The notes beneath the pieces were generated by a model that made no database searches, was not told where the DNA came from, and worked only from the letters and a program-made list of their open reading frames with translations. A stretch of 35,547 nucleotides of DNA from an uncultured Erysipelotrichaceae bacterium (lineage in GTDB: Bacteria > Bacillota_I > Bacilli_A > Erysipelotrichales > Erysipelotrichaceae), in NCBI GenBank assembly GCA_944326825.1, contig CALVFL010000007.1, forward strand, positions 1 through 35,547. The letters are read 5' to 3'. Below, piece after piece: positions 1 to 35,547 of the stretch (the first letter of the stretch is position 1; the number at the start of each line of letters is the position of its first letter). The position numbers and the translations under genes were made by a program.

Positions 1-15
1 ATTATATGAAAAAAA

Positions 16-123
16 GATACCCCCACCAGAATTTAGAGGGTATCCCCACAGATATATAATTTTGTTTTAAAAATGACCCCACTATATTTTAAAGGGTATC
101 CCCAACCCCACCAGAATTTAGAG
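16..123. repeat. Short direct and inverted repeats, possible insertion-sequence end
   Basis: An 18-base sequence, CCCCACCAGAATTTAGAG, occurs at 21-38 and again at 106-123. GGGTATCCCCA occurs at 38-48 and 94-104. GATACCC at 16-22 is the inverse of GGGTATC at 38-44, giving a 7-bp hairpin arm. Multiple short repeats of this kind are seen at the ends of some insertion sequences, the IS21 family among them, but no transposase is visible, so the element would have to lie to the left of the window. The repeats are seen directly; the IS assignment is a guess. Confidence 0.4.
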
Positions 124-142
124 AGCCAAAACGAGATAGGTA

Positions 143-171
143 TTGAGTTTACCTATCTTTTTTAGTATGAT
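143..171 (+). promoter_or_regulatory. Promoter for a leaderless gene at 178
   Basis: A -35 element TTGAGT (143-148) and a -10 element TATGAT (166-171) are separated by exactly 17 bases. The -10 ends six bases before the ATG at 178, so the predicted transcription start falls on the A of the start codon. No ribosome-binding site lies between. Confidence 0.6.
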
Positions 172-177
172 GAGCCT

Positions 178-702
178 ATGGATCTTAGCGATGTAAAGGT
201 TAGAATAAAAAGAAAGAATAAGATCTTTTTTAATCTTGATTCAAGCTGTCTGCAAGAAGTATTTGCTAAATGCGACAGCTTAAGCAAGCTTGAAACAGCC
301 AGTTTTATGCTCGAAGAAGTCAAGGGTATCAAAGAGATCTTGTATATCAAGTTTGGCGATGATATTTTAAAAGCTTGTGACTTGTGTGAAAGATGGTTTC
401 ATGGCGAGATCAAGATGCCTTTGGCTATAAGGGCTATCCTGAAAGTTCACGCTTTAGCTAAAGAAAGTGATGATCCCTATTATGCAGCCTTGCTGCACGC
501 TTATGGGCAGGCATTATCCTGTTTGCATTCTAAAAGACATATCAAGGGGCTTTTCATTTATGAGCTTACCGCTTTAGTCTATAAATATCCCGATTATGAA
601 GAATATGTCAAAGACAAGATAGCTTCCTATCTTGAACACTTAGGTGCCATCAAAATACCTGAGGGCAAAAAAGCTGCTTTTTTATTGAAAGAAGAAAAAT
701 GA
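178..702 (+). CDS. Imm5-like putative immunity protein
   Basis: The 174-aa all-helical-looking protein has no signal peptide or membrane segment. Its middle section (roughly residues 75-140), with an AYGQALSCLHSKRHIKG stretch, resembles the alanine/histidine-rich core of proteins annotated as putative immunity protein of the Imm5 type. In that family the core reads approximately GQAVATAHvxxHA. The family is predicted to neutralise polymorphic toxins, but many members, like this one, have no toxin gene next to them. There is no ribosome-binding site, and the promoter -10 lies immediately before the ATG, so the mRNA is probably leaderless. It precedes housekeeping genes on the same strand, and a fixed role in immunity is not supported by the context. 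The match is from memory of the family pattern, so treat it as tentative. Confidence 0.5.
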   Translation: MDLSDVKVRIKRKNKIFFNLDSSCLQEVFAKCDSLSKLETASFMLEEVKGIKEILYIKFGDDILKACDLCERWFHGEIKMPLAIRAILKVHALAKESDDPYYAALLHAYGQALSCLHSKRHIKGLFIYELTALVYKYPDYEEYVKDKIASYLEHLGAIKIPEGKKAAFLLKEEK

Positions 703-723
703 TTTATAAGAGGAAAAGATAAG

Positions 724-1170
724 ATGATCAAAATATTATTCTTATGCCATGGCAATATCTGCCGCAGCCCCATGGCTCAATTCGTATTAGCAGATAAAGT
801 GAATAAACTGGGCCGATCAGCTGATTTTGAGATCGAGTCCAAGGCTTTATCAAATGAAGAAGTGGGCAATGGCATCCACTATGGCACTAAAGCGATCTTT
901 AAGAAATATCATATCCCCTATAGAGAACATTATGCTTCAAGATTCACTAAAGATGATTATGAGTATTATGATCACATCATCTTAATGGATCATTTTAACC
1001 GTTATCTGATCGATCGTTTTATTCCTTATGATAAAGATCATAAGATCAGTATGCTTTTAAAAAGAGATATTGATGATCCCTGGTACAGCGGCAATTTTGA
1101 AAAGACTTATCGGGATATCGATGAGGGCTGTGATAAACTTTTAGACAGGATACTAGATAATGAAGTGTAA
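724..1170 (+). CDS. Low-molecular-weight protein-tyrosine-phosphatase
   Basis: This 148-aa cytosolic phosphatase removes phosphate from protein tyrosine (or arginine in some relatives). The P-loop sits at the N-terminus: Cys8-x5-Arg14-Ser15 in CHGNICRSP, where Cys8 is the nucleophile. The general acid is the Asp of the DP loop, Asp118 in DIDDPWY. Length matches the usual ~150 aa. A GAGG element lies about ten bases upstream of the ATG. The last codons overlap the start of the methyltransferase gene by 11 bases, so the two are probably translated from one mRNA. Its substrate cannot be told from the sequence. Confidence 0.93.
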   Translation: MIKILFLCHGNICRSPMAQFVLADKVNKLGRSADFEIESKALSNEEVGNGIHYGTKAIFKKYHIPYREHYASRFTKDDYEYYDHIILMDHFNRYLIDRFIPYDKDHKISMLLKRDIDDPWYSGNFEKTYRDIDEGCDKLLDRILDNEV

Positions 1171-2275
1171 GTATTATCAAAAGTGCGGAGCCTGCTTATA
1201 TGATCTTGGCGACTATGCCGCTTCGATCAAAGATAAAAAGGCTAAATTAAAAAGAATGTTTAAAGAGGACTTTGCCTTTTATGCTATGGATGATCCTTAT
1301 CATTCCCGCCATAAAGTCACCTTTTCCTTTTATAAAGACAAAGGGATCATTAAATCAGGACTGTATGCGCAAAACAGCCGCAAAGTCATCGCTATAAAAG
1401 ACTGTCCGCTGCAAAGCAAAACGGCCAATGCCCTGATCGCTTCGATAGATGAACTGGCTAACGCTTTTAAGTTAAGCGTATTTGATCCTTTAAGCAGAAA
1501 GGGTCTATTAAGACATGTTCAGATCAGGGTAGCGAGCGATGATCAAAAAGCCCTGCTGACTTTTGTGCTGGGTGAAAAGATCTTCCCGTCATCCCGCAAT
1601 TTCATCAAAGAGCTGACTAAACGCCATAAAGAGATCGTCAGCATCGTCTTTAACTATAATTTCCGCCACACCGCTGTCGTTTTGGGCGAAAGTGATAAAG
1701 TGGTCTATGGCAAAGATTCTTTGGAAGATAAAATGGGCGATCTGACTTTTACGATCTCCAGCCGTTCATTCTATCAGGTCAATCCCAAAGTCGCTTACAA
1801 GATCTATAGCGACATTGTCGAAGACGGTAATTTGTCTTTGGATGATAAAGTTCTTGATGCCTATACCGGCACAGGTACGATCGCTTCTTTCATCGCTAAA
1901 GAAGTAAAGGAGGTCATCGGCATCGACAATAATCCGGCTTCCATTAAAAATGCCAGACTTAACGCTTCTAAGAATGATATAAAGAACTCCCGTTTCATAG
2001 TCGGCGATGCTTTGCAGGCTTTAAGTGATGACTATGATGCGATCATCGTCGATCCGCCCCGCAGCGGTCTTCATGAAGCCTTTTTAAATGAACTTATCAG
2101 AAGAAGACCTAAAAAGATCATCTATGTGTCATGTGATCCTGCAACTTTTAAAAGAGATCTTTCAAAACTTAAAAGATATTATCGGATCACTAAATTGAAG
2201 TTTTATGACCAGTTTGTCTTCAGTGAACATGTTGAAGGGCTGGTGATATTGCAATGCCTCGATAAAGGTTTATAA
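1160..2275 (+). CDS. 23S rRNA (uracil-5-)-methyltransferase, RlmD/RlmCD type
   Basis: This 371-aa SAM-dependent enzyme makes 5-methyluridine in RNA, most likely 23S rRNA. Four cysteines fit the [4Fe-4S] site of the family: Cys3, Cys9 and Cys12 (C-x5-C-x2-C) and Cys82. The SAM-binding DAYTGTGTI lies at 232-240, DPPRSG at 297-302, and the catalytic cysteine is Cys324 in YVSCDPATFKRD. It begins directly at the cysteine cluster and lacks the N-terminal TRAM RNA-binding domain found in longer relatives (around 430-450 aa). It overlaps the phosphatase gene upstream. Whether it is RlmD-like, RlmCD-like or acts on tRNA cannot be decided from sequence alone. Confidence 0.9.
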   Translation: MKCKYYQKCGACLYDLGDYAASIKDKKAKLKRMFKEDFAFYAMDDPYHSRHKVTFSFYKDKGIIKSGLYAQNSRKVIAIKDCPLQSKTANALIASIDELANAFKLSVFDPLSRKGLLRHVQIRVASDDQKALLTFVLGEKIFPSSRNFIKELTKRHKEIVSIVFNYNFRHTAVVLGESDKVVYGKDSLEDKMGDLTFTISSRSFYQVNPKVAYKIYSDIVEDGNLSLDDKVLDAYTGTGTIASFIAKEVKEVIGIDNNPASIKNARLNASKNDIKNSRFIVGDALQALSDDYDAIIVDPPRSGLHEAFLNELIRRRPKKIIYVSCDPATFKRDLSKLKRYYRITKLKFYDQFVFSEHVEGLVILQCLDKGL

Positions 2276-2276
2276 T
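2249..2276 (+). promoter_or_regulatory. Internal promoter for a leaderless gene at 2284
   Basis: TTGCAA (2249-2254) and a perfect TATAAT (2271-2276) are separated by 16 bases at the very end of the methyltransferase gene. The ATG of the HAD gene follows seven bases after the -10, so transcription should begin at or one base before the ATG. No ribosome-binding site is present. Confidence 0.55.
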
Positions 2277-2283
2277 TAAGCAT

Positions 2284-3069
2284 ATGAATAAGATTAGAGC
2301 TTTAGCTTTTGATCTTGACGGCACCCTTTTGCCCTATGGTGCCAAAAAGATCCCCCAAAGAATCATCCGAGTGCTGAATTCTTTAAAAGACGAGTTCTAT
2401 CTTTTTTTAGTGACCGGCCGTCATGCTTTGGAATTAGAGAATATCGACGGTATCGACTTTGATGCCTATATCACTTCTAATGGCCAGATCCTATCGACCA
2501 AAGAGGGCTATTACAGTATCAACAGTATTGAAAAGGACGACATCAGGAATCTTTTGGATTATCTTAAAGATCATGAACTGAGCTGTGCTTTTACGGAGGC
2601 AGATGATTATTATATCAACTATCTCAATGAGAAAGCCCGCAATTATCATAGTTATGTCGTTTTTAACGTACCTAAGATCAAAGATGTGAATATTGCCATG
2701 GATCACGATGTGATCATCGTGACCGCTTTTGTGAGAGAAGATGAATTAAAGATCATCTCCGAACTGATGCCGCATACCAAATATGTATCGTGGAACAGCT
2801 ACGGTTATGATTTTTTGTCTAAAGACAGCGGCAAGGGTCACGCTTTGAAAAAGGCTTTGGATCATTACGGTCTAAAGCGTGAAGAAGTATTATGTTTTGG
2901 TGATGGCGACAATGACCTGGATATGTTTGAAGCGTGTGCCTATTCTTGTGCTATGGGCAACAGCGCTGACTTTGTCAAGGCCAAGGCTACCTATGTGACG
3001 ACGCATGTCAGAAGAAGCGGCATCATCAACGGTTTAAAATATTTTAAGATCATCGGAGGAGAAGAATGA
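2284..3069 (+). CDS. Cof-type HAD-IIB phosphatase
   Basis: This 261-aa cytosolic hydrolase of the haloacid dehalogenase superfamily, Cof/YidA-like subfamily, dephosphorylates small molecules such as sugar phosphates or flavin precursors. Motif I is FDLDGTLL with Asp10 (nucleophile) and Asp12. Motif IV is GDGDNDLDMF about 55 residues from the C-terminus, followed by the usual MGNSADFVKAKATYVT segment. The centre (about residues 80-190) is the variable C2 cap. The substrate is not predictable. There is no ribosome-binding site before the ATG and a TATAAT ends seven bases upstream. Its stop overlaps the ATG of the aminopeptidase by four bases (ATGA). Confidence 0.9.
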   Translation: MNKIRALAFDLDGTLLPYGAKKIPQRIIRVLNSLKDEFYLFLVTGRHALELENIDGIDFDAYITSNGQILSTKEGYYSINSIEKDDIRNLLDYLKDHELSCAFTEADDYYINYLNEKARNYHSYVVFNVPKIKDVNIAMDHDVIIVTAFVREDELKIISELMPHTKYVSWNSYGYDFLSKDSGKGHALKKALDHYGLKREEVLCFGDGDNDLDMFEACAYSCAMGNSADFVKAKATYVTTHVRRSGIINGLKYFKIIGGEE

Positions 3070-4313
3070 AAGATCTGTTAGCGTTTTTAGATGCTTCGCC
3101 CAGCGCCTTCAATGCGATAAAGGGCTTTGAAGCGACACTTAGCAAAAATGGGTTTGAAAAGCTCAAAGAAAGTGAAGATTATGTCTTAAAAGGCGGCAAG
3201 AGTTATTATGTTATCCGCAATTTAAGCAGTATTCTCGCTTTTAAAGTACCTTTAGATCTAAAGGAAAGCAGTTTTAAGATCACGGCTTCCCATAGCGATT
3301 GTCCGGCTTTAAAGCTGAAACCGGGCTCTTTGATCAAAGAAAACGGCTATGTTAAATTAAATGTGGAAAAATACGGCGGCAGCATCGATTATACCTGGCT
3401 TGATCGTCCTTTAAGTTTAGCCGGCAGGATCATCTATCAAAAAGAGGGCAGGATCGCTTATAAAGAATATGATCTGCAAAGACCTTTCGGGATCATTCCT
3501 TCTTTGGCTATCCACATGAATCACAGTGTCAATAATTCCTTTGCCCCTAATGCCCAGATCGATCTTTTGCCGCTTGTTGAAAGCGGTGATGACTTTGATC
3601 TTTTAAAGTTTTTATCACTTGATGTAAATGAAGATGTCATCGGCTATGACCTTTATCTATATCCGCTTATCAAAGCTGTTACCTATCTGAATGAGAAATA
3701 CTTCTCTTCCTTTCATATCGATGATTTAGAATGTGCTTATCTCTCTTTCAAGGCTTTTGTTGAGAGTAAAGATGAGGAAGCGATCAATGTCTTTGCCTGC
3801 TTTGACAATGAAGAAGTGGGTTCTTTAAGCTATCAGGGGGCAGACAGTGATTTTATGGCGAGCAATCTCAAAAGGATCGCCAAGGCTTTAAAGATTGATT
3901 ATTACAAGACTAAAAGCCGCTCGTTTTTAGTATCCTGCGATAATGCCCATGCCCTTCATCCCAATCTTCCTCAAAAATCCGATCCGATCAATCGTCCCAA
4001 GATGAACGAGGGCATCGTCATCAAATATAATGCCAATCAATCCTATACTTCTGATGCCTACAGCATCGCTGTATTCACGGATATTTTAAAAAAGGCTGAT
4101 GTTCCATATCAGTTATTCACCAACCGTTCTGATGAAAGGGGCGGCAGTACGCTTGGCAATATCTCTAACCGTCATTTGTCTTTGCCTTCAGTCGATATCG
4201 GTCTAGCGCAGCTGGCTATGCATTCATCATACGAAACGGCCGGTCTTAAAGATGCCGAATATCTCTATAATGGGCTTAAAGCCTTTTATGAAACAAAGAT
4301 CGACATTACTTGA
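3066..4313 (+). CDS. M18 family aminopeptidase
   Basis: This 415-aa cytosolic metalloaminopeptidase belongs to family M18 (aspartyl aminopeptidase/aminopeptidase 2 group) and removes N-terminal residues from peptides. The first metal-ligand motif is ASHSD (His76, Asp78). The catalytic glutamates lie in FDNEEVGS, and the C-terminal metal-ligand histidine is in QLAMHSSYETAG. Length is typical (about 420-430). A GGAGGAGAAG ribosome-binding site precedes the ATG, which overlaps the HAD gene stop. It is the last gene before a terminator, so it closes the housekeeping run. Confidence 0.93.
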   Translation: MKDLLAFLDASPSAFNAIKGFEATLSKNGFEKLKESEDYVLKGGKSYYVIRNLSSILAFKVPLDLKESSFKITASHSDCPALKLKPGSLIKENGYVKLNVEKYGGSIDYTWLDRPLSLAGRIIYQKEGRIAYKEYDLQRPFGIIPSLAIHMNHSVNNSFAPNAQIDLLPLVESGDDFDLLKFLSLDVNEDVIGYDLYLYPLIKAVTYLNEKYFSSFHIDDLECAYLSFKAFVESKDEEAINVFACFDNEEVGSLSYQGADSDFMASNLKRIAKALKIDYYKTKSRSFLVSCDNAHALHPNLPQKSDPINRPKMNEGIVIKYNANQSYTSDAYSIAVFTDILKKADVPYQLFTNRSDERGGSTLGNISNRHLSLPSVDIGLAQLAMHSSYETAGLKDAEYLYNGLKAFYETKIDIT

Positions 4314-4328
4314 TTTAGTGTCTTTTTT
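4302..4328 (+). terminator. Intrinsic terminator after the M18 aminopeptidase
   Basis: GACATTA (4302-4308) pairs with TAGTGTC (4316-4322), one G-T wobble, around a 7-base loop, and is followed by six T (4323-4328). The aminopeptidase stop codon lies in the loop. Confidence 0.65.
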
Positions 4329-4351
4329 AGGTCGTTAAGTTATGTTATAAT
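4324..4351 (+). promoter_or_regulatory. Extended -10 promoter of the V-ATPase operon
   Basis: TGTTATAAT at 4343-4351 is a perfect extended -10 (TG-n-TATAAT). The best -35 candidate is the weak TTTTTA at 4324-4329, 16 bases upstream and inside the T-run of the preceding terminator. Transcription should start near 4358, leaving a short leader with AGGAGG before the GTG at 4378. Confidence 0.65.
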
Positions 4352-4377
4352 ACCAAAGGTTAAAAGGAGGATGGAAT

Positions 4378-4692
4378 GTGGAACTTGATGATATTAAAAA
4401 ATTGATTGATTTTGATCACGAGTGCATGGATAAAGTCGTAAACATCCACAAGGAAAAAACGGCTGCCATCGACGCCATCGAAAAAGAGAAAAAAGAGATC
4501 GCCGATTCGACCTGGAAAGAAGTCAATGAGCGTTTAGCTTTGAAAAAAGCTGAACTTGACGCCAAGATCCAAAAGACGGAAAGCGAAAGTGCCAAAGAAT
4601 ATGAAGAAGTTTCCGCCAAACTTAAGAGTCGGTTTAAAGAAAACCATGATAAGTGGTTGAAAGAAATGTACGATTATTGCATCAATGGATAA
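4378..4692 (+). CDS. V/A-type ATPase peripheral-stalk subunit (G/H-like)
   Basis: This 104-aa, highly charged Lys/Glu-rich protein is predicted to be one long coiled coil (about residues 15-90). That is what the small partner of subunit E looks like in the peripheral stalk of V/A-ATPases. It has no membrane segment. The start is GTG at 4378: the ATGs at 4371 and 4376 are out of frame and stop almost at once, while AGGAGG at 4365-4370 sits seven bases before the GTG. It is the first gene of the operon, just ahead of subunit C. Identification rests on composition, length and position, since coiled-coil stalk subunits have no catalytic motif. Confidence 0.75.
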   Translation: MELDDIKKLIDFDHECMDKVVNIHKEKTAAIDAIEKEKKEIADSTWKEVNERLALKKAELDAKIQKTESESAKEYEEVSAKLKSRFKENHDKWLKEMYDYCING

Positions 4693-4704
4693 AGGAGGTC
4701 GCTG

Positions 4705-5739
4705 ATGAAGGCAACAGCTAATGCCCTTATCACCAAGACTCGTGCCATGTTTGCCAAGCGGCTTAAAGATGCCGATTATCAATCGATGATGCAAAAGAAG
4801 CAGGTATCTGAGATCGCTTCTTATTTAAAGAATGAAACTTATTATGCTTCATCGCTTGACGGCGTCAATGAAAAGTCGCTGCATCGAGGCCAGCTTGAAG
4901 CCTTGATTCGTAATGATATTATCTTCAAGTTAGGCAAGATCTTGCGCTACTCAACTTCTAAAAGAGCCGGCATCAGAAAGACGATCGTCCTGCAGGCTGA
5001 GATCAATGCCATCTTGTCGGTCGTTCGTTTATTGAACGCTGATGAAATGGATACAGTCTTAGTCAAACTGCCGGTCATCATTGAAAATGAGTTATGTTTC
5101 GATGTCAAGAAGTTAGCCAATGTGAGAACTTTAGAGGAATTATCCAAAGTACTGGAGAATACTCCTTATCATAAGATCATCGGCAACTATTTGACAAGAG
5201 ATCTTGATAACTTGGATTATGTCAATCTTGAACATGATATTTATAACTATTATCACGAATCAACTCTTGAAGTGGTAGAAGAGAGTTTTAAGGGTAAAGA
5301 CAGAGATAAGATCGAAGAACTTATCAAGACGGAGATCGAACTTGATAATGTGGCCAAGATCTATCGTTTGAAGAAATATTTCAATTATGATAATGAAAAG
5401 ATCGCTACGATGATCACACCGGTCTATTCCCGTTTCAATAAGCGGGATATCGAAGATATGATCGCCGCCAATGATCCGGAAACTATCTATAATTATCTGA
5501 AAGATTCTTCGTACCGCAACTATTTGACTGAAGACCGTTTCTTGTTTATAGAACATACGACCAGAAACATCAACTACAATATGAACCGTAAACATCTGAT
5601 GTCTTCAAGTGATGCTGATGCGGTATTATTGACCTACATCTATTTGATGGGGGTAGAAATAAACAATATCGTTGAGATCATCGAAGGAGTGCGTTATCGT
5701 GTTCCGATCGATGAGATAAGCAAGATGCTTATATATTAG
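4705..5739 (+). CDS. ntpC: V-type ATP synthase subunit C (AC39 family)
   Basis: This 344-aa soluble helical protein belongs to the V-ATPase d/AC39 family, the funnel-shaped connector between the central shaft (D-F) and the membrane rotor. The N-terminus (KATANALITKTRAMFAKRLK) and the internal repeated helical segments ending in ISKMLIY fit the family, and length is typical (330-350). An AAAGGAGG site lies just upstream of the ATG, 12 bases after the G/H-like gene. It lacks catalytic residues, as expected. Confidence 0.88.
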   Translation: MKATANALITKTRAMFAKRLKDADYQSMMQKKQVSEIASYLKNETYYASSLDGVNEKSLHRGQLEALIRNDIIFKLGKILRYSTSKRAGIRKTIVLQAEINAILSVVRLLNADEMDTVLVKLPVIIENELCFDVKKLANVRTLEELSKVLENTPYHKIIGNYLTRDLDNLDYVNLEHDIYNYYHESTLEVVEESFKGKDRDKIEELIKTEIELDNVAKIYRLKKYFNYDNEKIATMITPVYSRFNKRDIEDMIAANDPETIYNYLKDSSYRNYLTEDRFLFIEHTTRNINYNMNRKHLMSSSDADAVLLTYIYLMGVEINNIVEIIEGVRYRVPIDEISKMLIY

Positions 5740-5753
5740 TGGGGAGGAATAAC

Positions 5754-7625
5754 GTGTCGATTAGAAAGATGAGGTTTGTGAAGACTTCTTGCGATCTTGA
5801 TCATCTTGACAGTATGTTATTAAAGGCTATTGAAACTAAGTTATTATGTCCGGAAACAGCCGTTAATATCGTTAGTGATGATGAAGACGCTCAAGCACCG
5901 CTGAGTGAAGATACCACTTATGGCGAGTATGTCAATACTTTAAAGAATATCGCTCACAGTGTCGGCATTGAAGTCGGAATCAAAAAAGAGGCATCCCAAA
6001 ACTATACTAAAGAAGAGATCGAAGCTTTTATCAAAGAGATCAGCGAGAAGCTGGAATTAAGCAGCAGTCTGAATGATACTTTGATGACCAGCGATGATCA
6101 GAAAGCTTTAGATATCATTGGCGATGTCGGGTATGAAAGCATCCACAGCTGCCGTTATATCAAATTCGGGTTTGGCAGATTGCCTAAAGACAGCTATAAG
6201 AAATTGACTTATACAGAAAACCGCAAGTTTGATATGTGTGTCGTTCACCAGAACAAACAGTATTACTGGGTGATCTGGGTAGCCAGCGATACTTACTATG
6301 GCAATGTTCGAGATCTGTTTGAGTCTTTATTCTTTGAAGAGATCCATATCCCTGATCTTGATATCCGTAAAGTGGCTGATGAATGCAAGGACAAATTGCA
6401 GGATGTCTATGCTTACTGCATTCAAAATGATAACCTGCAGCGTTTGCATAAATACTGTGTTGTGGTCGATGATGAAGAAAGCAATACCCAAAGATATGAG
6501 ATCGCCGGTTATGTGCCGTTAAACGATCTGGAAACTTATAAGAATGCTTTTAAGGATCTGCCGGTAAAGGTCGAAGTGGAAGATCCTAAAGATAAAAAGG
6601 GACTTAAAGTACCGACAGCTTTAAAGAATAACCGTTTCTTCAAACCGTTTGAAATGTTTGTTGAAATGTATTCTTTGCCGTCTTACTTTGACTTTGATCC
6701 GACGATCTTTTTAGGGATCACTTACTGCATCATGTTTGGTATCATGTTTGCAGATGTGGGACAGGGTTTAGTCTTATTCTTGGTTGGTACATATTTATAT
6801 GATATTAAAAAGAAACCTAACAATCTTTTCGGTATCATCGGCAGGATCGGTATCTTCGCCATGATCTTCGGCTTCTTTTTCGGAAGCGTCTTTGGCAATG
6901 AGGAACTATTGACGCCTATCCACCAGCAATTATTCGGTACAGAAGGCAATCTGATCCACGTCATGGAGGCTGACTGGTCTACAAGACTATTGATCTATGC
7001 CGTATCGCTTGGTGTCGTCTTGATTTTGATGTGTATGCTTATCAATATGTATAAGACTTTCAAACATAAGGATCTGGGCAAGTTTTTATTCTCTACCAAC
7101 GGTATTGCCGGATTTGTCTTCTACGCCTATGTCGGTGTAAATATCTTTAATATGTTTGCGGATGCCTTCGGCATAGCTCCTTTAAGCGTCAATCTTTTAT
7201 CGATGCCGTTTATCATCATCTTTGTGGTGATCCCGTTTGTCTGCTTCTTCTTTGAAGAACCGCTGGGTGAACTGCTTAAAGGTGAATCGATCACACCTAA
7301 AGAGGGCTGGGGCGGCTTTATCCTTCAGCACGTCTTTGAGATCATTACCGTTATCTTGGAATTTGTTTCCAATACCATGTCATTCTTGCGTATCGGCGGC
7401 TTTATCTTGTCACACGCCGGCATGATGCTCGTGGTGATGACCTTATGTGATATGGTCGGCGGAGCTGGCAGCATGATCGTCTTTGTCTTCGGCAACATCT
7501 TTGTAATGTGCTTAGAGGGACTGATCGTCGGTATCCAGACTTTACGTTTAGAATATTATGAATTATTCTCACGCTATTATGACGGCGGAGGAAGAAAGTA
7601 CGAAGTACTTACATCTTTAAAATAA
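5754..7625 (+). CDS. ntpI: V-type ATP synthase subunit I (a subunit, proton/ion stator)
   Basis: This ~623-aa stator has a soluble N-terminal half (about 1-310) and a C-terminal membrane half with roughly seven or eight helices. The membrane half begins near FLGITYCIMFGIMFADVGQG and ends with the conserved TLRLEYYELFSRYYDGGGR segment. That segment has an arginine in a helix facing the rotor ring. Family knowledge: this subunit forms the two ion half-channels. The likely start is GTG at 5754, six bases after GGGGAGG (5741-5747). An upstream in-frame GTG at 5739 has the Shine-Dalgarno inside it and is not credible. It follows subunit C directly. Confidence 0.93.
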   Translation: MSIRKMRFVKTSCDLDHLDSMLLKAIETKLLCPETAVNIVSDDEDAQAPLSEDTTYGEYVNTLKNIAHSVGIEVGIKKEASQNYTKEEIEAFIKEISEKLELSSSLNDTLMTSDDQKALDIIGDVGYESIHSCRYIKFGFGRLPKDSYKKLTYTENRKFDMCVVHQNKQYYWVIWVASDTYYGNVRDLFESLFFEEIHIPDLDIRKVADECKDKLQDVYAYCIQNDNLQRLHKYCVVVDDEESNTQRYEIAGYVPLNDLETYKNAFKDLPVKVEVEDPKDKKGLKVPTALKNNRFFKPFEMFVEMYSLPSYFDFDPTIFLGITYCIMFGIMFADVGQGLVLFLVGTYLYDIKKKPNNLFGIIGRIGIFAMIFGFFFGSVFGNEELLTPIHQQLFGTEGNLIHVMEADWSTRLLIYAVSLGVVLILMCMLINMYKTFKHKDLGKFLFSTNGIAGFVFYAYVGVNIFNMFADAFGIAPLSVNLLSMPFIIIFVVIPFVCFFFEEPLGELLKGESITPKEGWGGFILQHVFEIITVILEFVSNTMSFLRIGGFILSHAGMMLVVMTLCDMVGGAGSMIVFVFGNIFVMCLEGLIVGIQTLRLEYYELFSRYYDGGGRKYEVLTSLK

Positions 7626-7646
7626 AAATCGGGGAGGAAAAATAAG

Positions 7647-8063
7647 ATGTTATTACCTATTATTGCAATCGTATTTGTAGCTGCTTCAATCATGCTCATG
7701 AAAAAAGGTGTTACTAAAGATAATGCCAGAACTCGTGTTCTTGCACAAGTTATGATGTTTGTTTGTGTCTTTACATTCTTAGTCGTTGGCGGCGGTGTCA
7801 GTGCTTTCGCTGAAGAAACGACGATCACCAATACATTTGACGGCTCTTTAGCTCAAGGTTTAGGCTTTATCGCTGCAGCAGTAGCTACCGGCTGTTCATC
7901 TCTTGGCGCCGGTATTGCCGTTGGAAGTGCTGCTCCGGCTGCTATCGGTGCGATCAGTGAAAACTCTGATAACTTCGGTAAAGCCATGATCTTCGTTGCC
8001 CTTGGTGAGGGTGTCGCCATCTATGGTCTATTGATTTCCATTTTGATCATCAACCAGTTATAG
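7647..8063 (+). CDS. ntpK: V-type ATP synthase subunit K (rotor proteolipid)
   Basis: This 138-aa hydrophobic protein has four predicted membrane helices (about 1-18, 31-54, 68-95, 108-136). The C-terminal hairpin carries the conserved GAGIAVGSAAPAAIGA and ALGEGVAIYG segments. Glu121 in the last helix is the expected ion-binding carboxylate. The N-terminal hairpin lacks an equivalent carboxylate and ends in a signal-like VSAFAEE, so each subunit offers one ion site. The Gln/Thr signature of Na+-coupled rings (as in Enterococcus NtpK) is not obvious around Glu121, which leans toward H+ coupling, but this is weak. A GGGGAGGAAAA site precedes the ATG. Confidence 0.92.
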   Translation: MLLPIIAIVFVAASIMLMKKGVTKDNARTRVLAQVMMFVCVFTFLVVGGGVSAFAEETTITNTFDGSLAQGLGFIAAAVATGCSSLGAGIAVGSAAPAAIGAISENSDNFGKAMIFVALGEGVAIYGLLISILIINQL

Positions 8064-8073
8064 GAGTTATTTG

Positions 8074-8382
8074 ATGAAGGTATTTTGTATTAGTGATAAC
8101 ATTGATACGCAAATGGGTATGCGCTTGGCCGGCATTGAAACGGTAGTCTTGCACCAAAGAGAAGAAGTGATCGCTAAACTTGCGGAATTGATCCAAGATA
8201 AAGAGATAGCGATCATCCTTTTGACGACCATCATCGTCAATCTTTGTCCGGATGTTATTTCTAATTACAAATTGGAATTAAAGTCACCGCTTCTTGTCGA
8301 GATTCCTGACCGTCATGGCAGTGCCAATATCGGTGAAACCATCGACTCGTATATCAGTGAATCTATCGGTGTTAAATTATGA
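8074..8382 (+). CDS. ntpF: V-type ATP synthase subunit F
   Basis: This 102-aa soluble protein has the Rossmann-like start of the family (MKVFCISDNIDTQMGMRLAG) and the middle IAIILLTTIIV strand. Subunit F binds subunit D in the central rotor shaft. The ATG at 8074 is preferred over an in-frame TTG at 8071, because AGGAG (8062-8066) is seven bases from the ATG and family members start with MK-hydrophobic. It lies 10 bases after subunit K. Confidence 0.9.
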   Translation: MKVFCISDNIDTQMGMRLAGIETVVLHQREEVIAKLAELIQDKEIAIILLTTIIVNLCPDVISNYKLELKSPLLVEIPDRHGSANIGETIDSYISESIGVKL

Positions 8383-8391
8383 GGTGTTTAA

Positions 8392-8961
8392 ATGGAAAAT
8401 GAAATTTTAGATGGAATCGTCAAAGACGTTGATGAACAGGTAGAACTGGTCGTCAATCAGATCGATTATGAAATAAAACAGATGCATGAAGAACAGCTCA
8501 GTATCTTTAAAGAAGGACTCAAGAAAGAACAGGAATCATATCTTGATAAGGAACTCGATGATCTGCAAATGCTGACAGTCACCAAGAGTTCTAAAGCTAA
8601 ACTTAAAACGAAGAGAGATCTTTTAAGTTTAAGAGAAGAACTGGTCAATGAGCTTTTTAAAGATCTAGCTGCTAAACTTCAGGCTTATTGTAAAACTGCA
8701 GAATACAAGACGATGATCGAAAAGACTTTAGGAAAACTTAAAGCTGATCAAGGGGAACTTGTCGTCGATGAAAATGACAAGGCTTTATATGAGAGTTTTG
8801 TTAAGGAGCATAAAGATGTCGTCTTAAAAGTTGTCAAATATCGTTTTGGCGGCTTTAAATATGTCGATACTAAAGATAATGTGGAATATGATTATACTTT
8901 AGATACTCGTTTTGATGAACAGACTGAATGGTTTAAAGATCATTCCGGTTTAACGATATAG
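8392..8961 (+). CDS. ntpE: V-type ATP synthase subunit E (peripheral stalk)
   Basis: This 189-aa soluble protein has a long charged helical N-terminal half (about 1-100), rich in Lys/Glu/Gln, and a more globular C-terminal domain. This is the layout of subunit E, which pairs with the G/H-type coiled coil and clamps subunit B at the top of the stator stalk. The ATG is preceded by a modest GAGGTG site that overlaps the end of subunit F. Identity rests on composition, length (about 190-200 in the family) and operon position between F and A. Confidence 0.85.
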   Translation: MENEILDGIVKDVDEQVELVVNQIDYEIKQMHEEQLSIFKEGLKKEQESYLDKELDDLQMLTVTKSSKAKLKTKRDLLSLREELVNELFKDLAAKLQAYCKTAEYKTMIEKTLGKLKADQGELVVDENDKALYESFVKEHKDVVLKVVKYRFGGFKYVDTKDNVEYDYTLDTRFDEQTEWFKDHSGLTI

Positions 8962-8971
8962 GAGGGCGGAT

Positions 8972-10720
8972 ATGGAGAATCGTATATATTCTATCAACGG
9001 CCCGGTCGTTACAGTAAAAGATACCAGTGACTTCTCGATGATGGAGATGGTCTATGTCGGTGACAAGCGCTTGATGGGTGAAGTTATCGGAATAACCAAA
9101 GACCGGACGACTATTCAGGTCTATGAATCGACTACCGGTCTGAAACCCGGTGAACTTGTCATCGGTTCAGGCGACCTTTTATCGGTAACTTTAGGACCAG
9201 GCATCTTGACTAATATCTTTGATGGTATCGAGCGTCCTTTGAAAGCGATCATGGAAGATGAAGGAGCATTTATTGCCGAAGGACAAAATATCGCCTCTTT
9301 GGATACTTCTAAAAAGTGGGATACGCACATCCTTATCAAAGAGGGTGAAGAAGTAGAAGGCGGCACGATCTTTGCGACCTGCAAAGAAACACCGCTGATC
9401 GAACACCGCTCAATGGTCCCGCCTAATGTCAGCGGTAAAGTCGTTGAAGTTAAAGGTGATGGCGCTTATACCTGCGAAGAAGTTTTGGCAAAAGTCGAAG
9501 ATAAAGAGGGTATCGTCCACGAATTGAAACTGGCCCAAAAATGGCCGATCAAGATCCCTCGCCCTGTCAAAGAGCGCAAACCGATCTCGATCCCGCTGAT
9601 TACCGGCCAAAGAGTTCTGGATACGACTTTCCCGATCGCCAAAGGCGGTGCGGCAGCTGTACCAGGCGGCTTTGGTGCCGGCAAGACGATGCTTCAGCAC
9701 CAGATCGCTAAATGGTGTGATGCCGATATCATTGTTTATGTGGGCTGCGGGGAACGCGGCAACGAGATGACACAGGTCTTGGAAGAATTCTCAAGCCTGG
9801 TTGACCCTAAGACCAATCATTTACTGTTAGATAGAACAGTGCTTATCGCCAATACTTCCAACATGCCGGTGGCAGCCCGTGAAGCCAGTATCTATACCGG
9901 TATCACTTTAGCAGAATACTATCGTGATATGGGTTATCATGTAGCGATCATGGCTGACTCGACTTCCCGTTGGGCAGAGGCTTTAAGAGAGATCTCCGGC
10001 CGTCTTGAAGAGATGCCGGCTGAAGAAGGTTTCCCGGCCTATCTGCCATCCCGTATCGCTCAATTCTATGAAAGAGCCGGTTATGTGGAAACTTTAAGCG
10101 ACAAAGAAGGTTCAGTGACTATTATCGGTGCCGTATCGCCTCAAGGCGGTGACTTCTCCGAGCCAGTCACTCAAAATACCAAACGTTTCGTCAGATCGTT
10201 CTGGGCGCTTGATAAATCATTGGCTTATGCCCGTCACTATCCGTCAGTCAACTGGACTGATTCCTACAGTGAATACATTGATGATCTGGCTAACTGGTAT
10301 GATAAGAATGTCGCTAAAGATTTCTTGAAATTAAGAAATGAGATCGTTACGATCTTACATGATGAAAATGATCTCTTAGAGATCGTCAAGCTGATCGGCA
10401 GCGATGTCTTGCCAGAAGATCAAAAACTGACGATGGAGATCGCCAGAGTCGTAAGAGTCGGCTTTTTGCAGCAGAATGCTTTCCATGCCGATGATACTTA
10501 TGTACCGATCGAAAAACAGTACAAGATGTTGAAAGTTATCTCTTACCTGTATGCCGAAGGCAAGAAACTGGTCGCCAAGCATATTCCGGTAAGTTTAATG
10601 ATCAAGACCGGTATCTTTGAAGATCTGATCAAGATCAAATATGATGTGCCAAACAACAATATCGCTTTACTCGATACATACTTTGAAAAGATCGATAAAG
10701 CCTTGGCCAGTATAGAATAG
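8972..10720 (+). CDS. ntpA: V-type ATP synthase catalytic subunit A
   Basis: This 582-aa nucleotide-binding catalytic subunit works in the cytosolic A3B3 head. The Walker A loop is GGFGAGKT (232-239, Lys238), and the catalytic glutamate region is GCGERGNEM (Glu261). The family bulge insert lies before the P-loop (about 120-190). [26 protein letters not shown] is present downstream, giving the SRWAEALRE signature. Length is typical (580-595). AGGAGGGCGG precedes the ATG, ten bases after subunit E. Direction (ATP synthesis or ion pumping) cannot be told; gut anaerobes often use the enzyme to pump. Confidence 0.97.
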
Positions 10721-10731
10721 GAGGTCGATTT

Positions 10732-12150
10732 ATGGCAAAACAGATTATAGGTTTAAGTGAAGTAAGTGGATCTCTTGTCGTGTACCGCAATGTGGAAGGA
10801 GTGGCCAACGAGGAAGTAGTTGAAGTCGCTTTAAGTGACGGTACTAAAAGGACCGGCAGAGTCGTTGAGATTGAAGGCGACAAAGTCGTTGTCCAGATCT
10901 TTGAAGGAACATTAGGCATCTCCAAGACCAACAACAAGACTAAATTCCTGGGCCATCCGATGGAAATGCCGCTCTCTAAAGAAGTGTTGGGCAGGATCTT
11001 TAACGGTTCTGGCAAACCGATCGACGGTCTTGGCAACGTCTATGCCGAAAAGTTTGGTGACATCAACGGCAAGCCTTTAAATCCGGTAGCCCGTCAATAT
11101 CCTAAGAACTTCATCCTGACCGGTATCAGCGCCATCGATGGTTTAAATACACTGATCCGCGGGCAGAAGTTGCCGATCTTTTCCGGTTCAGGTCTGCCGC
11201 ATGATAAACTAGCTGTTCAGATCGTTAAACAGGCTCAGCTTTCTGATGGCGACGGCGACAACTTCGCTATCGTCTTTGGAGCGATGGGCGTTAAAAACGA
11301 CGTCGCTGATTTCTTTAAACGTTCTTTTGAAGAAACCGGCGTTATGGAAAAGGTCTGTATGTTCATCAACCTTTCTAATGACCCGATCATCGAACGTACG
11401 ATCACACCGTTATGTGCTTTGACGGTAGCTGAATATCTGGCTTTTGAATGTGATATGCACGTTTTGGTCATTCTGACCGATATGACTTCCTATTGTGAAG
11501 CCTTGCGTGAATTCTCATCTTCAAAAGGCGAGATCCCGGGCCGTAAAGGTTATCCTGGCTATCTATATTCCAACTTGGCTACGATCTATGAAAGAGCCGG
11601 TATCGTTGAAGGCAAAAAGGGTTCAGTAACGCAGATCCCGATCCTAACAATGCCTAATGATGATATCACTAACCCGGTGCCAGACTTAACCGGTTATATC
11701 ACTGAAGGTCAGATCGTTCTTGACCGTGGTATGCATCTAAACGGCATCTATCCGCCAGTCGGCGCTTTATCAAGCTTATCAAGACTGATGAAGGATGGTA
11801 TCGGTGAGGGTTATACCCGTAAAGACCACCAGGATGTAGCCAACCAGTTATTCGCATCATACGCTAAAGTTATCGATGCCAGATCTTTGGCTTCGGTAAT
11901 CGGTGAAGATGAACTTTCAGATACTGATAAAAAATATATCGAATTTGGTAAATTGTTTGAAACAGTCTTTATCGGACAGGGTTTTGATACCAAACGTTCG
12001 ATCCAGGAAACATTGAATCTTGGCTGGGCTTTATTATCGACTCTGCCGGTTTCCGAACTTGATCGTCTTGATCCGGAGGTCATTAAGCAAAATTACGATC
12101 CGATCCATGCCCAAAGCCGTATCGAACTTGCTGCTAAAGGAGCCAACTAA
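10732..12150 (+). CDS. ntpB: V-type ATP synthase subunit B
   Basis: This 472-aa regulatory, non-catalytic nucleotide-site subunit alternates with A in the head. It lacks a Walker A loop at the expected place and has the family's [14 protein letters not shown] instead. The conserved [14 protein letters not shown] and [16 protein letters not shown] segments are present. Length is typical (460-475). AGGAGG sits seven bases before the ATG. The stop codon shares one base with the ATG of subunit D. Confidence 0.97.
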
Positions 12151-12788
12151 TGCCCAGCAAGCAGATATTTGCCACTAAAGGCAATCTATTACAGGCTAAA
12201 AAATCCTTGGCACAAGCCAAGATGGGCTATGATCTGATGGATCGTAAGCGTAATATTCTGATCAGGGAAATGATGCTTCTAAACGATAAGGTCAAGCTGA
12301 TGCGTAATGATATTACCGATGCTTATGCTTTGGGCTATTATTATCTTCAACAAGCCAACATCTCTACGGGTGTCATCTCTAATATCGCCCGTCAGGTGAG
12401 AGTGGAAGATTCGATCAGAGTCACTTATCGTTCGATCATGGGTGTGGAAGTGCCCAGTGTGATCTATACTCCCAAGAAAGCCACTATCCAATACGGACTT
12501 GTCGATACCAACTCACGAGTCGATGAGGCCTTCTTGCAGTTTCAAAAGGTCAAAGATCTGACGATGGTCTTGGCCGAAGTCGATAACAGTGTTTACCGTC
12601 TGGCTCATGCGATCAGAAAGACGCAAAAGCGGGCCAACGCCCTTAAAAACATCGTTATTCCTAATTTTGAATATACCGTTAAATTTATTACTGATGCCCT
12701 TGAAGAAAAGGAAAGAGAAGAATTCTCAAGGCAGAAAGTGATCAAAGCCAATAAGGAAAAGACTAAAGCATTAGAAGAAAATGCTTAA
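12150..12788 (+). CDS. ntpD: V-type ATP synthase subunit D (central shaft)
   Basis: This 212-aa soluble protein is predicted to form two long antiparallel helices (about 5-75 and 125-205) flanking a short globular part. That is the structure of the rotor shaft that turns inside the A3B3 head. The N-terminal motif ATKGNLLQAKKSLAQAKMGYDLMDRKR and the C-terminal RTQKRANALKNIVIPNFE-like KTQKRANALKNIVIPNF are diagnostic. The ATG overlaps the stop of subunit B by one base, with AAAGGAG upstream. It is the last gene of the operon, directly before a strong terminator. Confidence 0.95.
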   Translation: MPSKQIFATKGNLLQAKKSLAQAKMGYDLMDRKRNILIREMMLLNDKVKLMRNDITDAYALGYYYLQQANISTGVISNIARQVRVEDSIRVTYRSIMGVEVPSVIYTPKKATIQYGLVDTNSRVDEAFLQFQKVKDLTMVLAEVDNSVYRLAHAIRKTQKRANALKNIVIPNFEYTVKFITDALEEKEREEFSRQKVIKANKEKTKALEENA

Positions 12789-12792
12789 GATC

Positions 12793-12827
12793 AGGCCTCT
12801 TATCATAGCTGTAAGAGGCCTTTCTTT
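12793..12827 (+). terminator. Intrinsic terminator of the V-ATPase operon
   Basis: AGGCCTCTTA (12793-12802) pairs perfectly with TAAGAGGCCT (12812-12821) around a 9-base loop and is followed by a T-rich tail. Confidence 0.9.
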
Positions 12828-12857
12828 AAGGTAGTGTGAAGTTTTATGCAATAGCTC

Positions 12858-12886
12858 TTTACTTTAGAGGGATAATCATGTAAAAT
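12858..12886 (+). promoter_or_regulatory. Promoter of tRNA-His
   Basis: TTTACT (12858-12863) and TAAAAT (12881-12886) are 17 bases apart. The -10 ends 12 bases before the mature tRNA 5' end. Confidence 0.55.
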
Positions 12887-12898
12887 AATTTAGCATGT

Positions 12899-12976
12899 GG
12901 CGGTCGTGGTGAAGCTGGTTAACACACCAGATTGTGGCTCTGGCATTCGCGAGTTCGAGTCTCGTCGATCGCCCCA
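12899..12976 (+). tRNA. tRNA-His (GTG)
   Basis: The 7-bp acceptor stem GCGGTCG/CGATCGC (one G-T pair) is preceded by the histidine-specific G-1 at 12899, opposite the discriminator C. CCA is encoded (12974-12976). The anticodon loop reads TTGTGGC, giving GTG for His. The T-loop is TTCGAGT. It stands alone between two terminators. Confidence 0.95.
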
Positions 12977-12990
12977 TTATTTGTATTCAT

Positions 12991-13022
12991 AACTGTCGTT
13001 TAATTAAACGGCAGTTTTTTAT
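12991..13022 (+). terminator. Intrinsic terminator after tRNA-His
   Basis: AACTGTCGTTT (12991-13001) pairs with AAACGGCAGTT (13006-13016), one T-G wobble, around an AATT loop and is followed by a T-run. Confidence 0.85.
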
Positions 13023-13044
13023 ACTTTTTAGCCTGACAACTCGC

Positions 13045-13073
13045 TTGAGGTTGATCTTTGAATGTGTTAATAT
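13045..13073 (+). promoter_or_regulatory. Promoter for the leaderless degV-type gene
   Basis: TTGAGG (13045-13050) and TAATAT (13068-13073) are 17 bases apart, with the TG of an extended -10 at 13065-13066. The -10 ends six bases before the ATG at 13080, placing the transcription start on the A of the start codon. Confidence 0.65.
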
Positions 13074-13079
13074 CAATAC

Positions 13080-13925
13080 ATGGACAAAGTTGCAATTTTA
13101 ACTGATTCATCTTGTGATATAGATGAAAAAACAGCTGAAGACTTAGGAATCTATGTGTTAAGAATGCCTTTGACAATCGGTGATAAAGAATATATTGAAG
13201 GAGTAGATATCGATCTAAAAGGCATCAAAGATAAACTTTTAAGCGGCGAGATGGTCCATACTGCGCAAGTACAGCTTGGTGCTTTGATCAAGATGTATAA
13301 TACCTTGCTAGAAAAGTATGATCAGATCCTGCATATCCCGCTTTCATCGGGGCTAAGCGGCACTTATGAAACAGCGCTCATGACTTCCAAGACCTTTGAT
13401 AACAAGATCGCAGTTGTCGATGCCAAGGCGGTATGCTATCCGATCGTCAAGTTATGTCTGGATGCCAAAAAACTGATCGAAGAGGGTAAAGATGCCTTTG
13501 CGATCAAAGCGATGATCGAGGCTATGACCCCGACGATGGATGCCGTGATCATTCCTGAAGATCTGAACTATTTGAAAAGAGGCGGCCGGGTCACTCCATC
13601 AGCAGTTGCTTTAGCCAATCTTTTAAAGATCACGCCGATCTTATATCTTCGTGATGACGGAGTGATCGATATTTACGATAAAGTGCGGACGATGAAAAAA
13701 GCCATCAAGAAAGGCATCGATAAAGTTACAGCCGTCACTGATCCAAGCGAGTACTACTGGATGGTCATTGCGGACGGTGTCGATGAGTTAGCGGAAAGTA
13801 CGCTGAAAGAGCTGGAAGAGATCACTAAAGAGAAAGTCGAACGTCACGAATTCGGGGCAGTCATCTTGTCACATACCGGTCCGGGCGTTCTGGCTTTCGG
13901 CAAGATTAAAAAACTGCATGAATAA
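13080..13925 (+). CDS. DegV family fatty-acid-binding protein
   Basis: This 281-aa cytosolic protein belongs to the DegV/FakB family. In well-studied Firmicutes, FakB members bind a fatty acid and present it to the FakA kinase; many paralogues remain unassigned. The N-terminus MDKVAILTDSSCDI, the HIPLSSGLSGTYE fatty-acid-pocket loop and the LKRGGRVTPSAVALANLLKITPIL segment are all diagnostic. The start is certain because the family begins exactly here. No ribosome-binding site exists and the promoter abuts the ATG, so the mRNA should be leaderless. The stop overlaps the start of the next gene. No fakA is in the window. Confidence 0.93.
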   Translation: MDKVAILTDSSCDIDEKTAEDLGIYVLRMPLTIGDKEYIEGVDIDLKGIKDKLLSGEMVHTAQVQLGALIKMYNTLLEKYDQILHIPLSSGLSGTYETALMTSKTFDNKIAVVDAKAVCYPIVKLCLDAKKLIEEGKDAFAIKAMIEAMTPTMDAVIIPEDLNYLKRGGRVTPSAVALANLLKITPILYLRDDGVIDIYDKVRTMKKAIKKGIDKVTAVTDPSEYYWMVIADGVDELAESTLKELEEITKEKVERHEFGAVILSHTGPGVLAFGKIKKLHE

Positions 13926-14562
13926 TTTAAAGATCACGATCACTTACAAGAATATCAAGCACATGTATATGCGTATTATCGATGATAATACGCTTTTTGT
14001 CACTTGTCCCAATGGGATGAAAGAAGAAGATATCAAAAAGAACATCCTCAAAAATGAAAAATGGCTTAGTAAAGCTTTAACCAATTACCGCCAAAACCGC
14101 ATGTCTTTAAATACGATCACCTATCTTGGCAAGACTTATCAGCTGATTATCAAAGAAGGCCATGACAATCTGAGCATCAAATCCGATACGATCATCATCT
14201 ATGCTAAAGACGGCGATAAAGAGAGAGCTTTAAGGATCTTTTATGAAAGAAGCAAGACGGTTCTTAATAAAGAAGTGCTTTTAAAAGAAGAGAAATATTT
14301 AAAGATCTTAAGAGATTACGGTTATGAACTTAGACCATCTTATAAATTCCGCAAGATGAAATCAAAGTGGGGCGTATGTTATGCCAAAGAAAACCGCATA
14401 ACTTTAAATACGCTTCTGATCCATTATCCTTTAGAATGTCTGGAGAGCGTTTTATGGCATGAACTCTTGCATTTCATCATTCCCGACCACTCTAAACGCT
14501 TCTACCAGGTCTTAAATTTTCACATGCCCGAGTATCAAAAATATCATGGTTTATTAAAATGA
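13918..14562 (+). CDS. YgjP-like metallopeptidase domain protein (DUF45)
   Basis: This 214-aa cytosolic protein has a C-terminal zinc-peptidase domain of the YgjP/DUF45 group. The family signature KMKSKWGVCY (about 147-155) precedes the active-site helix WHELLHFIIPDH. His181 and His185 are zinc ligands with Glu182 catalytic, and His191 is the probable third ligand. The N-terminal half is the usual beta-rich region with no membrane segment. No substrate is known for the family. The start overlaps the end of the DegV gene by eight bases, so it is translationally coupled to it. Confidence 0.88.
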   Translation: MNNLKITITYKNIKHMYMRIIDDNTLFVTCPNGMKEEDIKKNILKNEKWLSKALTNYRQNRMSLNTITYLGKTYQLIIKEGHDNLSIKSDTIIIYAKDGDKERALRIFYERSKTVLNKEVLLKEEKYLKILRDYGYELRPSYKFRKMKSKWGVCYAKENRITLNTLLIHYPLECLESVLWHELLHFIIPDHSKRFYQVLNFHMPEYQKYHGLLK

Positions 14563-14606
14563 AAATGTTTCATTTATAATACGAAAATTTAACATTTTCT
14601 TTCTTT
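14561..14606 (+). terminator. Possible AT-rich terminator after the YgjP-like gene
   Basis: GAAAATGTT (14561-14569) pairs perfectly with AACATTTTC (14591-14599) over a 21-base loop, followed by TTTCTTT. The stem is AT-rich and the loop long, so it would be weak. Confidence 0.4.
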
Positions 14607-14622
14607 AATCATAATAGAATAC

Positions 14623-14661
14623 TTGATTTTTAGTATGAGAGCGTTTACAATCAAATTGTAA
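14623..14661 (+). promoter_or_regulatory. Promoter with overlapping palindromic operator, upstream of leader ORF/ankyrin/EF-G-like unit
   Basis: TTGATT (14623-14628) and TACAAT (14646-14651) are 17 bases apart. A perfect inverted repeat, TTACAAT (14645-14651), CAA, ATTGTAA (14655-14661), covers the -10 and the predicted start near 14658. That is a classic place for a repressor operator. The regulator is not identified. Confidence 0.6.
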
Positions 14662-14680
14662 CCAAAAGGAGAAAATAATC

Positions 14681-14767
14681 ATGCTAAAAGATCAAGGAGT
14701 AAAAGTTGCTAAAATTCCTTGCCCTGCCGAATTAGGGGTATTTTCTTATGGGATGTTAATGAAGTGA
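14681..14767 (+). CDS. Possible 28-codon leader peptide ORF
   Basis: A short ORF with a good AAAAGGAG site begins about 23 bases after the predicted transcription start and encodes 28 residues, beginning MLKDQGVKVAKIPCP. I do not recognise the peptide. Its TGA stop (14765-14767) is inside the 5' arm of the terminator hairpin at 14764-14785, upstream of the ankyrin-repeat gene. A ribosome held at the end of this ORF would mask that arm. The arrangement resembles translational attenuation or antitermination leaders, such as those ahead of ribosome-protection GTPases. It could also be an independent small protein gene with its own terminator. No functional evidence is available from sequence. 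Confidence 0.5.
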   Translation: MLKDQGVKVAKIPCPAELGVFSYGMLMK

Positions 14768-14794
14768 ACGTTTTGATGCGTTCGCTTTTTGTTT
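14764..14794 (+). terminator. Intrinsic terminator/attenuator between leader ORF and ankyrin gene
   Basis: GTGAACG (14764-14770) pairs with CGTTCGC (14779-14785), one T-G wobble, around an 8-base loop and is followed by TTTTTGTTT. The ankyrin gene, with its own AGGAGG site, starts only 18 bases after the tail and has no separate promoter visible, so this hairpin should attenuate its transcription. Confidence 0.7.
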
Positions 14795-14811
14795 GATAGG
14801 AGGTATGTAAA

Positions 14812-15483
14812 ATGGATCAAACATTGAACAAAGAATTCTTCGATGCCTGTGCTGCCGGAGATTTCGCCAAGGTCGCTTCTACGATCGCCAAAGGTGCCGA
14901 TGTGAACGTCGTAAACGGAGATGGACGCTCAGGATTGATGCGTTCAGCTAAAAGAGGTTACACGGACATCGTTCGCATCCTGTTAGATAATGGTGCCAAT
15001 CCCAGAGCCCGTGACAAAGATAATAAGACGGCTTTGATGGGTGCAGCCAAAAAGGGTCATTTAGAGATCTGCAAGATGCTGGTAGAAGCCGGCGGCGATG
15101 TTAATTCGCATGACAACAACAATCGTACATCTTTGATGAGAGCTGCTTTTTTAGGCAATCTTGATGTCGTAGAATATTTAGTTGAACAAGGGGCCAATAT
15201 CGATGCCCAGGACATTAAAGGACGGACAGCTTTAATGGAAGCAGTCCTGGCTTTTAAAGTCGATGTCATCCACTATCTGATCAATAAAGGTGCCGATCTG
15301 AACAAGAAAGACAATAACGGCTGTACTTGCCTGATGAGAGCCAGTTATGGCGGTTATACCGATTTAGTCATCTTCTTGCTCAACAAGGGTGCTGATAAGG
15401 ACGTAGTGGACAACGAGGGCAACAAAGCCATTCATTACGTTAGAACAGAATGTTTTGATGAATTGAAAGGATACTTGAAATAA
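14812..15483 (+). CDS. Ankyrin-repeat protein
   Basis: This 223-aa protein consists almost wholly of ankyrin repeats, with 33-residue units beginning near residues 6, 38, 71, 104, 137, 170 and 203 (the last one partial). The repeats carry the usual G-x-T/S-x-LM-x-A and LL-x-x-GA-x-x-N/D patterns. There is no signal peptide or membrane segment, so it is predicted to be a cytosolic protein-binding scaffold. A GATAGGAGG site precedes the ATG. The stop codon abuts the EF-G-like gene (TAATG overlap), implying tight co-expression. The partner is unknown; the adjacent GTPase is the obvious candidate to test. Confidence 0.92.
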   Translation: MDQTLNKEFFDACAAGDFAKVASTIAKGADVNVVNGDGRSGLMRSAKRGYTDIVRILLDNGANPRARDKDNKTALMGAAKKGHLEICKMLVEAGGDVNSHDNNNRTSLMRAAFLGNLDVVEYLVEQGANIDAQDIKGRTALMEAVLAFKVDVIHYLINKGADLNKKDNNGCTCLMRASYGGYTDLVIFLLNKGADKDVVDNEGNKAIHYVRTECFDELKGYLK

Positions 15484-17555
15484 TGAAGGATTATTTGGCT
15501 AGTGATATCAGGAATGTCGTCTTGTTAGGACATTCCGGAGCTGGTAAATCGACAGTAGTCGAAGCCAGCGAATATTTTACCAAGGCTATTGAGAGGATGG
15601 GAAACGCTAAAGATGGCAACAGTACTGTCGATTTTGATCCTGAAGAGATCAAAAGAGGCATGTCGGTCTTTACGGCGATCGCTCCTTGTGAATGGCGCAA
15701 TAAAAAGATCAACTTTATCGATACTCCCGGCTATCTTGACTATGAAGGCGAGATGCGCAGCGGCTTAGCCGTCGGAGATAATGCCCTGATCGTCGTCAGT
15801 GCCAAAGACGGGGTAGAGGCAGGTACAGAAAAAGCTTTGAAGCTAGTCAACAAAGCTAAACTGCCGACGATCTTTTTCGTCAATAAGATGGATGATGAAA
15901 ATGCTTCTTTTGAAAAAGTTTATAATGAACTGCATGATAAATTCGGCAAGAACGTCATTCCTTTTGAACTTCCGATCGTCGAAAATCATAAACTGATCGG
16001 TTCGATCAACATCCTGCGTAAAAAGACCTGGTATTATGATGATCTCAATGAACCTAAGGATGTGCCAGAAGCTTATAAAGACGCCGTTGAAGACTACTAT
16101 AATCAGATCGCTGAAGCCATTGCCATGACTGATGACAATCTGATGGACAAGTTCTTCTCGGGTGAAGAATTCAGTGAAAACGAGGTCGCTCACGGTCTTA
16201 GGATCGGGGTCAGAAACGGTGATATTCGTCCTGTCTTTGCCGGCAGTGCCTTGAATTGCTTAGGCATTGAAAGAATCTTGGATCTGATCAGCGAATATTT
16301 CCCTAATTATGCAGAAAAGGGTACAGTCATCGCTTATGATGCCAATAGTGAAGAAGTGATGATGGAAACCAATGAGAATGAAGCTTTCAGCGCTCAGGTC
16401 TTCAAGACGATCGTCGATCCGTTTGTCGGCAAGATCTCTTATATCAAAGTGATGAGCGGGGTTTTGACTTCCGATTCTCAGATCTACAACTCCAATAAAG
16501 AACAGCTTGAGAAGGTCAATCAGATCTATATCATTAAAGGTAAAAACCAGGTGGCTGTCGGTAAACTGTTTACCGGTGACATCGGTGCTGTGGTTAAACT
16601 GCAATACACCCAAACCAATGATACCCTGGCTACTAAGGCTAAGCCCGTCCATTATCAGCCGATCGAATTCCCGATCCCGCAATTAGGTTATGCCATCTCG
16701 CCAAAGACTAAAGCTGATGAAGATAAGATGTCTTTCGCTTTGCAGAGGATCTTGGAAGAAGACCGTTCGCTTCGTTATGTCAAAAATACCGAAACCAATG
16801 AACAGGTCTTATATGCGATGGGCGATCAGGCTATTGATGTCGTCGTCAATAAATTAAAGAATAAATATAAAGTCGATATCGATCTTAAAGAACCGAAAGT
16901 TCAATATCGTGAAACGATCAAAGGCAAAGTTGAAGCTGAAGGTAAACATAAGAAACAATCAGGCGGTGCCGGCCAGTATGGTCACGTCTGGATCAGATTT
17001 GAACCATGCGAGAGCGAAGATATGGTCTTTGATGAAGAAGTATTCGGCGGAGCTGTTCCTAAACAATACTTCCCAGCTGTTGAAGCCGGACTTAGAGAGT
17101 GTATGCAAAAAGGTGTCCTGGCCGGTTATAAGGTCGTAGGCGTTAAAGCTACACTTTATGATGGATCTTATCACGAAGTCGATTCCAAAGAGATTGCCTT
17201 TAAGGCAGCGGCCCGTTTAGCTTATAAAGCCGGTATGCCTAAGGCTAAACCGATCTTGCTGGAGCCGATCGGCAAAGTCGTCGTCTATGTACCAGAAGAA
17301 TATACCGGTACGATCGTTGGTGATTTCAATAAACGCCGCGGCATGATCATGGGTATGGAATTGACGGAAGATGGCGATCAGAAGATCGAAGCTGAAGTAC
17401 CGATGGCTGAAATGGTCAAGTATGCGACTGAACTGCGTTCAATGACCCAAGGCCGAGGCACATATCTTGTCGAATTCGACCGCTATGAGCCAGCTCCAAA
17501 CAATATTGCTGAAAAGGTTATTAAAGCGGCTGAAAAAGATAAAGAAGAAGAATGA
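15483..17555 (+). CDS. Elongation factor G-like GTPase (EF-G paralogue)
   Basis: This 690-aa protein has all five EF-G domains. G1 is GHSGAGKST (16-24), G3 is DTPGYLDY (80-87) and G4 is NKMD (134-137). Domain IV contains GGAGQYGHVWIRFEP, and the C-terminus has the domain V RGTYLVEFDRYEPAP. Switch I is shortened and altered (EEIKRGMSVFTA instead of the canonical form). The histidine after DTPG is Tyr84, not the catalytic His of true EF-G. This combination is typical of the second EF-G-like proteins (EF-G2/FusA2 group). It is translationally coupled to an ankyrin protein and lies behind a possible attenuator, not in a str operon. The role may be in translation under special conditions; a resistance function is not shown. 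Confidence 0.88.
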   Translation: MKDYLASDIRNVVLLGHSGAGKSTVVEASEYFTKAIERMGNAKDGNSTVDFDPEEIKRGMSVFTAIAPCEWRNKKINFIDTPGYLDYEGEMRSGLAVGDNALIVVSAKDGVEAGTEKALKLVNKAKLPTIFFVNKMDDENASFEKVYNELHDKFGKNVIPFELPIVENHKLIGSINILRKKTWYYDDLNEPKDVPEAYKDAVEDYYNQIAEAIAMTDDNLMDKFFSGEEFSENEVAHGLRIGVRNGDIRPVFAGSALNCLGIERILDLISEYFPNYAEKGTVIAYDANSEEVMMETNENEAFSAQVFKTIVDPFVGKISYIKVMSGVLTSDSQIYNSNKEQLEKVNQIYIIKGKNQVAVGKLFTGDIGAVVKLQYTQTNDTLATKAKPVHYQPIEFPIPQLGYAISPKTKADEDKMSFALQRILEEDRSLRYVKNTETNEQVLYAMGDQAIDVVVNKLKNKYKVDIDLKEPKVQYRETIKGKVEAEGKHKKQSGGAGQYGHVWIRFEPCESEDMVFDEEVFGGAVPKQYFPAVEAGLRECMQKGVLAGYKVVGVKATLYDGSYHEVDSKEIAFKAAARLAYKAGMPKAKPILLEPIGKVVVYVPEEYTGTIVGDFNKRRGMIMGMELTEDGDQKIEAEVPMAEMVKYATELRSMTQGRGTYLVEFDRYEPAPNNIAEKVIKAAEKDKEEE

Positions 17556-17560
17556 TTATT

Positions 17561-17588
17561 AAAGGGCATCTTAGATGCCCTTTAGTGT
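17561..17588. terminator. Intrinsic terminator shared by convergent genes
   Basis: AAAGGGCATC (17561-17570) and GATGCCCTTT (17574-17583) form a perfect 10-bp stem with a TTA loop just after the EF-G-like stop. The stop codon of the minus-strand flavoprotein gene lies in the right arm, so the hairpin can serve both directions. The T-tails are imperfect. Confidence 0.75.
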
Positions 17589-18442
17589 TTTTGTTTAAGA
17601 TATTTGATTACTGCTGTACCAGCCAATGCTCCATCATAGACGGCTTTGGCTACCTGCAGCATACCCTCGATCGCATCACCGGCGGCATACAGACCATCGA
17701 TATTGGTCTTGCGCTCATCATCGGTGATGATCTTGTTGTTTTGATCGATCAGAACGCCGATCTTTCTGGCCAGATCACTGCTGCCGGCCGTTCCTTCAGC
17801 TACAAAGAGTCCGTTTAATTCTAATGTCGTCCCGTCGCTAAAACGGATGCCTTCGATCTTGTCTTGACCGTTGATCTCTTCGATCTTTTGATCATAGACT
17901 TTGAATGATCTAAGCTTTTCCTCTTTGATCCCTTCCCCGTTTGTAAGGATATATAATTCATCAGTCAGGTTGTTTAAGTATTCGGCTTCATGTAAAGCAT
18001 AAGCGCCGTTACCTAAAACAGCCACTTTTTTCTTGCGGTAGAAGAAACCGTCACAGACCGCACAATATGATAAGCCTTTTCCTTCGTAATATTTGTAATT
18101 TTTGATCTTAGGGGCATTGCGGTATGCACCGGTAGCCATGATGAGAGACTTGGCTTCATAAGCCGAGTTTGTCGTGATGACTTTAAAATTGCCGTCATAT
18201 TCCAAAGCGATGACTTCTTCTTTGATGAGCGGAATTCCTAAAGCCTCTGCCTGTTTTAGACCTGTGTTGAAAAGTTCTTCGCCGCTTAGATCTTTTACTC
18301 CATAGTAATTATCGATCTTGTGAGCGATCTTTAATGAGGTGTTATCCAAGTAGATGATCCTAGTATCGATATTGGCTCTTTTAGCGTAAAGGGCAGCACT
18401 GATGCCGGCCGGCCCTGCTCCGATGATGATTAGTTCTGTCAT
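17582..18442 (-). CDS. Thioredoxin-reductase-like flavoprotein lacking the NADPH motif
   Basis: This 286-aa FAD-dependent oxidoreductase belongs to the thioredoxin reductase fold. The N-terminal FAD loop is GAGPAGISAALYA (8-20), the redox-active pair is Cys127-x-x-Cys130 in YCAVCDGFF, and the C-terminal FAD motif is GLYAAGDAIEG. The second nucleotide site is degenerate: GNGAYALHEA replaces the usual GGGxSAxEEA, and the HRRxxxR NADPH-specificity motif is absent. This suggests a ferredoxin- or flavin-driven enzyme, as reported for clostridial thioredoxin reductases, or another electron donor. The start is taken at 18442, seven bases after TAGGAGG; a longer reading has no such site. It lies 46 bases after the P-type ATPase gene on the same strand. 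Confidence 0.85.
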   Translation of the reverse strand: MTELIIIGAGPAGISAALYAKRANIDTRIIYLDNTSLKIAHKIDNYYGVKDLSGEELFNTGLKQAEALGIPLIKEEVIALEYDGNFKVITTNSAYEAKSLIMATGAYRNAPKIKNYKYYEGKGLSYCAVCDGFFYRKKKVAVLGNGAYALHEAEYLNNLTDELYILTNGEGIKEEKLRSFKVYDQKIEEINGQDKIEGIRFSDGTTLELNGLFVAEGTAGSSDLARKIGVLIDQNNKIITDDERKTNIDGLYAAGDAIEGMLQVAKAVYDGALAGTAVIKYLKQKH

Positions 18443-18488
18443 ATCTTTTCCTCCTAAATCATTATAAATGAAATACGATAAATATTCC

Positions 18489-20777
18489 TTAATAATACTC
18501 ATCAAGTTTTTGAGCGAAGCTTGAAGAAAGATTTAAAGCACTGGTTATTTTAAGCATTATGACCTCTATTATACTGAGGATGATGACAAAGATGATATCG
18601 CCGATATCCAAAGAAGTAAAATAGAAGAGTTCTTTAAGTAGGGTAAAGGCGATGATCATGCCGATGATGGCGATGATGATCAGGGTGAGCCGGATCGGAC
18701 TTAAAGGTTTAGAGATCGTATAGATATTAAAGATCATGATCACTGAACTCAATAGTGTGATGATCGTTCCCATCGCTTCATAATCGATAAGATTCAGGTT
18801 GGCAGCGATCTCTGAAATAATGATGGCGATGATGATCGAGATGGCTGAAGGCAAAGCATAAGAGAGGACGTTAGCCAGAAAGTTGCCTTTGACGATTTCG
18901 TAGTTGGGTTCTAAAGAAAGGATAAATGACGGGAAACCGATACAAAGTGAAGAAAGGAGAGTCAACTGGATCGGGGCGTAAGGATAGGCCTTGAGGATAA
19001 AAACAGTCAAAAGCGACAATAAGATCGATAAGACCGTCTTTGTCAAGAAAAGAGTAGCTGTTCTTTGGATGTTGTTAATGACACGGCGGCCTTCATTGAC
19101 GATCGAAGGCATGTGTGAGAAGTCATCATCCAGTAAGATCACATTGGCGATATTTTTGGCACTGTCGCTGGCTGAATACATCGAAATGCTGAAATCGGCC
19201 GCTTTTAAAGCCATTACATCATTCACGCCATCTCCGACCATGCCTACAGTATGGCCGGCTTTTTTTAAAGTTTCGATCATGAACATCTTTTGATCAGGTG
19301 ATACCCGGCCAAAGATGCTGCTTGTAAAAAGAGCTTCTTTCAGTTTATCATCATTCAGATCATGGCAATCGACATAAGCTTCATATCCAGCAAGTCCGGC
19401 TTTTTTGCAGATCTTGGCAACAGTCAAAGGATCATCGCCTGAGATCACTTTCAAATCAACGCCCTGTTTTTTAAAGAAAGCCAGTGTATCATTGGCATTT
19501 TTGCGAAGTGTATCTTCCAAGACCAAAAGACCGATGACCTCTTTGTCCTTGGCGATAGTCAAGACCCGATAGCCATCACTGGCTTTTTCTTTGATGATCT
19601 TAGCTATATCAGCTGATCTATTAAGATCCATAAAATCATAAGCACCCATCAGATAGTCATGACCCTGATAGTTTGCGCCGCTAAACTTTTTAGATGATGA
19701 AAAGGGGTAAAGAGTTTCAATATCTAAAGGTGCAGTTATCTTAAAATAGTTGCGCAGCGCTTGTGCAGTGGCGTTTTGATCATTCAGCTTGTAAACGATG
19801 TTGGCTAGGATATTCTGATCGATCTTTGTGAAAGAACAGTATTCTACTACCTTCATCTGGCCGTTTGTGATCGTGCCGGTCTTGTCTAAACAAAGCACAT
19901 CGACTCTGGCTAAGGTTTCAAGGGAATAGAGTTCCTGGATCAAAGTGTTTTCTTTAGCCAGTTTCAAAGAACCGATCGTTAAGGCGATCGATGTCAAAAG
20001 GATCAATCCTTCCGGGATCATTCCCACTATTGCAGCGACCGTCTGAAGAGCAGCATCGCTAAGAGTGATATGCGAGATAAAATACTGTTTGGAAAATAAG
20101 ATCAGACCTAAAGGCAGGATGATGATCGATACTGATTTAATGATGAAGTTTAAGGCATCTCTTAAACGGGAGGGCTGCCGTTTTTCTTTTTTGGCCTTAT
20201 CGATGATGCGATAGATATAGTTGTCTTTGCCGACACTTATCACTTTGGCGATGGCATTGCCGCTGATGATAAAACTGCCGGCATAAAGTTTATCGCCGCT
20301 CTTTTTTAAAACCGTTTCTTCTTCACCGGTCAATAATGCTTCATTGACTTCGATCTCGCCTTCGATAACTTCACTGTCGCTTAAGATCTGCGAGCCAAGA
20401 CCAAGCACTAAAAGATCGTCTTTTACGATCATTTCACTGGCGATCACTGTTATTTGAGCATTTCTTATAACTTTAGCTTTAGGTTCATTGAGCAGTCTTA
20501 ATTTATCGAGCTTCTTTTTAGCTTTGATCTCTTGATAGATGCCGATCAGCGTATTGAAGATGATGACGATCATGAAAAGCATATTTCTGAATTCGCCCGT
20601 CAAGATGACGATCAGAGCTAAAAAGAGGTTGACAGCGTTAAAGAGTGTACAGATATTAGCCAAGATAATATCTTTTTTTGTTTTGATATTATGGTCCTTA
20701 TAGTTGTTTACTTGTCCTTTTTCGATACGCTCGTTTACTTCTTTGTCACTAAGACCCTGAGATGTGTATTTTTCCAT
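18489..20777 (-). CDS. Cation-transporting P-type ATPase (PEGL type)
   Basis: This 762-aa membrane pump of the HAD-IC P-type ATPase family has phosphorylated Asp298 in DKTGT, the A-domain loop LLTGEE (149-154, a variant of TGES), PEGL in helix M4 (255-258) and a hinge VGDGVNDV later. Membrane segments are paired near residues 40-80 and 210-270, and about six follow after residue 590. It lacks heavy-metal-binding domains. Similar proteins in streptococci (Exp7-like) are annotated as cation transporters, with calcium or magnesium as guesses; the ion is undetermined here. A perfect TATAAT ends six bases before the ATG, predicting a leaderless mRNA. The flavoprotein gene follows on the same strand. 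Confidence 0.88.
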   Translation of the reverse strand: MEKYTSQGLSDKEVNERIEKGQVNNYKDHNIKTKKDIILANICTLFNAVNLFLALIVILTGEFRNMLFMIVIIFNTLIGIYQEIKAKKKLDKLRLLNEPKAKVIRNAQITVIASEMIVKDDLLVLGLGSQILSDSEVIEGEIEVNEALLTGEEETVLKKSGDKLYAGSFIISGNAIAKVISVGKDNYIYRIIDKAKKEKRQPSRLRDALNFIIKSVSIIILPLGLILFSKQYFISHITLSDAALQTVAAIVGMIPEGLILLTSIALTIGSLKLAKENTLIQELYSLETLARVDVLCLDKTGTITNGQMKVVEYCSFTKIDQNILANIVYKLNDQNATAQALRNYFKITAPLDIETLYPFSSSKKFSGANYQGHDYLMGAYDFMDLNRSADIAKIIKEKASDGYRVLTIAKDKEVIGLLVLEDTLRKNANDTLAFFKKQGVDLKVISGDDPLTVAKICKKAGLAGYEAYVDCHDLNDDKLKEALFTSSIFGRVSPDQKMFMIETLKKAGHTVGMVGDGVNDVMALKAADFSISMYSASDSAKNIANVILLDDDFSHMPSIVNEGRRVINNIQRTATLFLTKTVLSILLSLLTVFILKAYPYAPIQLTLLSSLCIGFPSFILSLEPNYEIVKGNFLANVLSYALPSAISIIIAIIISEIAANLNLIDYEAMGTIITLLSSVIMIFNIYTISKPLSPIRLTLIIIAIIGMIIAFTLLKELFYFTSLDIGDIIFVIILSIIEVIMLKITSALNLSSSFAQKLDEYY

Positions 20778-20783
20778 AGCTCC

Positions 20784-20812
20784 ATTATACAGGAATAATA
20801 AAAGGCAGACAT
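20784..20812 (-). promoter_or_regulatory. Promoter for a leaderless P-type ATPase gene
   Basis: On the minus strand TATAAT (20789 down to 20784) is followed by six bases and then the ATG at 20777. The -35 is weak (ATGTCT, 20812-20807, 17-base spacer). The GGAG between -10 and ATG is too close (two bases) to act as a normal ribosome-binding site. Confidence 0.5.
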
Positions 20813-20844
20813 AAAAAAAGGCGTGATATCAAACCACGCCTTTT
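20813..20844 (-). terminator. Intrinsic terminator after the FMN-binding lipoprotein
   Basis: On the minus strand AAAAGGCGTG (20844-20835) pairs perfectly with CACGCCTTTT (20825-20816) around a 9-base loop and runs into seven T. Confidence 0.9.
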
Positions 20845-20848
20845 GAGC

Positions 20849-21970
20849 TTATTCAGGGTTGTTGTAATATTCTTTAGCCAGTTCGACAGCTTTGATCAAA
20901 GCGTTGGAAGTAACAGTAGCACCTGATACAACTTCAGCTTCGCCTTGTCCGTCAACTAAAGCAGTCAAGAATTCTGAACCGTCAGCTGTCAAGACACCGC
21001 CGACAGTCGGAGTTTCTTGTGAATCACGAACACTTACTGAAACGATTTTTCCTTCATCATCAAAGACGACATGAGTTTCAACTTCACCGCCGTAACCTTG
21101 AGTGATGACTTCGACCTGCAAGCCCTCTTCTACTTCTTGTGTGTTGGTAACACCCTCAAAGAGTTCGCCATGGATAGCTAAATAGACCATTCTCTGGAAG
21201 TCGCCGACAAAAGCGATCGTTGCCCCAGAGATCAGATCACGATCTTCGATCGGAGTGCTTTGCTGGTTGACAGTTCTGAACATTTCATAGACATCTTCAA
21301 GAGTCATGTTGTTGGCTAGGATGTAATCAACGATAGCGTCGATCTGTTCACCATAGCTGCGTCCGCCGTTGATACCGGCAAAAGAAACACGGTTTTCGCC
21401 TTCTTTAAAGCCGTTTTCATCATGCAGACCAAAAATAGCCAAAAGATCGCCAACCAAAGTATCACCGCTAAGAGTGATATCGCCTTCATCAGCTAAATGC
21501 TGATAGATCTCGATCGCTGCATCAAGTTCCAATACTTCGCCGGTATAATTGGCAACAGTCAGATCTTTGAAAGTAGTTTCTTCAGTCAAAGTATCGCAGG
21601 TAGCTGCGATCATGTATTGGCCGAGCTCATTGGTATAACCATTCATTCCTAACTTATCCAGCTTGAAGTTATCACCATCTTTAGTAACGACAGCGTCTGA
21701 AACATTCATCTCATAACCGTAAAGGTCTTTCTTGGAATATTCTTCTTCTGTTCCTTTGTTGCGGATGATGTCAAAGTTTAATTTGGTGATGATGCCATCG
21801 GTAGTTTCACCTTCAAAAATGAAAGTATCATTTTTAGGTAAACCAGCACTGGTTGTGCCTTTCATTTCATATTCGGCACTGAAAGTTTCCACTTTACCGC
21901 CAGGTTCTTCAGTGCTGGTGCATCCTGAAAGCAAGAGCAGGACACATAAAGCTATAAGTAATTTTTTCAT
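20849..21970 (-). CDS. FMN-binding-domain lipoprotein
   Basis: This 373-aa exported lipoprotein has a signal peptide MKKLLIALCVLLLLSGC with a lipobox ending at Cys17, so it should be anchored to the outer face of the membrane. The C-terminal ~90 residues form an FMN_bind domain (as in RnfG/NqrC and PplA-type proteins). In the EVVSGATVTS motif near residue 350, the second threonine is the expected site of covalent FMN attachment by an ApbE flavin transferase. A second SGAT (DLISGATIAF) occurs mid-protein but is not followed by the Thr-Ser of the motif. A role in extracellular or membrane electron transfer is plausible. No apbE is in the window. AAAGGGG lies eight bases before the ATG. Confidence 0.88.
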   Translation of the reverse strand: MKKLLIALCVLLLLSGCTSTEEPGGKVETFSAEYEMKGTTSAGLPKNDTFIFEGETTDGIITKLNFDIIRNKGTEEEYSKKDLYGYEMNVSDAVVTKDGDNFKLDKLGMNGYTNELGQYMIAATCDTLTEETTFKDLTVANYTGEVLELDAAIEIYQHLADEGDITLSGDTLVGDLLAIFGLHDENGFKEGENRVSFAGINGGRSYGEQIDAIVDYILANNMTLEDVYEMFRTVNQQSTPIEDRDLISGATIAFVGDFQRMVYLAIHGELFEGVTNTQEVEEGLQVEVITQGYGGEVETHVVFDDEGKIVSVSVRDSQETPTVGGVLTADGSEFLTALVDGQGEAEVVSGATVTSNALIKAVELAKEYYNNPE

Positions 21971-22114
21971 AGTCTTTTCCCCTTTTCATCTATATTCTCT
22001 CATGTAATTAAATATTTCACAATGATTTTATGTAAAGATCACATTTCAATAACTTTTTAAAAAATACTATCTTCAGCATAAAATATACTACAATAGTGAT
22101 ATGAGGAAAAAACG

Positions 22115-22234
22115 GTGTTTTTAGATGATGGGAGAATTGAAAAGATGACCTCTGGGATTACTCGAATGATCTATGAAAATGATGAGATCTTATTGATAAG
22201 ATATTTACTTAGGACAAAGGAGTCGGGATGTTAG
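22115..22234 (+). CDS. Possible 39-codon small ORF, unrecognised
   Basis: A GTG start eight bases after GAGG opens a 39-residue frame ending in a TAG that overlaps the ATG of the zincin gene (ATGTTAG). The overlap would permit translational coupling. The peptide (middle part MTSGITRMIYENDEILLIR) matches nothing I recognise; its strand-like spacing resembles the first strand of a NUDIX domain, so it could be a gene remnant. A weak -10 TACAAT lies at 22089-22094. Confidence 0.3.
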   Translation: MFLDDGRIEKMTSGITRMIYENDEILLIRYLLRTKESGC

Positions 22235-23073
22235 AAATTATTGATGCCTCTAAAGAGCTGGACATTTATTTTGGTGATTGCTTTGATCTTGAAAGATATG
22301 AAAGATACATCGATTCTTTTTTGCCAGGCTGTTTTAAATATATTATTGAGGATGTCAAAGATTACGATTTTGATAGACAATGTCTGCCTATCATTCATGA
22401 AGCTTTAAATGATCGTCATAAAATAGAAAAGATAGAAGCTAACTTCAATAAAGCTGTCGATCATTTAGCTGATAAGATTTATGAACTTACCGGCAAAAAA
22501 CCGGATGTGACGATCATCTTGTATTTAGGGTTATGCAACGGTGCCGGATGGTCAGTTAAAATGAATGATCAAGAGCTGATCTTATTGGGGGTTGAAAAGA
22601 TCATTGAATTGGATTGGACATCTTTAGATGATATGTATGGCTTGATCTATCATGAACTTGGACATGCATATCAATCGGAGTACGGTATTTTAGAATTGGA
22701 TGGCCTTGATCAAAAAGACCGGTTTATCTGGCAGCTTTATACCGAAGGCTTCGCTATGTATTTTGAAGAGCTTTTGATCGGTGATCCTGATTATTTTCAT
22801 CAAGATAAAAACGGCTGGTCAGATTATATGAGGGAACATTTAGAAGATCTGAAAAGAGATTTCTATTTTGATCTAGATAAAATGAACGACAGCGATCAGC
22901 GCTATTTTGGCGATTGGGTATCATATAACGGCTATGGCGACGGGGGATATTATCTTGGCGCAAAGTTTGTGCAGTATCTTTCAAAATATTATGATCTTGA
23001 TGAAATGATCAAACTTGATATAAAGGAAGTCAAAAACCGCTTGAAGGAATATTTAGGAGTTAAAGAATCATGA
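22228..23073 (+). CDS. Putative zinc-dependent metalloprotease (gluzincin-like)
   Basis: This 281-aa protein has no signal peptide. An active-site helix LIYHELGHAYQ provides His142, Glu143 and His146, and TEGFAMYFEELL about 27 residues later offers Glu173 as the third ligand. This layout is that of gluzincins of the kind annotated as putative Zn-dependent proteases (DUF2268-like and relatives). The N-terminal ~130 residues are acidic and unclassified. AAAGGAGTCGGG precedes the ATG. The stop overlaps the next gene by four bases (ATGA), and that gene also carries a HELLH domain. The exact family is not certain. Confidence 0.7.
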   Translation: MLEIIDASKELDIYFGDCFDLERYERYIDSFLPGCFKYIIEDVKDYDFDRQCLPIIHEALNDRHKIEKIEANFNKAVDHLADKIYELTGKKPDVTIILYLGLCNGAGWSVKMNDQELILLGVEKIIELDWTSLDDMYGLIYHELGHAYQSEYGILELDGLDQKDRFIWQLYTEGFAMYFEELLIGDPDYFHQDKNGWSDYMREHLEDLKRDFYFDLDKMNDSDQRYFGDWVSYNGYGDGGYYLGAKFVQYLSKYYDLDEMIKLDIKEVKNRLKEYLGVKES

Positions 23074-24065
23074 ATGTTAAGATCGATATATCAAATGTTA
23101 GATTATCTACCAAAAGACTTTTATTGAGAATGTGGCAAGAAAGTGATCTCGATGATTTTTATGAATATGCCAAAGTCGAAGGAGTAGGCGAGATGGCTGG
23201 CTGGCCGCATCATCAAGATAAAGAGGAAACTAGGAAGATTCTGAAGCGTTTTATCAAAGACAAAAAGACTTTCGCTTTAGTGTATAAAGATAAAGTGATC
23301 GGCTCGCTTGGCATCGAAGAAGCTAATGAAACATTACTAAAGGATTTGAAAATTGATAAAGCTGTTGAAATTGGTTTTGTTTTGAGCAAAGACTATTGGG
23401 GAAAAGGTCTGATGGCTGAAGCAGCCAAGGAAGTGATCAGGTATCTTTTTTGTGAAGTAAGACTTGAAGCGATCGTCTGCAGTTATTTTGTATCCAATAA
23501 ACAATCCCAAAGAGTTCAAAATAAGTGCGGTTTTAAATATTATAAGTCATATCAGATGAAAACCAGAGCGGGTACTTTAGAAGATACGAATGTCCAGCTT
23601 TTGACGTACGAAGACTGGCTTGAGGATTTATTAGATAAATGGCTTGGCGTCTTGCGTATTAAAAATAACTGGGATGTCAAACTGGAATTAGTCAAAGATC
23701 CTGATTTTAAAAAGACCGGTGACATCAGGATCGATGTTGAAGATAAGAAAGCAATCGTTTTATTGAATGTCCTTGATCCTAAAGATGATAACTTGGAAGA
23801 AACGATCTGTCATGAATTATTGCATCTTAAACTTTATCCTTTAGACCAGTTTGCAGAAAATATGATAAAGGCCAACTATGAAGAAGGGTCTAAGGCGCAG
23901 AATACTCTTTACTATGAGTTTTATCAAGACCTGGAGATCACGGTGGAAGAGCTGACAAAATGTTTTATCAAAGAGTTTGGCGACAGCAAAACTTTATCAT
24001 TCAAAAGAACAGGTCTAAAAAAGAGTTTTGAAGAACTTTATGAAGGACTTGATGATCTGAGGTGA
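23070..24065 (+). CDS. GNAT acetyltransferase fused to a HELLH zincin-like domain
   Basis: This 331-aa two-domain protein has a RimJ/RimL-type GNAT acetyltransferase at residues 10-180, with the acetyl-CoA-binding loop SKDYWGKGLMAEA (106-118) and the terminal NKCGFKYYKSY. Residues about 198-330 form a separate domain with ICHELLHLKLYP (His248, Glu249, His252), the zinc-binding helix of a compact metallopeptidase. A possible third acidic ligand lies in the YYEFYQDLEITVEEL stretch. There is no signal peptide. It overlaps the preceding zincin gene by four bases, and a GNAT gene follows. The fusion joins two activities, each also present as a neighbour. Functions of both domains are inferred from motifs only. 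Confidence 0.78.
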   Translation: MNVKIDISNVRLSTKRLLLRMWQESDLDDFYEYAKVEGVGEMAGWPHHQDKEETRKILKRFIKDKKTFALVYKDKVIGSLGIEEANETLLKDLKIDKAVEIGFVLSKDYWGKGLMAEAAKEVIRYLFCEVRLEAIVCSYFVSNKQSQRVQNKCGFKYYKSYQMKTRAGTLEDTNVQLLTYEDWLEDLLDKWLGVLRIKNNWDVKLELVKDPDFKKTGDIRIDVEDKKAIVLLNVLDPKDDNLEETICHELLHLKLYPLDQFAENMIKANYEEGSKAQNTLYYEFYQDLEITVEELTKCFIKEFGDSKTLSFKRTGLKKSFEELYEGLDDLR

Positions 24066-24069
24066 AAAG

Positions 24070-24564
24070 ATGGAACTTAAACAGTATGCTTTAGCTGATG
24101 AAAAGATCATGATCAACATGATCAAGGATTTCTGGAAGGATCATAACGGGGAAGATGAAGACGATGAAGAAGCCAGGGCAGATCTTATAAAATGGTCAAA
24201 AGAAACCAGTGATCGTCTTTATCTCTTCAAAGAAGATGATGAAGTTTTAGGTTTTGCTCATCTTGGCTCAAGAGGAGCTGGCATCGACTGGTTAGAACAT
24301 TTATATGTCAAAAAAGATCATCGGAAGAAAGGTGTCGGTTCTAAGGCCATTGAACTTTTGGAAGCGATCGTCAAAGAATATTCAATATCAATGTATATTG
24401 AAGTAGCAGCCAGAAATCTTGAAGCGATGGATCTTTATTATCGTTTAGGTTATGATACATTAAATACTATTACGATCAGAAAAGATTTTACCGGCGGATA
24501 TAAAGAGATGACCGAAGAAAAGATCGCTGAACATCGATTCAGCATTAAAAAGAAAGCGAGATAG
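24070..24564 (+). CDS. GNAT family N-acetyltransferase
   Basis: This 164-aa cytosolic protein has the GNAT core: a beta-strand pair ending in WLEHLYVKKDHRKKGVGSKAIELL (acetyl-CoA pyrophosphate loop R/K-x-x-G-V-G, about residues 77-100) and the C-terminal ARNLEAMDLYYRLGYDTL. An acidic insert DHNGEDEDDEEA near residue 25 is unusual but may only be a loop. GAGGTG precedes the ATG, four bases after the fusion gene. The substrate is unknown. Confidence 0.88.
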   Translation: MELKQYALADEKIMINMIKDFWKDHNGEDEDDEEARADLIKWSKETSDRLYLFKEDDEVLGFAHLGSRGAGIDWLEHLYVKKDHRKKGVGSKAIELLEAIVKEYSISMYIEVAARNLEAMDLYYRLGYDTLNTITIRKDFTGGYKEMTEEKIAEHRFSIKKKAR

Positions 24565-24567
24565 AAG

Positions 24568-25025
24568 ATGAAGATCAAAAGGTTTGAAAGAGCAGATATT
24601 GAAAAAGTTATCACTTTTGAAAAGAATTGAGAAAACAGGAACCCGATACTTATTTTTGGGATATTGATGAAAAGTATCAGGAAACGCTGGAACTTAGTTT
24701 TGATGATCAAAGGTTTAATGAGGCTATCACTTATCTGGCCTTTGTGAACGATAAGATCGTCGGCAGGATCGATGCCTCGCTGATCGTTTCACGCTTTGAC
24801 GGCAAGATCAGTTCAGCTTATTTAGACTGGATCTGTGTTTTAAAAGATCATCGCCATCAAGGCATAGCAAGAGGATTGCTTGAAGAATTGAAGAAAGATT
24901 TAAAAGAAAAGGGCATAACAACACTGATAACTTTGACTTCGGTCAATGAAGAAGCTAAACGTTTCTATGCTGCAAGAGATGACGTCAGCAGCAAATACGA
25001 TGCTTTGTGGATAGAATTTAAGTAA
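24568..25025 (+). pseudogene. GNAT acetyltransferase, frameshifted
   Basis: The frame starting at ATG 24568 reads MKIKRFERADIEKVITFEKN and then stops, while the next frame from about 24624 continues as LRKQEPDTYFWDID through a complete GNAT domain (DHRHQGIARGLLEELK loop). Adding one G in the AAAAGAATTG tract near 24624 restores FEKELRKQEPD and a 152-aa protein. The remaining 458 bases are one short of a multiple of three, consistent with a single deletion. It may be a real pseudogene or a sequencing error. The ORF beginning at the TTG at 24627 would lack strand 1 and is not a credible gene. Confidence 0.8.
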
Positions 25026-25067
25026 CGGTTAATATTTGTTGCCTTAATAATTCATTTGAGGATAAAT

Positions 25068-25522
25068 ATGTTAAGAGTGTGTCATGAAAAAGAGTTTTGT
25101 CAATATGCGGATCTGGCTTATGAATTAGCCATAGATAAAACAAGATCTGCCTATCCAAGCTATAGTGATGGCATCAAAACTAAGGCCATGTTTTTAACAC
25201 GGTCTAAAAAGGCCTTCACAAGAGATAATGAGGAGATCCTTCTTTTTGAAGATGAAGGTATTATAAAGGGTGGATCCATTATTACTGGTTAGCCGATGAT
25301 AAATATATATCAACAGTCAGTTTTAACATTGCCGATCACTTTGCAAGGGCTTTAGATGAATTTATTAAGTTGTTAGGGGATAGATTTTCTAGTTATGAAC
25401 TATATCTAGGTTTTTCTAAAGAAAACCGCATGGCCATAACTTATATGGCAAACAATGATTTTAAATGCATCGATATAAGCAACAATAATACTGCTTTTTT
25501 AGATAAGATGATCGGATCATAG
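25068..25522 (+). pseudogene. GNAT-like acetyltransferase, frameshifted
   Basis: ATG 25068 follows TTTGAGG by six bases. The first frame runs about 74 codons to a premature TAG near 25292. From about 25268 another frame continues as WIHYYWLADDKYISTVSF and on to a TAG at 25520-25522, with an EFIKLLGDRFSSYELYLGFS-type acetyltransferase C-terminal part. One extra G in the GGG at 25268-25270 would join them into a 151-aa protein. The 455-base length is one short of a multiple of three. GNAT assignment is likely but less clear than for its neighbours. Confidence 0.7.
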
Positions 25523-25536
25523 ATTTATGCTATTTT

Positions 25537-26070
25537 TCATAACCGGATACTTTGAGCGAGCATTTCTTTGGCTTTATGCAGGATCGGAAGTTCACGGTTC
25601 GCTATCAATCTTCCCAGCTTGGTATTTGATCTGCGTTGATATTCTTCGATCGCTTCTTTATATGAAAGCTTAAGAGTAGATAAGTGAAAGGATTCTTCTT
25701 CTGCATGTGTCAAGTGTCTTTTGCCGAATGATCTTACCTTGCACAGATAGTAATTGTTGATATTGTGTCTATGGATCAGATTGTAATAATCACTTACGAC
25801 TCCTATTTTGCCTAATATATCTACTTTGGCACCTAATTCTTCTTTCAGTTCTCTTTTAAGAGAAGAAAAGAAGTCTTCGCCTTCTTCGACCCCGCCGCCG
25901 GATGTTTCGATGAGAGTTGCCTTGCCGAACTCATCATTTCTTTCTACTCTTACAAAATAAAACATATTGTCAGAGTCAACTACGATCGCTCTAACGATAT
26001 GACGGTCATTATCTGTATATGTAAACGGCCACTCATCATCCTTTAATTCAAGATATATTTCATTAGACAT
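25537..26070 (-). CDS. NUDIX hydrolase
   Basis: This 177-aa cytosolic pyrophosphohydrolase has a complete Nudix box, G59-x5-E65-x7-R73-E74-x2-E77-E78-x-G80, in SGGGVEEGEDFFSSLKREL. The substrate (nucleotide sugar, oxidised nucleotide or other) is not determinable. The start at 26070 is chosen because AGAAGGAG sits six bases before it. A longer in-frame start at 26094 overlaps the MazG stop but has no site of its own. It is downstream of the MazG gene on the same strand, so two nucleotide-cleansing pyrophosphatases are probably co-expressed. Confidence 0.9.
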   Translation of the reverse strand: MSNEIYLELKDDEWPFTYTDNDRHIVRAIVVDSDNMFYFVRVERNDEFGKATLIETSGGGVEEGEDFFSSLKRELKEELGAKVDILGKIGVVSDYYNLIHRHNINNYYLCKVRSFGKRHLTHAEEESFHLSTLKLSYKEAIEEYQRRSNTKLGRLIANRELPILHKAKEMLAQSIRL

Positions 26071-26090
26071 ATTTGCTCCTTCTGCTTTGA

Positions 26091-26438
26091 TCATAGATCG
26101 GTTTTTTTATTTCTGTTTTTTATCACAAACTGTTCGAGATTTATCTTGTGATCATATTTGATAGAGGCGGTCTTATCTTTTTCAAGAATGATCTGATTCA
26201 TATCAAGGCCGTTAAGAGCACCGATAGCAAGCGTATAATGGATCACATCGGTTAGTTCTTCACCTAGCTGTCTTTTGAGATCTTCCTCATCTGTCTTTTT
26301 TCTTCCTGATCTTTTATTCAATACTTCAGCTACTTCTCCGATCTCTTCAACAAGTTTCATAAACAAACTCTCATCGATCCCTTTGTCTTTATAATGATCG
26401 TATAAATAATCTTCCAGTTCTTTTATCGTAATGTCCAT
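26091..26438 (-). CDS. MazG-like nucleotide pyrophosphohydrolase
   Basis: This 115-aa all-alpha NTP pyrophosphatase belongs to the MazG/dUTPase-like fold. Metal-binding residues follow the family pattern: EExxE (Glu31, Glu32, Glu35) in LVEEIGEVAEVL and ExxD (Glu61, Asp64) in LGEELTDVIHYTL. It is a single-domain form of usual length (100-120). AAGGA lies about eight bases upstream of the ATG. It precedes the NUDIX gene and follows a broken GNAT gene on the same strand. Confidence 0.88.
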   Translation of the reverse strand: MDITIKELEDYLYDHYKDKGIDESLFMKLVEEIGEVAEVLNKRSGRKKTDEEDLKRQLGEELTDVIHYTLAIGALNGLDMNQIILEKDKTASIKYDHKINLEQFVIKNRNKKTDL

Positions 26439-26462
26439 AAGTCTTATCCTTTCTTGATCAAA

Positions 26463-26909
26463 TCATAATTCATATCTCATGTATAGGACCGGATAGGGTT
26501 TTCCTTGATCGTCTAGTTCATTTCTTTGATATACCTTAAAGCCGATATGTTCATAAAAACCACTGGCTTCTGGATTATCTTCATTGACGGCAAGTTCATT
26601 CACGCCATATTTCGCTATACCATGCAAAAGCATCTTTTTGCCGATGCCCTGCCCTCTATATTCTGAAGCAACAAACAGCATTTCCAATTTGTTGTTTTCG
26701 ATGCCCATAAAAGCGACAGGAACTTTATTTTTGTCAGTATCAATGATCAAATGAGCTACATTGCTTAAGGCTTCTGGCACATATTCTTTCATTTCTAAAA
26801 TTTCTTCATTTTATAAAAAACGATGCGTTGCCCTTACTGAAGACTCCCAAACATTCAGCAGTTCTTTGATCAGTTTTTCGTTTCTTTCTTCTTGTCTGAT
26901 TTCTTTCAT
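26463..26909 (-). pseudogene. YjaB-like GNAT acetyltransferase with an in-frame stop
   Basis: Read from ATG 26909, the frame gives MKEIRQEERNEKLIK, then VWESSVRATHRFL, then a TAA, and continues without frame change as NEEILEMKEYVPEAL and on to GFKVYQRNELDDQGKPYP at the end. The whole closely follows E. coli YjaB (about 147 aa), which has a serine where the TAA stands (ATHDFLSAE). One base (TCA to TAA) explains the break. The downstream 109-residue ORF from 26792 has no ribosome-binding site and lacks the first strand and helix, so it is not a functional start. The gene is broken unless the stop is a sequence error. Confidence 0.82.
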
Positions 26910-26975
26910 ATCCTCAAATCTGGTATAAATACTGGTCCTTATAGGTCATAATTTATTATATAATGTGTACCATTT

Positions 26976-27005
26976 TTGTCATATATAAAAAATATAACTT
27001 ATATT
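26976..27005 (+). promoter_or_regulatory. Promoter of the gene at 27031
   Basis: TTGTCA (26976-26981) and TATATT (27000-27005) are 18 bases apart. AAGGAGG follows at 27017-27023 before the ATG at 27031. Confidence 0.45.
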
Positions 27006-27030
27006 AAAATATAGACAAGGAGGAAATAAT

Positions 27031-27831
27031 ATGATTTATAGTTTTAATGAAAGATTAGTTGTCGAGAATATGAACAAAGGGCCAGAAGAATTGGTGAATA
27101 TAATTAAGGAAAAGATTAATTATATTATGGGGCAAATAGGAGATGATTCAGATAAGGATCTTCCATGTCATGTTGAAGTAGAAAGTGATATTCTTAAATT
27201 TTCTTTTGATTGTCAAGATGACGTTGACAATTCTGTTAGATTAATCACTGAATTGATTGAATCTTTAAATGACACAAATTGGATCGTTTTAAACATAACG
27301 CATTGTTGCAGTGATGAATATGATGCTTGGGTAAAAAAACTAAAGAAATTGGATGAATCGGTTTTTGACCATTTAAGTTACTATTGTTATATTAGTTATG
27401 GTACAGATGAAACCGGAGATGTAAGTGTCTATAGAAAGAAAAATGGAAAAATACAAAAAGGTTTTATGGATAAATATGTTCCGACAAACGAAATCCCTGA
27501 AGGAAAATGGTATGGAGAACACTTGATATACAATGATGAGTACTCTGGGATAAATGAAAATGTAATGAAATTGATCGAAAAACTTCAAGATTATGTTGAA
27601 ATTGAAAGCAACGAGGAAGAATTTGATTTTTATGCTGATAAATTAGTAGATAATTGTCCGATGAAAGAAATGCTCGATTTGTTATTGGAAATTTATATTG
27701 AAGTTTATAAAGGCGAGGATATTGAAGACTTTTCACATAAATATGTAAAATTTGGAAAAAAAGACATGGATGTTTTAGTAGTTGATTTTCATTTGAAAGA
27801 AAAAAAATATGATATCCTATTAGCAGAATAA
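27031..27831 (+). CDS. Unrecognised 266-aa acidic protein
   Basis: I do not recognise this protein. It is soluble, acidic and has no signal peptide or membrane segment. It contains a Cys-Cys pair (THCCSDEYDAWVKKL) and a YYCYISYGTDETGDV strand region in the middle, and a helical C-terminal third. A strong AAGGAGG precedes the ATG. The gene is clearly more AT-rich than those to its left. A WYL regulator gene begins 14 bases after its stop, so the two are probably co-transcribed and the protein may be controlled by, or act with, that regulator. Confidence 0.75.
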   Translation: MIYSFNERLVVENMNKGPEELVNIIKEKINYIMGQIGDDSDKDLPCHVEVESDILKFSFDCQDDVDNSVRLITELIESLNDTNWIVLNITHCCSDEYDAWVKKLKKLDESVFDHLSYYCYISYGTDETGDVSVYRKKNGKIQKGFMDKYVPTNEIPEGKWYGEHLIYNDEYSGINENVMKLIEKLQDYVEIESNEEEFDFYADKLVDNCPMKEMLDLLLEIYIEVYKGEDIEDFSHKYVKFGKKDMDVLVVDFHLKEKKYDILLAE

Positions 27832-27844
27832 ATTATTCAAATAT

Positions 27845-28810
27845 ATGAAAAATGATAAAAATACCACATTATTACTTCTAGAAATATTTGAACGTTATAC
27901 TAATAAAGACAATCCATTATCAATAAAAGATATTATATTGAAATTAAGTGAGCATGGCGTTGAAATCGAGAGAAAAACTTTTTATAGAGAATATAAAAAG
28001 TTTTTAGCTTCAGGATATGACATCAAAAAAACCAACATCTTAGGAAGAAGCACAAAATATTATTTAGATAGATATTCATTTACCAGTACAGAAGCAATGA
28101 TTTTAATGGATGTTGTAGGTTCTTGCGATATTTTAACTGATTATCAGTATGAACAAATAGTGGATAAGATAAGATATACTCAAACTCAAAAAGATGCTGA
28201 TAGTTTAGATGAAATCCCATTTGTAAAAAGCATGAGCAATACAAATAATTATCTGGGTAATCTTGAAAAAATATCGAAAGCAATAAAAGAAAAGCTTAAG
28301 ATAAGGTTCAGAATGACTACTAAAGATAGATATGGAAACACTATTTTAAGAAGAGATGGAAAATATTACAGTTTTGAACCTTATCATCTAGTTTATAGAA
28401 ATAATAAGTATTATGTTGTCGGATTGATGAATGACCATGACCAAATTGGTAGTTGTCGAGTTGACAGATTGACCGATTTGGAAATAACAATATATAAATG
28501 TCGATATTTTGATAACTATAGCAATATTGAAACCCTTATCAACAATATCGATGATATGTTTTTTGGTAAGGAAATCTTTGTCGATATTATAACTGAAGAA
28601 AAATATTCCTACTTAATTTTTGATTTATTTCACGATGTTAATTTCTTAGATTACAATAATGGCTATGTGGTTTATAGAATAAAGGAATATTATTCTGATA
28701 AATTAGTAGATGAGTTAATTTCTTATAGTTTTTTGACTGTCATATCGCCTTCTGATGTTGTAGAAAAGATCAAGCATAAGATAAAGTTGATCAATGAGAG
28801 ATATAACTAA
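27845..28810 (+). CDS. WYL-domain transcriptional regulator
   Basis: This 321-aa cytosolic regulator has an N-terminal winged helix-turn-helix (about 8-75, with SIKDIILKLSEHGVEIERKTFYREYKKF). The WYL ligand-binding domain core, about 174-212, reads YYSFEPYHLVYRNNKYYVVGL followed by SCRVDRLTDLEI. A WCX-like C-terminal part follows to the end. WYL regulators sense nucleic-acid or nucleotide ligands and often control accessory or defence loci; that is family knowledge and not shown here. No ribosome-binding site is visible before the ATG, 14 bases after the previous gene. Confidence 0.88.
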   Translation: MKNDKNTTLLLLEIFERYTNKDNPLSIKDIILKLSEHGVEIERKTFYREYKKFLASGYDIKKTNILGRSTKYYLDRYSFTSTEAMILMDVVGSCDILTDYQYEQIVDKIRYTQTQKDADSLDEIPFVKSMSNTNNYLGNLEKISKAIKEKLKIRFRMTTKDRYGNTILRRDGKYYSFEPYHLVYRNNKYYVVGLMNDHDQIGSCRVDRLTDLEITIYKCRYFDNYSNIETLINNIDDMFFGKEIFVDIITEEKYSYLIFDLFHDVNFLDYNNGYVVYRIKEYYSDKLVDELISYSFLTVISPSDVVEKIKHKIKLINERYN

Positions 28811-29203
28811 ATTGTTTTCGTAAATAGCAAATTATTTTATTTTGTAGTAAACTAGTTACATAAAACAACATTATATTTAAATATTTTAGAGGTAAAACAA
28901 GGTATATCCTCTTGAATGTTATAAAAAGAAATTATTATATTTAAATATCCTTTGTTATCTAATAAAACCGGATTAGTTCCGGTAAATAAACCGGTGTTGC
29001 CCTTTTATTTAAAACGATCGAATTATTGAAGAAGTAAATATGGCGATCAATACCAACAATTAAAAATGGATCAACTTTTTGAAAATGTATATATAAGAAA
29101 GGTTCTTTTGTTAGAAATCTAAAATGGCTTAATAGATTATATTTTGATTGATAGTTGATCTATTGTTATTGCATAGTGATTAGATGAAAAGTGAGGTTTA
29201 TAA
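28811..29203. other. 393-base AT-rich intergenic region before the radical SAM gene
   Basis: No convincing gene is present. There is a direct repeat ATTATATTTAAATAT near 28870 and 28935, and a small inverted repeat ACCGGA (28967-28972)/TCCGGT (28978-28983) followed by another ACCGGT at 28990-28995. The last could be a regulatory hairpin or operator. A promoter for the radical SAM gene must lie here, but several AT-rich hexamers compete and none stands out. Confidence 0.5.
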
Positions 29204-30268
29204 GTGCGTTATATAATAGTTGATAAAAAATATAGTTTCGTAAGTTTTTTCGATACTGACGATGGCACATATATAAGAACAGGAATTTTAGACTCCGAAG
29301 GAAAAGACACAGGTATTGATCCATTTATGGCGTCTTATCCTCATCTTATTGATGTCGGGATAATGGGACATTGTATTCATGGTAAAACCGGACTTTGTTC
29401 TAAAGCTGGAATCGAGTGTTACCAAAGTGGTATGCTTGTAGAGAAGCCAAATATGACAGTAGATAATTTTAAAAAGATAGTCCATCAGTCCCGGGGCAAG
29501 TGCAATCAAATAGCACTGGGGGGAAGAGGAGATCCTGATCAGCATGAGAATTTTGAAGAATTTTTAAAAATATCTAGAGAGAATCAAATTGTTCCTAATT
29601 TTACAACCTCAGGATATGGTCTTACTTTAAGCAGTGCAAAACTATGCAAAGAGTATTGTGGAGCCGTGGCTGTAAGTTGGTACAGAAGTGAATATACCAT
29701 CAAAGCTATAAATATACTACTAGATGTAGGGGTAAAGACAAATATACATTTTGTTTTAGGCAACAACAGTATAGACGAGGCAATTGATCGATTAAAAAGA
29801 AATGATTTTCCAAAGGGAATCAATGCTGTGATATTTCTTCTGCACAAACCAGTCGGACAGGGAACCGATAAAAATGTAATAAACGTTAAAGATCCTAGAT
29901 TATTAGAATTCTTCTCGCTTATAGATATTAGACATCCGTTTAAAATAGGCGTAGATAGTTGTACTGTTCCTGGTATCTTTAATTTTAGCGAGAAAATTAG
30001 ACAAGAATCAATCGATAGTTGTGAAGCAGGAAGATTTAGTTGCTATATTGATTCGGATATGAACATGATGCCGTGTAGTTTTGATCAAAAACAAGAATTT
30101 AAAATATCTATCAAACACTTAAGTATAGAAAAAGCTTGGAACAGCAAACCTTTTGATAAGTTTAGAAATAAGATGCATTCAGCTTGTCCAAATTGCGATA
30201 AAAGGAATTTATGCTTAGGCGGATGTCCTATTGTGCCTAAAATTGTTTTATGTGAGAATAAATTGTAG
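29204..30268 (+). CDS. Radical SAM/SPASM enzyme, probable peptide or protein modifier
   Basis: This 354-aa cytosolic iron-sulfur enzyme has a C-terminal SPASM domain matching the family pattern: Cys273, Cys291, then C-x2-C-x5-C-x3-C at Cys328, 331, 337 and 341, and Cys350. Such domains hold auxiliary clusters in peptide-modifying radical SAM enzymes. The N-terminal cluster region is unusual. Instead of C-x3-C-x2-C there are Cys57, Cys65 and Cys72 (C-x7-C-x6-C) in a GHCIHGKTGLCSKAGIEC stretch. ALGGRGDP (104-111) stands for the GGE motif. The start is GTG, eight bases after GAGG. The next gene, 31 bases downstream, encodes an LRR protein with a serine-rich conserved-looking N-terminus and is the obvious candidate substrate. 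Confidence 0.85.
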   Translation: MRYIIVDKKYSFVSFFDTDDGTYIRTGILDSEGKDTGIDPFMASYPHLIDVGIMGHCIHGKTGLCSKAGIECYQSGMLVEKPNMTVDNFKKIVHQSRGKCNQIALGGRGDPDQHENFEEFLKISRENQIVPNFTTSGYGLTLSSAKLCKEYCGAVAVSWYRSEYTIKAINILLDVGVKTNIHFVLGNNSIDEAIDRLKRNDFPKGINAVIFLLHKPVGQGTDKNVINVKDPRLLEFFSLIDIRHPFKIGVDSCTVPGIFNFSEKIRQESIDSCEAGRFSCYIDSDMNMMPCSFDQKQEFKISIKHLSIEKAWNSKPFDKFRNKMHSACPNCDKRNLCLGGCPIVPKIVLCENKL

Positions 30269-30299
30269 TATTTATTGTTTTTAATGAGAGGGGAATTTT

Positions 30300-32948
30300 A
30301 TGAAATTTAGAACTGATTTTGTCACAAATTCAAGTAGTAGCAGTTTCATTACTGTATTACTTGAAACGGAATCCGAAACGCTCGAAAGCACATTTTTATC
30401 ATATGATGGATATGGCTATTTTGTCGGCGAAAATATTAATACTAAAAAGTTAAGCAAAGCCCTAGATACATGCGAGAATGGCGAAGAGTTTATTGAGGTA
30501 TTAAACGATAATTTAAATGAAAATTTCAAGTGTTGGTATGAAAACGAAGCCTCGACCGAGTATAAAAAGATTTTAGATATTGAAGACTTTGATGAAGTTA
30601 TTCGCCTAGAAATCAGGGAAGAAGTGGGCTCTGGCACTTATGGTAACAAATGGGAATATGTAAAAGAATTTAACGAAGGCAATGAAAGAGTTTTACAGTA
30701 TGAAAATTACAATGCCTTGGATGATACTAATCTATGGTCAGATGAAAAAATAGCTTTTTATAAAGTGTTGAAAGATCTAGACAAAGGAAAGCACAATAAT
30801 AAAATAAAAGCTTTCATAGATTCAATACAGTTAGTTTCTGCTAAAAGTCTAACTTTGCCACAAGGTTATACGTCCTTTTCAGGAGTTTCGTATAAAAATC
30901 TTGTTTTGCTAAATATACCAGAAGGGATAACAAAAACAGCAGAAGACCGTTCTTGTTATAATGATGCCAAGAATCTAATTTATGTTGATTTACCACAAAG
31001 TTTAAAAATGCTTGGTAGAATTTTCCGTGGCTGCGAAAAAATAACTTTTATAACTATTCCGAACAGGGTTAAAAGGATATATTCACATTCTTTTCAAGAT
31101 TGTATTAATTTAAGGTCTATTAAATTGAATGAAGGATTGAAGAAAATTGATGAGCATGCTTTTGCCGGATGCACAAGCTTAAAACATGTCGTTATTCCCC
31201 AAAGTGTAATTGAGATAGGAAAATGTGCATTTACTTCATGTGCCAATCTTGAAAAAGTATATATACCAAGAACTATTGAAAAAGTTGCTTATGATGCTTT
31301 TTATGGCTGTGCCAAGAATGAAAAAGACCTCATAATCTATTACGATGACAAAGAGGAAATAGAAGTGACAGAAATCCTTGAAATTGATGGGTATATTTTT
31401 GATAAAAAGCTAAAAACTATTATCATACCAGAAGGGGTTACTTCTATAGGAGATGATGCTTTTGCAGGGTGTGAAAATCTCTTGTCTATTGTATTGCCAA
31501 AATCAGTTATAAGTATAGGCAAGAATGCTTTTTTTGGATGTAAAAATCTAGAAACAATAGTTTTACCAGAAAAGTTAAAAGAAATAGGTGATAATGCTTT
31601 CTTAGGATGCAAAAGCTTAAAGAACATCGAATTGCCTGATACTGTAGATACAATCGGAAAGATGGCATTTGCTTCTTGTACTTCTTTGGAATCTATAAGT
31701 ATTCCCAAACATATCAAAGAGATCAGGGAGTACTTGTTCGCAGAGTGCAATGCTTTGAAATCAATAAGCATTCCTGAAGGAGTTAAGGAAATAGCCGAAG
31801 GTGTTTTTAACGGTTGCACTTCTCTTGAATCCATCGTGATACCAGATAGTGTATCTATGATAGGAAAATATGCTTTTTCTTCTTGCGACAATCTCACATC
31901 AATAAATATCCCTAAGAGTTTAAAAGTGTTTAATGGTTTTTCTAAATTTAAAAATATAAACTCATTAATTATTCCAGAAACCATAAAAGAAATTGGAGAG
32001 AGTGCATTTGAGTTTTGTTTAAATATTAAGTCATTGGTTATTCCTGAGGGAATAACCAAAATAGGCAAAAATGCATTTGCCAGTTGTTATAATCTAAAAT
32101 CTGTTGTTATTCCTGACAGTGTAACTAAAATTGAAAATAATGCCTTTTTTAAATGCGTGAAACTTGCAAAGGCTATTTTACCTGCTGGTTTAACTAAGGT
32201 TGGAGAATCAGTTTTTAAAGGATGCGAAAATCTTGCATCTATTAACATTCCTGAAGGAGTGACTGCGATAGGTAAAGAGTCCTTTAGTGGTTGTTCAAGC
32301 CTTACTTCAATCACTATACCAGAAGGTGTAACCAAGATAGGTAATTATGCTTTTAGTGGTTGCTCAGGCATTACATCAATTAACATTCCTGAAGGAGTGA
32401 CTGAAATTGGTGAACTTGCTTTTAGTGGTTGTTCAAGCCTTACTTCAATCGTCATACCAGAAGGCGTAACCAAGATAGGTGATTATGCCTTTAGTGGTTG
32501 CAAGAATCTCATTTCTACTATAATGCCAAGCAATTTAACCAAAATAGACGATTATAATTATTTTAGTGGTTGTTCAAGCCTTACTTCAATCACTATACCA
32601 GAAGGCGTAACTAAAATAGGTCAGTCTGCTTTTATTGGTTGTTCCGGCATTACATCTATTAACATTCCTGAAGGAGTGACAGAAATAGGCGGATGGGCTT
32701 TTAGTGGTTGTTCAAGCCTCACTTCAGTCGTTATACCAGAAGGCGTAACTAAGATAGGCGAGTATGCTTTTAGAGGTTGTTCAAACATCGTTTCAATCAT
32801 TATTCCAAAAAGCGTTAACAAAATATCTACGTATGCTTTTAGTGGTTGCAAAAATCTTTCTTCAGTTATTATTTCAAATAGCACTAAATACAATGAACAT
32901 AAGGTTTTTGAAGGCTGTAAAAAACTGAGTAATATAACACATTATTGA
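30300..32948 (+). CDS. BspA/TpLRR-type leucine-rich-repeat protein with N-terminal TDFVTNSSSSSF motif
   Basis: This 882-aa protein has three parts. Residues 1-20 read MKFRTDFVTNSSSSSFITVL. A unique acidic domain of about 180 residues follows. About 28 tandem 23-residue TpLRR repeats of the form L-x-SI-x-IPEGVTKIG-x-x-AF-x-GC-x-x then run from about residue 200 to the end. Unlike most BspA-like proteins it has no signal peptide, membrane anchor or sorting signal, so it should be cytosolic. I recall the DFVTNSSSSSF block at the N-termini of otherwise unrelated proteins in anaerobes, which would make it a tag and not part of the LRR fold. GAGAGGGG precedes the ATG, 31 bases after the radical SAM gene, so the two are probably one operon. 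The last ten repeats contain a nearly exact DNA duplication. Confidence 0.9.
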   Translation: MKFRTDFVTNSSSSSFITVLLETESETLESTFLSYDGYGYFVGENINTKKLSKALDTCENGEEFIEVLNDNLNENFKCWYENEASTEYKKILDIEDFDEVIRLEIREEVGSGTYGNKWEYVKEFNEGNERVLQYENYNALDDTNLWSDEKIAFYKVLKDLDKGKHNNKIKAFIDSIQLVSAKSLTLPQGYTSFSGVSYKNLVLLNIPEGITKTAEDRSCYNDAKNLIYVDLPQSLKMLGRIFRGCEKITFITIPNRVKRIYSHSFQDCINLRSIKLNEGLKKIDEHAFAGCTSLKHVVIPQSVIEIGKCAFTSCANLEKVYIPRTIEKVAYDAFYGCAKNEKDLIIYYDDKEEIEVTEILEIDGYIFDKKLKTIIIPEGVTSIGDDAFAGCENLLSIVLPKSVISIGKNAFFGCKNLETIVLPEKLKEIGDNAFLGCKSLKNIELPDTVDTIGKMAFASCTSLESISIPKHIKEIREYLFAECNALKSISIPEGVKEIAEGVFNGCTSLESIVIPDSVSMIGKYAFSSCDNLTSINIPKSLKVFNGFSKFKNINSLIIPETIKEIGESAFEFCLNIKSLVIPEGITKIGKNAFASCYNLKSVVIPDSVTKIENNAFFKCVKLAKAILPAGLTKVGESVFKGCENLASINIPEGVTAIGKESFSGCSSLTSITIPEGVTKIGNYAFSGCSGITSINIPEGVTEIGELAFSGCSSLTSIVIPEGVTKIGDYAFSGCKNLISTIMPSNLTKIDDYNYFSGCSSLTSITIPEGVTKIGQSAFIGCSGITSINIPEGVTEIGGWAFSGCSSLTSVVIPEGVTKIGEYAFRGCSNIVSIIIPKSVNKISTYAFSGCKNLSSVIISNSTKYNEHKVFEGCKKLSNITHY
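32283..32779 (+). repeat. Internal duplication in the LRR gene
   Basis: A block of about 218 bases starting TTTAGTGGTTGTTCAAGCC at 32283 recurs at 32562, an offset of 279 bases (93 codons). The two copies encode the same order of repeats (SSLTSITIPEGVTKIG, SGITSINIPEGVTEIG, SSLTSI/VVIPEGVTKIG). The high DNA identity, well beyond that of the other repeats, points to recent duplication. Confidence 0.8.
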
Positions 32949-33221
32949 AAAAACTTAACCACCATTTATCTATACAAATATATAAAAATTATATAGCATG
33001 GCCATTACAATTATTGGGTTTTTGAATGTGACTAACAGTTTGATGATAAAATATTATACTCTTTTATTAAAGGATTATATAAGATTGAAGAAGATGCCAA
33101 ATCAGTTCTAAAATAAAACAATAGATTTTTATCAAATGATTGAATAATTTAAAACAAAATGGAATGTGTTATAACAAACTATAAAGAGTAAAACAATTAG
33201 GCTGAGTTGTTAAAGTGTTGA
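32949..33221. other. AT-rich intergenic region with a possible gene remnant
   Basis: About 270 bases without a gene. An open stretch at 33036-33116 would encode a 26-residue helical tail ending EEDAKSVLK and a stop. It has no start codon of its own, so it may be the end of a decayed gene. Nothing else is recognisable. Confidence 0.35.
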
Positions 33222-33227
33222 TATAAT
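33219..33227 (+). promoter_or_regulatory. Extended -10 promoter for a leaderless gene at 33235
   Basis: TGATATAAT (33219-33227) is a perfect extended -10, seven bases before the ATG. No clear -35 is visible at the right distance, which is common for extended -10 promoters. No ribosome-binding site lies between. Confidence 0.6.
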
Positions 33228-33234
33228 TGTAAGT

Positions 33235-34401
33235 ATGAAATATTTGGAATTGTTTTTAAGCGATAGGATAAAGGGAATATATAAAACCAGATTGACTGGC
33301 AATACCTTGTATCTCAACAAAGATTTTAAAATCAAGAAGTTATCTGTCAATGGCAAAGAAGCTGCTCATAAGATAACTAAAAATGATTGCTGGCAAAGCA
33401 TTACTTTTGATGAACCTGGTGATGTTTATTTAGAATATGAGGGAGTACTAGATGGCGCAAGCGGGTTATGTCCCTATGTCAAAGAAAAGACCAGTGATGA
33501 TTTTTATATTCTAAGATATGAAACGCTTTATTATCCTTTGGAATATGAAGTGGGATCAGAAGAATTCATAAGCCATTATCTATATCCGCAAAAAGAAGAT
33601 TTTTTTAAAGTAAATGTCAGAATAAATGATGAAAGAAAGATCTTGTCTGATCTGGTGTATAAAGAGGACGGCTATTATGGTCCTAATCCTGTCTTTATTA
33701 TTGGTCACTATCATAAAACGACCGCTTATTTCGGCAATATCTATCATTTAGATCTTTCGGATAAGATTATAGATAAAGGTGTAGCTCTTATCAAAAACGC
33801 CAATGAGATATTAAGAGTCTATCATGATGTAACTTTAAAAGATCTCAATCTTTATATCATGCCTGAAGGTTATGGCAGCTTTGTGATGAATGGTGAGCAG
33901 GTTTCCCTTTTTATAACTGTGGATTCCTTTTTAGATCCCCACTATCTCATCCATGAATTGACCCATCTTCATTGGAATCCCAAGTGTGATCCTAAGATCC
34001 AGAATGTCCGCTTCTTTGATGAAGCCATAAGCCAATATTTAACTTTGAAAATATTAGATAAACTAAAGATACAAAGTACCAAAGATACCGAAAAAGAATA
34101 TATCAATACTTATCGTACATATATCAATGAATATGGTTATATCCCTTCTCCGATCCTTGAATATGCAAGCAAAGGAAATGGTGATCTGAGTTATTCTTTT
34201 GGAGCACTGGCTTTACTGACGATCGATAAAAGAGTAGGCGAAGTTAAAATGACTTCTGTTTTAAGAGAAATTATCAATAGTGACACTCTTATTGATTTTG
34301 ATGTCTTTAAGAATAAATTTGTAAATATCGAGGATATTTGGCATGACTTCTTTATTAGTAACGATTATTCTGATAAAATACTTGTTGAAGGTCAAGAATG
34401 A
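33235..34401 (+). CDS. M1-like gluzincin metallopeptidase
   Basis: This 388-aa protein has the full M1-family zinc signature HExxH-x18-E: His240, Glu241 and His244 in LIHELTHLHW and Glu263 in FFDEAISQYL. The N-terminal ~170 residues are beta-rich, like the saddle domain of M1 aminopeptidases. The GAMEN exopeptidase motif is not found; GYGSFVMNG stands in that area. There is no signal peptide. Full-length M1 aminopeptidases are 600-900 aa, so this is a compact form that lacks the C-terminal helical domain. The promoter's -10 lies seven bases before the ATG. Codon use and composition return to those of the chromosome backbone. Confidence 0.75.
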   Translation: MKYLELFLSDRIKGIYKTRLTGNTLYLNKDFKIKKLSVNGKEAAHKITKNDCWQSITFDEPGDVYLEYEGVLDGASGLCPYVKEKTSDDFYILRYETLYYPLEYEVGSEEFISHYLYPQKEDFFKVNVRINDERKILSDLVYKEDGYYGPNPVFIIGHYHKTTAYFGNIYHLDLSDKIIDKGVALIKNANEILRVYHDVTLKDLNLYIMPEGYGSFVMNGEQVSLFITVDSFLDPHYLIHELTHLHWNPKCDPKIQNVRFFDEAISQYLTLKILDKLKIQSTKDTEKEYINTYRTYINEYGYIPSPILEYASKGNGDLSYSFGALALLTIDKRVGEVKMTSVLREIINSDTLIDFDVFKNKFVNIEDIWHDFFISNDYSDKILVEGQE

Positions 34402-34408
34402 TCTTGCT

Positions 34409-34453
34409 TGTCTCCCTAGTTAAATGGATATAACGAGCCCCTCCTAAGGGCTA
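34409..34453 (+). repeat. Partial copy of tRNA-Arg (5' part only)
   Basis: These 45 bases are identical to 34639-34683, the first 44 bases of the intact tRNA-Arg plus one base before it. They comprise the acceptor 5' strand, D arm and complete anticodon arm with CTCCTAA. Beyond 34453 the sequence diverges and the variable loop, T arm and acceptor 3' strand are missing, so it cannot make a tRNA. Confidence 0.85.
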
Positions 34454-34512
34454 GGTGGAACAAACGCCTTTTGATATGATAACTAGATAAAATTGAATAG
34501 ATTTTTAAGAAT

Positions 34513-34620
34513 GTCCCAGTACCTCAGCAGGATAGAGGGTTCGCCTCCTAAGTGTTAGTCAAAAGTGGGCTTGATATGTTAAAATGTGTTAGTCAAAACG
34601 GTTCGATTCCGCCTTTAGAC
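34513..34620 (+). pseudogene. Degenerate tRNA-like sequence with an internal 34-base duplication
   Basis: A D-arm (CCTC AGCAGGATA GAGG), a CCTCCTAAG anticodon-loop-like segment and a T-arm-like ACGGTTCGATTCCGC appear in order. The acceptor strands GTCCCAG and TTTAGAC pair poorly. GTGTTAGTCAAAA occurs at 34552-34564 and 34586-34598, so a 34-base unit has been duplicated or inserted where the variable loop should be. Probably a dead tRNA-Arg(CCT) copy of foreign origin. Confidence 0.5.
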
Positions 34621-34639
34621 GCTTGATTTTTGCTAACCT

Positions 34640-34714
34640 GTCTCCCTAGTTAAATGGATATAACGAGCCCCTCCTAAGGGCTAATTGAGGGTTCGATTCC
34701 CCCGGGGGACGCCA
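34640..34714 (+). tRNA. tRNA-Arg (CCT)
   Basis: The acceptor stem GTCTCCC/GGGGGAC (one T-G pair) is intact. The anticodon stem AGCCC/GGGCT carries loop CTCCTAA, so the anticodon is CCT. The T-loop is TTCGATT, the discriminator G, and CCA is encoded (34712-34714). The T stem has one A-C mismatch (GAGGG/CCCCC). A terminator follows. Two damaged relatives lie just upstream. Confidence 0.9.
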
Positions 34715-34723
34715 AAGTCTACT

Positions 34724-34767
34724 ACCGAGAAATGCCGATGAATAAAGGCTCATTCTCGGTTTTTTTA
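34724..34767 (+). terminator. Intrinsic terminator after tRNA-Arg
   Basis: ACCGAGAAATG (34724-34734) pairs with CATTCTCGGT (34751-34760), with one bulged A, and runs into seven T. Confidence 0.8.
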
Positions 34768-34811
34768 TTTTGTTATCAAATTTGTAAAAAATGACGATTT
34801 TCGAGAATTTT

Positions 34812-34973
34812 GGGTGGCAACGGGTGGCAAAGGTCATTTTTGCTTACATGATAACTAATACCTAAGGAAGTGTTAGTTAGGGTGTAACCGGGTGGCAAGA
34901 ATTTTGATGTTTTGCCACCCAAAATGGTCTTTTTGCCACCCAAATTTAAAATTTTAATTCGATTTTGCCACCC
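34812..34973. repeat. Six-copy GGGTGGCAA repeat field
   Basis: GGGTGGCAA occurs on the plus strand at 34812-34820, 34822-34830 and 34890-34898, and inverted (TTGCCACCC) at 34912-34920, 34933-34941 and 34965-34973. Clusters of short direct and inverted nonamers beside a tRNA gene are typical of the arm-type binding sites of tyrosine integrases. No integrase is present in the window. Confidence 0.8.
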
Positions 34974-35001
34974 AACTCTTTGAAAAATACTTAATTGTTA
35001 A

Positions 35002-35181
35002 TTATGATATGATTCTTATTTTTTTATGCGCCAGTACTCTTTTAGCTTCTTCTTCGGTTTTATATAGTCTTTTGTTAGATAATCTTATACCACTACCATT
35101 TTCAAATCTGACAGTGGTGAACTGCTTTGTTTCTTTGATTATTTCTACTTTAGTTATGAATCGATTTGGCTCAATGCTCAT
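35002..35181 (-). CDS. Small 59-aa protein of unknown function
   Basis: On the minus strand a 59-residue frame begins MSIEPNRFITKVEI and continues with a plausible beta-hairpin (QFTTVRFENGSGIRLSNKRLY) and a Lys-rich helical tail (TEEEAKRVLAHKK). The composition is that of a real protein, unlike the hydrophobic plus-strand frame over it. No ribosome-binding site precedes the ATG, and the frame stays open upstream for about 30 codons, so the true start may be elsewhere or the gene may be a fragment. It sits next to the GGGTGGCAA repeats and may belong to an integrated element. Function unknown. Confidence 0.45.
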   Translation of the reverse strand: MSIEPNRFITKVEIIKETKQFTTVRFENGSGIRLSNKRLYKTEEEAKRVLAHKKIRIIS

Positions 35182-35334
35182 GTGCCGTAAAGTAACACAA
35201 ATAAGAGAACAGACAGCCTCCCTACAGTTCCGAAAATAGTTTGTGGCTGACTGGTAGAAATATCATTCCGAGGGTGCTAAAATGGAACATAGAAATGAGC
35301 GACAAAATTGGAATTTATTGAGGAGAGCTAAAAA

Positions 35335-35547
35335 ATGAACTTGAAAGATTTGAAAAAAGATTGTGCCCAAAAGCAAAAGAAAGGTATTCATTTTATCATT
35401 GCATCAGTAGTAATATGGATCATGGTTTTAATCGTACAATTAACAGATTTACCTATATTAACAAAAAATCTATTAACATTTTGTTGCACTGCACCATTAT
35501 TACCTATAGCTTTTTTAATTTCTAAAATATTAAAAATACAATTTCAA
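35335..35547 (+). CDS. DUF7010-like membrane protein, cut by the window edge
   Basis: The first 71 residues are visible: a charged start (MNLKDLKKDCAQKQKKG) followed by two membrane helices (about 19-37 and 44-62) and the segment LLTFCCTAPLLPIAFLISKILKI. This strongly resembles the N-terminus of DUF7010 proteins, small (about 190 aa) multi-helix membrane proteins without known function. AGGAGAG precedes the ATG. The rest lies beyond the window. Confidence 0.7.
   Translation, partial: MNLKDLKKDCAQKQKKGIHFIIASVVIWIMVLIVQLTDLPILTKNLLTFCCTAPLLPIAFLISKILKIQFQ

Follow-up and report, generated by a model that had tools for sequence, protein, structure and literature searches.

A radical SAM/SPASM enzyme family paired with a recurrent N-terminal tag on dissimilar proteins, predicted to form a protein-modification system

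Does the radical SAM/SPASM enzyme encoded beside a long leucine-rich-repeat (LRR) protein act on that protein, and is the short block with which the protein begins its target? The window (the whole stretch of 35,547 nucleotides analysed here) contains, on the forward strand and in the ORF list, a predicted tag-modifying enzyme of 354 amino acids with a GTG start (29204..30268) and, after a gap of 31 bases, its predicted substrate, an LRR protein of 882 amino acids with an ATG start (30300..32948), which is preceded by the ribosome-binding-site-like sequence GAGAGGGG (30286..30293, forward strand). An earlier note on this DNA had reported a SPASM gene at 29204 followed by an LRR gene, and both ORFs are found there; it was also right about the 16-residue start block of the 882-residue protein, MKFRTDFVTNSSSSSF, which is residues 1 to 16 (30300..30347, forward strand; hereafter the tag), and about the repeats, which match PF13306 (LRR_5) with 774.9 bits. 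Upstream of the enzyme gene lies a WYL-domain regulator, at most a putative member of the system (27845..28810, forward strand; PF13280 with 34.4 bits, and PADLOC WYL). The source genome, which is 82.6% complete, has a single tag match and a single enzyme of this kind.

Collected from the enzyme side, the pairing recurs in most loci. Start-positioned tags were present at 76 of 80 enzyme-anchored viral loci, with one to eight per locus and 258 in total, every one on the same strand as the enzyme; the 80 are the best of 331 enzyme relatives, and several are near-identical contigs, with 165 distinct 18-residue starts among the 258 tags. The tally required [FYHLW]V[TSA]NSS, and another 14 distinct tags, each with NSSS but with Ile at residue 8, fall outside the count. 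The four tagless loci (L315, L342, L344 and L377) are short contigs or have the enzyme close to the contig end. The reversed motif had no match in the same 80 loci, and on this comparison we rejected the tag as a chance pattern. A smaller viral set, overlapping the 80, had tags in 8 of 8 loci. Among 392 genomes of the window's phylum, tags occur at all five strong enzyme matches (E 1e-20 or better), the window's own included; the other 11 of the 16 genomes matching the enzyme at E 0.001 gave weak (E 1e-6 or worse), partial matches and were assigned to other radical SAM proteins. In another class, sampled around a genome (G407) itself chosen by its tag, 5 of 291 genomes code for the enzyme and all 5 have the tag, while on plasmids, where seven records were found, the four loci opened all have tags.

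Collected from the tag side, with search patterns that fixed Asp6 and Phe7, 98 of 117 cellular tag loci among the matches listed have the enzyme gene on the same fragment, a count in which at least two genomes are duplicated (L061/L087 and L076/L085) and for which the enzyme profile had been built from enzymes of these very loci. Another 14 of the remaining 19 cellular genomes carry the enzyme elsewhere (again among the matches listed), and in the tag-bearing genomes G392, G395, G401, G404 and G405, which may be incomplete, none was found. A first, too lax enzyme profile had drawn in generic radical SAM proteins (L007 to L017); as such proteins still score up to 62.7 bits with the profile rebuilt without them, we also made a stricter count at 80 bits or more, which places the enzyme in 94 of the 117 loci among the matches listed. 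For viruses, 62 of 120 tag fragments among the matches listed contain the enzyme. The remaining 58 fragments come from 50 records, of which 28 among the matches listed have the enzyme elsewhere, including 15 of the 16 records of at least 100 kb. No enzyme was found on 22 of the 50, which may be incomplete or fragments and include G712 (122 kb) and five tagged records of 61 to 86 kb (G703, G706, G719, G725 and G742). Genome co-occurrence of the motif and the enzyme family, which the earlier note had set as part of its test, is seen from both directions.

The two genes also tend to be neighbours. Measured from the enzyme to the closest tagged gene, 84 of 91 cellular loci have a distance of no more than 200 bp, and 89 of the 91 have both genes on one strand; of 52 viral loci, 29 have the two genes within 200 bp and 49 within 1 kb, and all 52 have them on one strand. 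In T4-like phages the enzyme and the tagged genes are about 20 kb apart, a pairing in trans. Phage Lw1 has a tagged gene resembling gp120. Several pattern matches were discarded as tags: seven of a set of ten (L018, L019, L020, L023, L024, L026 and L027) encode no Asn-Ser-Ser-Ser, with NSTT in L023 and NSTS in L027, the match in G577 encodes no serine block, and the one in G533 (L298) is internal to an ORF. One further match (L025, in G098) reads DFVTNSSSSSF exactly, with no start codon near, in a genome with no enzyme match.

The tag begins at residue 1, and its conservation ends near residue 18. Its core is Asn10-Ser11-Ser12-Ser13 (30327..30338, forward strand), a candidate modification site by virtue of serine conservation in the aligned tags: all 402 have Ser, and none Thr, at residues 11 and 12, in a search that admitted only these two, and residue 13 is Ser in 397 and Thr in 5 of the 402, in an alignment limited to tags whose ORF ends inside its locus. 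One of the tags thus excluded, that of G407 (L281), has Asp at residue 13, so Ser13 is not strict. Tag variants seem to track enzyme subtypes, as 59 of 61 CX7CX6C loci (the cysteine motif of the window enzyme) have Arg at residue 4, against Lys at 52 of 78 CX3CX2C loci, computed without kinship correction. Judged from its codons, the tag is conserved as protein and not as DNA. The stretch does lie at the initiation codon, with Val at residue 8 in 402 of 405 tags, and tagged genes occur in arrays, as might be expected of a translated DNA or RNA element (a recombination site, a leader or a ribosome-binding context); however, synonymous codons are near the usage expectation, with a codon identity between tags of one locus of 0.490 against 0.405 expected (3893 codon pairs, without kinship correction), and on these statistics we rejected the DNA-element reading, which is largely refuted and scarcely credible.

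Behind the tag, the proteins are diverse. The BspA-type LRR array of the window protein (30855..32945, forward strand, start approximate; PF13306 in seven stretches) is separated from the tag by residues 17 to 185 (30348..30854, forward strand). The earlier note had described this interval as about 180 residues of unrelated sequence; the interval is real, but it is not simply unrelated, since a profile of it, of which P0121 and P0122 were seeds, matches a domain that follows the tag in five further tagged proteins, those two included. With its polar tag at the N-terminus, this recurring domain of about 170 residues and the LRR array, the candidate substrate resembles a recognition-type protein of the cytosol. 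The earlier note had placed the block on proteins of unrelated architecture as well, and this is borne out by 108 body clusters among 398 tagged proteins, 61 of them singletons, where the clusters were made by BLAST at E 1e-5 and bodies in different clusters may still be remote homologues. Domain scans covered 86 tagged sequences, namely representatives of 84 of the 108 clusters and, added deliberately, the window protein and L045; LRR, BRCT and cysteine-rich proteins are among the bodies. The claim of a two-gene system on a large protein needs broadening: the protein is large here, but tagged proteins have a median length of 137 amino acids, with relatives up to 717, and a viral locus with one enzyme can hold up to eight tagged genes. 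For a tagged protein of about 135 residues, Foldseek gave no fold match at E 0.001 or better and a profile search nothing better than E 0.16; no match was obtained in phages with a tagged protein of G298 as query, and no ORF fusing tag and enzyme was seen among the loci gathered.

If the tag were simply the start of one ancient family, with diverged bodies and an N-terminus kept for structural reasons as the first beta strand, the link to the enzyme would be only operon inheritance. Many tagged proteins have 100 to 190 amino acids, and residues 16 to 18 are hydrophobic and lie within the first strand of the model of a tagged protein. In the same model, however, tag residues 1 to 5 and 7 to 9 are below pLDDT 50, as if residues 1 to 9 were flexible, and this origin is also hard to reconcile with bodies as different as LRR, BRCT and cysteine-rich proteins, with conservation that stops near residue 18 and with the distant enzyme of the T4-like phages. 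We give it little probability.

The enzyme itself is unusual. Its SPASM region (residues 273 to 350, 30020..30253, forward strand) has CX2CX5CX3C at residues 328 to 341 and is above the cut-offs of TIGR04085 (35.8 bits, cut-off 27) and PF13186 (29.6 bits, cut-off 21.5). The radical SAM domain is below the gathering score (PF04055, 16.6 versus 29.5 bits), and in place of the canonical CX3CX2C there is C57-X7-C65-X6-C72-Y (29372..29419, forward strand), a non-canonically spaced three-cysteine motif presumed to be the [4Fe-4S]/SAM site. CX7CX6C, an unusual cluster motif, is present in 120 of 120 homologues of the window enzyme, among the 120 of 4367 matches listed, while 81 loci in the wider family have CX3CX2C. 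Examples of canonical pairs are those of Arenibacter (L100) and Sulfurimonas (L081). All full cluster motifs classed retain at least three cysteines, in a classing that left out 24 loci where the enzyme is cut by the fragment end or which are generic controls; a shorter match, L222, is a regular-expression cut. The predicted structure has a radical SAM barrel, with about 46 residues ahead of it (judged by eye), which bears on an RRE domain, and its nearest folds are mostly those of peptide-acting enzymes, such as SuiB, SkfB and anSME. The missing CX3CX2C and the low PF04055 score count against the predicted catalysis. That score, together with the constancy of CX7CX6C among the homologues, could also indicate a catalytically degenerate enzyme that serves as a scaffold to which tagged proteins bind, but the enzyme keeps its three motif cysteines and those of the SPASM region, canonical relatives pair with the same tag, and no full motif classed has fewer than three cysteines, which makes a scaffold very unlikely.

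We consider it probable that the enzyme recognises the 16-residue tag of the downstream LRR protein, and we predict that it likely modifies the Asn-Ser-Ser-Ser block by a radical reaction. The observations behind this proposal are the co-occurrence, the same-strand adjacency, the position of the tag at residue 1, its protein-level conservation, the covariation with the enzyme, the SPASM domain and the predicted fold. The enzyme would bind the N-terminal tag directly and recognise it regardless of the body, since the same enzyme family and the same tag go with sequence-dissimilar proteins. The modification would be placed within the tag, with a preference for Ser11 and Ser12, as neither is ever replaced by Thr. 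A candidate chemistry, by analogy with sulfatase maturation, is the oxidation of serine to an aldehyde, and an alternative is a side-chain cross-link. The tag would be a portable signal, and once modified it may switch on or recruit its own protein. Alternatively, the tag could be a docking or localisation signal, by which the enzyme is recruited or the tagged proteins are co-located, with the radical reaction taking place on a small molecule or another residue. Low-confidence residues 1 to 5 and 7 to 9 are what a short linear motif would give, and many phage loci hold several tagged proteins per enzyme; yet Ser11 and Ser12 admit no Thr, which is stricter than a docking motif usually needs, the nearest folds of the enzyme are mostly peptide-acting, and outside the NTPase operons described below no neighbour is common to most cellular loci, where the largest clusters are LRR-like (8 loci) and a small HTH-like protein (7 loci). 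A docking signal therefore seems unlikely to us.

How does the predicted tag modification relate to known systems? SPASM enzymes are known for small peptide products or for the maturation of one particular enzyme. As with RiPP pairs, the putative substrate adjoins the maturase gene, both here and at most cellular loci, but there is no short precursor, and in contrast to the SPASM RiPP maturases SuiB, SkfB, PqqE and CteB (structure entry 5why, which we take to be CteB) the candidate substrate is a full-size protein. RiPP precursors have a conserved leader and a variable core peptide; in the tag system this is reversed, the conserved part being the candidate target while the remainder varies, and the enzyme goes with many unrelated bodies. 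All equivalogs listed for the window enzyme are far below their own cut-offs. The best NCBIfam match is TIGR04317, a tungsten cofactor oxidoreductase radical SAM maturase, which matches 9 of 10 family members and gives the window enzyme 39.9 bits against a cut-off of 380. The enzyme also fails the anSME model TIGR03942 (18.4 versus 349.45 bits), and the motif of anSME sulfatase substrates, S/C-x-P/A-x-R, is not in the tag; to our knowledge, the tag contains no SPASM substrate motif. The window enzyme has no PADLOC match, pVip included, and differs from viperins by its SPASM domain and tagged partner, while its relative L089 has a weak viperin match (E 3e-13). The LRR protein shares LRR_5 repeats with the BspA family and differs from it by the tag and the domain common to tagged proteins. 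No description of the tag/enzyme system was found in the open-licence literature searched.

Some cellular loci may point to immunity. One STAND NTPase cluster is present at 24 of 39 canonical-class (CX3CX2C) cellular loci and at 0 of 50 CX7CX6C cellular loci; likewise, no STAND NTPase adjoins the tagged gene among the window ORFs of 24000-35547. PADLOC Avs2 is matched by each of the four cluster members scanned (L100, L089, L119 and plasmid L038), two of which have a SMEK and one a trypsin-like N-terminus, and we know of no radical SAM partner of classical Avs2. The operon order would be Avs2-like STAND NTPase, small protein, tagged protein and enzyme. A tentative reading, possible but hardly probable, is that of a portable modification code, in which one radical SAM family reads the tag on any protein and adds a new modification to Asn-Ser-Ser-Ser; cells would use it in immune operons, and phage enzymes with tagged arrays may mimic or saturate the tagged immune component of the host.

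On the sequence evidence, the window pair is one case of a widespread enzyme/tag system. If the prediction is true, one enzyme family associated with a constant tag across many dissimilar proteins would amount to a general protein-modification signal, and it would span bacteria, archaea, plasmids and phages, the distribution in which the tag is found, cultivable T4-like phages among them. As the tag is short and at residue 1, its chemistry is testable on a reporter protein. The CX7CX6C motif raises the question of how far a radical SAM cluster site can stretch, and the Avs2-like operons together with the phage tagged arrays directly raise that of conflict between host and phage.

The earlier note had described a SPASM radical SAM gene followed by an 882-aa LRR protein, and both ORFs were found in the ORF listing on the same strand, separated by an intergenic gap of 31 bases: the enzyme (29204-30268, 354 aa, GTG start) and the LRR protein (30300-32948, 882 aa, ATG start), which has an LRR_5 array (774.9 bits) and the tagged N-terminus MKFRTDFVTNSSSSSF. 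The enzyme is above the curated SPASM cut-off (TIGR04085, 35.8 versus 27) and that of PF13186 (29.6 versus 21.5), and under that of PF04055 (16.6 versus 29.5), while every NCBIfam equivalog listed scores under its own cut-off. Its cluster motif is C57-X7-C65-X6-C72, a CX7CX6C spacing present in 120/120 homologues listed (120 of 4,367 matches), among which the canonical CX3CX2C was found in none. A working cluster in the CX7CX6C enzyme is putative, though relatives with CX3CX2C go with the same tag. The genome containing the window (1.38 Mb, 82.6% complete) yielded a single match to the tag and a single enzyme of this kind, and the pair appears patchy, as two sampled genomes of the same genus have no enzyme. 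As for the surroundings, GNAT acetyltransferase-like, NUDIX-like, and MazG-like ORFs (translations judged by eye) cluster upstream at 23070-26792, and a 388-aa ORF downstream (33235-34401) has a HELTH metallopeptidase-like motif and no NCBIfam or Pfam family match.

The genome co-occurrence of motif and enzyme family on which the earlier note depended was examined from either partner and is present both ways. Starting from the enzyme, we obtained matches at E 0.001 in 16 of 392 genomes of the window's phylum, strong ones (E 1e-20 or better) in five (G000, G267, G142, G234, and G298), and a tag gene adjoins the enzyme in 5/5 of the latter. In the class sampled around G407, a genome itself picked by its tag, the enzyme occurs in 5/291 genomes, all five with a tag gene within 1.5 kb. 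Among viral contigs, start-positioned tags were found at 8/8 enzyme loci in a first set and at 76/80 in a second (the best 80 of 331 relatives), which overlaps the first and includes some near-identical loci. Those 76 loci hold between 1 and 8 tags each, 258 in total with 165 distinct 18-residue starts; 258/258 are on the enzyme strand, and a reversed-motif control over the 80 loci gave zero matches. On plasmids, a tagged gene lies directly upstream of the enzyme in 4/4 records opened (7 found).

Starting from the tag, the DNA pattern (MK[FILMV], a Lys/Arg-like codon, any residue, DFV, a Ser/Thr-type codon, Asn, and three Ser/Thr-type codons) is present at 117 or more cellular loci; the names given for 80 of 117 rows include Bacillota, Bacteroidota, Pseudomonadota, Coriobacteria, archaea (Lokiarchaeota, Methanoculleus, and Thermoplasmatales), and candidate phyla. 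Among matches listed, the enzyme is in the same fragment (≤8 kb) at 98/117 cellular loci, 94/117 at ≥80 bits; for the other 19, a genome-wide look found it elsewhere in 14 genomes and absent from 5. Viral tag fragments contain the enzyme in 62/120 cases among matches listed. The other 58 come from 50 records, of which 28 have it elsewhere and 22 have none; for records of at least 100 kb, the figure is 15/16 elsewhere. In the class sample, a strict tag pattern matched 5/291 genomes, three of them enzyme positive; the remaining two matches are not tags positioned at a protein start. The enzyme-positive G448 and G473 have a tag variant with Gly at residue 6, so the strict pattern misses them. Three individual loci are also recorded: a perfect DFVTNSSSSSF match (L025, G098:C1:1892661) that lies within an ORF, has no nearby start codon, and belongs to a genome without an enzyme match; a tag that runs into a stop codon after 19 residues, possibly a decayed gene, in an Erysipelotrichaceae genome where the enzyme was not found (L042:7637-7696); and seven pattern matches on a 6.6-kb contig of candidate Kaiserbacteria (L095), the densest cellular array seen.

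The nearest tagged gene shares the enzyme strand in 89/91 cellular loci listed and lies within 200 bp in 84/91; in 52 viral loci, the strand is shared in 52/52, and the distance is ≤200 bp in 29 and ≤1 kb in 49. T4-like enterobacterial phages show that adjacency is not required. The enzyme was found in 172 of 50,697 records and two tagged proteins in 174 and 175, in nearly identical phage groups, although this is one clade compared by counts and group names and therefore gives no independent statistic. In Citrobacter phage Margaery (L036, L314), the enzyme gene (~91 kb, annotated as a radical SAM protein) is 20 to 24 kb from the two tagged genes (66.5 to 70.9 kb, annotated as hypothetical proteins). 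Separately, one phage enzyme ORF of 789 aa (L034:4420-6786) is broken by an insert that, by eye, resembles an intein, and another (L240:3783-6128) is of similar length, 782 aa.

Val8 is present in 402/405 distinct tagged proteins, collected with a search expression that fixed Val8 and Asn10 and allowed only Ser or Thr at residues 11 and 12. Of the 402 aligned tags, 400 have Lys2, 397 have Ser13, and every one has Arg or Lys at residue 4 and Phe, Tyr, or His at residue 7; Ser11 and Ser12 are found in 402/402, where the absence of Thr is the sole measured result, as only Ser or Thr was admitted. Conservation stops at about residue 18. The 165 distinct viral starts have Lys2 in 164, Asp6 in 149, and, in all 165, Phe, Tyr, or His at residue 7, Thr9 (Ser and Ala also being allowed), and Ser13 (any residue allowed). 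A looser viral scan admitting Ser, Thr, Gly, Asn, Ala, or Cys at residues 11 and 12 added 14 distinct starts, 14/14 with ITNSSS. The G407 tag (L281) has Asp13. Tags of the same locus share codons at 0.490 versus 0.405 expected, so it is the protein and not the DNA that is conserved. Behind the tag, bodies differ widely: 398 tagged proteins compared after residue 20 form 108 clusters, 61 of them singletons. Among 86 scanned, at least 66 have no Pfam family match, 3 have BRCT, 2 have LRR_5 (the window protein being one), and 29 match PHROG 7397 (function unknown), over residues 1 to 29 in the one member shown. One ~135-aa tagged cluster (alignment A4; L101:2223-2636 and relatives) ends in Trp, Tyr, or Phe in 28/28 aligned members, and this aromatic residue is a second conserved terminus.

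Most likely, the enzyme would bind the flexible residues 1 to 9 of the tag and modify the Asn10-Ser13 block by a radical reaction, with Ser11 and Ser12 favored as the site because Thr never replaces them. The tag also varies with the enzyme, whose cluster motifs are CX3CX2C at 81 loci, CX7CX6C at 74, and others in small groups; 24 loci are without a class. At residue 4, 59/61 CX7CX6C loci have Arg and 52/78 CX3CX2C loci have Lys (Fisher p 5e-16 at the locus level, kinship ignored), and at residue 14, Ser is found in 53/61 versus 20/78 (kinship ignored). Tags on different bodies are more alike within a locus (0.773, n=278) than between loci (0.663, n=77,431), again ignoring kinship. The tag of G298, MKIRTGFVSNSSSSSF, resembles the T4-like phage variant, MKIRSGFVSNSSSSSF, and the enzymes of both have a widened first cluster-motif loop, CX12CX2C against CX7CX2C.

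Operons of the canonical class suggest an immune role for that class. A single NTPase cluster is represented at 24/39 canonical cellular loci listed, a small protein of ~130 aa at 21/39, and the largest cluster of tagged proteins at 24/39; the NTPase and the small protein occur at 0/50 CX7CX6C cellular loci listed, and no NTPase is among the window ORFs listed. NTPase-cluster ORFs are on the enzyme strand in 30/30 cases, plasmids counted. The four NTPases scanned all match PADLOC Avs2 (E 5e-17 to 9e-32), and the N-terminus is SMEK in two and trypsin-like in one, while one NTPase has no Pfam match. The operons at L100:1266-5793, L089:837-5309, and L119:2296-6993 are a candidate defense system: they code for an Avs2-like STAND NTPase (N-terminus SMEK or trypsin-like in some), the ~130-aa protein, and a tagged protein, plus the canonical enzyme in fragments long enough to include it, with a metallo-beta-lactamase-fold gene upstream in L119. 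Genome G551 has the same layout (L306:5736-11729), including a 730-aa gene; metallo-beta-lactamase-like and trypsin-like proteins are encoded upstream by separate genes. A small HTH-regulator-like protein, judged by eye, adjoins the enzyme at 7 cellular loci (for example, L130:3626-3982).

Residues 1 to 200 of the window LRR protein matched three tagged proteins, and a profile of residues 17 to 185 (tag removed, seeded with tagged proteins P0121 and P0122, which also have LRR_5 repeats) recruits loci L045, L132, and L076. An LRR-like cluster, with LRR_5 confirmed in member L115 and the others assigned by eye, adjoins the enzyme at 7/94 cellular loci listed, 6/7 of them CX7CX6C. No description of the tag was found in the open-licence papers searched, and we file its pairing with the enzyme within SPASM protein maturation, as a variant of it. 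We infer that the window LRR protein would be a cytosolic recognition-type protein, with the tag as its modified part.
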